Below are positions 1 through 64,000 of a stretch of DNA of 64,000 nucleotides, in pieces. The stretch covers positions 186,001 through 250,000 of the forward strand of contig BCHS01000003.1 in assembly GCA_039545275.1 (NCBI GenBank). Direction: 5' to 3'. The notes beneath the pieces were generated by a model. It was not told the origin of the DNA and made no database searches. It saw only the letters and a program-made list of their open reading frames with translations. Origin of the DNA: Pseudomicrostroma phylloplanum (taxonomy: Eukaryota > Basidiomycota > Exobasidiomycetes > Microstromatales). Numbering within the stretch: the first letter of the stretch is position 1; each line of letters starts with the position of its first letter. The translations under genes were made by a program, and so were the position numbers.

Positions 1-114
1 AGGAATCGAACGGAATCGCTCGCCGCAACATGAATCTTCAGGTATGCATTGAAATGTTCACGAGTGCACAAATGTTGTGTGTGCGCTAGACAGATACAGG
101 CATCGACTTCTAGC

Positions 115-1548
115 TCAGACAGACAGCTCAGCGGCCGTCTCAACCTTTGCGCCCAGCGATCCCCTGGGCGCCTCTCCGACCTGGGACGCGTCAAGTCCAG
201 GCGAGACCTTTCCTCCGAGGGTCTCCTGATTCTTCTTGATACACTCATTGATGTAGTCCTTGAACATGCCCTGGCAGTCATCGGGTCCACCAGCATTCTC
301 CGGATGGAACTGCACCGCCCACACCAATCTTCCCGAGTCGGGATTGGCGCGGATCCCCTCTACGGACGAGTCGTTTGCGTTGACAAACCAGGGCTGCCAC
401 TCTCCCCAAGACTCATTCGGGTCGTACTCGAGGGCATAGCCGTGGTTCTGAGAGGTAATGTACACCCGCCCGGCCTTGACGGATGTGCCGGTGGAGGAGA
501 GGGCTACGACGGGTTGGTTGTGACCGCGGTTACCAAATTTCATGCGGTAGGCCTTGAGGCCGGCGGCGAGGCCGATGATCTGGTTGCCCATGCAGATGCC
601 GAAGATGGGCTTGTCCCAGCCGGCAATCGTCTTGCGCGTCGTCTCCACTGCCTCTGGAATCGAGTAAGGGGAGCCAGGTCCGTTGGAGAGGAAGAGACCG
701 TCGAACTTGTCCTGCACGGCGGTGAAGTCGTAGTTCCAGGGAAGGACGGTAACACTGGCTCCCTCACGGATGAGGCATCGGATGATGTTGGACTTGGCGC
801 CAAAGTCGAGCAGGGCGATGTGGACCTTGGCGGCCGAGGCACCTCCGACAGGGTGCAGAGTGTATGGAGTCTTGGTAGACACGAGGGGAATGAGGTTCTC
901 AGCCATCGGGTCCCGGTATTCCTCCTGTCCAGGAGCGACTTCGTGGCCATCTCCGATGCTGATGGCTCCCAGAGTAGAGCCTTGGTCTCGCAGAAGGGTG
1001 GTGATGGCTCGAGTGTCCACGCCACTGATGCCGGGCACGCCGTGTCGGGCGCACCAGGTGGACAGACTCTCAATGGCCTCAAAGTGGCTGAACCTCTCGG
1101 CAAGGTTGCTCACGACGACACCAGATGCCTGTACGCCCCTACTCTCCAAAAAGCTTCCAACGTCAATGTCCTTCGGGCTACCGATGGGCGAGGTGCCTGA
1201 GAAGTTGTTGGGCACACCGTAGTTGCCGATGAGGGGCTGGGTGAAGGTGAGGATCTGGCCTTGGTAGGAAGGGTCGGTCAAAGACTCGGTGTACGAGGTG
1301 ATGGAAGTGGTGAAGACGACTTCTCCAAAGGTACGAGGGTTGGGGGCACCGAACGACTTGCCCTGCCATGAGTGGCCTGACTTGAGGTGCAGAGTGGCAG
1401 GCTTGGAGGCTGGCGCTGGAGTCCAAGTGAGCGGGGCAGCTGTAGCCAAGGATCGAACGCTGCTGCTGCTACCGAGGGACGAGACCCTGGTCGAAGCAGG
1501 CAATGCAGATCGCAGCGATCGCAGAGCAGAAGTCGGCAATGCGAGCAT
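115..1548 (-). CDS. CPA1: Carbamoyl-phosphate synthase, arginine-specific, small (glutaminase) subunit
   Basis: A 477-aa single-exon protein. It hydrolyses glutamine and passes ammonia to the large subunit to make carbamoyl phosphate for arginine synthesis. Residues 1 to about 40 are rich in Ser, Arg and Ala and look like a mitochondrial presequence. The CPSase small-chain N-domain follows (about 50-190), then a class I glutamine amidotransferase domain (about 243-435). The catalytic triad is visible: Cys319 in FGICMGNQ, His415 and Glu417 in FHPEN. The length matches fungal CPA1 proteins. The chosen ATG has A at -3. A spliced uORF resembling the fungal arginine attenuator peptide ends 48 nt upstream, so arginine-dependent translational repression is expected. 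Domain calls are from family knowledge; localisation is inference. Confidence 0.95.
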   Translation of the reverse strand: MLALPTSALRSLRSALPASTRVSSLGSSSSVRSLATAAPLTWTPAPASKPATLHLKSGHSWQGKSFGAPNPRTFGEVVFTTSITSYTESLTDPSYQGQILTFTQPLIGNYGVPNNFSGTSPIGSPKDIDVGSFLESRGVQASGVVVSNLAERFSHFEAIESLSTWCARHGVPGISGVDTRAITTLLRDQGSTLGAISIGDGHEVAPGQEEYRDPMAENLIPLVSTKTPYTLHPVGGASAAKVHIALLDFGAKSNIIRCLIREGASVTVLPWNYDFTAVQDKFDGLFLSNGPGSPYSIPEAVETTRKTIAGWDKPIFGICMGNQIIGLAAGLKAYRMKFGNRGHNQPVVALSSTGTSVKAGRVYITSQNHGYALEYDPNESWGEWQPWFVNANDSSVEGIRANPDSGRLVWAVQFHPENAGGPDDCQGMFKDYINECIKKNQETLGGKVSPGLDASQVGEAPRGSLGAKVETAAELSV

Positions 1549-1596
1549 TGTGAATGTGATAGGTGAAAAGATAAAGAGGTGAGGTGGGTGATATGC

Positions 1597-1757
1597 TCAG
1601 AGAGAGTTTCCCTTGAAGACGGCGTCACTGTCATCCAGAGATCGAGGGTAAGTCGAGTTTGTCAGTGTCTGATACTCTATCTTTTGACACGCTATGCCAC
1701 GCCCCCAGCGCAAACTCACGAAATGTAGTCGTCTGAGGTTCGCTGTGAAAAGACCAT
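1597..1757 (-). promoter_or_regulatory. Spliced uORF encoding an arginine attenuator peptide (AAP) of CPA1
   Basis: The transcript leader of CPA1 contains a two-exon uORF. Exon 1 (1757-1720) reads MVFSQRTSDDYIS up to a GTGAGT donor at 1719. After a 92-nt intron ending GACAG at 1628, exon 2 continues DAVFKGNSL and stops at 1597. The 22-residue product matches the fungal AAP, whose core is T-S-x-D-Y-(I/L)-S-D-H-(I/L)-W. Thr7, Ser8, Asp10, Tyr11, Ser13 and Asp14 are kept. The His is Ala, and the normally critical Trp is Phe. In known fungi the AAP stalls ribosomes when arginine is high and represses CPA1. The uORF start context is poor (C at -3), as expected for leaky scanning. The conserved core falls exactly across the splice junction. 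Confidence 0.8.
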
Positions 1758-2203
1758 GCGAGAGATCAGGTATGAGCAGCCAGAGTGCGAGTACTGTTTC
1801 GAGGTGTCCTCGTTGTCAGTGTTCTGCGTTGCAAGTGCTTTGAGTGTCGATGTCGATCGGGACAATGTCTTGTATAGCTGCCCAAGAGGGAAGGTGATGG
1901 TGATGGTGGTGGTAGGAGATAAGGGGCGCTGCAAGAAGCACGGGAAGGAAGCATTGCCCTCGTCGGTGCCCGTCGCGGTGCCCAGCGCAGATTCCAATTC
2001 CTGACTCGGCCGAAAATTCCGCGCGAGGCAGAAGGATACATCGGAACGGGAGGCCGACATCGAGAGACGCTGACAGTCGTAGATCCGCATACATAGATAC
2101 CGATGGAAGAGACGGAAGAGAAGGCGTTGTACAAGTACAAGGAGTGTGATGCCGAGTGTATGATACAAATGCATTCGAAAGTGCCCGCCTCCACCAGTTG
2201 ACT
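1758..2203. other. Intergenic: CPA1 promoter and distal leader
   Basis: This stretch lies between the AAP uORF and the stop codon of the next gene on the same strand. It contains a GTGATGGTGATGG-type short repeat near 1894-1915 but no convincing coding potential on either strand. Confidence 0.5.
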
Positions 2204-3187
2204 CTACCGCTGTCTCCTCTTCAGGCCGATAGGCCCTTTTGCGAAGCTCACTCCTTCCAGACCCTTGAGCACCTTCCCACCCTGTACAAGGTCCAGTCCT
2301 TGGTCCATCCCTTTCGTAGGTATCCCCGTCCCAATATCACCACCAGCACTCTCCTCTAGAAAGCTTCTACACGCCCAATGCTCCACCGGCAGGATGAAGA
2401 GACGACGCGCCGCTCGACGAACCCGTTCGCGCAGGCCAGGGCCAGACTGGAGTGTTGCGAGCAATGTGCGAGGAGAGACCTCATCGGCCGGTCTGGCCTC
2501 GAGCACAGCATCGCCTGTCTTCCCTTGGGCCGTGTTGAGCTCGCAAGAGCGAGCGACCCGCTCTAGCGCAGCGTCCACGTCGTCCGTGGTGGGTAAGGTG
2601 GAGCAAGCCGATGGCGGAGCGGCACATCGCAAGAGTGCGAGTTCGATCCAGACATCGACGTCTACCTGCACCAGTTCCACTTCACTCTTTTCAGCCAATG
2701 CCCTGAGCATCTCTCGTGCCAATCCTTCCATCCCCTTCACCTCCTCAGTATCACGCTCCACCTCCTCGCGGGGGAGAGTTGCAATGTTCCCCCTACTACC
2801 GACCTTGAAGGCCTTGCAAGCATCCGAGCACGTCTTGATCTCTGCCCAATTCTTTGCCCACTTGGCCCGTGGGGTGATCATCCTCCCACAGGTGAGGCAT
2901 GCTTTGGGCGAGAGGGAGGAGAGCGGGGGACCAGATGCCCCCGAGGTGGAGGAGCTGGAGGGATCGGATGCTGTGCTTGTGCTGTTGGGGTCTGGTGGTG
3001 GAGGTGATTGACGGGCGCTGCGCTTGGGCGGCATCTTTGACGCCAGTAGAGCGGGAGTGAGTGTCTTGTAGGACCTGCTGTGGTAGGTGAGGGACGCTGT
3101 GAAGGCGGAAGGAGAGGAGACTATTGCAGGAAGAAGCAGATGACAAAGCGGCGCCTGGTGCAACAGAGACAGTCTCGAGACAAGCAT
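2204..3187 (-). CDS. DUF2256 / DUF3253 zinc-ribbon-like protein
   Basis: A protein of up to 327 aa with two small domains of unknown function. DUF2256 is a short Cys-rich module, recognisable from CLTCGRMITPRAKWAKNW followed by a CSDAC pair, which suggests four-cysteine metal binding. It is followed by a region typical of DUF3253 (about 145-270), ending in a basic stretch with VRRAARRLFIL. Fusions of these two domains are known in fungi and bacteria; the biochemical role is unknown. Two starts are possible. The first ATG (3187) gives a hydrophobic, Ser/Arg-containing N-terminus that could be mitochondrial. The second, MPPKRSARQ at 3034, would give a protein without it. I list the longer form. 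Low-complexity Pro/Ser sequence separates the N-terminus from the Cys module. Confidence 0.75.
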   Translation of the reverse strand: MLVSRLSLLHQAPLCHLLLPAIVSSPSAFTASLTYHSRSYKTLTPALLASKMPPKRSARQSPPPPDPNSTSTASDPSSSSTSGASGPPLSSLSPKACLTCGRMITPRAKWAKNWAEIKTCSDACKAFKVGSRGNIATLPREEVERDTEEVKGMEGLAREMLRALAEKSEVELVQVDVDVWIELALLRCAAPPSACSTLPTTDDVDAALERVARSCELNTAQGKTGDAVLEARPADEVSPRTLLATLQSGPGLRERVRRAARRLFILPVEHWACRSFLEESAGGDIGTGIPTKGMDQGLDLVQGGKVLKGLEGVSFAKGPIGLKRRQR

Positions 3188-3859
3188 GGATTGACGAGTG
3201 CTCTGCTAATGGCTACCAATACCATGGACCAGATGAGCTGCTTCAGCGATGTATCCTGCCTATACCAGTGTTTATCATGAGCACTCCTCTACGTCCTGGA
3301 AAGCGTTGTCCTTGTGGAGGGAAGGGTGGAGCGGGTGATCTTGTCTACGCCGATGCTTGGGCTGCTGCTTCTGCATTCCCCTTCGATTTCACGTTCGCCT
3401 GTTCCTCTTTCCGCTGCAGCAGGCCACGTCCGACGACGCCGATGGGGTGCAGTGCCGCGCCTGTGGTCCTGCGCAGGTTCAGCAGGGCCTCCGCTCCGAT
3501 GCCCTGGTCAACCGCATTGCCTCGGCAAAGGCGAGAAGCGACTGACGACGATCCCCACATCCCCCCCGCACTCATCCCACACTACTCAGGGCGCCCTGGC
3601 TACTCGTCCTTCCCAAGAGACTCTCACAGAGGCACAGACGTCTCTCTCTCTCTTACCCTCACCATCCCTTTACCCCACCACCGAGCCGGGCTTCTCCTCG
3701 ATACCCAAGACCCCACACGCTCGCTATACCAATCCCTCCTGAATCCCACCACACACACTAGTGCTGGTAGCTGGCCCACTGTAGCCGTCTTTGCATTCCC
3801 TCTGACCTTCCCTCGCCCATTCATCTGCAGCCTCTTCTTGTCTGGCTACTCGACAAGCC
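3188..3859. other. Intergenic: divergent promoter region
   Basis: The region lies between the DUF2256 gene (-) and EFR3 (+). Open frames here have no recognisable domain and look like chance frames in GC-rich DNA. CT-rich stretches around 3635-3700 may belong to the EFR3 leader. Confidence 0.45.
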
Positions 3860-6800
3860 ATGTGTATCCCCACCCCCAACCATCGCAAGCTGGTCCAGGA
3901 CTGCTACCCACCCTCCAAGAGGATCGCAGGGGTAGAGGACCCTAGTTCCAATGAGCTGGGCAAGCTCGTATACTATGCCCAGAGCAAGCCGGCAAAGGTG
4001 AGCAGAGAAAAAGACTGGTAGCGAGTATGCTCTACAAAGCTGGACAGACACTGATTCATCATTCTTTGTCACCACTTTCTCAGCTCACTAAAGTGGGCAA
4101 GGTCCTGGAAGACAGGGCAGCTGCTGACGCTAGGGGCGTGGAAGGAGCAGGTGCTGCGAATGAAAAGGCCAGGTGGTGAGTTGGCCTAGACATCACAAGA
4201 GCATGCCTGAAAGAATGATGGCAGACACTGACCATACGCTCCGCTTCTTCATGCTCCTTCTTCAGCGGCCTCCTGATCACCATCGCTATCCTCAAGGCTC
4301 TCATTAGCGAGTGCCCAAGAGACATTACTTACATCTCCAAGTCCGCTCAGGCCATCATGGCCCACGCTGTCAAGGCATCGGCAAAGTCGGGTAATGGAGG
4401 TTCCCGAGACCTTGCCCTCTCCGCACGAGTCTCAAGCACCTTCTTCGCCTACACGAGCGCCCTCGATCCGGCTCGCAACTCGGTGGAGGGTGAGCTTGGC
4501 GCGACCTACCTCGAGCTGCTAGAGAGCTTCAGCTACATGGCGACCGACAAAACTGCAAGCGACCAGGAGGACCTGAATCGGGCTAGACTCATCGGCCTTG
4601 GAGCTCTATCGTCAGCAGCCAGCTCAGACGTCTTGTACACTTCGGCCTTTCCGAGGCAAGCAGCGGCCATCGTCCCAGCCCTCCTCGATAACATGCAGGC
4701 AAAGTCAGCTCCTCTTGATGACTTGAAAGCCGAAGCAGGCAAAGTAGCTAGCGGTACACCCTCCTACACAGCCTTCTCGAGCCTTGCAAAGAAGAGGCCC
4801 AGTCATCGAAAGGCACCCTCCCTTTCCGGCCACGTTGATGGTGAAAAGGGACCAGAGAGTGCTGAAGTCATCTCTGCCGCAATGGGAATCTTGCACGGCC
4901 TCTTCAGGCATGCCGATGCGCTGCAGGTGCAAGAGGCAATGAAAGCCGTTCTCGCCTGGATGGGAGGGCGAGGAGGAGCTCAGCAGTGGAGCAACGAGGA
5001 GTGGGCTCGCTTCCTGGGCACAACCCTCGTCCGCTGGACTTCGCTGCAGTACCGCTTCGTGATCCTCAATTCGCTCCTCGAGCATCTGGTGGAGGACTGC
5101 GAGGGCCCGCCTTCATTCAAGCATGGAACCCTTCTTGAGATGATCTCAGCCATTCTGAAGAGCAAAGACCTCACACTGATCGGTCTCAGCACTTCAGATG
5201 CTCTCAACAACCTGGCAGGCCTCACGATTCGACGTGTTCACTTCGACATCAAGGACCCCTTGCTGCCCCAGCTCGTACGCTGCATCGAGAGTCTTGCTGT
5301 ACACGTCTACTATGCTGACCAGCTCAACGATGCAGCCGAGGAGCTCGTCGCCCGCATCGTCGCTCTCAACCAACCAGAGACTGACACGGCCGCAGCCGAA
5401 GCTACGATGAGGGTGTCGCACCTGCCAAGGAAGTCGGCTGCCACCAGGCGAGCCGGTGAAGCCCAAAAGATGGAGAGCATTCGGATCGTCCTCTTTGCCC
5501 TGATGCGAATCATCATCGTAGCCAATTCAAACGATGCCATTGTCGGCAAGCTGAACAAACGCAATCGGACGGAGAGTGCCCGGACGAACAGTGATTATGC
5601 TGTGAGAGAAAAGGGCAAAGGTGCGGATCCTACCTCGGGTATCTCGCTGGCCGGCGCACGCGCCAGGATCCAGCCTGACGCTCTGCAGCCGGTCACTTGG
5701 CTCCTTGCATCATACGACTGTGGTGTACGTCTCGCAGCGGCGCATCTCTTCATCGCCTACCTCAAGCTCGAAGCTCAGGAGCCTTCAGCAGCTTCGTCGG
5801 AAGCGGCATCACTGCTGCACGGCATTAGCGCTGCGGCTTACATCTGCACCTTGAGCCGGTCACTTCGCCTTCCCTCCCCGGGCCCAGCAGGCGCTCTGGA
5901 GAATCCTCTCGGCCAACTGGTGCTTGTGCAGCGAGCCAATGAGAGCGGCTCGATGACTGAGCTGCGAGACGAGAGCGAAGCTGGCGTGCCGCTCGACTAC
6001 GCCGCTCTTGTTCTGTTGTTCACCCTGGCTACCGATCGCCTGGGTGGTGCAGCCCTCTTGGCCTTCGTACCGGCCCTGCTTGCCATTGACAGGGGTGCGG
6101 CTCGGGATCTCGTAGCCGAGGGTAGCCCCGTCTCTCTGGTGACACAGAGACGCCACACCACGCGTCTCTTCCTCGCAAAAGCGTGGGTGGCCGTTAGCGA
6201 AAAGTGGGCTGTCCCATCGGTTCGCAAAGAGGCATCGACGGTCCTCGCAGCGCTGAGCGACGAGATCCTGCCCACTGTGCCAGAGCCAACGCGCAGTCTG
6301 ACCTTGCCGGAGGAAGTCGACCTTTTCCCCGACTTTGCAGAGGGAGCAAGCGCAGGCGAAGGCAGTGCAGCCGCTTCGCCCGTCTTTGACCCATCTAGGA
6401 TCTCAAAGGCGCTGGCTAGCAGCGCAGAGGTACAGACCAACACTGGTATGCCCGAGGAAGCTCTTCTGAGGTGGTTTGGCCGAGACTGGAGCGTCGCAAT
6501 GGCCATCGACGACAGTGCCGTTGGCGCATCCCCTTACCACGACCCTGCACTGGAGAATGCCATGGGCGATGGACATGCCGATAAAGCTACCCGGCTCACC
6601 TTTGAGACGGCCAATGGCAATGGATCTGCGGACATGGCAGCCAGCGCAAGTGGGCAGCACCCCGTCGGTGTGGATGACTTCCGCCAGGCGCTAGGCAGCA
6701 GGTCCGTACACGGCGGCAACGCAGGAGGCAGAAGCGTGCGCACCAACCGGCAATCCCTCCAAGACTCTTCCGCCAGCAGATCAGGAGCCGGTGCCGGTGC

Positions 6801-7329
6801 CGCTGGGGGCCTGCAAGGTCTCGACATCCCCATTCCCGGGTTGCGTGCCTCTACTTCGGGGCAGCGCATGAGCCTGAGCGCGAGCAGGGACAGCCCACTC
6901 AAGAACCGCCTTTCGGCCGCACCCGCATCCGCTGATGCTGCTTCCCTCGATGGATCCGTCAATTCGGGTATGGCGAACGGGACCGGACCAGCGCCACTCT
7001 CGGCCGCAGAGCGAAGGGCGAGCCGTAGAGCCAGTAGGCAGCAAGCGCCTGCAGGAGGAGCAGAGTCCAATGGCGCTACTTCTGCTGCTGGTGGACTTGT
7101 CAATGGCAACGGGACCGGGTCTGGCTTTGCCAATGGCTACGGACATGGACACGGACACGGCAGTGCTGCTCGTGCAGATGGCACATCCAGCGTTGCGGGT
7201 CTTCTCGACTCGCTGGGCATTGATGAGGGAACCAGCCAGGACCCGCTCAGTGGCACTGGCACTGGCACGGGAAGCGGAGCGGGGCTGGGCACAAAGACAC
7301 AGGCGCTCGTCCCGCCTCATGCCGCGTGA
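3860..7329 (+). CDS. EFR3: EFR3-like plasma-membrane scaffold of the PI4-kinase complex
   Basis: A three-exon gene (3860-3997, 4084-4175, 4266-7329) encoding about 1097 aa. The short first exon begins MCIPTPNHRKLVQDCYPP, the characteristic EFR3 N-terminus. It continues through the YYAQSKPAKLTKVG region into an alpha-helical repeat body (about 80-700) and a Gly/Ser/Ala-rich tail (about 760-1097). In yeast and animals EFR3 is anchored at the plasma membrane by basic or palmitoylated N-terminal residues and recruits the TTC7/YPP1-PI4-kinase complex. Cys2 is a candidate for acylation. Splice phases agree across all three exons, with GTGAG donors at 3998 and 4176. Family assignment rests mainly on the N-terminal 150 residues, because EFR3 C-termini diverge quickly. 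Confidence 0.85.
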
Positions 7330-7819
7330 GCTTCACTCGCCACGGCTGGTGATACTGTAGGGAGTTGGTTGGCTGATGTGCTGATGTCGTGGGTGGTAAA
7401 CGGACAATATGCCTCTTTTCTGTTCCTCTCTCCCTCTTTTTCTCTCTCTATTGACTATCTCCGTCTCTTATATATCTGTCTCCCTTTTCTTCCTCGAGTC
7501 GATTCCTATTCTATCGACATCGGTATCAATGCTACAACACTCTTTTGTGCTCCGCGCTACGTCTGCGGTCGATCGTCTAGGAGTTCTGGAAGGGAGCAAC
7601 TATGCTAGGACAGGCTGGATGGTCTGTTCTGGCTTCTATTGTATCGTAAGTCGTAGCTCGTATCTAAGGTGACATAGGGCTTGGACTTTCTACAAGGGAG
7701 GGGATGGGGAAGCTTTGTCATGATGAGGCTCTTTGAGCGAGCGGAATCTACATCTCCTCCCTCTCACGGACGTGCCGGCGTCGTAAAGGGCTGATCATTT
7801 GGGTTGTCTCACGTCTCCT
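7330..7819. other. Intergenic: convergent 3' region
   Basis: The stretch lies between two gene ends. It is pyrimidine-rich on the + strand around 7405-7480 and probably holds both 3' UTRs. I saw no gene. Confidence 0.5.
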
Positions 7820-8830
7820 CTACTCGTCCAAAAGCGCACCTCTTCCTGTCAGTCCTCCTCGAACCTTCTCCTTTCCCTTCTTCTTGTTCTTCTTGCTCTT
7901 CTCCTTGTTGCTGTTGAGAGCAAGCTCCACCCAGTAACGTCCACCAACCAGCACGTACCCCGGCAGAGGGAGGAGGAAGACTGTGAGTGCGACGAGGAGG
8001 AGACAGAGCTGCTCGGGTGGGATGCGGTGCGCGTGGGGAGGGGCGTGAGATGAAGCGCTGTGAGGGTGCTGCTCCGCAATGCTTTGATGGATAGGAGCCG
8101 TCCTGTTCGCATTCAGTGGGGCGTCCCAGCATGTGGAGTCGATGGAGGGCGTCGTACCGCCATCGACCAAGCTCGTGTTCAGCAAGTCCGGCTTGCCATA
8201 TTGCATATGTCTCTCGGCACTCGCGCATCCCTCCCCCAGGAGGTAACCGCTCTTCACTCCCACTGCTGCTATCTTGGCAGGCTGTACCGGCTCGGTAGGA
8301 ACGGCTACAAGTAGCACAAGTATGCAAAGCAGGCTCAATCCAACCCAGATGCACGCGAAGGGATTCCAGTGCCGATCAAGAAGGAGCATCCAGGCTGGTG
8401 CACCTCGCGAGGGGATAGAGAGTGAGAGGAGCTCGGCTGTCGAGGATGGATTTGTGGGTGGTGCGCTCTGCTTGTGCTTGTCTACGGGTTGCTGATCTCG
8501 TGAAGAGTGGAGGGCATCGCATTCGTTCGGACTGGGGAAGGCAATCGTACTGTCGCCAGGGGTGGAGGCTAGATCCGCGTTAGCGCCCATCGTGAGAGTT
8601 TGGGCGGAGTCTTGGTGAGGTAGGAGACCTCTGCTCCTGGAGTTGGCGTTGAGGTGTGAAGCCTTGATCTCGTAGTCGAGGGAGGCTCCCTGCTGCTGCT
8701 GTGCGTCCTGCTGCTCATGTTGGCACAGTCCACGGAAGTGGGAGCCGTCGGTTACTTAGCAGTAAGGCATGCAGATCTCTTTGCATCACCGCCGCGATGA
8801 ACGTACCTTCATACTGGACTCCGAGTTCAT
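7820..8830 (-). CDS. Two-helix membrane protein, possibly TMEM230/TMEM134 (DUF872)-like
   Basis: The proposed model has a tiny first exon (8830-8807, MNSESSMK), an intron with a GTACGT donor at 8806, and a second exon from about 8710 to 7820, giving about 304 aa. The acceptor is either at 8714 or 8711, and both keep the frame. The main exon has two clear hydrophobic segments, FACIWVGLSLLCILVLLVAV and LCLLLVALTVFLLPLPGYVL, separated by about 90 polar residues. The end is very basic (KEKSKKNKKKGKEK). The second helix with PLPGYVLVGGRYW resembles the helix-LPGxY-xxxY signature of the TMEM230/TMEM134 family, whose members act in vesicle traffic. That match is suggestive only. An alternative start is MGANAD at 8590. 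Confidence 0.5.
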
Positions 8831-9045
8831 TATAGTCACGAAGGGTCAAGCTGACCTTTAGGTGCAGGCGCAGGATGAGGTCGAGGTGTGAGTGGCTCCA
8901 AGTAAAGTCTTATGGGCGGGTCTCGCCCTCAACAGCATACGCAGCGGTATAAGACTCATCATCCAGCTCAGCCGCCTCTGTGTAACAGATGCGCCGCTGC
9001 CCCTCTTTCGAATGCAATTTCCTGTCGCGCCCTTGCTTCATGTGA

Positions 9046-9205
9046 TGACGCCCTGACTGACGCCCTGACGCCCGAGTGCGCATTGCTGCCGCGAGTTGTG
9101 AAAGCAATATCCACACCAAGGTTCGCCCCCCGGAAGGGTTTCCGAGGTTGCTACAGCAATGCGACGCCGAGGGCTAGTCCGCAGCGACGCAATGTGACGC
9201 CCTGA
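9046..9205. repeat. Four copies of a TGACGCCCTGA motif upstream of the two-helix membrane protein gene
   Basis: TGACGCCCTGA occurs exactly at 9046, 9058 and 9195, with a variant TGACGCCCGA at 9066. The first three are nearly back to back. TGACG is the half-site of bZIP/ATF-CREB-type factors. The cluster lies in the 620-bp gap 8831-9453, which otherwise shows nothing, upstream of the minus-strand gene starting at 8830. It could be an operator for that gene. Confidence 0.5.
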
Positions 9206-9453
9206 GTGCACGGCAGGTCGGCAGGCCACGGAAGAATGGATTGGCGGGCAGAGCATTATACGAAGGCCGAGGGAAGCGAGTCAAGACCTGGAAAAGATTC
9301 ATCGTCGTCATATTTGTACAGGTCATCAAGATAAGAAGACACGCCCACACGGATACGCTCCTCACGCCACAAGATCGCGGCCACTCTCAGCGTCGACGAA
9401 TTGGATGCAAGGACTACAGTCCTACCCACGCACTACTCGCCCCCGGGCCCTAC

Positions 9454-12400
9454 CTACCTTCCCTCGTCCTTCCACCCAGAGATCCTGAGCAAATGCATAA
9501 ACTCGCCCCTCCCCGCAGCCACCCCACCCGCAGCTTTAACCCTCAATCTCATCCCCCTATCCATAGTCACCAGCACCACGCGCGGCGTATCGCTCTTGAT
9601 CTTCTCAGCCCGTACCTGCGCAGCTTCCTCGTGACTGGAGCTGAGCAGGGAGAGACGGTCGATGAAGTGCGTGGACTGCCATTGGAAGGAGCGCAGGATG
9701 ATGTCGTCGAGGGAGCGCGCTAGGGGGATCACCTCGGATTGGGCGACGGTGGGAGAGGAGGAGGGGAGGAAGCGGGTAGAGAGCTGGGGAGAGCCTTGTT
9801 GACTGCTCGTGCTCGTGCCCTTCGCCTTCCTCTCACCGCCACCACCACCGCTACCGCCGCTGTTGCTGCTGCCGGCGAAGTCGATGTCTTCGCTGCGGAA
9901 GCTCAAATCATTCAGGTAACTCCCCTTGCTCGTCTGGATCTTCAGCCACTTGCCCAGCGGCTTGATAGACTTTTCCAGGTAGCTCAACATCTTCGCTGCT
10001 TCCTCTCCTAGCGGAGGCTCGTTCTTCTTTAGTCCGTCGAGTTCTGTAATGACGGCCAGAGGAACCACAATGGTCCATTTTCTGCATTCTACCAGATGGC
10101 GCAGGTAGGCATCGCTCGCTAGGAGGATATTTGTGTCGAGGAGCAGGATCGTGTAGCCCGGGACAGACTTGTAAGCGGGTGAGGTTTCTCGCCGAACATC
10201 AGCGCTTGTCGCCCGAACAGCAGGCTTCTTGGACCGTTGGGAAATGCTGTACTCTGCCCATTTTGGCCCGCGCGGCTGAGCAGCGTCAAGCATCTTTAGC
10301 AATTGTAGCCGTCGCGCTTTGAGCTCCTTGACCTCGACGGAGTCTGTCTCTTCAACAACCAAGTCGCGTTCTCCCCAATCGTCTTCCTCTCCATCTGTGT
10401 CTGTATCCAAGTCGAGGTGAGTGAAGCTCTGCTGATCGCCAGGGGCTTCATCACGAGGCTGCTCAACGCGAGCCAGATCGGCTGCGCCATAGCCATCGTC
10501 CTTGTGAGTCCAATATGCAATGGCGTCGGACAGGGGAGCTCGGACCTGGAAGGTCGTCTCTCCGTCATTCTCGACCATGTCGAATCCTGGCACATGTTGA
10601 GCGATAGCAACCAGAGTCAGAGCAACCCGACTAGTGCGCAGCTGAGCCACATCTACAGGCGAAGAATCAACGCCAGCGGGCGCACCTTGAGGCAAGCTGT
10701 CATCGTACTGCTCTCCATCGGCGCCTTGCTTCAGAACGTCGAACTCAGAGCCGAATGTGGGCGTGTCGTGTACAAGAGGAGAATCAGCCTGTGTAGTGCG
10801 CTTCTTGGATGGTTTCCAATAGTCTCGCTCGAAGACCTTCCGTCCTGCCCAAGAGAGACCGCGTAGACACCAGTCCTCTGGCAGCGGACAAGCGCTGCTG
10901 ATCTTCTGCAGATAAGCCGCAGAGCTGGACACTAACGCAGAGGGCAAGGCATAGCTCGCAAAGTCCCCCCAAGGGAGGAAGCGACTGAGGAAGCACACTG
11001 GCGCAGGCTGCTGTGCGGCCGCAGATGCTGGAGGACATTGCTTCGCCAGGCGAAATAAGAATGTCAAGACCATGGTCACGTAAGGTCCTGCAGTTGCAGT
11101 AGCCGTTCCCTTTTGAGACATGACGTGTTGCAAGATCCCAAAAGCAAGAGTCGCGGCGCGCTGGAGTGCTACCGGAGGCTCATCCTCGATGCTCTGAAGA
11201 AGGTCTGATGAAAGCACAGGGAATTGAGGGCTGACTGAAGGCTTAGACGCTGAGCTATTGACACCCATCCCTACATCGTGCTTTTCGTCGCTCGCCCCGT
11301 CTGCTTTGGAAGCGGGCTTGACTTCTTTTGCCGAGTCATTATGTGCACCCGTCGACACAAGAGCCAGCAACGCATCTTCTGCTCCGTACTGCATCAGCGC
11401 GGCGATGTTGATGCTTGCTACCATCATCCAGGTGGGCTCATCGATCTGCGCGACTTCCGTTGACTGCATCCGCGCTTCTAGTCGCTCGATGAGTCTTTCA
11501 TATACTGACTGAAATCCATCGAGCTCGACTCGAGCGAAGAGCATGCCCTGCAGATGTAGCAGTAGATCGATGTAGCTTCCATCAGGTCGAATACGACGTT
11601 TTTGCTGTTCGGGGCTGAACAATGCAATGGTGGCAACGGTCTCTCTGGCTGCAGAGTATGGCTGCGAAGCCGTGAGGGCCTTGCAAAGGTGATAGAAACA
11701 CCTGAGCTCGTCGTTGCGATGGAGAAGCGCAATGCTGTGATGGAGCTTGCCCAGCCCCGGCATCTCAGCTAGCCCTTGAGTGTACCAGTCAATAGCGGTC
11801 GTACGCCACACTTCTTTCTCATCGAAGTCCCAGTCGTCCAGTGCTGCTTCCCCAATCGAGGCGCGGTCAGGATGGTCTTCGTCCCTGGGAGTTTCTTCCA
11901 ACGGCAAGCGCCCGGACACATCGGCACCCTTCGAATCGCCGTCCGGAATATTCCCACTCTCGAGCCCTTCTTTGGCGACATCGGACTTTTCGACCCTCCT
12001 TGATGCCGTCGACGACGCGGCGTGCAGATCAGCTGCTCCCATACGCCACCGTGCCAGGTCGCCAAGATTCTCCAGCCACACAATCTTGAAGGGCCGAAGA
12101 TGTTCAGCCTCCAGGACGTTGGTGTAGAAGCTGTATGCGAACTGTATGAAGTCCACCATGAGCTCCAACATAGCTGCTTGAAAGCTCACGTCTACCTGAC
12201 TCTTGGCATGAGAGCTGTTGCGAGCACTCAAGTCCGGCAGATCGAGGCGGAGATGCTCCAGGAAGAGGTGCACTCCGTTCTTCCACAGCCGAAGGGGTAT
12301 ATCATAGTCTTGTGGAAGGGAGGACAAGGAGGAGGGAAGACCAGGTCGCAATGCGCGATCAAGAAAGACTTGATATAGACCGATGAGCTTCTGGGACTGC

Positions 12401-13557
12401 TCGTTCAGCGAGAGCCAGTAGCCGTGATCGAATTTGCCATCCGGAAGGCGGCCAAGAGCATGGGTGCCACTCTGTGAAGAACTCTCGACTCTGACCTGAA
12501 CAGCTCTGTTATGCTCTTCCTTGATTTTAGTCTCCAGAGTGTTGATGTCTCGGTAGATGCGTTTTAGCTCCACGACGTAGCCATTGGCATCCGGGGATGG
12601 CCTTCTGCTATCGTCTTGGCGTGCCGTGCCGTCAGCCTTCTTTCTCCTGTCTCGACTGTCGTAGGATCCAGCAGATGTGGCCGAAGTAGGGGCCGTAGTG
12701 ATCGAGCTGCCAGCTGCCGAGGACCGAGCGTCCGAGCTGACGGTGCCAACGCTCCGGGAGAAAGACACTGCATTGTGACGCTTTGGGTCAAACAGCTGGT
12801 GCTGACCGGCCTGCTGACTGCCGTCTACTGAAGTCACTCGAGAGTCGCCGCCTCGATCAAAGTGTTCATGTCGAAGCGAGTCTTGCCTTCTACTAGCTCC
12901 ACTCTTCGGATGGCCTTTGTGCCCTCCTCCCTGAGCGTGCGAGCCCCTGCCGTGAGGGGGGCGTGCCTTGTTGCTTCGACCACTGGGCTGCTCTTCCGGC
13001 TTGGTGCCTGTGCCGAGGGGCAACTGTATCAAGCCTCCGGGTCTCCCCGTCGAAGAAGTTGGGTCGTCCCGCATGGCACCGTCGGTGGCAGACTTGGTGT
13101 GCTGTTTCGACTGTAGGGCACCAGAGGTGCCGGCCGGGCGAGACTGCAGGTTGGGCAACTCCAGCTCCTGCTGCTGCGACGAGGCTTGGGGCTGTTCCCT
13201 GGAGGTAGCATGTGGCTCAGGGGAGTTCGCCTCACCTGCCTTGGCCCTCTTCATGAGCGATACCGATTGGCTTGGGCTGCTTGCACGTGGCTGCGACAGG
13301 GGGTGAGGTGTGTCCTGCTTTGCTGATCCTCCTCCCCCGCCGCCCGCGGTATGGCGGATGGACCGTACAGCACCGTCTTCTCGCTTGCGTTGTTCTCGAG
13401 ATTCCTTGCCTCTGTATGCTCTACCGGATCGGTTGCTGCCGCCGCTCTCGCTGGCTTTCGCGCTGCCTCCTGAGCCACTGCCGAGGCCGCCGCGGCGCAG
13501 CGGCTCGGTCAAGGTGATGGAGGCGTGGTTGCCACCGACATTGGCCTCTTGTGGCAT
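9454..13557 (-). CDS. SMG6: SMG6/EST1-type PIN-domain endonuclease (nonsense-mediated decay)
   Basis: A 1367-aa single-exon protein. The N-terminal 330 residues are low-complexity and rich in Gly, Arg, Ser and Gln. An EST1/SMG5-7-like helical region follows (about 330-740), starting near the IYRDINTLETKIKEEH and GLYQVFLDRALRPG segments. The C-terminal PIN nuclease domain (about 1130-1367) carries LLLDTNILL, AVITELDGLKKN and VTMDRGMRLRVKA, which supply the acidic residues of a metal-dependent RNase. In SMG6 this domain cuts mRNA near premature stop codons. The PIN fold contains a Gly/Ser-rich insertion of about 50 residues before SLDDIILRSF. Only one Asp is present where animal SMG6 has an Asp pair. 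Related EST1A proteins also bind telomerase, so a telomere role is possible. Confidence 0.85.
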   Translation of the reverse strand: MPQEANVGGNHASITLTEPLRRGGLGSGSGGSAKASESGGSNRSGRAYRGKESREQRKREDGAVRSIRHTAGGGGGGSAKQDTPHPLSQPRASSPSQSVSLMKRAKAGEANSPEPHATSREQPQASSQQQELELPNLQSRPAGTSGALQSKQHTKSATDGAMRDDPTSSTGRPGGLIQLPLGTGTKPEEQPSGRSNKARPPHGRGSHAQGGGHKGHPKSGASRRQDSLRHEHFDRGGDSRVTSVDGSQQAGQHQLFDPKRHNAVSFSRSVGTVSSDARSSAAGSSITTAPTSATSAGSYDSRDRRKKADGTARQDDSRRPSPDANGYVVELKRIYRDINTLETKIKEEHNRAVQVRVESSSQSGTHALGRLPDGKFDHGYWLSLNEQSQKLIGLYQVFLDRALRPGLPSSLSSLPQDYDIPLRLWKNGVHLFLEHLRLDLPDLSARNSSHAKSQVDVSFQAAMLELMVDFIQFAYSFYTNVLEAEHLRPFKIVWLENLGDLARWRMGAADLHAASSTASRRVEKSDVAKEGLESGNIPDGDSKGADVSGRLPLEETPRDEDHPDRASIGEAALDDWDFDEKEVWRTTAIDWYTQGLAEMPGLGKLHHSIALLHRNDELRCFYHLCKALTASQPYSAARETVATIALFSPEQQKRRIRPDGSYIDLLLHLQGMLFARVELDGFQSVYERLIERLEARMQSTEVAQIDEPTWMMVASINIAALMQYGAEDALLALVSTGAHNDSAKEVKPASKADGASDEKHDVGMGVNSSASKPSVSPQFPVLSSDLLQSIEDEPPVALQRAATLAFGILQHVMSQKGTATATAGPYVTMVLTFLFRLAKQCPPASAAAQQPAPVCFLSRFLPWGDFASYALPSALVSSSAAYLQKISSACPLPEDWCLRGLSWAGRKVFERDYWKPSKKRTTQADSPLVHDTPTFGSEFDVLKQGADGEQYDDSLPQGAPAGVDSSPVDVAQLRTSRVALTLVAIAQHVPGFDMVENDGETTFQVRAPLSDAIAYWTHKDDGYGAADLARVEQPRDEAPGDQQSFTHLDLDTDTDGEEDDWGERDLVVEETDSVEVKELKARRLQLLKMLDAAQPRGPKWAEYSISQRSKKPAVRATSADVRRETSPAYKSVPGYTILLLDTNILLASDAYLRHLVECRKWTIVVPLAVITELDGLKKNEPPLGEEAAKMLSYLEKSIKPLGKWLKIQTSKGSYLNDLSFRSEDIDFAGSSNSGGSGGGGGERKAKGTSTSSQQGSPQLSTRFLPSSSPTVAQSEVIPLARSLDDIILRSFQWQSTHFIDRLSLLSSSHEEAAQVRAEKIKSDTPRVVLVTMDRGMRLRVKAAGGVAAGRGEFMHLLRISGWKDEGR

Positions 13558-14459
13558 GGCGAGATCAAGAAGATGATGCAGTCGATCAACTGCTGCCAGC
13601 TTTTCGACTGGGGTGTAGACTCGACTATGAGTAGTGGCGGCGTGAGCGCTATACTTGCTTCATTGCTGCTCCTAGAAGGTGAGCATGGTCTCCGAGACCA
13701 GGTGTACAGGTTTGATCGTGCGTCAGATGGATGTTGCGTCTTACACCATTGTACAAGATGGCAAGAAGTGAGAAGCTGCTGAGCTGCACTGGGGAGGACG
13801 AAGGCAGTAGTGTGGGAGTGTGGGAGTATAAGGCTGTATGTCGGGCAAGGGGATGCTGGGAGGACCGAGTGCTCGCTGGGTATGGCGAAGCGGAAGTGTC
13901 GGCTCGAAATAAAGCTGAGCCGCGGGAGTGGAGAGCAGAAGCCGCCGAGGCCTACGATCGACGAGGACCTCGTTCACTTTTCAGAGGCTACCAAGGGGAT
14001 GCGATGGTGATTGCACGGGCAGAAGACGGTGTATGTATAGGTATCGCTCTATGTAGCTTACAGCTCAAAGAATGAAAATACTACGGCGCCAAGCGTTACT
14101 CATGAGGAGTAACCGCGTGTTCGTTCCTGCTCAGTCGCTGGGCACGACTGAGCGTGTCAGGGCACAGCAACTACGGCACCACCGGCGCATTCAGCCGTGG
14201 AGCTGTGCAGGCACCCTCATGAACACCATGTCCATAATCGCCAACACCATCATCGTCCATGTATACCTGCCACAAGTCAATGGCTGCGATGTCAATGGCG
14301 CCAGTCTGACCATGGCTACGCGGGACGGGGCAGACGCAGAGGCGGGCAGTCCGTCCCTCTGCGGTCTCTGAAATTTATTCACGGCTGCCGGGGTGACTCC
14401 TTCCTATCCTCACGCTCCTCTTTGCATACCATCACCCTCTTGACCCGCATCGCCATTTG
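13558..14459. other. Intergenic: divergent promoter region
   Basis: About 900 bp between SMG6 (-) and KRS1 (+). Short frames exist on both strands, but none has a recognisable domain or good ATG. No tRNA-like promoter boxes were seen. Confidence 0.4.
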
Positions 14460-16429
14460 ATGAGAGGAGCCCTGCAACTGCTTGCCAGATCTACGACCTT
14501 CTCACCTCTTCGTCTTCAAATCACATCGCCGCGTCCTTTGCCCGTTCCACGACAATTCACTCCAGTACCCCTTCGCACATTCCATTCCTCCAGAGCAATG
14601 GCAGACGTACCAGTTGCTGCCGACCCCGCTGCAGCTCCCCTCGCCAACCTGCTCAAGGATGATGTGACCGGAGAGATGGTCAGCAAGAGGTGAGTAGTGT
14701 GCAAAACATATACTCGCAATTGTCCAGCCTGAAGCGACGAGCTGAAGCCCGCCTTGGCTATCGTTCTACTCACAGCGAGCTCAAGCGCCGTCAGAAGCAG
14801 CGAGAGAAGGAAGCTCAGAAGGCTGCCAAGGCTGCTTCTGCCCCTCCTCCTCCGGCTGGCTCCAAGCCAGCAGCTGCCGGCGAGGAGGAGCTCGAGCCCA
14901 ACCAGTACCACGAGCGAAGGGTCAAGACCATCCAAGCCCTGCGCCAGTCTCGCAACCCCGACCCTTACCCACACAAGTTCCACGTCTCAGTGAGCTTGAC
15001 TGACTTCATTGAGCGGTATCAATCGCGCGTCGAGGCTGGACAGCACCTCGAGGGAGAAAAGGTGTCGGTAGCGGGTAGGATCCACAACATGCGATCATCT
15101 GGATCCAAGCTGAGATTCTACGATCTGCACGGAGAGGGAGTCAAGATCCAGATCACTGCTCAATTGCAGGACCACACAGACGGAGACTTCATGGCTGTCC
15201 ACGACCTGCTGAGGAGAGGTGACATCGTCGGAGTAGAGGGAGTGCCCGGCAAGACGAAGAAGGGAGAGCTGTCCATCTTTCCATCTTCCATCAAGCTGCT
15301 CTCGCCCAATCTGCACATGCTGCCCAAGGCCAGCGATGGTGGTCTGGTAGACCACGAGACTCGCTACCGAAAGAGGTACCTCGACTTGATCATCAACGAA
15401 AATGTCCGAGACATCTTTGTCAAGCGAGCCAAGATTGTCAACTACATCCGCCGCTTCCTGGACAACCTCGGCTTCCTCGAGGTAGAGACGCCCATCCTGA
15501 ACATGATTGCAGGAGGAGCTACCGCCAAGCCTTTTATTACCCACCACAACGACCTCAAGATGGACATGTTCATGCGAGTAGCGCCCGAGCTCTTCTTGAA
15601 GGAGTGCGTCGTGGGAGGCTTGGACCGCGTGTACGAGATTGGAAGGGTGTTCAGGAACGAGGCCATCGACCAGACGCACAACCCCGAATTCTCCATCTGC
15701 GAATTCTACATGGCCTACGCAGACATGTACGACCTGATGGACATTACCGAGAGCATGATCTCTGGTCTGGTCAAGGCGGTAACGGGTGGCTACAAGGTCA
15801 CCTACCATCCAGACGGCAAGAACGTCGAGGGCGGACGGGAGTTTGTCATGGACTTTTCCTCTCCTTGGAAGAGGTTCGACATGATCAAGGAGCTCGAGTC
15901 GCAGCTCGGCGTCACCTTCCCGCCAGCCGACACTCTGCAGACTGAAGAGTCGACGAAGTTCCTCAGCGACCTCTGTGCCAAGCACAATGTCGACTGCTCG
16001 GCCCCGCGAACCTCTGCCAGGCTCATCGACAAGCTGGTGGGAGAATTTATCGAGAACCAGTGCATCAACCCTTCTTTCATCGTTGGACACCCCCAGGTCA
16101 TGTCTCCCCTTGCCAAGAGGCACCGTGACATCCCTGGTCTCTGCGAGCGCTTCGAGGCATTCGTCGCAACCAAGGAGATCTGCAATGCCTACACGGAGCT
16201 GAACGATCCCTTTGACCAGCGAGACCGCTTCGAGGAGCAGACTAGGCAGAAGAATGCCGGAGACGACGAGGCGCAGGGCATCGACGAGGTCTTTGTCAAT
16301 GCCCTCGAGCACGGCCTGCCACCTACTGCTGGATGGGGAATTGGACTGGACAGGCTGGTCATGTTCCTCACCGACAGCCACACTATCAAGGAGGTGCTCC
16401 TCTTCCCCGCCAACCGACCCGTGTCGTAA
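14460..16429 (+). CDS. KRS1: Lysyl-tRNA synthetase, probably both mitochondrial and cytosolic forms
   Basis: A two-exon gene (14460-14689, 14776-16429) for a class II aminoacyl-tRNA synthetase of 627 aa that charges tRNA-Lys. The junction reads EMVSK then [13 protein letters not shown], the usual LysRS N-terminal helix, which fixes the 86-nt intron. An anticodon-binding OB fold follows. The catalytic core shows motif 2 ([13 protein letters not shown]) and motif 3 (GLDRLVMFL). Translation from the first ATG gives about 46 residues rich in Arg, Ser and Leu ending FHSSR, a typical mitochondrial presequence. A second in-frame ATG at 14598 ([10 protein letters not shown]) has a strong context (G at -3, G at +4), whereas the first is weak (T at -3). 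One mRNA could therefore yield both compartment forms. Confidence 0.95.
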
Positions 16430-16594
16430 GTACGGCGCGAGCAGGTGCGCAGTGCGGGGTGATCAGCGTGGGAGGATAGTGACGTGCGCTGAAGGGGTGG
16501 CGTCTTGTACAGAGCTGGACTGGCAGCACTTTCTTGCAAATGTCATGGTATCGATTGAAGTCTCTTGTTTTGTTTTGTGATGTGAGCGTCGCGC

Positions 16595-18159
16595 TCACTG
16601 CGAGCGCCAGTACCCCACTACGACGCGCTCCACGCCCCAAGGGTCCTCCCATCTCTCAAAGTCCATCCGCTGACCACTGACGCTTGCACGGAAGATGTCC
16701 TCGACGGCAGCCGCCTGGCCTTTGTTCACCTCGAGGGCCAGAACGGGCAGCCGTGCGGTCGGTTCGTCTTTACTGTGCCTCTGCCGCTCCTGAGCTGGCG
16801 CAGCAGGCGTGACGAGCAGTAGATCGAGCACGTCTGCTAAGCGGCGGTAGAAGGCTAGCCCGTCCTCCTGCTCTTGACCTGTTCTCTCCCCGCTGCTGCG
16901 TTCCTCTTCCACCTCGCTTGCCCCATCGTATTCCCCCAGAAGGGCTCTCCGGTCCTCCCAGAGTCGCACGCTTGGCTGCAGCGCCTCGTACTCGGCGCGG
17001 GGGATGTATGGCGGATTGCACACTAGGATGTCGTATCCACTCTCGCTCTGAGTGTCTTCGCTGCTGCTAGCGTCCCTTTGCTCTAGGGAGAGAGCTTGAG
17101 CAAGCTGCGCACGAGGCGAGAAGAGGTCCACCTGTGCAAGTCTCACTCCTGCGCCCGTCTCATCGAGCGCGGTCCGTTCCGAGAGGCCGTTGCGGACCAA
17201 ATTCTCCCTAACAAGCTGAAGCGCCTCCTCTGCCACATCGCCACATGTGACCTGCGCCTGATCCCTCAGAGCCGCCGCGAGAGAGAGGCCGATACAGCCT
17301 GTGCCTGTGCAGAGGTCGAGGATGCGCAGCGGAAGCTGGGCAGCACTGTCGGCTGGGAGTGCCAAATGAATCTGGCCGATCAGACGGGAGGTCCAGTCCT
17401 CTGTTTCTGGTCGTGGGATGAGCGTGGGTGGTCGAACGAGGAGATCGAGAGAGCCAAAGGGCTGGGTGCCTGCCAATTGAATTAGGTCGGAGGGAGGCAT
17501 ATAGTCAGGATTGGCAGTGCGACCGTAGCGCGAACGAGAAAAGGGTACTCACCGAGTATATAGGCCAACGGCTCGTGCTCCTCGACTCTTCTCCGGACCA
17601 TCTCCTCCAAACGAGCCTCGAGTGTCCACTCTTCGCCCGAGTCATCCTTTCCTCTCTCATTCTGATTCTGGCTGGTGGAGGCAGAAGCAGAGAGCTCGTT
17701 CATCATCCATTTGAGCTCCATTCGAGCCAAATCGAGGTGCTCCTGCCTCTCCTCAGCGCTTACCTCCGCAGCGCTAGAGTTGTATGGAGGATGCGAGGAG
17801 GAAGCGAGATGCCATTCCTCAAGTCGCGCCTGCAGCCGGGAGAGAAGAGCAGGAGAGACGACATCGTCGCCTTGTGTCGGTTTGCCCTGCTTGGAGCGCC
17901 GTATAGTCGAAGAAGAGAAATCCTGCCTGTGCCGGGGCAATACACAGAAGCTAGTGGGGCGTGTGGGTCTAGGAAGAGCCCGAACGGCAGGGGAACAGCG
18001 GCAGCTGCTGCTCTGTCTAGCCCGCAGTGCCGGCGGCGGCGGTGGAGCGATGACCTTCTGAACCGATGTCTGTCCGCTTGTCACTTCCAGCCGCAAAGCC
18101 GATCGAGTCATGCCGAGCAGCCTTCCCAGCGCTCCTGCGTCCACGATAGCTCTATGCAT
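16595..18159 (-). CDS. MTQ1: Mitochondrial release-factor glutamine methyltransferase (HemK/PrmC family)
   Basis: A two-exon gene (18159-17553, 17469-16595; intron with a GTGAGT donor and GGCAG acceptor) encoding 493 aa. It methylates the glutamine of the GGQ motif of release factor 1. The junction restores EPLAYILG followed by TQPFGSLDLLVRPPTLIPRP, the classic HemK linker. The SAM-binding motif is DLCTGTGCIGLSLA, and the catalytic NPPY tetrapeptide is in VCNPPYIPRAEY. An acidic, low-complexity insertion (about residues 395-420) follows NPPY. The first 90 residues are Ser/Arg/Pro-rich and could be a mitochondrial presequence, fitting MTQ1 rather than the cytosolic MTQ2 group. The gene ends convergently with KRS1. 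Confidence 0.9.
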
Positions 18160-18691
18160 CTCTCTATAGGCACTTGATCCGCCCTCGTTCTGATTTTGCT
18201 AGTCTAGCGTCTGTCGAATGAATGCTTGCATCTTCTTATACTTACACCTCGCAAAGCTCAAGAAGGTGACCCAGACGGACCGGACGGAAGTGCAGGTGGA
18301 GTCGCTCGCAGTCGCAGACGCACGCGCCAGCCCAAAGGCAAGCAGAGAGCCAAAAAAATCTCAAAAGGGAGGCGGATTTTTTTAAACCCCCAACCTCGCT
18401 CAGCGCTCGGAACGGGCTCACGCTCACTTGGAGCCAATCTGGTCAGTAAAAAGTCGCCAGAATTGTGAACAAGCCACTTCGATGGAGTGATATCGTCATT
18501 GATTATACTTGTCAAGCGACAGCGGCGGGCGAGAAATAGAAAGACGGAACGGAATGGGTCGGAGACGCGCCGTGGGGCGACGTGGCCGGGGCACAAGTAC
18601 ATGTTCGATACCATCCTCCTGTCATCCATCGATTGATCCATAGTATGGACAACGCAATCAGCAAAGTACTGCAGAGGGTCCTAAAGAGCCT
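18160..18691. other. Intergenic: MTQ1 promoter side, no gene seen
   Basis: About 530 bp with an A-run and a T-run at about 18354-18386. No convincing ORF or RNA gene was found. It separates MTQ1 from the flavocytochrome b2 fragment. Confidence 0.4.
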
Positions 18692-18856
18692 CTAGAGCTT
18701 GTTTGTCGGCTCATTGGGCATGCCGATGGCCGTGTCCAGCTTCTGGTAGATCTGCGAGCCGTGACTCTCAGGCACGGGGTTGATATGCGACCCCAATGCC
18801 CTCGTATCGACCATCTCAGGCTTGAGATCTGCCAATGTAGGGGCTCCAATCAGCCG
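18692..18856 (-). pseudogene. Displaced 3'-terminal fragment of a flavocytochrome b2 gene
   Basis: The minus strand encodes the last about 54 codons of a flavocytochrome b2, from [11 protein letters not shown] through [13 protein letters not shown] to NEPTNKL and a TAG stop. It aligns without gaps to the C-terminus of the intact gene at 23985-24149. From GAPTLADL onward there is one amino-acid change (Lys for Thr after LADL), but by my count about 25 codons differ synonymously. The homology begins abruptly at 18856, preceded by an in-frame TGA, and ends at the stop codon. No upstream part of the gene and no start codon are present, so it cannot make the enzyme. The pattern means the copy was under selection until recently, or diverged in another lineage. 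It could be a remnant of a tandem paralogue or an end displaced by an integrated element. Confidence 0.85.
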
Positions 18857-19030
18857 AGTCAGTCATGGAGTGTCTGATCCACTCTCACTCGATCACGAGG
18901 GGCTTCAATGGGTATGTGTGAATGTCATTGTCGTCTCTTTATCTGGAACTTTTCTTCTGATCGGGGGTGGAGCTCTATCGGACGTACTGGTGACTGTAGT
19001 CATTGGGGAATCGGGAATGGGCGAGAGGTA

Positions 19031-19370
19031 TTAATGGTGGGTGCTACAGGTGAGGGAAGGATGGGTGGGGTGTTTCTTGAGGTGAAGGGCTGTTTCTTGC
19101 GGTGGTACAGTGAATCGCATCTCGTGCGCGTACAGGCGGTTGTGTCTTGTGGAGGAACAATGAGCCGGTGCTGGTCTGGGTACGGGTAGTCGTTTCTTGT
19201 GGGGGTTTACAATGAGCGGGTGTTTGAGTCTGAGGTGCAGTCGCAGCTTGAGGGGGTACAGTGAGCCGCTTTATGTGTGGTACAGGGTGCCAATCTTGTG
19301 GAGTACAGGGAGTCTTTCTCATGTGGTATCGTCGATGCATGGAGCTTTCTCTTGAATAGGTGGGGTAGTC
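19031..19370. repeat. Degenerate tandem repeat field downstream of the recombinase-like gene
   Basis: Roughly 50-60-bp units, each with a core like TTTCTTGTGGNGGTACAATGAGC, recur at least five times with many substitutions. Similar cores are visible near 19091, 19150, 19193 and 19239, with partial ones near 19280 and 19300. No protein is encoded. The field lies between the orphan b2 fragment and the stop codon of the recombinase-like gene. Confidence 0.6.
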
Positions 19371-19388
19371 ATTTGAGTCAGGTGGCGC

Positions 19389-22300
19389 CTAGACTTCTTC
19401 GGAAGCTGAATCTTCGGAGGGAGTCTCATCTCCTGCTGGAAGCCTCGAAGGCCCAGCTTTGCTCTTCTTGCCCTTCTCAAGGGTTGGGCCTTTTCGCTTT
19501 GCTCGCTGGGCTACCTGAATCTTGCCTGCAGCCGTAATCCCACACACGGCAAAGACCTTACCACTCGTTCGAGCAGGATCGTAGTGAGGGACTTTCCCGG
19601 CGAAGTCATCTACTTCGACCGAATCAGCTGACTGTTTGTCGGATGTTCGCAAGATTCCAAGCTTGTGGCCGTTGACCAGGTGTGCGATGTAGCAGAGCTG
19701 CCCTGGTCGATTGATATCCTGGTGGGTCCATTCACAACCACTTACAGCGCACTTCAATAGGTGCGCGCCTGTCTCGTCGCACTCGCTGGTCTGGTATCGC
19801 ACCGTGCAGGGACCGTCCACTGGCTGGTCAAAGACATGCGAAGCCATGTGCGTCTGGAGCTTGGCGACTTCTCCGAACAAAGGGACAATCCCGTAGCCTG
19901 AGATCGGCATCTTCCAATTACGCTTGGGTCTGAGTGGGGTCGCTACCGCCGAATCACCTTTGATGTTTTTCTTGCGTTGATTGCGCAAGCCAGGGTCGAT
20001 ACAGGTTGTGAATGGACAGAGGAAGCCCACGACCCCCTCGAAAGGGGAAGAGACCGTACAGAAATTCTCCATAGTCTTGACTTGGTTGCCATGCTTGGCG
20101 AGAGTGGCATCAAGGCACCTTGTAGCATGGACTTCAATTCGATCCAGACGCTTCTCTTTGAAGCACAGGCAGCAGCGCGTCTTTGTTGGGTCTTTTCGAG
20201 TGCACATGAGCGAGGCTCGAGCTCGTTCCGTCTTGGTTGGCAAGGTGGTGCGAGTGCTTTCCTTGACTTTTCCAAGTCCCTTGGTCTTTACTGGCGGTGC
20301 TACCTCCGAACGGTGCAGTGGGTCCAGACAAGTCGTACAGACGAGAGGGAAGTTCCTGGCCCACTTAAGAATCTTCTCAAAATCACCTCCGCAAATCTCG
20401 TCGAATGGGTGATCGGTCGTAATGTTGATGTTCGCGGACCTTGAAGAAGTATTCAGCATTTCAACGATCCTTACGGCAATGAACGGAATCGGCATGCTCG
20501 GCAGGTTTGTCACTTTGTTCCACGCCTCGAGAAGGGCTTGTTCGGCTCGTTGGAGGTCCCTGGACCTACTTGCTGAGGCAGGGGAGGAGCTGTGACTCTG
20601 GACTTGCTCGGCTGAAGGGTGCTCGAGAGCCTCTTGATCGAGCGTCATTGCGGACGATTCACCAGTTCGTGCGTGTCCGGTGGCTGAGGAAGATTGCATT
20701 AGTCGAGGATCGATGAGACTTCGGCGTTCTTCGTCAAAGGCTTCACTCTCGTCAAAGTCTCCGGTGTCATCGATGTATTCGTCTTCAGTGTCAGCCCCGT
20801 CCTCGCCGATGTCTCCGCTTTCATCTGGTTGTCCAGCGTCGTCTTCGTCATCTGCGTCGTCGCCGCAAGCTCGGAGGTAACGGTTCAGGGCACTGGCGAG
20901 CATCTCGTGCTGCTCTTCTGAAATTCTACTGGGTAAGCTCTCCAGGCTGCCAACGCGGCTAATAGCTTCCTTTTCTTTCTCGCAGGTGGTAGTGAACGCG
21001 GTGCTGGCAAAGGTTCCAGCATCTTGAGGCAGTCTGGTTGAGACGTATACCTGCTGGTGCAGTCGCACATCCCCCTCAAAGTGGCCCATATTGATTGCGA
21101 TTTGGTGCGGAGCAAGAATCTTGTGGGCCTGGGCCTGAATCGAGAAGGTGCGCCTGAGCACGGCAGACCCTAGTCTACCATTGAGCGAGATGACCCGTGA
21201 GATAGCAACCGTCAACGCGCGGAATTGTCTGGTTGTCATAGGTTCGGACCTGCCACCTAGAGCAGTGACATCGTCTTCGCGCAGCCTGACGGGTTTGCGA
21301 GATAATATGCCGGGACGCGGCTGTGCGATGAACACGGGGCATTGGTTATACTTGGACTTCACCGAGAATTTGATCTCCTTGATCCCACCATTCATGCGAT
21401 TGCGAGCCATACTTGCGTCAGTCATGACTTGTTCAAACTCCTCTGGCAGCACGCCGGATAGAATCGCAATGACGATGATGGCAACAGCTACAGAGTGTGA
21501 AGCTTTCTTTGTACCTGTGCCGAACGTGACAGAGATTTGTTGTTTATCACCCAGACTCCACGCTCTCTTGGTGCCTTGCGCAGTCAGGGTAACGAGGCAT
21601 CTGGGCTTCTCCTCGACCCAGCCGAGAAAAGTGAACTCGACGTTCCCCCAGCGGAGGTAACGCCCAGGTTGACTTGATGTCCTCGCCGGAGAGTCCAATA
21701 GGCTCGTGATCCTGACACCGCTAGTGAGAAGGGCCAAGAATACTGCATGTCCCGAGAGCTTCTTGATACTATCCTGCAAAGGTGCTTCGAAGGACTCTTG
21801 CAGGGTCCACATTGCCGACAAGGATCGATCGCGAGTGTCGTCATCGATCCACATCTTCTGTGTAGTCGTCGTTGGGTACCACTTCCTCACTCTTCCGTTG
21901 TAGGACAAGCTCTGAGAGGACAACATACAGTACGAGACGTTCATCAGTGTTGCATGCTACGACTTCTGGACTGGCCCTTCGACCTACCCTCTTGACAGTC
22001 TCAAACATTTCTTTGTGCTTTCCCACATCTATGCCCAGAGTCCCGAGGCCTCGTTGCATCGCCTCTACGCCCATGAGTGCAGTGCCTAAGGTCGCAGGCT
22101 TATCCTCAGGCGCAGGCAGCTCCAGGCCATCGAATGCTACCAGCTCTGCATCGAGGTTCTGGCTTGCTCCCATAGCGTTGTTTGAGGAAGGACCCGCGGC
22201 TGGGGAGACGATGGCTGGAATAATGGGCGCGGCCGAAAGCCCGGTGCTTACCGGTAGTGCTGAGCGGACTATCCCCTTTGAAATCTGTCAGTCGGTCAAA

Positions 22301-23143
22301 TCCAGATGACAGGTCATCAGAAGGTCAGCTGAGGGTGCAGATGCGTCATTTACTACAGCACTTATGCGAGATGTCGCTACCCACCACCCCTTTTGCTTTG
22401 ATTGTCTTCATGTGGAACAGGACAACCCAGAATCCTGCAGTGGTCAGAGCTCCGGTGAGGCCATCCTTGACAAGCTTGGCCCGCTGCGCCTCGATCAGTT
22501 CTTGCAATTCTTCAGAATCAGGATCTTCTAGACCCTGTTCGTCTCTTGACCTGTACACTAGCCACTCGAGAAGGTATCGGACCATGTCTGCAGCTACTTG
22601 AAGGGTTCTCTGCGCAAGAACGGGGGGAGGCGATTTCCAGTGCTTCTCCATTTCGCCTACTTTGTTCTTTGCGGGCATCGCTTTCTTGGCACTTTGCGTG
22701 CGGGGTGCACCCATACCCAGACCGACTGGCAACGTCTTCGCCTGTCTCTTGAGGCTAGACTTGGTCTTCTTCTCGTTGATCGTCGACTTGACCTTGGACT
22801 TGGCAGGCTTACGATTTGCAGTCGACGGGGCGACCGTCGGTCGTGAAGCGCTGAAGGAAGAGCTGCTCGAAGCCTGTAGGGACGCGCTGAGTCCACGACC
22901 CGTCGTCAAGTTGACTTGAGGCTCGTTAGGCTGACGGGTTGAGGTTGACAGGAAGATCGGTGCTAGCGGACGGCTAGATGAGGGACTAGAGGGAGCCTGT
23001 GTGGATGCATTGGGGTCACTCATCGTCGAGTTGACTTTGGGCTTTGCAGACTGACGATTGGCAGTCGACAGAAAGATTGGCGCTAGCGGACGGCTAGCTG
23101 AGGAGCTAGAGGAAGCCTGTGGGGTTGCGTTGTGGTCGCTCAT
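19389..23143 (-). CDS. Tyrosine-recombinase-like protein with C-terminal zinc fingers
   Basis: The three-exon model (23143-22385, 22284-21988, 21911-19389; introns of 100 and 76 nt, all phase 0) gives 1192 aa. Residues 1 to about 115 hold three imperfect copies of a Ser-rich repeat containing SRPLAPIFLST. The central part resembles fungal tyrosine recombinases (Captain/DUF3435 or Crypton type). It has Arg419 in LLTSGVRITSLLD, Lys467 in GTKRAW, Arg605/606 in VLRRTFSIQ, His629 in NMGHFEG and Tyr641 in QQVYVST. The 23 residues from Arg606 to His629 and 12 to Tyr641 are close to Cre and lambda integrase. The usual His three residues before Arg is absent. An acidic stretch (about 697-750) and Cys/His clusters (CTTC at about 876; CCLC with HATRC at about 932-951; C-x4-C with H-x3-H or H-x4-H near 983-1100) follow. 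Family assignment is inference. Confidence 0.55.
22790..23143 (-). repeat. Three imperfect about 115-bp coding repeats at the 5' end of the recombinase-like gene
   Basis: The first exon begins with three tandem copies of a unit encoding roughly MSDxNAxxQASSSSSxSRP, then LAPIFLSTxxRQ, then PKVNST. Copies 1 and 2 are closest; copy 3 is more diverged and has lost the LAPIF core. The repeat is visible in the DNA as two near-identical runs around 23068-23143 and 22951-23023. Confidence 0.7.
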
Positions 23144-23375
23144 CTTGCGCTTTTGGGAGTGTGTCGAGATGTATACGGGTCAACTGGTTAAGAGAAGCGG
23201 GAGTGGTGACAAAGAGGCGGGAGGCTGTGACAAGATGCAACGACACAGAAAGGACCTTCCCACCCCTCAACCCAACGCTGCCCACCCAGCTGGGGAGGTG
23301 GTGTGGAGGAGTGGTATTCGAGGAAGGTGATGGCGAGAGATCTGGTGTCCAAGGGTGTGAGGTTGAGAGACGGAT

Positions 23376-23648
23376 GTGTATTCCAGGGAGGTGTTGTCGA
23401 GGGAGGTGGTATGGAGGGACGTGTTGTCGAGAGAGGTGGTTTAGAGGGACGTGTTGTCGAGAGAGGTGGTTTGGAGGGAGGTGGTATGGAGGAACGATTC
23501 GTGGAAGGAGGTCTCGAGGGAGGTGGTATGGAGGGACGTAGCACGGACAAAGGCGGTATGGACAAAGGTAGTAGGGACGAAGGTGGTAATGAGGAGGAGG
23601 GTGGTATGGAGAGAGATGGTATGGAGAGAGGTGGTGAGAGGGAGTGAG
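23376..23648 (+). repeat. GGAGGTGGTATGGAGGGA minisatellite
   Basis: A purine-rich array of about 15-bp and 30-bp units (GGAGGTGGTATGGAG, GGACGTGTTGTCGAGAGAGGTGGTTT and variants) runs for about 270 bp in the leader of the recombinase-like gene. Its open frames are a by-product of the repeat. Together with 23649-23984, which shows no gene, it fills the gap between that gene and the stop of flavocytochrome b2. Confidence 0.75.
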
Positions 23649-23984
23649 AGAGAGAGAAAGCGCGAACGCGAACGCGTCTATACGCTTTGCACGTCCTCGT
23701 TCATCTATTACGGGCCGCTCCAGCTTGGACCACGTCGATTCACCAGTGATGGCTGCGTCCAGATTGTTCCGACAGCAACAGGGCTATTAATTGTAATTAC
23801 TTGCCGCCTCGCGTCGCGACGACTTTCCTAATGATGCGGACGGAGTCCACACTCCGGCGGCTCGAGGAGCCTTCTGCCTGTCACGCACGGCACACTCGGT
23901 TCTGCAGGACGACGGACAGAATACATCAATTCGCAAAACAAAGCACTGGACAACACCCCTCTCTTCTGCGACAGTTCGCTCCTT

Positions 23985-25568
23985 TCAAAGCTTGTTTGTC
24001 GGCTCGTTGGGCATGCCGATGGCGGTATCGAGTTTTTGGTAGATCTGCGAGCCGTGGCTCTCTGGAACCGGATTGATGTGGGAGCCTAGCGCTCGTGTAT
24101 CGACCATCTCTGGGGTTAGATCTGCCAAAGTAGGTGCGCCCAAAAGTCTCATGTTCATTGACATCTCGGCCATGAGCAGGTTGATGGCATGTACGACACC
24201 ATCAGGTCCGTAGGCCGAGTAGGCGTAGAGGAAGGGTCTGCCGATTCCGACTCCCTTTGCGCCCATGGCGACGGCCTTGAGGACGTCCGTAGCGCGACGG
24301 ACGCCTCCGTCGATGTAGACTTCGAATGTGGGCTTCCAGAGGTTGCGGGCCTTGAGCGCCGTCACTACCTCTTCGAGGATCTCGATTCCAGCACGGGCAT
24401 AGTCGAGCTGACGACCACCGTGGTTGGAAAGGACGATACCGTTGAGGCCCGCCTCGGCGGCGAGAACGGCATCCTCCCAGGTCTGAACACCCTTGAGACA
24501 GATCGGCATCTTTGTGCATGAGCGCAGCCACTGCAGGTCCTCCCAGTTCAGGCTGGGGTCGATGAAGGAGCTGATAGCTCTTGCCGCTCCCTGAGAACGA
24601 TCGACGTCGTCCTTGCCCTCGTTCTGGACTTGCGATCCTGTGTCGTCAAACTTCATTCGCATGTCCTTTTCTCGTCGACCGAGCTGAGGAGCATCGACTG
24701 TGACAAAGAGACCCTTGATACCGCGATCCTCGGCCTTGCGGATGATCTTCTCGGTAATGGCGCGGTTGGAGTTGACGTAGAGCTGGAAGAACTGCACTTG
24801 CTGGTCATTGAGGCGCGCGTCGACAATTTCGTCAAACGAGCAAGAGGCGAGGGTGGGGATCATCTGGATGATGCCAGTCTTGCCAGCAGCAATGGTCAGA
24901 TTCTTCTCTCCATCTGGGTGTCCCAGCTTGCCCAGGGCAGTGGCGGTGATGTAGATGGGCATCGTCGTCTTCATACCGAGCATCGTCGTGGCAAAGTTGA
25001 TGTTAGAGACGTTGCGCAAGATCCTCGGTCGGAACCAGATCCTACCAAACACGTTGCTGTTCTCTCGCATCGTGACTTCATCGTCGGCTCCCGACGAGTA
25101 GTAGGCCCAGGCGGTGGGCTTGAGCACCTGCTTGCCCACCACTTCAAAGTCGTAGAGGTTGAGACATTGCGACAGAGGTGGGATCTGGCCAGGCTGCAGG
25201 ACGGCCTTCTCGGGGTCCTTCTGCTCGAGCTTCTCGACGGTATCGGGCTGGACCTCTCCGAGGCACTTGTCTTCCGACAGGTTCTCCTCGAGAGTTCCAG
25301 GTGGGTGAATGGGTTCGTACTCCTCGCTGGCAGGAGAAAAAGGGGACGAGAGATTAGCGAGTGAGCAAAAGCTCTGAGCTACATTTGTGTACAATCGCAT
25401 CTCCACTCACGTGGCGTCCTTTCCACCGTACTTGAGGAGGATGGAGCTTCCACCAGGATGGTTGGGGGCAAACTCGGTCAAGTCGTATACCTTTCCATGT
25501 ACGATGAGCCAGAGGTCGTCCTTCTTGTTGTGCTTGGCCACATCGGCGCCATTGAGTTGCTTTGCCAT
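23985..25568 (-). CDS. CYB2: Flavocytochrome b2-type L-lactate (alpha-hydroxyacid) dehydrogenase
   Basis: A two-exon gene (25568-25411, 25326-23985) encoding 499 aa. The N-terminal cytochrome b5 domain has the haem-ligand motif NHPGG and a second ligand His in [10 protein letters not shown]. The FMN-dependent dehydrogenase domain follows (about 125-480). It has [36 protein letters not shown] and the catalytic [10 protein letters not shown], matching the Tyr, Asp, Lys, His and Arg set of yeast Cyb2. It oxidises L-lactate or another 2-hydroxyacid to the keto acid. The first in-frame ATG ([10 protein letters not shown]) has a strong context, and no mitochondrial presequence is visible upstream or after it. 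That is unlike yeast Cyb2 and suggests a cytosolic or other location. The last about 54 codons exist a second time at 18692-18856. Confidence 0.93.
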
Positions 25569-26246
25569 TGCGGAGTCTGGGCGTGTGGGTATGGAGATGT
25601 GGTGTGGGGCAGTGGCGAGCAAGAGGAGAGGCGAGGCAGATATGCGGTTGGCAATCTATTGATACAGAATGCCGGAGACGAGGTGGCGAAGGGACAAGGG
25701 TATGGCTGAAGCTGGGACGGTAGGATGTTGAGTCGAGAGGATGAAAGTTTAAGACTGGAAGAAGCGAACCAAGTCCCAATTGAAGTGCCCAGCTGACGAA
25801 TACCTCGTCCGTCCCACCATCTCTCGGGCGTTCGCCCCGCGCTTCGGCGATTGCTCTCCTCTCCCTCTGCCCGCTTCCCCGCACTCTTCTCCTCGCCATC
25901 GATCCCCGAGCCGGAAGTGGCGGCTGAAGCGAGGCTTGAGTCCGCTCATCCCCGCCCGCCGCACGCCTGCCTGCCTGCGCACAAGGGCCCCACACACCCC
26001 ACGCCCCGGCCAGACGGCTTCCCCACATGGGGGGGAAGCGTTCCTTAGACCCGGGGAGCCTTCCACAGGGGTACATGTGCTTCTGGCGCGGGGAACAGCG
26101 TAGCGGTACAAGGTACAGCGCAAGACGTCCAATGCTATATGGGGCTAAAGTACATGTGTTTGCAGCTCTAATCTGGCCATCCTGTCTGCTCTAGTCTTGC
26201 ACACTATGAGTTCCACCGCTGCTCGCTTGTGCATCTCGGTCCTACC
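25569..26246. other. Intergenic: CYB2 promoter side
   Basis: About 680 bp between CYB2 (-) and the end of VPS25 (-). Open frames here are GC-rich chance frames without a domain. A G-run near 26029-26037 is present. Confidence 0.45.
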
Positions 26247-27246
26247 TTAGGCAGCAAACTTCACACCCTCGAGACCCTGCCCCCTCTCGGTACCTTCGAA
26301 AATCTGAGCCTTGCCCTTCTTCACCAGCGTCTCGAGGGCGCGTCGTAGGAGCACGGGCGGCAGCTGGTAGAAATCTGTTCACCAAAGAAAGACAGTCGAG
26401 GTTGTTCAGAAAGAGTCTTCGGGGCAGTATTCTGGACTCGTCACACGTCCACTCACCCTGGTCCTCCACTAGATCTCCCTCTGTCAGCTCAAAGAAGGTC
26501 ATAATCGACCGATTTTGACCAGTACTGATCACCTGTAGAAGCACAAGGCGCGAATTGAATCTAAAGAGAGTCAGAGAGCCATACCCTGCTCTGACCGTCC
26601 TCGCTATGCTGCCTATGTCACCACTCACCCATTGATGGATCCTTTGGCCCCACTCGTCCGGCGTGCGCCAGTAAATGAGAGCTCGATTAGGCGGTAGCGT
26701 CCCTGGCTTGGGCTTCGACGGCGGCTTCGGCTCCCATGCTGCCTTGCCTGTTGTGAGGGGGGACAGATCAAATGGTACGTCAGCAAGCACGCTTTGCGGT
26801 CCCCACAACCTGCTTCCCCCACGGTCCACCCCTGCAGCGCTCACCTTCCTCGATCATCGTCTCTATCACCCTCCTCCGTCCCGCGGTGTCCAACCTCCTA
26901 CTGATGGCGGGATTTGACCACAGGCTCTGTATCGGCTTCGCATCAGGCCCACTCGTTCCCACATCATCCATTCCGATCTCTACGTCCAGGAAGAAGACTC
27001 TATGTTGGGCACACCAGCTGAGCGCTAGAGAGGTCCATTGTGCTAGTTGGATGGAGAGGGTGGTGGCGTTGGCTTGGAGTGTGAAGAAGGGCGGGAAAGA
27101 GTACAAGGGTGGATAGCTGACTGCTGATGAAGGAATTGAGGTTGATCAGTCATGTCAGACGCTATTCTGGAGCAAAGTGCGATATGCAGGCTCCAAGAGC
27201 GATTCCACTGACCTTGACTGGCAGAAGATGAGGAAGCAAGCGCCAT
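26247..27246 (-). CDS. VPS25: ESCRT-II subunit VPS25
   Basis: A five-exon gene for about 210 aa. Exon 1 (27246-27213) encodes MALASSSSASQ. Exon 2 begins near 27120 and contains YPPLYSFPPFFTLQ, then the first winged helix (LWSNPAISRRL). Exon 3 adds WEPKPPSKPKPG and ALIYWRTPDEWGQRIHQW. Exon 4 adds TGQNRSIMTFFELTEGD. Exon 5 adds FYQLPPVLLRRALETLVKKG and ends GVKFAA. These are the hallmark blocks of VPS25, including the N-terminal PPF motif that binds VPS22/VPS36. All splice phases agree. The protein works in sorting ubiquitinated membrane cargo into multivesicular bodies. The exact acceptor of exon 2 is uncertain by 3 nt. Confidence 0.92.
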
Positions 27247-27520
27247 CGCTGAGGATAGAGCCAGGACAGCTATACAGACCGAGTCAGATATCCCGCAGTC
27301 TTCTACGATACGAGACCAAGGAGGCAAGAGCTGCCTGGACGGTGATAAGTTGCGTATCGGGGCAATCAAGGTGGTCAAGGCGAGAGATGCACACTCCCCC
27401 ACTTCCGTCGCTTCCGCCTCGCGCAGGCAACCACGACTTCCATCAGAACCACAATCTATATATCCTACTGACGACCATCACCGCAAGCCAGACTTCCTCT
27501 GCAGGGTAGGACAGGCTACG
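27247..27520. promoter_or_regulatory. Short divergent promoter between VPS25 and CDK7
   Basis: Only 274 bp separate the two start codons. The region must hold both promoters and leaders. No clear TATA element or repeated motif was seen. Confidence 0.5.
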
Positions 27521-28887
27521 ATGGCGACCAATGGAGGCTCATCAGCATCATCTGCCGCCATAGCTTCGTCCTCCAAGGCTCCGGCCAAGAGCACCTCGGG
27601 TCCTTCTGGCAACACATCTGTGCGTACGCGCTACTCAAAGGTCAAAAAGGTCGGCGAAGGAACCTACGCCTCCGTCTTCCTCGCCAAGAACCTCGAGACT
27701 GGCGAGAGTGTCGCCATCAAGAAGATCAAGATCAATGCTGGTGCTGGGGGAGGCAAAGATGGGCTGGACCCGACGGCATTGCGGGAAGTGGGCTTCCTGA
27801 GGGAGATGAAGCACCAGAATGTCATTGCGCTCCTCGACGTCTTCTCCTCGGGACTGGCTACGCAGTCGCTGAACCTCGTACTGGAATTCTTGGATACCAA
27901 CATGGAAGCACTCATCAAGGACCGCTCGCTCATATTCACACCAGCCGACGTGAAGAGCTGGATGGCAATGATGATCTCCGGCCTCGAGTACTGCCATGCC
28001 GTAGGCTGCCTCCATCGAGTGAGTGGAAGCCTGCGAGAGGCCAGGGATTGGTACGCCTTGCCTTTCGCTCACCTTTCTATTCCACCTGACAGGATTTGAA
28101 GCCGAACAATTTGCTCATCTCGCCCACCGGTCACCTCAAGCTAGCCGATTTCGGTCTCGCCCGCGAGCTCGCCTTACCCGGCACCCGCATGACAAACCAA
28201 GTCATCACACGCTGGTATCGTCCTCCAGAGCTACTCCTCGGTGCACGCTACTACAGCAGTGCGGTGGACATGTGGTCTATCGGCTGTATCTTTGCAGAGG
28301 TGATGCTCCGCACGCCCTACCTGCCAGGAGAGAGCGACCTCGACCAGATCGAAATCATCTGCAAGGCCCGCGGCACGCCGAGCACAGCAGACTGGCCCGG
28401 TCTGGCCAGCCTGCCTCTGCACCACACCCTCACGAGCGTCGTCCACCCGCGCCCGAACCACGCACAACTCTTCTCCGCCGCACCAAAAGGAGCCGTTCAG
28501 CTCCTCGATACCCTCCTAGCCTACTCTCCACAGAGGCGGATCTCCTGCACAAGAGCACTGCAGCACCCCTACTTTTCCTCGGCGCCTAAACCCACGAGCC
28601 CGGAGCAGCTACCCCGCCATGCGAAGAAGGACGAGGAGATTGCGCAGGGCTTGTTGAGCGATTCGAGGGAGAAGAATGCTAAGCGGGAAGGGGCTCAGAA
28701 GGGACTTGGGGGGTCGACGGCTGTCGAGAGTGGTGCGGGTGTTGCAGGAGTGGGCGGCAGTGGGAAGAGGAAGGCGGGGGAGAGTAACGGTGGGTCTGCT
28801 GGTGCTGGTGGCAAGGGCAGGAGTGCAGTGACAAAGGAGATGATCGAGGAGAGGAGGAGGATAGCGAGGAAGATGGCCTTTGGATGA
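27521..28887 (+). CDS. KIN28: Cyclin-dependent kinase 7 / Kin28, TFIIH-associated
   Basis: A two-exon gene (27521-28018, 28093-28887) for a 430-aa kinase. It has the glycine loop VGEGTYASV, the AIKKIKI lysine, catalytic HRDLKPNN (formed across the splice junction), DFGLAR and the activation-loop sequence TNQVITRWYRPPELLLGARYYS, closest to CDK7. CDK7/Kin28 phosphorylates the RNA polymerase II C-terminal domain and, in many organisms, other CDKs. The C-terminal tail from about 330 is Gly/Ser-rich and longer than in yeast, ending in a basic helix (ERRRIARKMAFG). The loop position usually phosphorylated corresponds to the Thr in RMTNQ. Confidence 0.93.
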
Positions 28888-29088
28888 GGATGCGCTACGA
28901 AGGACATACTTGTACTATAGATCTTCCCGCTCAGTCAAAATAGGACTCCGTCACCTACAAAGCCTGACACAAGTGAGCATGAAAGAGTGGATATCATTGG
29001 AATCAAAAAGCACAACAGCAAGCCAGAGCGCGGGCAGAAGCAAGCACACAGGGCACAGCTTCCCCCCTCCCCATTTTCTCCTCCAATC

Positions 29089-31929
29089 TCAACCAAACAT
29101 ACTCTTCGCCCCTCCAGCTTTTCCAAGGCCAAAGCGGCCCGCTCCCGCCCCCATACCCAGCTTCCCTCCAAAGCCCTTGACAGGACTAAGCGTGACGGGC
29201 AAGTCCAATGTGGGGTTCAGGAGATTCTCAGCTTCTTCGTCCTCCCCTCCAACTCCAGCTCCAGCTGCAGAACCGAGAAGCTTCTTGCCTGCAGCACCAC
29301 CACCGGCGATGCCACTGGCAGTGCTGCCGAACATGAGTGGGTTGGCGCCAGCTCCGCCGCCGCCGAGGAGACGTCGCTTCTTCTTCTTGGTAGCGTCGAG
29401 GGCTTCTGCTTCTGCTGCTGCTGCAGCTGCAGCCGCGGCCGCGGCCTTCGCGCTTGCTGCTTTGCTAGCTGCCGTCGTAGTCGTGGATGACTTGATCGTG
29501 GCGACAGGTGCTGCCTTGGCGGGGACGGTCTTCTTGACTGGAGGAGCGGCGGCAGGAGGACTTTGCGGTACGCGGGCTTCCTGGGCTCGGATCCGCGAGG
29601 CGGCCGTAGAGGCTGTGAGCGTCGAGGAGGAGATGACCGAGGAGCGCTTGCTGGCGAGACTGCTTGCAGAGGACGTTGTGCCAGGCTTGGACTTGCTCGC
29701 GGCAGCAGCGGGAACAGGAGCTTTCCTGGCAGGCGCGGCAGTCGCTCTACTAGCGGAAGGCTTGAGCACGACAAAGCTGTCGTTCTCCACCTCTGCCTGT
29801 TCGTCCTCTTCGTCTTGCTCGTCGGAGAGGCGGGCTTCTTCTTCCGACTCCTTGTCCGAGTCGTCCTCCAGCACAGGGTATGCTGGTCGTTTGCGAGGCT
29901 GAGGTTCGGCTCTGGCGATGATCTTCTCTCGCAGACCAGTGGATGAGGAGGTGGAAGAGGAGGAGGTCTTGGCAGCCGCGAGGGAAGAAGGCTTGCTCTT
30001 CACTGCGCTGGTAGTGCGAGATGACGTCTTGACGGCGTGAGCAGCAAAGGACGAGTCTCCATCTTCCTCGTCTACGTCCATCTCCGAGGATGAAGGAGCA
30101 GCATCTGAGGCGAAAGCAGCCGGGTTGGCTCGCCTTCTAGCGGTGCTAGCACTAGCAGTCGAAGCAGTTGGAGCCTTCTTGAGAGCTGCGGCCTTCTTGG
30201 CTCTATCGAGCTCTTCTCGCAGCCGGGCGTTCTCCTCACCTTCCTGCTCGAGTCGCCCTTCCAGTTCGGCATTAACAGCAGCCAAATCTTTGACCTTCTG
30301 TCCACGACTTCGCGCAATCCTCACAGCCCTCGTCAGCTGCTGCTCGTCCTCCTCTCTACGGGCAGCTTCGTGGTATGCCTCCTGCTTGGCGCAGATCAGC
30401 TCGAATTGCGCTTTGCGGAGAGCCTCGAGACCAGTCTCGGTGCTGCAGAGAGCCATCCAGACCGCCTCATCCTTGGCAACTTTCAGATCCTGGTACGCAA
30501 TCTTGAGATCATCGTACTTGCGGCGGAGTACTTCGTCTGCAACCACCCCATTTGTCTCGGCGGGTCCTCCATTGGGTGCAGCGAGCTGGGCATCTTTGGC
30601 GGCCGCATTGAGGTTCGCCTGCTGCGCCTCGGCAAGCTCGCTCTCTAGGCGAGAGGCCTCCGACTGCCAGCCTTGAGCGTCTTCCTGAGCGCCTTGTAGC
30701 TTGCGCTGCAAGGACTCGTATTCAATCTGGAGGCCATTGAGCTTTGTAGTGAGCTCCATGGTGGAAGGTCCGTCGTCGTTGGCATCCAGGAAAGAGTCGA
30801 TTCGCTTATTGGGGCTGCGCAAAGGAGACTGGGACACGGAGCTTGCTACAGGCGCCTGGATCTGTTGACTTGCAGGGAAAGTTTGAGAGGAAGGCCGTGA
30901 TCGTGTTTCATCTCGGGCCACTCCGTGCTCTGGGTCGCGGACGATCGCAGAGGCTGCTGGTGTCTGTTGATCATCGATAGCGGATTGGGCAGTGTAAGGT
31001 GAAGCAACCTCGTGCTGCAGGGCGCGAGCCGCTCGAGGGGTAGCAGAGTCCTCTTCAATGTACAGCGACTTCTGCTGTTGCGGCGTATGTCGTACAGGAC
31101 TGGGCAGCGTCGAAGCATAAGCAGCTCGGCGGGGTGTAACATCAGGAGCCATTACTCCCCACTCGTCTGCATCTGCAGGTTGACTAGGGGTGGATGTCTG
31201 AGCCGCTCCTCTCATCGTGGCTTTGCGCTTGTCCAAGAAGGGATTCACGCCTCCCTCCATAGCTGCTAGGAGCTTCCTCTCGAACTCCGCATCTACAGCC
31301 GATGGACCTTTGCTGGGCGAAGGCTGCCTGGGAGGTTGCTGAGAGGCAGCAGCTCTAGCCTTGGTAGGCGAAGAGAGAGTTGGCAGCTTGGGCTGATCGA
31401 CGACGAGCTGGACAGATTCGACATCAACAGTACGCCTTTCAGATGCCGCGCCGCCACTGTCGAAGCGGCTCTTGGCCTCCTTGACTGCCCGAGGAGTCTC
31501 TCCACCAGCTTCCTGTCTAGCCTGGTCGAGGCGCGTGAGGGAGCTTCTGGGACGAACATGCTCAGAGGAGCCAGAGGGCGCTGCCGAGTCTACCAGACTG
31601 AGACTGATACCTGCCTTGGCAGCGCGTGTGGCCGCGGTATCGTAGAGAGTGCCAGAGCGGTTGGGACTGGGCCGAGGGAGGGAAGAGGTGACCTTGTGAC
31701 TGACGCCGCTTGGGCGATCGCCAACGATACTTCCGGGACCCGATACGCTGAAGGTACTCTTGTGTGACTTCTTGAAACTGCCCAACTGGTCGAGAGGGGG
31801 AAATGCGAACTCATTGGCAGGTCCTGACTGGGATGCCTTCTTGTGGTGCACTGGACTCTTCTCGCTTTGTGTGGGTGTGGCTGAGGGCGCCCTCTGCTTG
31901 CGGGGAGGCGAGTCCCTAGCGATGAACAT
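29089..31929 (-). CDS. Coiled-coil protein of unknown function, about 946 aa
   Basis: Not recognised. The ATG chosen (31929, MFIARDSPPRKQR) is the first in frame. The N-terminal 450 residues are disordered and rich in Ser, Pro and Arg with several SP/TP sites. A long coiled coil spans about 450-640 (heptads around LTTKLNGLQIEYESLQRKL, LRRKYDDLKIAYQDLK and LEGRLEQEGEENARLREEL). Acidic and Ala/Ser-rich segments follow, including a run of 13 Ala preceding EAEAL. The basic KKKKRRLLGGG is followed by a Gly-rich end. SP/TP sites plus a central coiled coil would suit a cell-cycle, spindle or cytoskeletal protein, but that is only a guess. Confidence 0.8.
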   Translation of the reverse strand: MFIARDSPPRKQRAPSATPTQSEKSPVHHKKASQSGPANEFAFPPLDQLGSFKKSHKSTFSVSGPGSIVGDRPSGVSHKVTSSLPRPSPNRSGTLYDTAATRAAKAGISLSLVDSAAPSGSSEHVRPRSSLTRLDQARQEAGGETPRAVKEAKSRFDSGGAASERRTVDVESVQLVVDQPKLPTLSSPTKARAAASQQPPRQPSPSKGPSAVDAEFERKLLAAMEGGVNPFLDKRKATMRGAAQTSTPSQPADADEWGVMAPDVTPRRAAYASTLPSPVRHTPQQQKSLYIEEDSATPRAARALQHEVASPYTAQSAIDDQQTPAASAIVRDPEHGVARDETRSRPSSQTFPASQQIQAPVASSVSQSPLRSPNKRIDSFLDANDDGPSTMELTTKLNGLQIEYESLQRKLQGAQEDAQGWQSEASRLESELAEAQQANLNAAAKDAQLAAPNGGPAETNGVVADEVLRRKYDDLKIAYQDLKVAKDEAVWMALCSTETGLEALRKAQFELICAKQEAYHEAARREEDEQQLTRAVRIARSRGQKVKDLAAVNAELEGRLEQEGEENARLREELDRAKKAAALKKAPTASTASASTARRRANPAAFASDAAPSSSEMDVDEEDGDSSFAAHAVKTSSRTTSAVKSKPSSLAAAKTSSSSTSSSTGLREKIIARAEPQPRKRPAYPVLEDDSDKESEEEARLSDEQDEEDEQAEVENDSFVVLKPSASRATAAPARKAPVPAAAASKSKPGTTSSASSLASKRSSVISSSTLTASTAASRIRAQEARVPQSPPAAAPPVKKTVPAKAAPVATIKSSTTTTAASKAASAKAAAAAAAAAAAEAEALDATKKKKRRLLGGGGAGANPLMFGSTASGIAGGGAAGKKLLGSAAGAGVGGEDEEAENLLNPTLDLPVTLSPVKGFGGKLGMGAGAGRFGLGKAGGAKSMFG

Positions 31930-32438
31930 GTTCGCCTCTACACTGAGCAAGTGAGAGTGAAGAATGAGCAATGGCGAGGACGAGGACGAGGACGATGATG
32001 TCTATGGTGATGTTGATTGGTGTTGGTACCGAGGCCAATGTCCTTTGCTTTGGCCTCGTCTGTCCGTCGAAGTGTTGGATGCAGGCACGTCTGTGTTGAT
32101 TGGCCGAGGCGCCGCGCGCGGAATACCAAAAGTCACGCGAGGCGCATCACCTGCATCGGCTTGGCTGCCCCGCCACGCTTGTCGCACTTCCGCCCCGGCC
32201 TACGCACTGCCGTCAGAGGTCTCTCACTCCTTCTCACCTCATCCCCACAAGTACTCCCTACCACTGCTACCGTATCAGCATCACTAGCATATCATCACAT
32301 TCATACCCATTCGTACAAGGTATCCACACAAATAATAGAGATCTCACTTCTACAGCGACTCGACCTGCTGCGAGGCCACATTCAATCCATACCCCGCATC
32401 TATCCGCCCCTGGTCCGCCTCCACAGCTACGTTCGCCG
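31930..32438. other. Intergenic: divergent promoter region
   Basis: About 510 bp between the coiled-coil gene (-) and DOT1 (+). An open frame runs into DOT1 from upstream but has no ATG-supported conserved sequence. A short GAGGAC repeat lies at about 31975-31996. Confidence 0.45.
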
Positions 32439-34730
32439 ATGGACTTCTTTCAGGCAGCTGCACTACCATCCTCGAAGAAGGTCGGTCAGACCAAGTCTCC
32501 AGGTACCAATGGACATGCCGGCCTCTCATCCGGCAAGCCCAAGCCTGCAAAGTCCAACGTAGTCGTATCCACCGTCAAGCGCAAAGTGATACCCCGACCG
32601 CCTCCCGCCAAGCCTGCAACTGCTACCCCGTCCTCTCAAGACTCCTCTCGAACCAATAGCCCAGCAGCAAACGCCCTACCTGCCGAGGTCAGGGCAAGGA
32701 TAGAAGCGGCGAGGGCTGCAGAGCGGGAGAGGGCCATCGAGAGAGAAGCCGAAGCTCAAGTCAGGCGAAGTGGCAGCAAGTCAAAGGTCGACAAGAAGTC
32801 GGATGTCTCGAAGAAGTCGAAGAGAAACAGAGAGGAGGATTTCATCGACTCTGAAGAAGAGAGTGGCATGCGCAGTACTGGAAAGCCAAAGAAGTCGAGG
32901 GCAAAGGCGCTGGCGGCAGAAGAGGACGACGACAGCCTCTTCGGCTCTGCTGACGAAGGCCGTAGCAGTAGACCGCCCGTCTCTCGCAAGCAATCTCGAC
33001 AGGCAGTGACGCCACAGCAGAACACTCCTTCAGCATACACGTATCTGGGCCGCTCAGGTGTAGTCCAGCCTTACCTCGTACCGCGCAGCATGGGTCCTGA
33101 AGAAGGACAGGAGGAGCCTTCGTTTGCAGACTTTGTTGCAGAGCACGGCCAGCCAAAGAGCGCATCTGCCCTCGTGGCAGAAGCAATGCTCAAGAGCTCT
33201 GGAAAGTCGAGTCGCTGGGGTCCATTCTTCAAGGATCTCGCTGTCTCGCCTCCGCCCCAGTGTACACTGCACTACCCCGCAGAGGGAGCTCAGGAGGACT
33301 TCACTCTCCTCGTCCCACGAGACAGTGATGAGTACGATCCGATCTCGGATCTGCTCCGAAGCGTCTACGTCATTGTCAAGCACTACCTCACAGACGAGCA
33401 GAGGAAGGAATTTGGAGAGCTCAGTGAGCTAGAGATGAACAGCATGGCTGGTCAGATCTGGGCTGGTCCCTTGCTCATCGATGGCGCGAGCGAGGGAGGC
33501 GAGACTCCAGCGATGAACGGAGGCGAGCAATCGTGCCCGGCAACGCCGGCACACCTTGCTGCCCCGCCTTCTGCCCTGGGAAACCTCGCCTCGCCGACAG
33601 CGGCCTCTAGCTCCGGCGCGACTACCCCTCTACACACACCGGGCGGGTCCAGTACCAACGGCTTCGACACGTCGTCCATCCTTCGAAGCTTCTCCAAGTC
33701 GAGAAATCGCAGGAACGGTCATCTATTCCTCCACACCGTAACGCGCTTCAACAATGCCCTCTCTGACCTCCGAGCGAGTGGAGCCTTGGCGAAGAACATT
33801 GCCTCTCTCGGCGAGAGCGGAGTGCCCGAGGATGTCTGGGGCCGGATCCAAGACCAAGCCTACGCTCGCTCTGTCGCTCCTCGCGTAGACGAGCTGGCCA
33901 GCTATCGTTCCTTCTCGGACAATGTCTATGGCGAGCTCACCCCGCGCTTCATGAGCGAGATTGCCCAGCTGTGCAACCTCACCCCTTCCTCCACGCTCGT
34001 TGACCTCGGCTGCGGTGTGGGCAACCTGGTAATCCAGACTGCCCTGCAGGTAGGCTGCGAGAGCTATGGAGTGGAGATGATGCCTACTCCTGCTGAATTG
34101 GGGGTGCTGCAGGTGGAAGAGGCAAAGAAGAGGTGGAAGATGTGGGGGTTAAAGGGAGGAGAGATGAAAGTCTGGAAGGGCGATTTCCTCGAGGATGAGC
34201 TGGTGCGGGTGCACATGAGAAAGGCAGACGTGGTGATCGTGAACAAGTGAGTAGAAGCGAAAAAGCGCCATCTTCGCGCTTCACTGGGTCAAGCAGGCTG
34301 TCTCACCGCCTGCTGGCATCTTTCCTTCTGCCCCCGTCTACTCCTTCACAGCTACGCCTTCACCCCACCCCTCAACGGCTCCCTCTCCCTCCTCTTCCTC
34401 GACCTCCCAGAGCACTGCAAAATCGTCTCTCTCAAACCCTTTGTCCCCCCCGACTTCCGCCTCACACAACGAACAATCGGCTCTTCTTCTGCCATCCTCA
34501 GTGTGCAGGAGAGAGAGTATGGTAAAGGAATGGTTAGTTGGACGGAGAGGGGTGGGAAGTACTATATTGCTGAGGTGGATAGGAGTTTGGTAAAGGCGTT
34601 TATTGAGTCGGGGAGCGCACCAGATGTGGTGGTTAGCCCGAGGAAGAACAAGAAGGCAGCGGCGGGGGCGGCTGGAACTGGGAAGAAGGGGTCAGTGGGA
34701 CCTGAGGGAGAGGTAGGCGATCAGGAGTAG
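32439..34730 (+). CDS. DOT1: Histone H3 lysine-79 methyltransferase DOT1
   Basis: A two-exon gene (32439-34246, 34352-34730) of 728 aa. The N-terminal about 230 residues are basic and charged, as in fungal DOT1, and probably bind nucleosomal DNA. The catalytic DOT1 fold spans about 340-690. It has the D-loop-like YGELTPRFMSEI, SAM motif I VDLGCGVGNLVIQTAL and the following YGVEMM acidic ligand. The intron lies exactly at VNK followed by NYAFTPPLNG, the conserved Asn-aromatic-Ala-Phe block. The enzyme methylates H3K79 without a SET domain and affects silencing and DNA-damage signalling. The C-terminal tail is basic and Gly-rich. The start MDFFQAAALP is favoured over upstream frames because they lack an ATG with conserved sequence. 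Confidence 0.93.
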
Positions 34731-34954
34731 CTCGGGCAGCTGGACGGCTGGACGGGCGATTCGACGGGGAGTCATTCCGTATATATCTCCATCTACCGCA
34801 TCTGCCCCACGTTGTCAGCGTCTGATCCTGTCTATAGCATTGTCCTCTGCATCCAATACAATTATACACATTGTCCCTTCCCCTTTCCACTGGCTTCACC
34901 TGGCCCTCCTGCTCCAACCCTTTGCCCCTGCTTTGCTTGCGTTGCCTCCTTTCA

Positions 34955-37029
34955 TCACTGCATCTCCATCAAAGCCTCCTTTACGCTCTCCATCCCCACG
35001 AACTTCCACCGATCATCACTCCGGCGGAGGGTTTCCGTTAAAGTCCTGATCTCCTCCTCGCCCATGAAAGTCGCTGCCGCTGCCGATGCAGAGACCGAGG
35101 TCGTCGAGTTCATTGAGCGGCGAAGGATCGTCTGCAGAGGAGCAGCGAGGATGGCTGGGGTGAGGAGCTGGTAGCTGTCCCCTGCTTGTCCTCGTCCCGA
35201 TTCTCCTTGCGCAGGAGGTCCAGCTATCAAGTGGGGAGGAGGCCCGCTTCGACTGCTGCCGGGGCGGTAGAAGTGCCGATTCCAATTGGCGAGCTCGCTG
35301 CGTAGGGACGCTGGAAGATCCGCTCCCTCAGCTTCAGCGTGGTTCCCCAAGGAACAGAGTGCAGCGTCACTCTCGCCCGCTGCCTCTTCTCCTCCAGCAT
35401 CAGCAACAGCCGCAGTCGCCTCAGCAATGACGATATACCCTTCATTGACCAACTGTCTCACACACCTCTCAAAGAGCCTCTTCATCTTCTCGCTCTTTGC
35501 CTCCCCCGAAGCAGTAGGCAGGAGACCCTTGCGTGCGCTCTCTTTTTCGCGAGAGCGGATCATGACGCTCACCACTCGGTCGGCTAGCTCCCAGAGATTG
35601 CGGACGGTCATGAGGTAGTGCATTGTAAAGACCGGGGGTAGAGACGATGCCGGTGACGGGGAGGAGGTCGAGGACTCGGGGTAGCGGCCTGGCTTCCTAC
35701 TGTGTGGACGTGCCCGCTCGCAGAGGGATGTGAAGCGGTTGTGGTCTACGAGGAACTTCTGCACGTGCAGACGGAAGAGGTCTGCTGTGCACTGCGAGTC
35801 TCGCAATTTGGAAGGTGTACGCAGCTGGCGACTTTTGCCGCTCTCCGTGGCGGGGCGGCGTGGGGGGCTTTCGGGCATTGCTGTTTGGGTTGACGCGAGA
35901 CTTGAGGATTGACGAGCGGCGGGCGCACTGTGGTCCAGCGTGGAAAACTGGGTAGAGCGAGTCGGCACTTCCAGAGATGAGGAAGGCGGCAGCGGTACTA
36001 TCCGCGAGGTTTCCTCCGTCTGCGCTTCCACCTTGACCCTCCGTTCTCGCTGCCCTGCGTAGGGCTGCGCAATCTCCGAGAAGGGCACTTCGCTGGAGGC
36101 TCGTTTGAGTCTGTTGTAGCGGGAGTGAGGAGCCAGGAGACGGTTTGCGACCGAGCTGGCCGATAGAGGTATTCCGTTCTCGTCCTGGCTGTAATCGGGT
36201 CTTGACTGGACTAAGGCCCTTAGATCGACACCAAACTTGCGCTCCATCCGGACCGCCTCATCAGGATTACAGTAAGCAGCAGCTGCACGAGACTGCAGAG
36301 GCAGCACGATCCTCACTACCGAGATACATTCGCTCGGCATGGCGAACGTCCGGCGGTACTCTGTAGTGTCTAGCTGATGGGCTCGCAGATTGTGACGAGC
36401 CTCTTCGGTTGGGTCATCGTTAAGAATGTCGAGCGACTGGACGTCAAGGCCGACTTTGAAGGTGACTCTACCCCGTGGAGTATTCCACTGGCGTCTCCAG
36501 ATCTTGCCTGTGACTCTGACAATGTCTCCACTCTCAAGAGGAAGAGTCGGCATGCTTTGGTAAGTGTCCAGCGTCTGACGCGAGGTGGACGCCACAGGCG
36601 GGGTAATCTTGAGTAGCGATTCCGGGATTGACCTGCTGTGTATGGAGGCATCGATGATCTGAGTCCCGTCATCGACTGTCGAAACGTGAGAGGTGGCAAG
36701 AGACTTCAGAGTGATCAGCATACTCACGACTCCTTCGATAGCCCTGCAGAAATTCACTCACCCATCAGATCCCACCGCCTATCCTTCTCTGTGATTCCCA
36801 CGACGAACCCAGCAATGGTGGCATAGGTGCAAGGCGTCCTCCTGTGCAGGTACACGGGCAGACTAGAGGGAGCGACATTGCCTCCGACGATTTGCAGCTT
36901 GGCAAGAGAGCGGTTGCGCAGGATGAGGGCTTGAGAAGGTCGATCGACATATGCGTAGACAGACGAGGCTACATCCGCCGGGAGGGCTTCATCTGGTGAG
37001 AGGTACACCGTGGATGTGGGCGCCTCCAT
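34955..37029 (-). CDS. STN1: Telomere-capping protein STN1 (CST complex)
   Basis: A two-exon gene (37029-36762, 36675-34955) encoding 662 aa. The junction rebuilds the OB-fold core: ATIAGFVVGITEKDRRWDLM joins VDDGTQIIDASIHSR, the usual strand pattern of STN1. SGDIVRVTGKIW and FKVGLDVQSLDILNDDPTEE complete the fold (about 60-190). A long disordered middle part follows. The C-terminal half (about 340-600), with QKFLVDHNRF, FTMHYLMTVRNLWELADRVV and MKRLFERCVRQLVNEGYIVI, fits the winged-helix domains of STN1. With CTC1 or Cdc13 and TEN1, it protects telomeres and recruits polymerase alpha-primase. The OB fold is the main evidence. Confidence 0.82.
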
Positions 37030-37367
37030 CGAAGCCAGGACAGTGTCTCAAGCATACAAAGCAGCTACCATGCTCATCTGAGTAGCTACCGCTGCGAGGA
37101 CGCGGGTATGAGCAAGGTCTGCCTGTGAGGTGAGAGGTGGTGTTGTGGTGGTGTTGGGCGGTCTCGTCGGAAAGGTCGTCGGAAAGAGCGACGCCACTTT
37201 TCCATCGTCGCGTTTTCCGCCCTTTCCCCGGATTCCTGCGCCGCCATCCATTCCTTGCCGGACCGGATGGCTCCACTTGACATCCGCACTCACACTCACA
37301 CTCACACTCACGAACCTCTGCCGGAGCATATTCTCACCGACGCTCAGCCACATTCAGTCCTCCAGCC
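37030..37367. promoter_or_regulatory. Divergent promoter with an ACTCAC microsatellite
   Basis: The 338 bp between STN1 and the PEX8-like gene include about four copies of CACTCA in tandem at 37287-37312, about 55 bp before the PEX8-like ATG. A purine/pyrimidine-biased GTGGTGTTGTGGTGG stretch lies near 37136. Confidence 0.55.
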
Positions 37368-40134
37368 ATGTCGCTGACGGCATCGCCCAGCTACGTCCCG
37401 CTGGACTCGACCTACACATCCCTCTACTCGCTCCTCTCCGCTCCGGCCGCATCGTCGGCACACATCGCCCTTCTACCACCCCAGGCCCTCTACTCCTCCC
37501 TCACCCTCTACCTCGCACGTCTGCCCACCGAGACACTACCAGACTTTGTCAAGCTACTGGTCACCAGTCGCAGCCTATGGAACACTTCTTGCATCGTCAA
37601 GGAGGGGAATGGCAGGATACACGAAGACGTCAGGACGGACGCGCAAGGTGTACAGGAACAGCCCTCTTTGCTGCGACGGTCCTACCAGCTACACTTGGCC
37701 GCTGCCAGGGCCGTCTACTCTCACATTGAGCTGCTGTTGACGTTACAGAATGGCTCGACTGGATGGGGGACACAGCGCAAGCTCAGGCAATGGGTAGACC
37801 TGATCAACGAGAGCATCAGCGGCGCTGGAATACCCGCAATCCCACATCTGGAGCCTGGGATGGCTGTACCCAAGCTGGCCATCCTCACCGGTCTGCTTGT
37901 AGGTCTCACGGCTTACCGGCAGCAGCACCAGTCTGAAAATAGACAAGGCCTCGGCGTGAGAAGGGCATTGCAGGCGGCTGAGACTCATTGGCTCGTCTGC
38001 TTCGAGGAGGTGATGCAAGGCTTGGCCTCTTTGGGCAAGGTCGAGGAGCAGAATTCGAGCGCAGAGGAAGATGTGTGGGAATCAGAATTCACGCAACAGG
38101 CTGGTGGATTACAAACAATACGCGAGCAAAAGAGAGGTGAGTAGTGAAGGTGACTCATAGCTCGTCGTAGCGTAGATGGGAGCTGACACTCGGCAGGAAA
38201 TCCCTACTGCGACACTTTCTCCAGCGCTTGTACAGGCACAATCTCTCGTTCCCCTCCTCCTCGTAGCTCAAGTCACAAGCAATCTCACAGAGGACTCGCT
38301 TAGCCGGATCAATGCTGAGCCAGTCTTGGAGGTAGTGCCCGGTGCTATTCTCAGCCTCTTCACCGAAGAGCGCCTCAGCCTATCGCAGGACTCGTCTGCG
38401 CTGTCTACTCCCCTCACGCACGCTCTCTTCCCACTGCTTGGACCACTCTCACGGCTGGTTTCTAGCGCCGCAGAGAAGGTCGCTGAATCAGCGAGGCCAG
38501 AAGAGGCGACCCGCCTGCTGTATACAGGCTCCTCCGAGGAGGGTGCCCGAGACGGAGGAGTGGTTTCCAGGTTTGTCACTACAGCGTCGCAACTACACGA
38601 TCGCTTCGTCCTCTCGAAGATTGGGGATGTGGCCGTCAGAGACCTCGACGAGGCTTCCAGGACCGCCCTCACCGACACGTGGTCGGCTCTCAAATCATTT
38701 CTGTTCGTCACAATTCAGCTCTTCGATGGCGTCCTTGATGGCCTTGTCGAGGTGCTGCCTTCGCCAGTATTTGCAGTCAGTCGGTACGAGACGCAAGCGG
38801 ATCTCGCAGTGCACCTGCGACCTACCAGCAACATCCCACTGCACATCTTGCAGATCCTCACTCTCCAGCTGCAGGGTCTCATGAAGCTCTCCTTCATTAC
38901 CTTCTCTCCAACGAATTCAGCTGGGGCTACAGGGGAAGCGAGCGCGGCCGACCCTTCGCAGATCACGTCCAATGAAATCTACGAGAGGTTCACGACGTAC
39001 CGCCATGCCTTTTACGGAGCTCTCGAGGTCCTCAAGTCGGACAGCGGAGCATCTGTCTATCTGGTCTCCTCTCTCGAGAAGGAGCTGCCACCACTGGATG
39101 CCAGGATCGAGAACGCCTGGCACCCACGCTCCAAGCTGACCCTCTTCCTGGACGTGTGCGAGCAGCTCGTTGGGTCTCTACCAGACGAGATGGTCGAAGG
39201 ACTGGTGCTGCAGAGGTGTCGACCCTATCTGCGCGACGCCACCTACCCTGGTCCCTTTGAGAGTGCCCACTCGTGCGTCCTGGCTATCTTCGAAGGGAAG
39301 AAGAGGGTATGCAAGGCTCTGGCGCCCTTCTACGTCGAGTCTGTTATCGAGGTGAGTCTAAGTTCCATCTCCAGCGCAGGCGAGGAGTGTAGCGTAGCAT
39401 CTGACCTCCCCCTTCCTCCTGTCTCCCACCAGTCCTTCCCACAGCACCTCTCCCCTGCCCAGCTCTCCCACGCCCTATGCACCGTCATCGCCTGTCTCTC
39501 AGACCTGGACGACGCCAGAGCCTACTATGTCATCGAGCGCTTAGAGCGCGAAATCGGCGATACCTCCCCGGGGAGCGCTGGGGGTAGCACTGCGCAAGAC
39601 GCAATTGGTGGTGCAGGCGGTGGTGGCAGGCGAAGGAAGGGTGAGCTGCGCTTCGAGCCACCTGCCGCTCCTGCTCCTACACCTGCGCAGCTGGCTGGAG
39701 AAAAGATGCTCGACACGCCTGCCGGAGCGGACAATGCAGCAGTAGGGGCTGCACCCTCCGAATCAGAAGCAGCGGAGCGCACCCTCCAGTTGCAGCTGGC
39801 CTACATCGATGCGCTGCCCTATGTGAACCTGGTGCTGCTGCGCTCTGTCCTCTCCCGTGTGAGGGGGTACATCCTTGATGCTCGTGTGGTCGAGGGGGCC
39901 ATAAAGGGAGTGGTTGAGCAGGGAAAAGAGGGTAAAGCTGATGAGGCCCAGAATGAGGTTGAGGTGGAGGCACAGGAAGGGGCAGGGCAAGGAGAAGGTC
40001 AAGGGGCAGAAGAGAGCTCGCCCCATCTTCAGCTGTGCAGGAGGACCTTCAAGGCCCTCAATGGCATGGACGATACGGCGCGGCAGGAGGGGGTACGCTG
40101 GTGGCTGGAGTGCCGCGAGGAGTTTGGCGTATAG
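37368..40134 (+). CDS. PEX8-like peroxisomal import protein (tentative)
   Basis: A three-exon model (37368-38136, 38183-39351, 39433-40134) gives 879 aa, mostly alpha-helical. The most conserved-looking block spans the second splice site: FESAHSCVLAIFEGKKR, LAPFYVESVIE and then SFPQHLSPAQLSHALC. It resembles the AHS-YxxxL-FPxxLS pattern of fungal peroxin 8, which links the docking and RING complexes on the peroxisome. No C-terminal PTS1 is present (the end is REEFGV). For intron 1, a GTGAGT donor at 38137 needs an acceptor after GATGGGAG at 38182 to keep frame; the better-looking GGCAG at 38196 would shift it. Intron 2 is 81 nt, a multiple of three without stops, so retained-intron mRNA would stay in frame. 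Function is uncertain. Confidence 0.55.
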
Positions 40135-40248
40135 GCCATCGGCAATGGACGGTTGACTTGTACAATTAGCAATGCTACTCTTCCCCCTCACTTTGCACAG
40201 CGAGTCAGACAGACAGCCGCTGGTCCGCCGGCTCTACTTCTATTGCCC

Positions 40249-41750
40249 TCAAGTCTTGGGCGCCCGGGGCTTGCACTCCTCCCCTCCCTTCTCCCTAACC
40301 CAAAGCGTCACCCTCCCCTCTCCCCCCTTCCCAATCCCTCCAACCTCAGCATTCATCTCCCCCTCAATGCCCTTTGCCCTCGTCATCTCCTCTGGCGAGG
40401 GCTTCTCCTCGAGATTCTCTGCACCAGAGGCAACGACGAGGATTTGACCGTCGGCGGAAAAGGCGGCGGTGGAGAGGGGGGAGGGGAACTGGGGGAGTTG
40501 ACGGATGCGCTTCTTGAGGTAGGGGTCCCAGTAGGAGAGGAAGGCATCGCCGCCGAGGGAGAAGAAGGTGCCGTGTCTGTAGAGCAAGAAGAGCAGGTAG
40601 CGTCAGGATGCCTGCAATGCACGCGATGAGCCGGAAGGAATAGGACGAACTTACAGAGGATTATAGCCCATTGCATTGACTGGATAAACTGTATCGACTC
40701 CGTCAACCACGACGCGGTGGCACTTGAAGGCGTACTTCTTTGCCTGGGCTTCACTCGATGGGTCAAGGAATTCGACAGAGATCCTGCCTTCGACGGACGA
40801 GGTAGCATAGCCTGGCCGAGACGGAGTAAAACGTATAGCAGCGAGGGCAATGTCAGTCTCTCTTGCGCTGCAAAAGGAAGCTTCGCATACCTTGTAACTA
40901 ACCGATGCCGTCTGCACTACACCGTAGATCCCTGATCATGTATTTCAGACTACTCTCCCTCGTCTGCTCCGCCTCCCACTCCTGCGCCTCCTCCTCCCCC
41001 TCCTTGATCTGATCCACTTTACTCCTCAATTCCACCAAATCGTAAATCTTGAGCTGCCGCCCCGTCATAGCCACGACCAATGTCTTCTTCTCTCCACCCT
41101 TGAGAAGCGCACTAGAGGGAAAGGGCGGCGAGACGTCCATTGCCAGTATCTTGTCGGGCAAAGAGAGTGTTTTGAGGTGACGCGGAGGAGAGGAGAGGGG
41201 GTCCCAGAGCTGGAGTGTGCGGTCCCAGCTGGCGGAGATGAGGAGGTTGGTGCTGGGTTCGTAGCGGATGCGGGAGATGGCAGAGCTGTGCTTGCCGATG
41301 ATGGTCGTATCACCTGTTGTCAGGTCAAGTCTGGGCGAAATCAGATAGGCCTGAAGTGGTCAGCAATGGGGGCTCTTGCAATACAAAGCAGCATATACTC
41401 TCGCCTACAACTCACAACCTGACTCTGCGATCCACGCCCCCGCTCGCCGCCAGCCTCTCGTTGATCCAGCATGTATCGAGGACAGGAGCCTCATGTTGAA
41501 AAGCGTGGATCTGCTGTATCCGGCTGGCCTTTGTCTCTCCATCGGCTGAGCTGGCTTCAGGAAGCTGATAGAGCCGGACAGTAGAGTCCCATGAGGACAC
41601 TAGTAGCTGCCTGCTGGTGGAGGGCGAGGAGGGGTTGGGGTGAAAGGCGATGGAGGAGATTGGGTGAGAGGGAGAAGAGGGAAAAGGATACTCGCTGGAC
41701 GTAGTCGGATGCGGCGCTGCTGCTGCTGATGGTGGAGGAGGAGCTGACAT
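40249..41750 (-). CDS. BUB3: Spindle-checkpoint WD40 protein BUB3
   Basis: A four-exon gene (41750-41416, 41330-40903, 40811-40655, 40576-40249) encoding 415 aa. The WD repeats of a seven-bladed propeller are visible (ISSIAFHPN with [21 protein letters not shown] with [15 protein letters not shown]). The BUB3 signature [17 protein letters not shown] is followed by KKYAFKCHR and [11 protein letters not shown]. This separates it from the related RAE1. BUB3 binds phosphorylated KNL1 and recruits BUB1 and BUBR1/Mad3 to unattached kinetochores. The loop after [10 protein letters not shown] is acidic. All phases agree, and donors are GTGAGT, GTTAGT and GTAAGT. Confidence 0.92.
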
Positions 41751-41985
41751 GGCGGACAGTACTGGCGTGGTGGTGTTGGTATAAACAGGTCAAGAGGAGC
41801 GGAAGCAGCGGCGTTGGTCTTCGTCGCCTTTCCGCCAAAGGGCGACGCGCCAATTCTTCTCCACTCGCGGCCAAAAGACACACGCACGCAGGCTAAGGTA
41901 TTCTATTCCTGGGTACGCTATCGTCCTCTCTAGTATCGAAGCGATCAACCGCAACGTGACCGCCGATGCGCTTGCGTGCAAGGTC

Positions 41986-43698
41986 ATGACCACGTCAGCC
42001 TCTCCCACGCCGCCATCGTGGGCGCAGAGGATCCTCCTCACCCTTTGCCTCCTGTCACTGTCTCTCTCCCTCCTCTGCTTCAGGATCATCACCTCCTACC
42101 TCCGCCGCACACGCAGAAGCAATGTCAAACGGCGGCGGGCGCTCCTCGCCCGTCTCGGTCTCGACGCAGAGACACGTAACGAGAGACACACCATCATCGG
42201 CTTCTTCCATCCTTACTGCAATGCCGGTGGAGGTGGAGAGAGGGTCCTGTTCGAGGCAATGCGGTACCACCTCGAGGAGCCGCGCACCATATGCGTCGTC
42301 TACACCGGCGACGTGACTGCTTCCCACTCTCTACAGACGTCGAGACCAAGGGCAGTAGGAGAGGGGACCTCCTCGATTGCAGATGGAGGAGGCGGGATGG
42401 CCTCGCAGGAGGAGATCCTTTTTAAAGCAGCCGACCGCTTCGCCATCTCCCTCGAGGCATACAAGGACCGCATCGCCTTCCTGCCCCTCTCCTCACGGCG
42501 GCTCGTATCAGACAGCTACTGGACTCGACTGACTCTCCTGGGCCAGAGCCTGGGGAGTGTTGTACTAGCAAAAGAAGCCTGCGAGGAGTTGATACCCGAC
42601 GTCTTCATCGATACAATGGGCTATGCGTTCACCTACCCCGTACTGCGAGCCTTCAATCGGAGCGTGCCGATTGGAGCCTATGTGCACTACCCGACGATCA
42701 GTACAGATATGCTGCAGCGAGTCAAGAGCCGGAGAGCGGGACACACAAACGACGCGGCGGTAGCAGGGAGCGCATTCAGGAGTCAGGTGAAGCTATGGTA
42801 CTACCAGTGCTTTGCCTGGCTCTACAGCTGGGCCTTGAAGCGGTCCGATGTCATCGTAGCCAATGGAACTTGGACGAAAGACCATGTCAACCGGCTGATT
42901 CTCAGCCGGAGACAGCTGAAAGAGGTGCAAACGCAAGCAGCCTCTTCTTCTTCCACCACTTCGCGGCGCATCGATAGACAGGCATCCATCGTCTACCCAC
43001 CCTGCGACACCTCTTCCCTGCAAGACTTCCCGCTGCAAGGTCGAGGGAACACAATTGTCAGTCTGGCACAGTTCAGGCCAGAGAAGGAGCATCGTACCCA
43101 GCTCCTCATCCTCCGCGGTCTCTTGGATCGCTACCCTCAGTATGCGAAAGCAGAGCCTGCTCAGGGAGGAAGACCGGTGAAGCTCCTCATGATGGGCAGC
43201 TGTCGCAACACTGGTGACGAGCAACGCATCGCCTCCCTTCGCTCCCTCACATCCGAGCTCCACCTCGAGCCCTACGTCGACTTCATCAAAAATGCTCCTT
43301 ACTCGCGAATTCTCACCGAACTAAGCACAGCCTCCATCGGACTGAGCACAATGGTAGACGAGCACTTTGGGATCAACGTAGTCGAATTCCTGGCTGCTGG
43401 GCTGATTACCCTCTCGCACGCCTCTGCGGGCCCGCTGATGGATATCGCCGTTCCGGACGAAGCGGGCCTTCCAACGGGGTTCCACGCACCGGACCTGGAG
43501 GGATTCGTGGAGACGCTGGCGAAGATCCTCGAGATGGGCGAGGAGGAGAGGGTTGAGGTGAGGGAGAGGGCAAGGCAGAGGGCACTGCGCATCTTTAGCG
43601 CCGAGGCATTCAGGAACGCGTGGGAGCGGGAGCTTTGGCAGAGGTTGCAGCAAAAGTTTCCCCCGGCTATGAGACCTGAGATCAAGAAGCGCAATTGA
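41986..43698 (+). CDS. ALG11: ALG11 alpha-1,2-mannosyltransferase (lipid-linked oligosaccharide synthesis)
   Basis: A 570-aa single-exon glycosyltransferase of family GT4. The ATG at 41986 is the first in frame; the upstream frame lacks one. A transmembrane anchor (about 15-37) places it in the ER membrane facing the cytosol. The donor- and acceptor-site motifs FFHPYCNAGGGGERVL, GYAFTYPVLR, GAYVHYPTISTDML and DEHFGINVVEFLAAGL are those of ALG11. It adds the fourth and fifth mannoses, both alpha-1,2-linked, to dolichol-PP-GlcNAc2Man3. BUB3 lies divergently only 235 bp away. Confidence 0.95.
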   Translation: MTTSASPTPPSWAQRILLTLCLLSLSLSLLCFRIITSYLRRTRRSNVKRRRALLARLGLDAETRNERHTIIGFFHPYCNAGGGGERVLFEAMRYHLEEPRTICVVYTGDVTASHSLQTSRPRAVGEGTSSIADGGGGMASQEEILFKAADRFAISLEAYKDRIAFLPLSSRRLVSDSYWTRLTLLGQSLGSVVLAKEACEELIPDVFIDTMGYAFTYPVLRAFNRSVPIGAYVHYPTISTDMLQRVKSRRAGHTNDAAVAGSAFRSQVKLWYYQCFAWLYSWALKRSDVIVANGTWTKDHVNRLILSRRQLKEVQTQAASSSSTTSRRIDRQASIVYPPCDTSSLQDFPLQGRGNTIVSLAQFRPEKEHRTQLLILRGLLDRYPQYAKAEPAQGGRPVKLLMMGSCRNTGDEQRIASLRSLTSELHLEPYVDFIKNAPYSRILTELSTASIGLSTMVDEHFGINVVEFLAAGLITLSHASAGPLMDIAVPDEAGLPTGFHAPDLEGFVETLAKILEMGEEERVEVRERARQRALRIFSAEAFRNAWERELWQRLQQKFPPAMRPEIKKRN

Positions 43699-43844
43699 AG
43701 GGTTTCGAAGTGACGACCATGTCGAAAGAAACTGCTTGTATGTGGGTAAGATGTGGTAGAAGATGACATTATGATAGATCAAGACGCCTCGTGAGACCGT
43801 GAAACGAGGGAGAAAGTAAGAAGGGGTAGAAACCTGCAGTCCGT

Positions 43845-46800
43845 TCACCAGTCCCGGTTGAGATCCCTTTGACGCTGATACTCCCTCCAGGCTTGATCGC
43901 TCGCCTCACGTCTCTCCCTGCGCTCCCTGTACTCCCGCTCCCTCTCGCGCTCAGCCCGAGCAGCGCCGCTGCCGCTGCCGCTGCCGCTGCCGTTGTTCCC
44001 ATTACCCGGAGAGTGCGCAGGACTCAAGGCTGAAGCTGTGTGACTTCCCAAGGAGTGCGGATGAGCGCTCGAGCCCGAGACGGCTCTTGCAAACGCTCCC
44101 GCCCCCGCTCCTCCTCCCCCTCCGGAGCCAGACCCGCCCGGGGTGGTAACGCCCGGCGCGCTGCCAGGGTGATGCTGCTGTCCAGCTCCCCCTCCACCAC
44201 GATGGCTGCGAGTCCAGGGACTGAGGTTCCTCCTACCCCTCGTGGAGCCCAGCTCCTCGCCAAAGCTCCTCAGACGCTCCGCATCAGTCGGACCCGCCAA
44301 CCCGCCTAGACCACCCTCCATGTCCACTCCTCTGGACCCACCATGCCCCGGCCCGGCAGAGCCCGATCGACTTTGTGCTCCCAGTCCGCCAACGACGTTA
44401 CTGTTGTGATGGTGGTGATGGTGATGGTGGTTGCTGGATCGAGCAAAGGAGTAGTGCGGTGTGCCTGGTTCGGAATGCAGCTCTAGTCGACCGGTGGGCT
44501 CTTCCTCTTCAAAGTTGACAAGACCAATGGCGTCAAAGGACGAGGCGTGATCTCCACCCGACCCTGCTGCGCCCCCTGCCGACGGGTGGTGACCTTCGTC
44601 GTAGCTGGATGAAGACCGACGAGGGTCAGGTCGATCGCTGGACGAGTGCAATGGGAAAGCGGCCGTCTCTGGAGAGTACAGCTCCAGGGAGGACTGAGAC
44701 CTGCCGGCTGTCAGACGGGAGATGCGCCGCAGAGAAGAAGGTGAGGGCGGGCCTGAGCCTCTGAGAGCCGGTGGTCGCCTGGTGTCGCTGGTTTGCTGGG
44801 CAGGCGAGGTGGCTCCGTACCCGCCCTCTATGTGTTGGTCAGCAACGCCGCCAACGAAGCGCGAGGACGGAGAGGAGGTAGGTGCGATACCTCCTAGAGC
44901 CTCGCCGCCGCTATGCCGACCTGCCGTGCCCGCCAGTCGACTAACACTGAGTGACATCTTGGCAAGCATCTCATCCACCGCACTTCGCGACAGGAGAACC
45001 CCTGGGCTGGAGGGAGGCCGATGCGCTGAAGAGATCCTGATCGCGCTCGAAGGACTGGACAAGACTTCAGAGCCCTGTGCATCTTCGCCGCTACTCTCCT
45101 GAGTGCGAGGATATGATGACCGACGGTCCGACGTAGTATAGCTTCCGCTGTGCAGTGGACTTGTTCTGCTCGAGACAGCGCCGGTAGCGTCCACTCGATC
45201 TGGAACGATCCTCGAGGTCGGCCTTGGGAGTCCGGTAGGCCCCGTAGATAGCACCCGCTGAGCCGGCGTCGGGCTAGGTCGACTGATTGCAGCTTGTGTT
45301 GCAGGCGCAGGGCGGGTGACAGCCTGTGGTCTCGAATCTATCATATCGACGAGGTCATGTATAGAGCCACGTCGGGTGATTGCTCGCAGCGATGAGCCCG
45401 AGGCGCTGGAAGGAGACCTCTGAACTGCTGCAGGGGAAGCAATTGGCGATGAAAGAGTTTCTCTTGCAAAAGGACCGCCGGGGCTGCCGCTGCCTACGCC
45501 ACCTAGACTGCCCCTTTGCATGGCATTCGCGATCATGGCCTGTCGAGCCTCAGTACGAGCTTGCCAGCTTCGACTGTAGATGCTACCCTGGTTACTCTCT
45601 AGGCTTGAGCCCCCTCTCGCGGCTTCGCCGCCATCCTCTGCGTGACTTTCTCCGATGGAGGTACTGATAGTGCGACGCTCCTGTCTATACGAAGGAGTGC
45701 GTGAGTAGCGCTGAATCATCTGAGGAGCAACGCTGGGCTTTTGTCCCGGACGAGAGGATATTGATGCCGTACCACTAGTACTTGCCCCTACAGCGCTACC
45801 CCCGACCGTGCTTGAAACGGACGAGGTACGCTCTTCACTGCCACCAGACGTTTGTCGTTGCAAAGAGGGACGCGGTGCAGAGCCGGTGCTGCTGCCGATA
45901 CTCAGTCGATTGGAAGAGGGGGAGCTGACTTCCCCTCGTCCCTGGTTTCTGGGCAAGTAGTCCTGGAAGACGGAGCGGAGACTCATATTAGGACTCTTCG
46001 AGCGAGAATCGGCAAAGGACACTGATCCTGCTGAAAGACCGGCAGGGGTGGGGCTGAAAGAGTAAGAAATCGACCGAGGCTGCCCTTGTGAAGACTGCAT
46101 TTGACGTTGTGACTGGCTAGCGGAAAGTCGTTGTGCAAGGGGAGACGACGACGAAGGCGAGTAAGAACCAAAGCGCATCTGGTGGGTCATCGGAGGCCTC
46201 ATCGATACAGAGGAAGCACCAGTAGAAGGCGAAGGCGGACTTGGTCGTTCAGTGCCTCCCATGTTACTGAGCGTGCGGAACTTTCTTTCGCCCATGCTAG
46301 CTCGTCGGGCTGCGTTTGTCAAGAAGGCTGGCTCAGCGCCGCTTGGTGAGCGTCCGAGAGCTGAAGCCAAAGCCGACGAAGGAGCTGTGATCCCGCCAGT
46401 ACCAACTTCTATCGTCGGAGGTGTAGCGATGCCCATCGCTGCTACCGAGCTTTGATGTCTGAGACTCGATAGGCCAGCTGGTGGAAGGCGCGATCGACCA
46501 GGAACGCTCTGACTGAAGAGTGAAGATGAGGGAGATGGATTGCTAGCTGACGATGCAGAGCGGACTGGCTGGTCGCCGCTCCCTGTCTGAGAAGACACTG
46601 GGATGGGCTGTGGACCTACTTGCTGGGCCCAAGATGAGCCTTCGGCACTTCTTGTCGACGCAGATCTCGCCAGAACAGTGCCTCCCTGGCTAGTCGGTGT
46701 ACTCTTCGGCCTAAAGTAATCCTCGTCCGGTTGAAGGTCGATACTAGCAACTCCGCTCGCTAATTCTACAGTCGACAGCGGCCGAGTATTAGCTCTTCCT

Positions 46801-48062
46801 AAATCTGTACGGTCAGTCTTCACTCTCAGGTCCACGTCAAGTCTATACTCCACAGAGACATTGAGTGATCCAAGTGGGGTCACCACGGGACTGAAGCCCT
46901 GGATGTTTGTTTCTGTCACGGAGTCCACCTCGCCTTTGCCGGCTGTCAGTGGTTCACTGTTGGTGCCTGAGCTAGTGAATCTATACCTGAGCCCCAGCTC
47001 ATTGACCTCGTCTTCATCGTCTGGCTCCCCTGCACCTAGTCTGCAGCCGATCTGAAGCAGGTGGTCAAAGGGCATGGCGTCGTAACTCTGCCTGCGCCCT
47101 TCAGTGTGTCCCGATCGCTTAGCCGTCTCCAATCTCGCTGCCCTGAGTCTGCGGTAGAGACGCTGCGTAGGTAGAGACCTTGTGAGAGCATACATCGAGC
47201 GAAAGTGACCGATGCACCGTTGGTAGACGGTCCGGATATCGGGAGTCACGTCTGGAGGGAAAACATTGAAGTCTATCCTCCAGCGTTCGAGCACAATCGG
47301 CCGATGTATTACATCGGAGGCGTCTTCTTTGATACCTGCAGCGACAGGGTGCCGCTGCAAATCCGGCGCTGGAGTCGAGGGCCTAGGTTCGACGAGAGTC
47401 AAAGTATGCTCTTTCCCTAGCTGAGTGGGATCGAAGATGACATCGAGGATGAGCGGTGGCACCAGTGTACGACCGGCGCCTGCTAGTTGTTCATCAGCAG
47501 GAGTTTCGATAGAGGCGTCGAGAGCGGACTGAGGTATGAAGGTGGAGAGCTTCTTCCACAGCAACGCTTCATCTTTGAAGATCTCGAGTTCCGGCAGAAG
47601 GATGCCAAACCAGCGGTTCATCTTACGAGCTGTGGCTCCAGTCCCACTTGCCGATGCACGTCTGGCGGTACTCGTGGATGCTTGGGGTATCGATGATTCC
47701 GATGCCGCTAGCAGCTGCTGATCTCGCGCATCGTCCTCGGCGAAGACTAATGTCCGCATGTCGTCTGCGTACGTCGCTTGAGCATCAAAGACATCGATGT
47801 CATGCCAATGTGTGAGTCGGGAGGCTATGACTACCGCGATCGTCTTTGTATAGAAGTTGTATAGGAGCGCATCGAGACCTTTCGTGGTCGATGGCCCGGC
47901 AGACGATGAGGACGAGCCCTCCTCGATCCCGCCGTCTCTGGGCGTGCGAGCCGGCGAGGGACCCAGCTCTGCCATGTTGGCCCTAAGAGGCGACGGTGGC
48001 TCCGAGGGCATGCCGGCTGCTCGCCGCTGGGGCCATTGTGATGGGGAGGGTGACGACGACAT
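43845..48062 (-). CDS. ATG13: Autophagy protein ATG13
   Basis: A 1405-aa single-exon protein. The N-terminal HORMA domain (about 60-315) is recognised from LDALLYNFYTKTIAVVIASR, RWFGILLPELEIF, LVPPLILDVIFD, IVLERWRIDFNVFPPD and IGHFRSMYALTRSLPTQRLYRRLR. The rest, over 1000 residues, is disordered and Ser/Pro/Gly-rich. It contains many candidate phosphorylation sites and an eight-His run (HHHHHHHH near 1220). ATG13 bridges ATG1 kinase and ATG17/ATG101 and is controlled by TOR phosphorylation. The protein is longer than the about 740-aa yeast protein, but long tails are common in basidiomycetes. Confidence 0.92.
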   Translation of the reverse strand: MSSSPSPSQWPQRRAAGMPSEPPSPLRANMAELGPSPARTPRDGGIEEGSSSSSAGPSTTKGLDALLYNFYTKTIAVVIASRLTHWHDIDVFDAQATYADDMRTLVFAEDDARDQQLLAASESSIPQASTSTARRASASGTGATARKMNRWFGILLPELEIFKDEALLWKKLSTFIPQSALDASIETPADEQLAGAGRTLVPPLILDVIFDPTQLGKEHTLTLVEPRPSTPAPDLQRHPVAAGIKEDASDVIHRPIVLERWRIDFNVFPPDVTPDIRTVYQRCIGHFRSMYALTRSLPTQRLYRRLRAARLETAKRSGHTEGRRQSYDAMPFDHLLQIGCRLGAGEPDDEDEVNELGLRYRFTSSGTNSEPLTAGKGEVDSVTETNIQGFSPVVTPLGSLNVSVEYRLDVDLRVKTDRTDLGRANTRPLSTVELASGVASIDLQPDEDYFRPKSTPTSQGGTVLARSASTRSAEGSSWAQQVGPQPIPVSSQTGSGDQPVRSASSASNPSPSSSLFSQSVPGRSRLPPAGLSSLRHQSSVAAMGIATPPTIEVGTGGITAPSSALASALGRSPSGAEPAFLTNAARRASMGERKFRTLSNMGGTERPSPPSPSTGASSVSMRPPMTHQMRFGSYSPSSSSPLAQRLSASQSQRQMQSSQGQPRSISYSFSPTPAGLSAGSVSFADSRSKSPNMSLRSVFQDYLPRNQGRGEVSSPSSNRLSIGSSTGSAPRPSLQRQTSGGSEERTSSVSSTVGGSAVGASTSGTASISSRPGQKPSVAPQMIQRYSRTPSYRQERRTISTSIGESHAEDGGEAARGGSSLESNQGSIYSRSWQARTEARQAMIANAMQRGSLGGVGSGSPGGPFARETLSSPIASPAAVQRSPSSASGSSLRAITRRGSIHDLVDMIDSRPQAVTRPAPATQAAISRPSPTPAQRVLSTGPTGLPRPTSRIVPDRVDATGAVSSRTSPLHSGSYTTSDRRSSYPRTQESSGEDAQGSEVLSSPSSAIRISSAHRPPSSPGVLLSRSAVDEMLAKMSLSVSRLAGTAGRHSGGEALGGIAPTSSPSSRFVGGVADQHIEGGYGATSPAQQTSDTRRPPALRGSGPPSPSSLRRISRLTAGRSQSSLELYSPETAAFPLHSSSDRPDPRRSSSSYDEGHHPSAGGAAGSGGDHASSFDAIGLVNFEEEEPTGRLELHSEPGTPHYSFARSSNHHHHHHHHNSNVVGGLGAQSRSGSAGPGHGGSRGVDMEGGLGGLAGPTDAERLRSFGEELGSTRGRRNLSPWTRSHRGGGGAGQQHHPGSAPGVTTPGGSGSGGGGGAGAGAFARAVSGSSAHPHSLGSHTASALSPAHSPGNGNNGSGSGSGSGAARAEREREREYRERRERREASDQAWREYQRQRDLNRDW

Positions 48063-48629
48063 TCTGACAGCGTGTCTCGCCTAGAGCGTATGGAGGGAAA
48101 TTCGCATGTGGTGCTATGTAGCGCTGACGGCGACCAAGATGAAGCAATATAGAAGATGAGGCCAAGGACGTTGGACGTGGTGTTGGTGTGACCAGGCTCA
48201 GTGGAGGTGGCTTGATTCCATGCTCGATGCGTGTGCGGTGTAGTAGAGCTTTGAGATGGTGCAGTGGCGGCACAATCGGCAAGTCGAGATGAATCGAAGA
48301 TGCGACCCTGGTGGAAGATGATGATGATGACAACGGAGAATGTTTCGATGGGTACGACCAAAGACGATGAGTCAATGGTCTTGGTGGTGCCTATGACCCG
48401 GGTGAGGTGATCATGGCGCGTTATCGCTCAGCCAAGGGTGCCATGGGGATTTCATTCTCCGCTTCCGCCGCCTGCGAGCCAAAGGTAAATCCGAGAGCAA
48501 CACCATAGGACAAAGGATGTCGACGCACTGGCGCCCACACCTTGCGTCCCACCCAGGACCACGATACCCACAGAGATACTCTCATCCTTCAAGCAGGAGT
48601 AACAGTAGAGAACAGGTCAGCCACCGCAG
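48063..48629. other. Intergenic: divergent promoter region
   Basis: About 570 bp between ATG13 (-) and the next gene (+). A small GATGATGATGATG run is at about 48317. No ORF with conserved sequence was found. Confidence 0.45.
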
Positions 48630-50441
48630 ATGGCATCTTCGTCATCACCTCCTGCGTCCCATCCATACTCGTCCTCTTCATCCTTTCACGCCTATCCGCA
48701 CCAGGGTGGAGGAGACCTGCGACAAAGCTATGCGCCCCATACAGCTTCCAGTGTAACGTCCTTTGGGGCATCTTCCGGAACCACTGCAGCGAGTAGCATA
48801 GGTACTTCCAATTTACCCTCGTCAAATCCATCTACAGGAAGGGAGGGACCCAGAGAACTGTTTGCTAGGAGGATAGCTACATTCGTACACCTCAAGGCAG
48901 TCGTGACTGGGTGAGCTGCAGCGGATACATGCCCCACTCTTCTGCCGCAGGATACTGACGGTCGCATGTCCTCCCCATTGAAATCTTGCAGAAAACAGCT
49001 TCATGCTGGTCTCGTCCAGCTCACAAGGAAAGATCTGCAGATGATATGGGAAGCTGAGAAGACGAAAAAGAGGACCTTCCGACACTTCGCCCTCGGGCTG
49101 GCCCTCTCGCCCGTCATGGAGATGCAAGCATTACCAGACTTCGCTAGAGGGACATTGGGAGCGTTGAATGACATTGAAGCCCTACCGGAATCTGCGGGTG
49201 GAAGTAGCGGCGGTCTCACAGGCGGCGCGATGGCCACGCTGGGACTGGGCTCGTCCACATTGTCGGGTGGTGGAGAGAAGAAGGGAGTGGTGAGTCGCCC
49301 GACGATGGTCAGCCTCCAGCCAATTAGTGCAGAGCCTCACCCCGGCCTCGTGGCTTCTCATACCGAATCTGCAGCGAAACATCTTCTCAAACAAGCTCAA
49401 GACTGCAAAGAAAGGTACCTTCTCAGATTCGTATACCGCTGGAGACGCCTTCTCGGCCTCCTTAGTTCCAGGCGCTTCGAACAACTCAACCGCGGTAGGC
49501 GGGCTTACAGATACCCTAATCGGCGGGGCTTTGGTACGTCAGCTGCTACAGAAGCACGTAGCGGCTCATGAGCTCACCTTTCGTCCCCCCGTGCGCCTTT
49601 GTGCCCATCTTGACAGCCCTTCGCTCCAGATTTCGTTCACACCTTGATTACCCTCCTGGACATTCTCATCGAAGTCTATGCCAAACTTCTACTCTTCGTA
49701 GCTCCTATAGCACAGCAGGCGTCCAAACCAGGCGACTCTTCTACAAACTCAACAATGGTCGGGCACCGATCTCACCCGAGCGTCTCCTCCGTGAGCGGCT
49801 TTGCAGGCGCATCGTCATCTCGATCGACACTCGTGCCAATGTCTGCCACCATGAGTGCTCAGAGTTTTAACAGCTCTCTTGGACCTTCTCAAGGCGGAGC
49901 TTCAGAAGCTGCCGGAGGAGATCAAACGGTCTCTTCCCGATCAAGCCAGGTCAATGTGTCCACTCCGATGCTCGACATGATTAACAAGATCGACGCAAAG
50001 ATTAAGGTGAGCTGCTTCTGGTGTTCTGATGATGTCATTCGACGCCTCGCTGACCATGTACGGCATCTTCAACTCATCTCCCCTCTTTTACAGAAAATCA
50101 TAGCCCCCATCATCAAAGACCTCGACAGTCTCTCCCGCCACATCATCAAAGAAGAGCTGACCGCCCTCGAGAATGGCACATCCAGGGGTACAGCCTCTCC
50201 CTCGTCCAACGCAAGACTTGCATCCGCTCGCAAACAGGGGAGCGCCGGGATGGGGGCCGGCGAAGGAAGCCCGGGTCCAAATGGACTGTGGACCAGCCTG
50301 CCTCAGCCGCCTTTGGGCCAGCACGCGGGGGGCACAGACGAAGAGACGAGCCCTTATACGCCGACTGCTGCCTCGTCTATCCCACAGTACCCAAGGGATG
50401 GCTCCCAGCTTGCGTCGTTTCGCGAGAGCAGATATGGGTGA
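48630..50441 (+). CDS. Conserved-looking fungal protein of unknown function, five exons
   Basis: The exons 48630-48910, 48992-49289, 49375-49533, 49617-50006 and 50094-50441 join in frame to 491 aa. No single open frame reveals this gene. The product has a Ser-rich N-terminus, then a helical region (RELFARRIATFVHLKAV, LVQLTRKDLQMIWEAEK, LPDFARGTLGALNDIEALPE). After RNIFSNKLKTAKKG comes a second helical part (PFAPDFVHTLITLLDILIE, VYAKLLLFVAP) and MINKIDAKIKKIIAPIIKDL with LSRHIIKEELTALE. The pattern of acidic and hydrophobic helices looks conserved, but I cannot name the family. It may be a membrane-associated or scaffold protein. The C-terminus is Gly/Pro-rich. The splice model is supported by GTGAGC, GTGAGT, GTACGT and GTGAGC donors and agreeing phases. 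Confidence 0.8.
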
Positions 50442-50557
50442 CCCTGAGGCTTCCACTTCCAGAGACTGCGCAACGCGGGATGTTTGTACTGTATTGTACC
50501 CTATGGGCGGTATGTAATGTTGATGCGATTTGGGACTGTACAGCTGTCAAGACTGCC

Positions 50558-52054
50558 TCATCTCGGGCTGCGCTCGCGGTACCGTTCCCTTCTTCGCTCG
50601 TCATACCTCCTCTCATCGTCTCGGCTGCCCCGGTCGTCCCTCCCGTCCCGATCGCGATGCCGCCGGGAGTCGTGGTGCTCCCTCCTTGAGCTATCTCTGT
50701 CCCTGTCCCTGTCTCTATCGCTATCTCGATGCCTATCTCTGTCCTCGTGACGATGTCCATGTCCCCTGGCAGAGTCTCGCCTGCGCTCGGCATCATAGTC
50801 GTCCTCGTCTCGTCTGCGGGATCGCTCAGCAGGACTGTGAGATCTCTTGCTACCTCTGCTCTCCCTCTCCCCTTCCCTCCTGCTACTGCTACCAGCAGAC
50901 CTGCTCTGCTCCCTTCCCTCCTCCTGTACAGCTTCGCGTCGAACAAGAGGCTTGTACTCTCTCGCATCGGGTCTCTTGACTTTAAAGTCCTTCTTCACAG
51001 CCGACCCGCCAGTCGCAGTCGCAGTAGGCCTCTCCTTTGCTCCAAGGCCGAGCAGCGCGCTCCTCTTCTTGACCTCGAGCGGGGCAGCAGGTCCCACGCC
51101 TCCTTTGCCCGCTCCCATTCCTTCGCGCCAGCCCATACCCCTGAGTAGGGCCTTGCCGAATTCCTCGACGGGAGTGGCAGCATAGTCGTCCAGACTGGGC
51201 GCGTCCGGGCGGGAGTCGGCGTCGTACTTGAAGGCTTGCTCCTCTGAGATACCGGCGGGGCCCGCCGAGGACGATTCGCGAAGAGCAATAGTGCGGTCGG
51301 CGTTAAGAGAAGGGAGGGCGGAGCCTTGGCCGGAGAGGAGAGCGCGACGGGCTTGTTCATCTTCGGTCATCTTCGCCGGGGGAGAAGGGGCGGCTTGGTC
51401 CAGCGGGGGCGTCTTGTCCTCTGCAGCACTCTCTGCCAGCTTCCTCATCTCCTCCTCTTCTTCCTGCTCCCGAAGAGACTTTCCTCGCACTTGCAGACCG
51501 ACCTTCTGCTTCTCGTCGCCGATCTTCTCCACACCCTCGCCAGCAGAGCGATGAAGCTCACTGTCCCTCGGCGGAGGCACTGCCTTCCCTTCCTGGGCGC
51601 CAGCGCCAGCTCTCATAGACGTGAGTGACCCGAACTCTTGCAGATTCTCCAGACCAAGGCGTCTTTTGCGGTCTCCTCGCCAGTCTGAGCCTCCCACGAG
51701 CGGGATCACGCGTGGTCCTTGTGGAGAGGGGGAGCGCCTGGCCTTCTCGGCTCCTGAACGCGAGTAGCCCGTGAGCTCCTCCCTGCGAGCGCCATGCCCG
51801 TTCCTCCGACCTGAGCGGTCACCGTGGCTCTCTGTACGCTCGTCGTCTTCGTCCTCACCAAAGGCATTGCCGAATGCTCGAGATGGACGAGATGCGGAGG
51901 AAGCGTGAGGAGGAGCGCGAGATGCGTCGGAGGACCGACAGCTGCCATTTCGAGAGAAAGAGGAGGAGGCAGCATCGTGAGACGAGCCGGAGGCATCCGC
52001 TGGGCCCAGGAAGGACATGGCTAGGCCCGAACGAGAGTCTTTGGGTCGACTCAT
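50558..52054 (-). CDS. SPP2: Spliceosome activator SPP2 / GPKOW-type G-patch protein
   Basis: A 498-aa protein starting MSRPKDSRSGLAMSFLG. Its recognisable part is the SPP2 G-patch, DDYAATPVEEFGKALLRGMG then WREGMGAGKGG, about residues 305-340. This segment binds and activates the DExH helicase PRP2 before the first splicing step. The C-terminal about 120 residues are an RD/RS-like tail of Arg, Asp, Ser and His repeats, and the middle part is charged. The first in-frame methionine with good sense is used; the upstream extension has no conserved sequence. It is divergent from APC11 with 273 bp between starts. Confidence 0.88.
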   Translation of the reverse strand: MSRPKDSRSGLAMSFLGPADASGSSHDAASSSFSRNGSCRSSDASRAPPHASSASRPSRAFGNAFGEDEDDERTESHGDRSGRRNGHGARREELTGYSRSGAEKARRSPSPQGPRVIPLVGGSDWRGDRKRRLGLENLQEFGSLTSMRAGAGAQEGKAVPPPRDSELHRSAGEGVEKIGDEKQKVGLQVRGKSLREQEEEEEMRKLAESAAEDKTPPLDQAAPSPPAKMTEDEQARRALLSGQGSALPSLNADRTIALRESSSAGPAGISEEQAFKYDADSRPDAPSLDDYAATPVEEFGKALLRGMGWREGMGAGKGGVGPAAPLEVKKRSALLGLGAKERPTATATGGSAVKKDFKVKRPDAREYKPLVRREAVQEEGREQSRSAGSSSRREGERESRGSKRSHSPAERSRRRDEDDYDAERRRDSARGHGHRHEDRDRHRDSDRDRDRDRDSSRREHHDSRRHRDRDGRDDRGSRDDERRYDERRRERYRERSPR

Positions 52055-52327
52055 CGCTGGACTGTGAAGTAGTGCAGCTGAGATCGTTGTTGGAGTAGGC
52101 CGGAAGGAAAGGCTGGAAATCCGGACATTTGTGAGACTTGATTGCAAGAATTCGTCCCTTCCGCACTCAGTCCAGCTCCACTCGATCGACTCGATCCGCA
52201 CATCAACTCAGATCAACACACGCACACACGAACACCCTTCCCGCACTCGACCGTATCACCATTTGCACGACACCCTCGAACCACGTAGAGCTGGTCAAGG
52301 GCGAAGGTAATCGTTGATGTCCTCGCG

Positions 52328-53021
52328 ATGAAGGTCAGAATCAAGGAATGGTCCGCCGTGGCCACCTGGGGTGAGTGTTGTTGCGCCTTGCATCTAGCCG
52401 CATTGTGGCCATCTCAAGGTCCTCTGCTCACCAACTCCCCACGTTCTACGCGCCTCTCCCACTCTGCCAGTCTGGGACGTTCGTGATCCGGACGATGTTT
52501 GTGGTATCTGTCAGAACAACTTTGATGGAGTTTGTGGGAGCTGTAAGACGCCCAAGGGAGGAGACGAGTGCCCTCTACGTGAGTACAGGCAGGCCCCAGT
52601 AAGGCTGTTCCGGCTGCTGCAATTCGCTCAGGCGAGCAAGGAAGTGTACCTGATTGAGAGTCTGGAGCTCACGCAACCTCCTCCTCCTTTCGTATGACCC
52701 ACATACTGCTTCCTGTGGTAGTGTTCGGTGAATGCACCCACGTCTTCCACATGCACTGTATCCTAAAATGGCTCGATGGAGACGCAAAGGACCTCTGTCC
52801 CATGTGCAAGAGGAAGTGGGGTGAGTAGCCGCTCCGTCCTGACCGATCCTCGCTCTCCGTAGGGTCACGAAGTCTCGGAAGTCCTCTGACACCTCCCCTG
52901 TGCTCCGACAGTGGCTGCTACGGCGACTGCCTACCAAGCGGAGATGGAGGCTCAGGAAGAGGCCGAGAGGGAAGCTCAAAGGAGGGCGGCGGAAAGTCAA
53001 GGACAAGGAGCACTGGCGTGA
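52328..53021 (+). CDS. APC11: Anaphase-promoting complex RING subunit APC11
   Basis: Four small exons (52328-52370, 52471-52578, 52722-52820, 52912-53021) join in frame to 119 aa. The sequence starts MKVRIKEWSAVATWVWDV. It carries the APC11 RING-H2 finger: CGIC, CGSC, DECPLLFGECTHVFHMHCI and CPMCKRKW supply the eight metal ligands. APC11 is the catalytic RING that recruits the E2 enzyme to the anaphase-promoting complex. The C-terminal about 30 residues after KRKW form an acidic, Ala/Glu/Gln-rich helix absent from the shortest homologues. All introns have GTGAGT-like donors. The exons are too short to appear as long open frames. Confidence 0.93.
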
Positions 53022-53341
53022 TGTGTTGGCACAAGACAGTAACCGTGGGCAGCTCAACGTTAGCAGAGGCATCATGGAGCTGGAAAGTTCTTGGAACAGT
53101 CATGGTGATTGGCGGCAGGGACGATGATGATTATACCAATGAGTACCGATTTTTGTTCGCTCGCTAGTGATACTTCTCGGATCGAAAGACCCGCCTGAGG
53201 GTCATTGTATTGTGTGACACACGAAGAGTGTAAGCGAAGTCTAGAACGTTCTTTATTTCCTCAGACGTTTACACAGAGTATTGTCCTTCCTCATCGACTG
53301 TGTCCCCATTGATTGGGGCAAGTCGATCTCAGACGTAGAGC
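53022..53341. other. Intergenic: convergent 3' region
   Basis: 320 bp between the ends of APC11 and the acyl-CoA-binding protein gene. I saw nothing beyond probable 3' UTRs. Confidence 0.5.
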
Positions 53342-53899
53342 TTAGGCGCTCTCGAGGTCGGCAAGCCACTTCTTGGCGTTCTCGTCGTCTAAGAAAGCAA
53401 GAGGAGGATGGAGTGGATGGGGTGAGCAATGGTTCGGCAGACGGGGATCGGATGGCATCACATTGTACTCACCACTGTGCTTGTTGAGGAGCTGTTTGTG
53501 GGTGATAGGTGGGAGGTAGGAAGAGGATCAAACGTCAGTATCTCAGTCCCTCGGAACATCCTGGAGTCGCCAACTTGAATCGGATTTGACTGTTCACGCA
53601 GAGTGAATGGTAACACCTGCGCCCCAACGCCGACAACGACAACCACTCACCTCGGTGAAGGCCTTGACGTACTCCTCCTTTGCCTCATCCTGGCTCTTGC
53701 CCTCTACCTTCTTCCAAGCATCCCACTTGGCCTTTCCGGTAAAGTCGAATGTGCCAGGTCGGGAGGTGTTGACGTCTCCTACGTTGGCCTGCTTGAAGAG
53801 ACCGTAGAACTGGAGCTGCTGGGCCTGGCTGGGCTGCACTGGTCCGTCCTTGGGGAGGGACTGGATGATGGAGACTGCCTTGTCGAACTTTGCTGCCAT
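53342..53899 (-). CDS. ACB1: Acyl-CoA-binding protein
   Basis: A three-exon gene for 104 aa. Exon 1 (53899-53651) has MAAKFDKAVSIIQSLPKDGP and QQLQFYGLFKQANVGD, then KWDAWKKVEGKSQDEAKEEY. A 19-nt microexon encodes LLNKHS, and the last exon ends DDENAKKWLADLESA. The conserved acyl-CoA-contacting Tyr and Lys residues (FYGLFKQA, KWDAWK) are present. The protein is a small four-helix cytosolic carrier of long-chain acyl-CoA. All splice phases agree. The microexon is just visible between 53473 and 53492. Confidence 0.93.
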
Positions 53900-54307
53900 T
53901 GTTGATGTAGTTGGGTGTTGAAAGTAAAGAGTGGGAGAAGTAAGATAGTTTTGCTAGTTGTGAGGTTGTGAGTGTCGGGTATGGATCGAGTCGCAAGAAT
54001 GGGGGAAGATGGCGCAGTGCCCCGGATCAGCCCTCGGCTGTGGGCGTCGGTTGGGTGGAGGCTGGCAGCGTGGCCTTGTCCTTGCGTCGTGCGCCTCTGC
54101 TTCCGAGCCGAGGCGCCGCCGGCTGGGGCGGAGCGACGCAGCGTGGCAGGTGAGAAGCAGCCATGCGAGTCTTGTTCCTCCGCGTCCAACCAACCAACAC
54201 CAACCAGAACCAGGAGCAGGAAGGGGTATTGCAAGCACCCGCAGCCAGGACGGCCTCCTTGATCAGCTTCGACTCTTCTGGTCTCCTTCCCGTTCTTGCG
54301 CGGGGAG
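53900..54307. other. Intergenic: divergent promoter region
   Basis: About 410 bp between the acyl-CoA-binding protein gene and the CLC gene. Long GC-rich chance frames are present on both strands, but none has a domain. Confidence 0.45.
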
Positions 54308-57300
54308 ATGAGCGAGACGCCCACCTCTTCTGCCATACCCGGGCCTTCCAGACTGCCACCTACCACCCCTAATAATACCTCTGCTTTCCGCAGACGTGGC
54401 AGCAGTCGACGCGATGCAGAGGATGTAGAGCTAGAGGACATCCGGAGATACGAGAGTGTGAGTTCGTGATGGGAAGGCCAGCAAGTGAAAGGGCTGGCTG
54501 AGCTCATTGGTATCCCTTATGCATACAGTTCTCCACGGTAGACTGGATCGTAGACTCGACTCGAGAGAGGGCGAGGGTAGCTCGCGCAAGAGCTCGTGAA
54601 GAGCTAGGCTCCAACGCCCATCTCGCCAATGGCTCCGGCAGCCAGCCTTCGTCTGCCTCTTGGGGCCGCTTTGGTTACGCACCTGGCGAGAGACCGCCTC
54701 GATGGTGGCCCACAAGGAGTACATGGGGAAGGCGGGCGTGGTGGCTCACGAGACTGGCTATGCAGGGAGCAAAGGCGGGCATAGAGAGCGGGGTAGTCAT
54801 CTTGGTCGGTGAGTATAGCTATACCGAAGACAGAAACAAGCTAGCATCGCCATGACTAAACACAACACTACCCTACCCAAATAGGCGTCCTGATCGGCAT
54901 CAACATGGCCGTCATCTCTATTGCAACCGAATGGGCCAGTGACTTGAAGCAAGGACACTGCAGCGCGGGATGGTGGCTCAATCGTAAATTTTGCTGCTGG
55001 GAGCTCATGGACAAAGGCGGCTCCTCACCACCAGCTGCCGTCAAAGCGACTATCGCTGCCGCTGCAGCAGCGGCAGCAGCTTCCCCATCACCCGCCAGCA
55101 ATGTCACTACCTCGCTAGCGAGAGGGTTGGCATGGAGCTTCCCACGTGAAGCCGTAGGCCCGGCGGCGAGCGCCCTTGAGTACGCTTCCGCTCTATACCC
55201 GAGAGCTGCCACTTCCAGCTCTGACCCTGGTGAGACTTGCGCAGACTGGATCCCCTGGACCACCTGGGCCTTTCCGGCGTGGATTATGTACATCATCTTC
55301 GCCGCTGCCCTTGCTGCTGCGTGTGCTCATCTGGTCAGAGCATTCGCGCCCTATGCAGCAGGAAGCGGTATCACCGAGATCAAGTGTATTCTGGCCGGCT
55401 TCATCATCAATGGGTTCCTCGGCTTCCAGACATTGGCAATCAAGAGTCTCACGCTCCCCCTTGCTATCGCTTCGGGGCTGAGCATCGGCAAGGAGGGGCC
55501 AGCGGTACACGTCGCCTGCTGCATAGGTAATGTGGTGGCAGGTTTCTTCAAGAGCTTCGATCGCAGTCAGGCGCGAATGAGAGAGCTGCTCACAGCATCC
55601 AGCGCTGCAGGTGTCGCAGTGGCTTTTGGCTCCCCTATCGGAGGTGTGCTGTTCTCCCTCGAAGAGATGGCTCACCAGTTCCCTGCCACAACGATGTGGC
55701 GGAGCTTCCTCTGCGCTCTGGCTGCGACAGTAGCGCTGTCGTTCATGAACCCATTCCGGACCGGGAAGCTGGTTTTGTTCCAGGTCTCATATGACCGAGA
55801 CTGGCATTACTTCGAGATGATCTTCTACATCATCATCGGTATCTTCGGGGGTCTCTACGGTGCTTTCGTGATCAAGTACAATCTTCAAGTGCAAGCCTTC
55901 CGTCGCAACAATCTCGCAGCATATGGAGTGTCAGAAGCAGTCGTGCTAGCTACATTGACTGCTCTAGTTGGCTACTGGAACAAGTTCCTGCGCATTGACA
56001 TGAGTGAATCACTCGAAATCCTGTTCCGCGAATGCGAAGGCGGCGGAGACTACGACAACCTGTGCCAAAGCTGGGCACAGTGGCAGATGATCAACTCGCT
56101 ACTGCTAGCTACAGTCTTGCGGACAGTACTCGTGGTCCTGTCCTACGGCTGCAAAGTACCTGCTGGTATCTTTGTGCCGTCCATGGCAATTGGCGCCACT
56201 TTTGGTCGCATGCTAGGCATCCTTGTCAAGGCGTTGTATACTGCCTTTCCCAATGCCGCCATCTTCTCTGCATGCCAGCCGGACGTCCCTTGCATCACTC
56301 CGGGCACATACGCATTCCTCGGCGCAGCTGCTGCTCTAGCAGGAGTCACCCGTATTACAGCAGCAGTGGTCGTCATCATGTTCGAACTCACTGGCGCTCT
56401 GACGTACATCCTGCCCACTATGATAGTGGTGATGGTCACCAAGGGTGTCGGCGACTACTACGGCAAGGGCGGTATTGCCGAGCAGACAATGAAGTTTGCG
56501 GGCTACCCCTTTTTGGACAAGGACGAGCACAATTTCGGTCTGCTGCCCGTCGGCGAAGTCATGAAGCGCGATCCAGACATGGTCTTTGCAGACGGTACGG
56601 CGCTCAAAGACGTCGAGGAGCGCTTGAACAACACATACCGCGGGTTTCCCGTGGTGCGCAGCCAGAGCGACCGAACGCTGCTGGGTTACGTTGGCAAGAC
56701 CGAGCTGCGGTTTGCCATCAACAAGGCAAAGAGGGCCAGAAGCAGCCTTGGTGGTGACGTCAAGTGCTACTTCACCTGCGAGGAGACTGGCACAGGCTCT
56801 GCGGGCATCGGGCGTAGCGAGCCTCCACCCACAGCAGGCACTCTGATCGACGAGGAAGAGGAAGAGGACAAGCTCGCAACCTCGAACAGAGACGGGGACA
56901 GAGAGGGCTTGATGAACGATACGGTAAGAGGCAGAAGCAGCATGACATCCCTCGGCGGCAGCGATCAGGAAGACGACCACTACGGTGATCTCGGAGGCGT
57001 CAATGGCGGAGTCGATGGAGAAGGCGAGGAAGACCTGCTGGAGCTGGGCGAGTGGGTGGATCAGACACCCCTCACCGTCGGGCCGAATATGCCGCTAGAG
57101 GTCGTCATGGACCTCTTCAAGAAAATGGGCCCGCGAGTCATCCTCATCACTGATCGTCAGGGCGCCATGCAAGGTCTAGTGACGGTCAAGGATCTCCTCA
57201 AACACATTGCCGCCCAGGAGCATGCCGATGCTCTCGCCAGACGTGCAGCGAGGGAGGCATTGGATGCACAGGGAGGTCTGCCCGAGTGGGTCATTGCGGG

Positions 57301-57682
57301 AGACACCAGTGGTGAGGCGGACGGAAATGTCATCAACAACTTCAATGGAGAGCTGGAGAGGAGCCTCAGTGAAGCCTGGACCTGGGCCAAGCAGAGGATG
57401 GCAGTCTGGCGCGAGGGCGGTCCTGCGCGGCACTCTTCGCGCAGGACTGGGCCAGAGTATGCAGAATTGCATGAGCGCGGCCAAAGTCAGGAAGGCGGTG
57501 CGGCCGAGGTACTCTACGATGGCGAGGGTGAAGAGGAGGGCTATGGAGATCTTGAGGGGGCCGACGATGGTGACCCCTCCTCAGCCTATGCTAGTGCTCA
57601 GCCCAGGTCACAACTCAGCACTCCTGTCACGCCTACGTCAACTCGTGCGCGGGACGAGTCTGACCAATTTGTAATCGAGTAG
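54308..57682 (+). CDS. CLC-family chloride channel/transporter (GEF1-like)
   Basis: A three-exon gene (54308-54457, 54529-54808, 54885-57682) encoding 1075 aa. The N-terminus has the fungal CLC block YESFSTVDWIVD formed across the first splice. The ion pathway motifs are clear: GSGITEIKC, GKEGPAVHVAC (with the gating Glu), AFGSPIGGVLFSLEE and KVPAGIFVPSMAIGA. About ten hydrophobic segments span about 140-660. Two CBS domains follow, one starting GEVMKRDPDMVF and one with TVGPNMPLEVVMDLF and GLVTVKDLLKHI, separated by an acidic linker. It probably moves chloride, likely in exchange for protons, across Golgi, endosomal or vacuolar membranes, as yeast Gef1 does. A CLC subtype closer to the plasma membrane cannot be excluded. 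Confidence 0.92.
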
Positions 57683-57910
57683 TTGTATTCTCTCTTGTAG
57701 CTCTTCATCAATACTGCAATGTCGATAGCGCCTCCCGTGCCCCCATGTGCCAAGCGCGCAAGGCGATCACCCAGACACGCTCGTTGTGGCTTGCGAGCCG
57801 TGTCTCCCTTTTCTGCGTTCCTTCTCTCCGCTGTCGTCCGCAACTGCCCATTCGAACTGCAATGCTCTGATGCACTCCAAGTACACCTGACTAGACTCAA
57901 TTGATCAACC

Positions 57911-59537
57911 ATGCCGAAGCAGAGCAGTGGCAACTGGCGCAAACGGCGTTTCCCCGTGCGCAAGAAGGTTGCAGTGCCAAAGAAGACTTCAGATGAGGTA
58001 GTGCGACCGTCAGTGATGGCGGCTGGGAGAAGGATAGCGACTGACGTGATCAGCCGCCGCATATATGCTGACTGTCCTTCCCTCGTCAATGTGTACAAGC
58101 AGTGAGAAGCTGCCCGTCCGAGGCGGTGTGTATGTGCACCTGTAGAGCTCTGACCCACCTCGCCTACTGACAGTTTCAGCTCCTTTGACTGGGCTTACGC
58201 AGCAGCAGGCACCGCCCTGCCCACCTTCCCGGCAGCCCCAACAGGACGCCAGGCCTCTCGCATCACCCTCTCTCCCAGCCAGTCCATCCCTCATCACAGC
58301 TCCTCCCCAAGCAAGATCCTCAATGCCGCCTTTGCAGCTGTAAATACTCGCAATCAGCGCAAGTATGGTGGCGGCAAGCTCGCAGGGGTGACATCTGATG
58401 CGTTAGAAGAGTGGAGGTGCCGAAATGGGATGAAGCCGAAGATTATGCCTAGTGCTACAGAGCGGGAGGATAAGGAGCGTTGGGGTGAGTGCTGCCTTGC
58501 TTCAGCAGACAGGTGTGTTTCAACGAGGATACTGACATGGTAGCACATCATTCACGAATGCAGCGTACAGTCCCGAGGAGCCAAGCACGACACGCGTCAC
58601 TGCTCATGGACCAGATTGGCTCGTCGATGCATTGTCTGGGCATTCAGCTCAAGCACCACTGAGCATACAGTCATCTCCGCCTCGGTCGCTCGCTCCCATC
58701 GGCAACATCGGCACGACTACCAAGACCCCCTTTTCAGACCCGGGTGTTTCCTCTGTGCGGTACAATCGACGACCTCCGACTCCTGTCTCTTCGGTGCCTG
58801 GCTTCCTGGGCGGGAACCTTCTGGCTCATCACTCTTCTCAGACTGCGCAGACAGGACTGCCATTCACTCCGCCTACTCCAGCAGCATCTCTCCCTGGTTC
58901 AGCCCACAAGCCTTTCGCACAGCCTGCAATCGGGATACTTCGTCGCAGCAGCAGCGCAATCTTCACGGAGGATGAGACGGTGGACTGGGAAAGTGCGCTG
59001 CAGAGACCTTCGAGAAGTGTCACCTTTGACCTGCCAAACTTTCTGAGCGAGATCAGTGCAGGGCAGAAAGGAGACGAGAGCATCGGTAGAGGTCCGCACC
59101 CACGCCCGGTGTTCAGCTCATCAGCGTATGACTTGAATTCTGACACGTCTCTCGCCGAGGAGTGGGCTGCGCAAGAGCTTGGAAAGACGGCAACATCGCT
59201 CTCCATGGCTGACGATGCTAGAACGAACGAGGCCAGGTTTGCATCTTCGCGAGATGATTCACTACAGGATTCAATGCTGTTCAGCCAGCCTTTGCCCGCG
59301 AGCGATGTGTGGACGCAAGAGCGACGCTATGCAGACACGAATGACTGCGTAAGTCACGCTCCTCACAACACTGACAGCAACAGGAAGCTGACGAGTCTTT
59401 CTCTGGGCAAGTCGCAGGGTTCGTACGATTGGGATAGGCCTCTGACCCCTGACCTCGACTTTGCGCCCAGCCACGAGGGCGACTTCATTGAAGAGGCAAT
59501 CTACGACCATGCATCTGACATAGGCGAGCACTGGTAG
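57911..59537 (+). CDS. Unrecognised Ser/Pro-rich protein, three exons
   Basis: The exons 57911-58101, 58174-58484 and 58564-59537 join in frame to 491 aa. The N-terminus is basic (NWRKRRFPVRKKV), and a small conserved-looking segment, HFSSFDWAYAAAGTALPTFP, spans the first splice. A Lys/Arg-rich stretch (NTRNQRKYGGGK) and RNGMKPKIMPSATERED follow. The rest is disordered, Ser/Thr/Pro-rich and acidic toward the end, with motifs like SVTFDLPNF and GSYDWDRPLTPDLDF. No catalytic motif or membrane segment is visible. A nuclear or regulatory protein is possible, but this is not supported by any family match. Confidence 0.7.
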
Positions 59538-60014
59538 AGCATTGCAGGCAGCATCGACCGGGCCCAGTATCGATACGGCGGTCCACTGTGCTTCGGGATG
59601 TTTCGGGTGTAGTCTCCGATTGGGGGCAGATCGGGAAGCAGAGTGCCGGCCGAGGTGGGTGGAGTGCACGGGGCGCAAAAAAAAGGAGGAGCAAGGGGGG
59701 CCAAGTCATCGGAGCATTCTGGATTTTGCCAGTAAATCTCGCGGCCAAGTCTCGCGGCCGGTACACCCTTCTTTGCCTTTACACTCCTGCCATCATCATC
59801 TCCATCTCCATCGTCATCGTCCTATGTCTTGCTTGTCCCAGAAAGCAACCACACAAAGTAGAGCTGCTCTGTGTTCCTTTGCTTTCTGACCCAACGGTTG
59901 CTTTGCTCTCAAAAGGTCGCAATGCGGGCCATTTGCTCCTGCTGCCCAATTGATAAATCTTGATCTCGAACCTTCTCAAGAGCTGCCCCTGTACGCAGCT
60001 CCCCCAATCCTAAC
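59538..60014. other. Intergenic: tandem gap
   Basis: About 480 bp between two plus-strand unknowns. It contains an A8 run near 59680-59687, a purine-rich patch after it and an ATCATC/TCCATC-type repeat near 59795-59815. No ORF with conserved sequence was found. Confidence 0.45.
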
Positions 60015-61529
60015 ATGCTACGAGGCCAAATGCAGGGTCATCAACAATCTCGACTCAACAACACCACCTACTACGGCAACGGGCAGCAGGAGATGAATTT
60101 CGCCCAAGCTGAAGGATCCTCTGCTCCTCTCGATGCTGCCCCCCGTGCTGATGCCCAGCCCGCGGCCTCCTTCTCGTCATCCCCAGCTATCAGCTCGAGC
60201 TTTCCTGCATTCAGCTGGAGCAGCAGTCCCTCTGCCGCACCTCCCCTCATGTCCGCCCCACCACCTCGGCGGAAGAGGGCAAGGGGCAGATCCCAAAAGG
60301 AAGATACCCTCAGTGTACTCTCTAGCCCATCCTACTCCTTCTCAGACGCCCAAGACAGGCAGGTGCCGGCTGGATATGGCCAAGACAGCGATAGCGGCGA
60401 ATCGGACTCGGAGCGAGGAGAGCCCCTCACCCCCTCCTATCGCTATGGAGATGACAGCTCGAGACGAGCCGGGAGTCCAGAGAAGGTGGCTCATCCCAAG
60501 AAGCGCCAGCGCCCGCACTTGGATCCGGAAGACGTCGGACGCTTTGCCGGGATGAGCATCCTCGAGGAGAGAGGTGCAGGGGCGGCGGGTGCGACGGAGC
60601 TCACAAGACGAGCTGGATTCGGGGCACCCCCGTCGAGTCCTCTTTCGCCAGTGAGGGCACCGCCTGCTTCCCCGACCGTTGCGGGTGCGTTGGCAGGCGG
60701 GCCGTTGTCATCTAGCATGGCGTTACAGGCTAGCACTAGCGGTAGTCGCTTCAGTGATGGAAGCGAGGAATCTCAGGATGTTGGCATGGGGCAGGCAGCC
60801 AGCAGCTGGGAGATTGACCGGCACAGGTCCTACATTGCCAGTCTAGAAGACGAGATTGACACCAGTGGCTCGGATGTCCAAGGGGACCAGTACAACGCGC
60901 ACACAGGAGCAGATGAGGGAACGACTTCCACTGCTATCACACAAAGGGAGGCTCAGGACCTAGCCTCTCTTCAGCAGCGACGCTCGTGCAAGGACAGCGC
61001 GAGAGATCAGTGCGACGCAGACATCGACGACGAAGCGTCTCCGCAACCTCCCCCTTTTGCAATCAATCCAGAGCTGCTAGCAAAGCTCGAAGCCCACTCG
61101 AGGGCCGTCGTGCTCGGGGGAGATATCAGTAGTCGACCTATTGCGGGCAGGAAGTCAGGCGGCGTCACACCTGCGACGACCCCTCCTGATCAGCAAGAGG
61201 CAAAGGGGGTGCTGGTGCTCTGGAGAAGCCCAGAGGAAATTCTAGCACCGTCGGGTGGTGCTGCGCTCGCAGCCGGGGCGCCAGGGCAGAGCAGCGCGGC
61301 GCTCACCCGCTCGTCTTGCTCCCTAGCAAGTGCAAGCGGGTCGTCATCCGAGCAAACGTCCTCGAACGTTGCGAGCGGACTTCAGGAGCCTCTGTTCGCG
61401 TTTGGTACGCACTCCCCACCGAAAACTTTCTCTCCGATGTTCGGTGCCAGTCCTGCTGCACCTAGAGGAGCTGTTGACGCGGCAGAAACGGCGGAGGAGC
61501 TTGATCAAGGGATGGATCTGGATGACTGA
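60015..61529 (+). CDS. Unrecognised low-complexity protein, 504 aa
   Basis: A single-exon frame starting MLRGQMQGHQQSRLNNTTYY. It is Ser/Ala/Gly/Pro-rich with a likely nuclear localisation signal (PPPRRKRARGR) and a second basic cluster (HPKKRQRPHLDPEDVGRF). Slightly more ordered segments are SSWEIDRHRSYIASLEDEID, INPELLAKLEAHSRAVVLGG and GVLVLWRSPEEILAP. The C-terminus is acidic (EELDQGMDLDD). A nuclear regulatory role is plausible, but there is no family evidence. Confidence 0.65.
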   Translation: MLRGQMQGHQQSRLNNTTYYGNGQQEMNFAQAEGSSAPLDAAPRADAQPAASFSSSPAISSSFPAFSWSSSPSAAPPLMSAPPPRRKRARGRSQKEDTLSVLSSPSYSFSDAQDRQVPAGYGQDSDSGESDSERGEPLTPSYRYGDDSSRRAGSPEKVAHPKKRQRPHLDPEDVGRFAGMSILEERGAGAAGATELTRRAGFGAPPSSPLSPVRAPPASPTVAGALAGGPLSSSMALQASTSGSRFSDGSEESQDVGMGQAASSWEIDRHRSYIASLEDEIDTSGSDVQGDQYNAHTGADEGTTSTAITQREAQDLASLQQRRSCKDSARDQCDADIDDEASPQPPPFAINPELLAKLEAHSRAVVLGGDISSRPIAGRKSGGVTPATTPPDQQEAKGVLVLWRSPEEILAPSGGAALAAGAPGQSSAALTRSSCSLASASGSSSEQTSSNVASGLQEPLFAFGTHSPPKTFSPMFGASPAAPRGAVDAAETAEELDQGMDLDD

Positions 61530-61982
61530 GAAGGTATAGGTAGGGCTGGTCTGACGACAAAGGGGAAAACAGCAACCACCCCGTACGAATATAGACTATA
61601 TAGGATAGATGGGACCACATTTCTAGCATCCAAGCGTAGCAGGCGTTCGCACCGAGATATCCATTCCTGCTTTTCCATCACCTTGTTTTCATATCGCCTC
61701 AGAATAGACAATTCGATCGAAGAGAGGCGGTTCCCAGCTCAATTGTGAAGAATAGATGAGACTACATTCCCATCTGTAGACTCTCTAGAGAAAGGCCCGA
61801 GCGCCGGATCGACTCGGCAAAGTCCGCTGCTTCCGGGTGTGGGGTAGAGTGGATAGGCCGGACCTTTACCTTTGCCCCACATTCGCTCTACAAGTCCCAT
61901 CTGAAGTGTCCAACTCTCAGCTTCACCTCAGCTGTCGTCGCCATTCTGGTCAATCCTCCCTTGCTTTTCAGTTGCTGCCACT
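61530..61982. other. Intergenic: tandem gap
   Basis: About 450 bp. Two similar short sequences, ATAGATGGGACCACATTT (61606) and ATAGATGAGACTACATTC (61752), stand out. I saw no gene. Confidence 0.45.
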
Positions 61983-63119
61983 ATGTCGTCCTCTCTATCT
62001 CCTCCGAACGTAGGGGAGCACCTGCTGATCTCTTTTCCGGAGCAGCACGTCTTGCACCTGCAGCTCCACAGGCCGAAACAGATGAACTCAATGACAGATG
62101 TGAGTGATGCCATAGCCTCAGATGATTGTCTCAGAGGTCAAAGCTGCACAGCATGACGGCAGATCTCAGGACGCAAAGCTGATGTCCCGCCCTCCGCTGC
62201 TCCCTGCGACAGGACCTCGAAGACGATTTGCGCAAGACGCTCAGATGGTTCGAAGCTACCCCCGCTCTATGGGTGCTAGTCATCTCCGGCTCACCAAGCT
62301 CCAAGGCATTCTGCGCTGGTCAAGATCTGAAAGAGTGGCTGACCAAGAGAGGCACACCGCCAGCAATAGCTTCCTCCTCTTCCTCGCCCCCGCTCCAGTC
62401 GGAGGAGGAGAAGCGCAGCACGCAACATCGTATCCGTCATCTGGGCGGGTTCGGCGGTCTTTCGACGCTGCAGTCGACAAAGCCACTACTGCTAGCCGTG
62501 GACGGCCTAGCAATGGGAGGAGGTATGGAGATTCTCCTCAACATGGACCTAGTCTTTGCCACATCCCGCGCCCGTTTCGCTCTGCCAGAGGTGCTCCGCG
62601 GCGTAGTAGCAGCCCAGGGCGGGATCCCGCGCCTGCTCAATCTCGTCGGCCACGCAAGAGCTAGCGAGCTCCTACTCACCGGTCGCACCTTTCAAGCGGA
62701 GGAGCTGCGCGAGATGGGTCTGGTGAACAAAGTCGTGCCTGTGGATGTCAAGGCTAGTCCGGAGGAAGGACAGAAGGCAGTCGTTGCCGAGGCACTGAGG
62801 TATGCAAAGATGATCACGTCTGCTTCGCCTGACTCTGTGAGGGTCACAAAACAGGCGCTGAGGTTTGCAAGAGATGGGAGTGGGCATATTGACCAGAGTA
62901 CACTGCAGAGCGTGGAGAGCAAGCAAAGTCGGGGGCTGTATGCTGGACGGAACTTCAGAGAGGGACTGACGGCTTTCAAGGAGGTGAGTAGGGGGTAAGG
63001 CAGCTCAGTTCAGAGCGCTCGATCTGACTTATTCTTCCTACTTCAATACGTCCCCGCAGAAACGAGCACCGAAGTGGAGTGATCCGATCAGCTTCGAGCG
63101 CAAGGGGCCAAAATTGTAG
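61983..63119 (+). CDS. Enoyl-CoA hydratase/isomerase (crotonase) family protein
   Basis: A three-exon gene (61983-62099, 62213-62983, 63060-63119) encoding 315 aa. The crotonase fold shows the first oxyanion-hole segment AFCAGQDLKEW and the second, LAVDGLAMGGGMEILLNMDL. The FALPEVLRGVVAAQGGIPRL helix and EMGLVNKVVP follow. Such enzymes add water to, or isomerise, unsaturated acyl-CoAs in fatty-acid or amino-acid breakdown. A short Ser/Glu-rich insertion (about 88-110) separates the first block from the rest. No clear PTS1 or mitochondrial presequence is visible; the C-terminus is KGPKL. Substrate cannot be assigned. Confidence 0.9.
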
Positions 63120-63512
63120 CCAGCACAGTGTACAAAAAGACGAACGTGTGGCCTTGGCCAGTGGCGGAGGAATATGTGCTAGCTTGCCTTACTTACCACC
63201 TCTAAGCCGCTGGTCAAGGCAATCGAATCTGCTGTGCTCACATGTTTGCATATCACTTCATTTGAGGAGATGCGACAGAGACCTTCGCAGTTCTGAAGAC
63301 CACTGTCTGTTCTAGTTCCCTTAGCAGGCCTAGGAGCGGCGAACGGCGTAGCTTCGACATGCGCTTCTCCCGCGAAACCGGAACGGAACCCGAAGTGGAG
63401 GGAGCAGCGGAGCCGATGTGTCCCTTGGCGCTCCTGAGAGGTCAGTCATGTTTAGAAATCCAATTCCTCCGACTCGCGCCCCTCATTTAGATACCCCACT
63501 ACATCTGCCACC
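63120..63512. other. Intergenic: promoter of the last gene
   Basis: About 390 bp. No ORF or RNA gene was seen. The ATG at 63513 has a CACC context directly upstream. Confidence 0.45.
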
Positions 63513-64000
63513 ATGAACCCTGCGTCCTCGTCAATGAGGGCTTTGAGACCTCTTCTGTCCCATGCAGCCTCTTCTGCTCGGTCATCCACGACCCCTCGCA
63601 TCGCCACCTTTGCCACGTCGTCCTACCTTCGGAGACCGCCACAGCCTACTGCACCTGTCAGAGAGGCAGCAGAGCCGGCCGTTGTGAAGTCGCCATCGCA
63701 ACCACCGAACCCCGCATCATGGCCTGGCAGACAGAAGGAGACTCAATCTACCACTCAAGGCGCATGGCAAGGCCAGCAGAGTGGGCCGACACCTGCCGCT
63801 CCCAAGGCCGAGTCCATTCCCCATGCTGAGAGCAGTAAAGCCGCTCAAGAACGGGAAGCGAAGCTGGCCGCTGGAAGCCAGGCTCAGCAGCAGCAGCCGT
63901 CAACGCAAGAGGGCTCACAGGCTGTTCAAAACGCAGCTGCCTCGTCCTCGGAAGGATCTTGTGCTACCCTCTCGCCTTCTTCACCCGCGGGGCCGAGGAG
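63513..64000 (+). CDS. 5' part of a presumed mitochondrial protein, cut by the window end
   Basis: An uninterrupted frame of 162 codons runs from an ATG in CCACC context to the end of the window. Residues 1 to about 42 (MNPASSSMRALRPLLSHAA, then SSARSSTTPRIATFAT) are Ser/Arg/Ala-rich with no acidic residue, a typical mitochondrial presequence. The following 120 residues are Gln/Pro/Ala-rich linker. The functional domain is beyond the window, so no identity is assigned. A membrane-anchored inner-membrane protein with such a linker (for example a TIM-type subunit) would be one possibility. Confidence 0.65.
   Translation, partial: MNPASSSMRALRPLLSHAASSARSSTTPRIATFATSSYLRRPPQPTAPVREAAEPAVVKSPSQPPNPASWPGRQKETQSTTQGAWQGQQSGPTPAAPKAESIPHAESSKAAQEREAKLAAGSQAQQQQPSTQEGSQAVQNAAASSSEGSCATLSPSSPAGPR

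Follow-up and report, generated by a model that had tools for sequence, protein, structure and literature searches.

The nuclear gene encoding flavocytochrome b2 (L-lactate dehydrogenase) in Pseudomicrostroma phylloplanum probably had its 3' end swapped by a small mobile element of about 5.3 kb containing one recombinase gene, an explanation that we favour while regarding it as well short of certain. The window, i.e., the whole stretch of 64,000 nucleotides that was analysed (C3:186001-250000), is part of a genome assembly of 17.08 Mb in 20 contigs. According to this explanation, the element would have entered the 3' end of b2, bringing along a version of the last 54-62 codons that had diverged but was functional. 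This version would now complete the gene, and the native last 54 codons would have been left stranded on the far side of the element. A DUF3435-like tyrosine recombinase may have joined an attachment site of the element, resembling a gene end, to its counterpart in the host gene, and the replacement end would itself be maintained under protein-level selection; since a replacement end of this kind keeps the host gene working, the insertion would not be selected against. Here we infer the mobility of the element, the direction of the replacement and the role of the enzyme.

The b2 gene is located at positions 23985 to 25568 of the window, on the minus strand, and is complete, as the initial annotation had stated, with a first exon (about 25410-25568) that probably encodes a heme domain, followed by the FMN_dh domain (Pfam, E 2.4e-113), which runs to the stop at 23985. 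The b2 protein is 84% identical to a protein of Sympodiomycopsis kandeliae, the nearest named relative as judged by this protein, which points to a basidiomycete host. The putative imported 3' end, suggested by deviant residues and GC content at third codon positions (GC3), comprises residues from about 382 to 443 and the stop (23985-24173, minus strand), its start being placed at the first deviant residues, and the portion that it has in common with the orphan is 23985-24149, i.e., 54 codons and the stop. The orphan 3' end, probably the native one, is found at 18692-18856 and has 54 intact codons and a TAG stop; like b2 and the recombinase-like gene, it is on the minus strand. The repeat finder detected a minisatellite of the GGAGGTGGTATGGAG type with units of ~15 bp (23304-23632), located after the end of b2 and ahead of the recombinase start. 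The predicted DUF3435-like tyrosine recombinase gene (19389-23143) was put together from open reading frames and would encode about 1190 amino acids in three exons at about 23143-22385, 22284-21988 and 21911-19389, with putative splice sites. It is followed by the right arm of the element, the 532 bp from the recombinase stop to the orphan (18857-19388), present as a single copy in the genome search. A tandem duplication of 120 bp with 78% identity (window positions 22898-23137) is located inside the first recombinase exon, giving a repeated Ser/Pro-rich N-terminal unit. The earlier description of the interval as one recombinase-like gene plus repeats holds for the three-exon gene, the minisatellite and the 120-bp duplication; the recombinase assignment gains no direct support from Pfam and is supported indirectly. 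The GC content of the 5.3-kb interval is 0.546 vs 0.578 for the window, ranking fourth lowest among 236 windows of equal size.

Regarding the duplicated end itself, the recurrence of the last ~54 codons of b2 as an orphan 5.3 kb downstream in the same orientation, proposed initially, was recovered both by the repeat finder, which gave a direct repeat of 152 nt (18696-18847 and 23989-24140) with 82% identity and a spacing of 5,293 bp, and by blastn in a comparison of 1.4 kb vs 2.6 kb (125/152, E 4e-40); read in frame, the repeat covers 54 codons and the stop in each copy. No stop and no frameshift interrupts the 54 codons of the orphan, which was therefore probably stranded recently. The two ends differ in 28 of the 54 codons, 26 of them synonymously and two nonsynonymously (I392 and K401 in the orphan), and the 33 nucleotide differences are split 4/1/28 across codon positions 1, 2 and 3, for which neutral drift gives P values of about 1e-9 (codon positions) and 1e-12 (synonymous vs nonsynonymous) when neutral shares are assumed. 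Divergence that is almost all silent indicates that both ends were coding for a working protein as they diverged and that neither is a decayed fragment, and a synonymous divergence (NG86 dS) beyond estimation points to the derivation of the working b2 end from a diverged lineage. Homology ends at the stop codon, similarity between the 3' UTRs not being above that of shuffled sequences, and the same was found for the sequence upstream of the orphan (the score was reached by 82/1000 shuffles in the upstream test and by 129/1000 in the 3' UTR test). When the b2 protein was searched against the 17.08-Mb genome, the orphan was recovered as a separate piece at 95% identity and all other matches were at most 47% identical; a second flavocytochrome-b2-like gene is located at C4:339764-341145 and is 42-47% identical piecewise. 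An AG and a branch-like sequence near the start of the orphan prompted consideration of the orphan as an alternative last exon spliced onto b2, which was set aside because the codons for RLIG, ahead of this AG, are already alignable with the coding part of b2.

The b2 arrangement is known from a single instance and from assembly sequence alone, as would be the case for a chimeric assembly (e.g., with a related species) or for an exon duplicated by chance next to a recombinase gene domesticated long ago. Such an artefact or coincidence is regarded as highly improbable: a divergence of 18%, nearly all of it silent, is hard to obtain by misassembling one locus, no second copy of the interval or of the right arm was listed in the search of the 17.08-Mb assembly, and an independent source contains a 504-residue piece of the recombinase that is 98% identical.

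Residues, codon usage and silent divergence were brought to bear on which of the two ends is native. The working b2 protein was aligned with 120 listed relatives out of 7,952 found, to which the residue counts given here refer. M382 and S386 of the working b2 were each found in 0 of the 119 listed relatives having these positions, at which there is no comparison with the orphan, since it stops short of residues 382 and 386. At residue 392, isoleucine is the commonest residue (77 of 118 listed relatives) and is present in the orphan, the working b2 having leucine (39/118), and at residue 401 the orphan has lysine, as do relatives P0003-P0005, and the working b2 threonine, which is not rare (32/118 listed relatives), so that this position is weak evidence. 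At both of these differing residues, the orphan matches the next three relatives, P0003-P0005, and a stretch of 21 residues in the orphan is identical to relative P0004, from which the working b2 differs by I392L and K401T. Regarding codon usage, GC3 is 0.72 in the b2 body and 0.73 in the orphan, and the value of the working end, 0.60, is nearer to that of the recombinase gene (0.58). Over the 26 synonymous differences, the orphan proves more host-like by 12.8 nats when the codon log-likelihood is based on usage in the b2 body and by 7.8 nats when it is based on six window genes including the b2 body, with only 17/26 and 15/26 sites, respectively, favouring the orphan; under the b2-body model, both the orphan and the working end score below every window of the body. 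Taken together, these comparisons, short of proof, favour the orphan as the native end and the working b2 end as imported.

An origin from tandem b2 paralogues, in which a diverged working pair would have lost the downstream copy, except for its last 54 codons, through insertion of the recombinase gene or recombination at that gene, would explain without any import why both ends diverged under selection. It would leave unexplained, however, why residues 392 and 401 of the relatives are matched by the orphan rather than by the working b2, why deviant residues such as M382 and S386 are confined to the vicinity of the end, and why a second near-identical b2 protein (P0002, described below) agrees with the window protein in the body and disagrees with it at the end; moreover, further traces of another b2 gene were listed neither in the interval nor, above 47% identity, in the genome. 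We consider this origin distinctly unlikely.

The positions of the seams bear on how the putative imported end arrived. The left seam is placed at about residue 382, where deviant residues begin, and the right seam at residue 390, where the orphan starts, about 8 codons apart; the junctions within the target gene, the left one being placed from residues, therefore do not coincide as bacterial-type integration requires. This offset clashes with conservative site-specific recombination, which predicts coincidence. P0002, a b2 protein of metagenomic source that is near-identical to that of the window (98%), differs from it at 3 of 379 body residues and at 8 of 64 end residues (P 1.5e-5, with a boundary chosen post hoc), and 6 of these 11 differences are in residues 382-392, a clustering matched by 0 of 20,000 random placements; if the start of the orphan is taken as the boundary, the contrast is 3/54 vs 8/389 (P 0.14). 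Between the end of P0002 and the orphan, 3 of 54 residues differ. With the ending of P0002, the closest relative, counted alongside the orphan and the working end, there are three b2 endings. Two b2 proteins that are otherwise near-identical disagree at the seam region.

Since the left seam precedes the right one by about 8 codons, a serious rival is break repair on one side only, or introgression, although we think it unlikely. A break in the native b2 3' end would in that case have been repaired by copying the b2 locus of a different species with a recombinase gene downstream. The copying would have replaced the 3' end and added about 5 kb, after which end joining would have linked the copy to the broken native end; the recombinase would be a passenger and site-specific integration unneeded, in a process resembling endonuclease homing in fungal mitochondria. 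A left seam (~382) upstream of the right (390) fits homology on one side and end joining on the other. Features of a transposable element were also sought in the window element: the repeat finder returned no terminal inverted repeats of at least 20 bp, the arms share, besides the duplicated end, only matches of 9-10 bp at chance level, and neither a short terminal direct repeat nor a short target duplication was recognised, the boundaries being too blurred to judge repeats of 4-6 bp. This lack of recognised terminal repeats or target duplication is in keeping with break repair, as is the occurrence in metagenomic sources of a recombinase piece and a b2 protein, each 98% identical to those of the window (a shared genome or adjacency of the two is not established), from which the recombinase gene may be resident in relatives. 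Break repair, however, presupposes a donor in which a recombinase gene directly follows b2, an arrangement that would in turn need explaining, and leaves the presence of a related recombinase gene beside an orphan 3' part of a tRNA gene, described below, without explanation. Break repair thus accounts better for the offset seams, but not for the tRNA case.

In the preferred explanation, the gene between the two ends would encode the enzyme that integrates the element. The recombinase-like protein had no significant match in Pfam, PHROG or PDB sequence searches, and PF11917 (DUF3435) matched neither the window protein nor either of the alignment members; no GCR1_C domain was found in Pfam scans of the window ORFs and the alignment members, nor was any endonuclease family in scans of the three insert ORFs and the alignment members. 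Among 5.8 billion proteins, only P0001, of metagenomic source, was found (494/504 residues identical, 98%), but as about 8,000 word-sharing candidates were scored per protein search, distant relatives were possibly missed; the source label 'lgn' is presumed by us to mean Logan. No relative of the recombinase was found in viral contigs. In the genome, at least one other intact member and at least one relic are present, these counts being lower bounds. The intact member (C1:1956050-1960163) is 31-33% identical to the window recombinase. Tyrosine recombinases canonically contain the residues R...HxxR...H/W...Y with typical spacing, and R102, R288/R289, H312 and Y324 (A1 numbering) are conserved between both members, with the arginine and histidine 23-24 residues apart and the histidine and tyrosine 12 apart; the first histidine of HxxR in box II is replaced by A or V (AVLRR) in the aligned members. 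The C-terminal part of the recombinase is Cys/His-rich, and structure prediction from the single sequence gave a pLDDT of 30 and a fold that is unusable. A profile of the two members aligns with a DUF3435 protein encoded on contig C4, registering the first Arg box, an LRWxxxEF stretch and the GH...Y box, at a score of 28.9 vs 28.2 for the best of 300 shuffles and an hhalign probability of 5.7%. The identification of the window protein as a divergent DUF3435-like recombinase is moderately supported by these sequence comparisons, its catalytic role being predicted. The C4 gene, a DUF3435 (captain-type) recombinase gene at C4:376286-378978 that belongs to another family, was recognised by Pfam with E 2.4e-15 on the joined exons; no duplicated gene end was found near it in 29 kb, the only self-matches being a tandem-repeat cluster 8-10 kb off.

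The second intact family member, on contig C1, is also accompanied by a duplicated gene part. In a self-comparison of 19 kb, its recombinase gene is flanked by an 86-bp inverted repeat, besides local tandem repeats. The right copy lies within an intact tRNA gene (C1:1960690-1960801) with a 40-nt intron in the anticodon loop, which escaped the first tRNA and Rfam scans and was detected by ARAGORN with introns allowed; the label given by ARAGORN, Pyl(cta), is read as a putative tRNA-Glu(CTC) with its intron at the usual place. The left copy (C1:1954495-1954580) is an orphan that begins at the anticodon and has the intron, the 3' half and a T-run, without the 5' half. The orphan differs from the right copy at 7 positions, five of them intronic (one just outside the intron according to ARAGORN) and two past the mature end. 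A genome search with this tRNA listed two intact copies and one orphan, intronless tRNA-Glu genes being liable to be missed, and the orphan is 6.1 kb from one of the intact copies, with the recombinase gene in between. That intact tRNA gene is 97% identical to the other intact copy over 119 bp (92% over 159 bp when flanking sequence is included), and because it matches the other copy throughout, it is not visibly chimeric. The tRNA gene and its orphan lie inverted, whereas the b2 ends in the window lie direct, and the inversion, together with a tRNA gene that is not visibly chimeric, makes it necessary to suppose that this locus was rearranged later or arose by a different route. Beyond the recombinase stop, the nearest gene piece is reached after 532 bp in the window (orphan) and after 523 bp on C1 (intact tRNA), a likeness given no weight because the adjoining pieces differ in kind. 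The relic (C5:857037-857321), a decayed piece of a gene from this recombinase family, contains one stop, and blastn found no self-repeat within 9.5 kb there; an ORF in the same 9.5 kb is presumably that of ATP synthase alpha. A gene-end duplication is thus found at two of the three loci detected for the recombinase family (the window and C1, not C5).

The 3' end of b2 is duplicated directly around an integrase-like gene and b2 is intact, as in gene-end elements of the bacterial type. Integration with replacement of the gene end, the central proposal of the initial annotation, is strengthened by an orphan that looks native, a working end that looks imported and the parallel on C1, and is weakened by the offset of the seams and the inverted tRNA. 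A wider generalisation, advanced tentatively and with slightly more doubt than belief, is that a nuclear eukaryotic family of tyrosine-recombinase elements targets the 3' ends of genes and carries replacements for them, ends being swapped between lineages and possibly repeatedly at one site, in view of the three b2 endings; the targets of such a family would be a protein gene in the case of b2 and the anticodon loop of a tRNA gene in the case of the C1 member. If true, a nuclear element of eukaryotes would have converged on the strategy of bacterial islands, landing harmlessly in useful gene ends by restoring them, pieces of housekeeping genes would have a route for moving between fungal lineages and making chimeric proteins, and there would be a natural eukaryotic recombinase with a defined gene-end target.

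Regarding known systems, integrative elements and genomic islands of bacteria and archaea use tyrosine integrases at the 3' ends of tRNA or protein genes. The b2 case is similar in that a duplicated gene 3' end flanks an element carrying an integrase-like gene and the host gene is restored, and differs in being in a fungal nucleus, in involving another recombinase family, in the 18% divergence of the end and in the offset seams. No replacement of a gene end in a fungal nucleus was found among the titles and abstract beginnings searched, a scope outside which most subscription papers and preprints fall.

In fungal mitochondria, mobile ORF elements (mORFs) replace C-terminal coding ends, and the precedent of atp6 in Allomyces macrogynus mentioned in the initial annotation is accurate, with further cases in Glomus sp. 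(atp6, atp9, cox2 and nad3), where the two atp6 ends have 63.5% nucleotide and 91% amino acid identity (PMC3630166). They resemble the b2 case in having a foreign end in frame, the native end beyond the mobility gene and a divergence that is mostly silent at the protein level (PMC3630166), and, unlike it, they are mitochondrial, encode a LAGLIDADG or GIY-YIG endonuclease and are about 1 kb (atp6) vs 5.3 kb in size. Cryptons have direct repeats of 4-6 bp and, in fungal ones, a GCR1_C domain (PMC3212892); the b2 element is similarly small, with a tyrosine recombinase (YR) gene and without terminal inverted repeats, but has a long gene-end duplication and no match to GCR1_C in Pfam. Starships, which have DUF3435 captains, are placed in Pezizomycotina (PMC12506042; PMC12134995) and are described with short direct repeats (PMC12506042). 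The b2 element shares with Starships a recombinase that is distantly similar to DUF3435, with catalytic-type residues in the middle of the protein and a Cys/His-rich C-terminal part, and a recombinase gene within about 1 kb of one element end. Unlike Starships, it has no recognised short direct repeats, its protein has no match to the DUF3435 model, and it is a 5.3-kb element outside Pezizomycotina that carries no cargo and restores the gene end.
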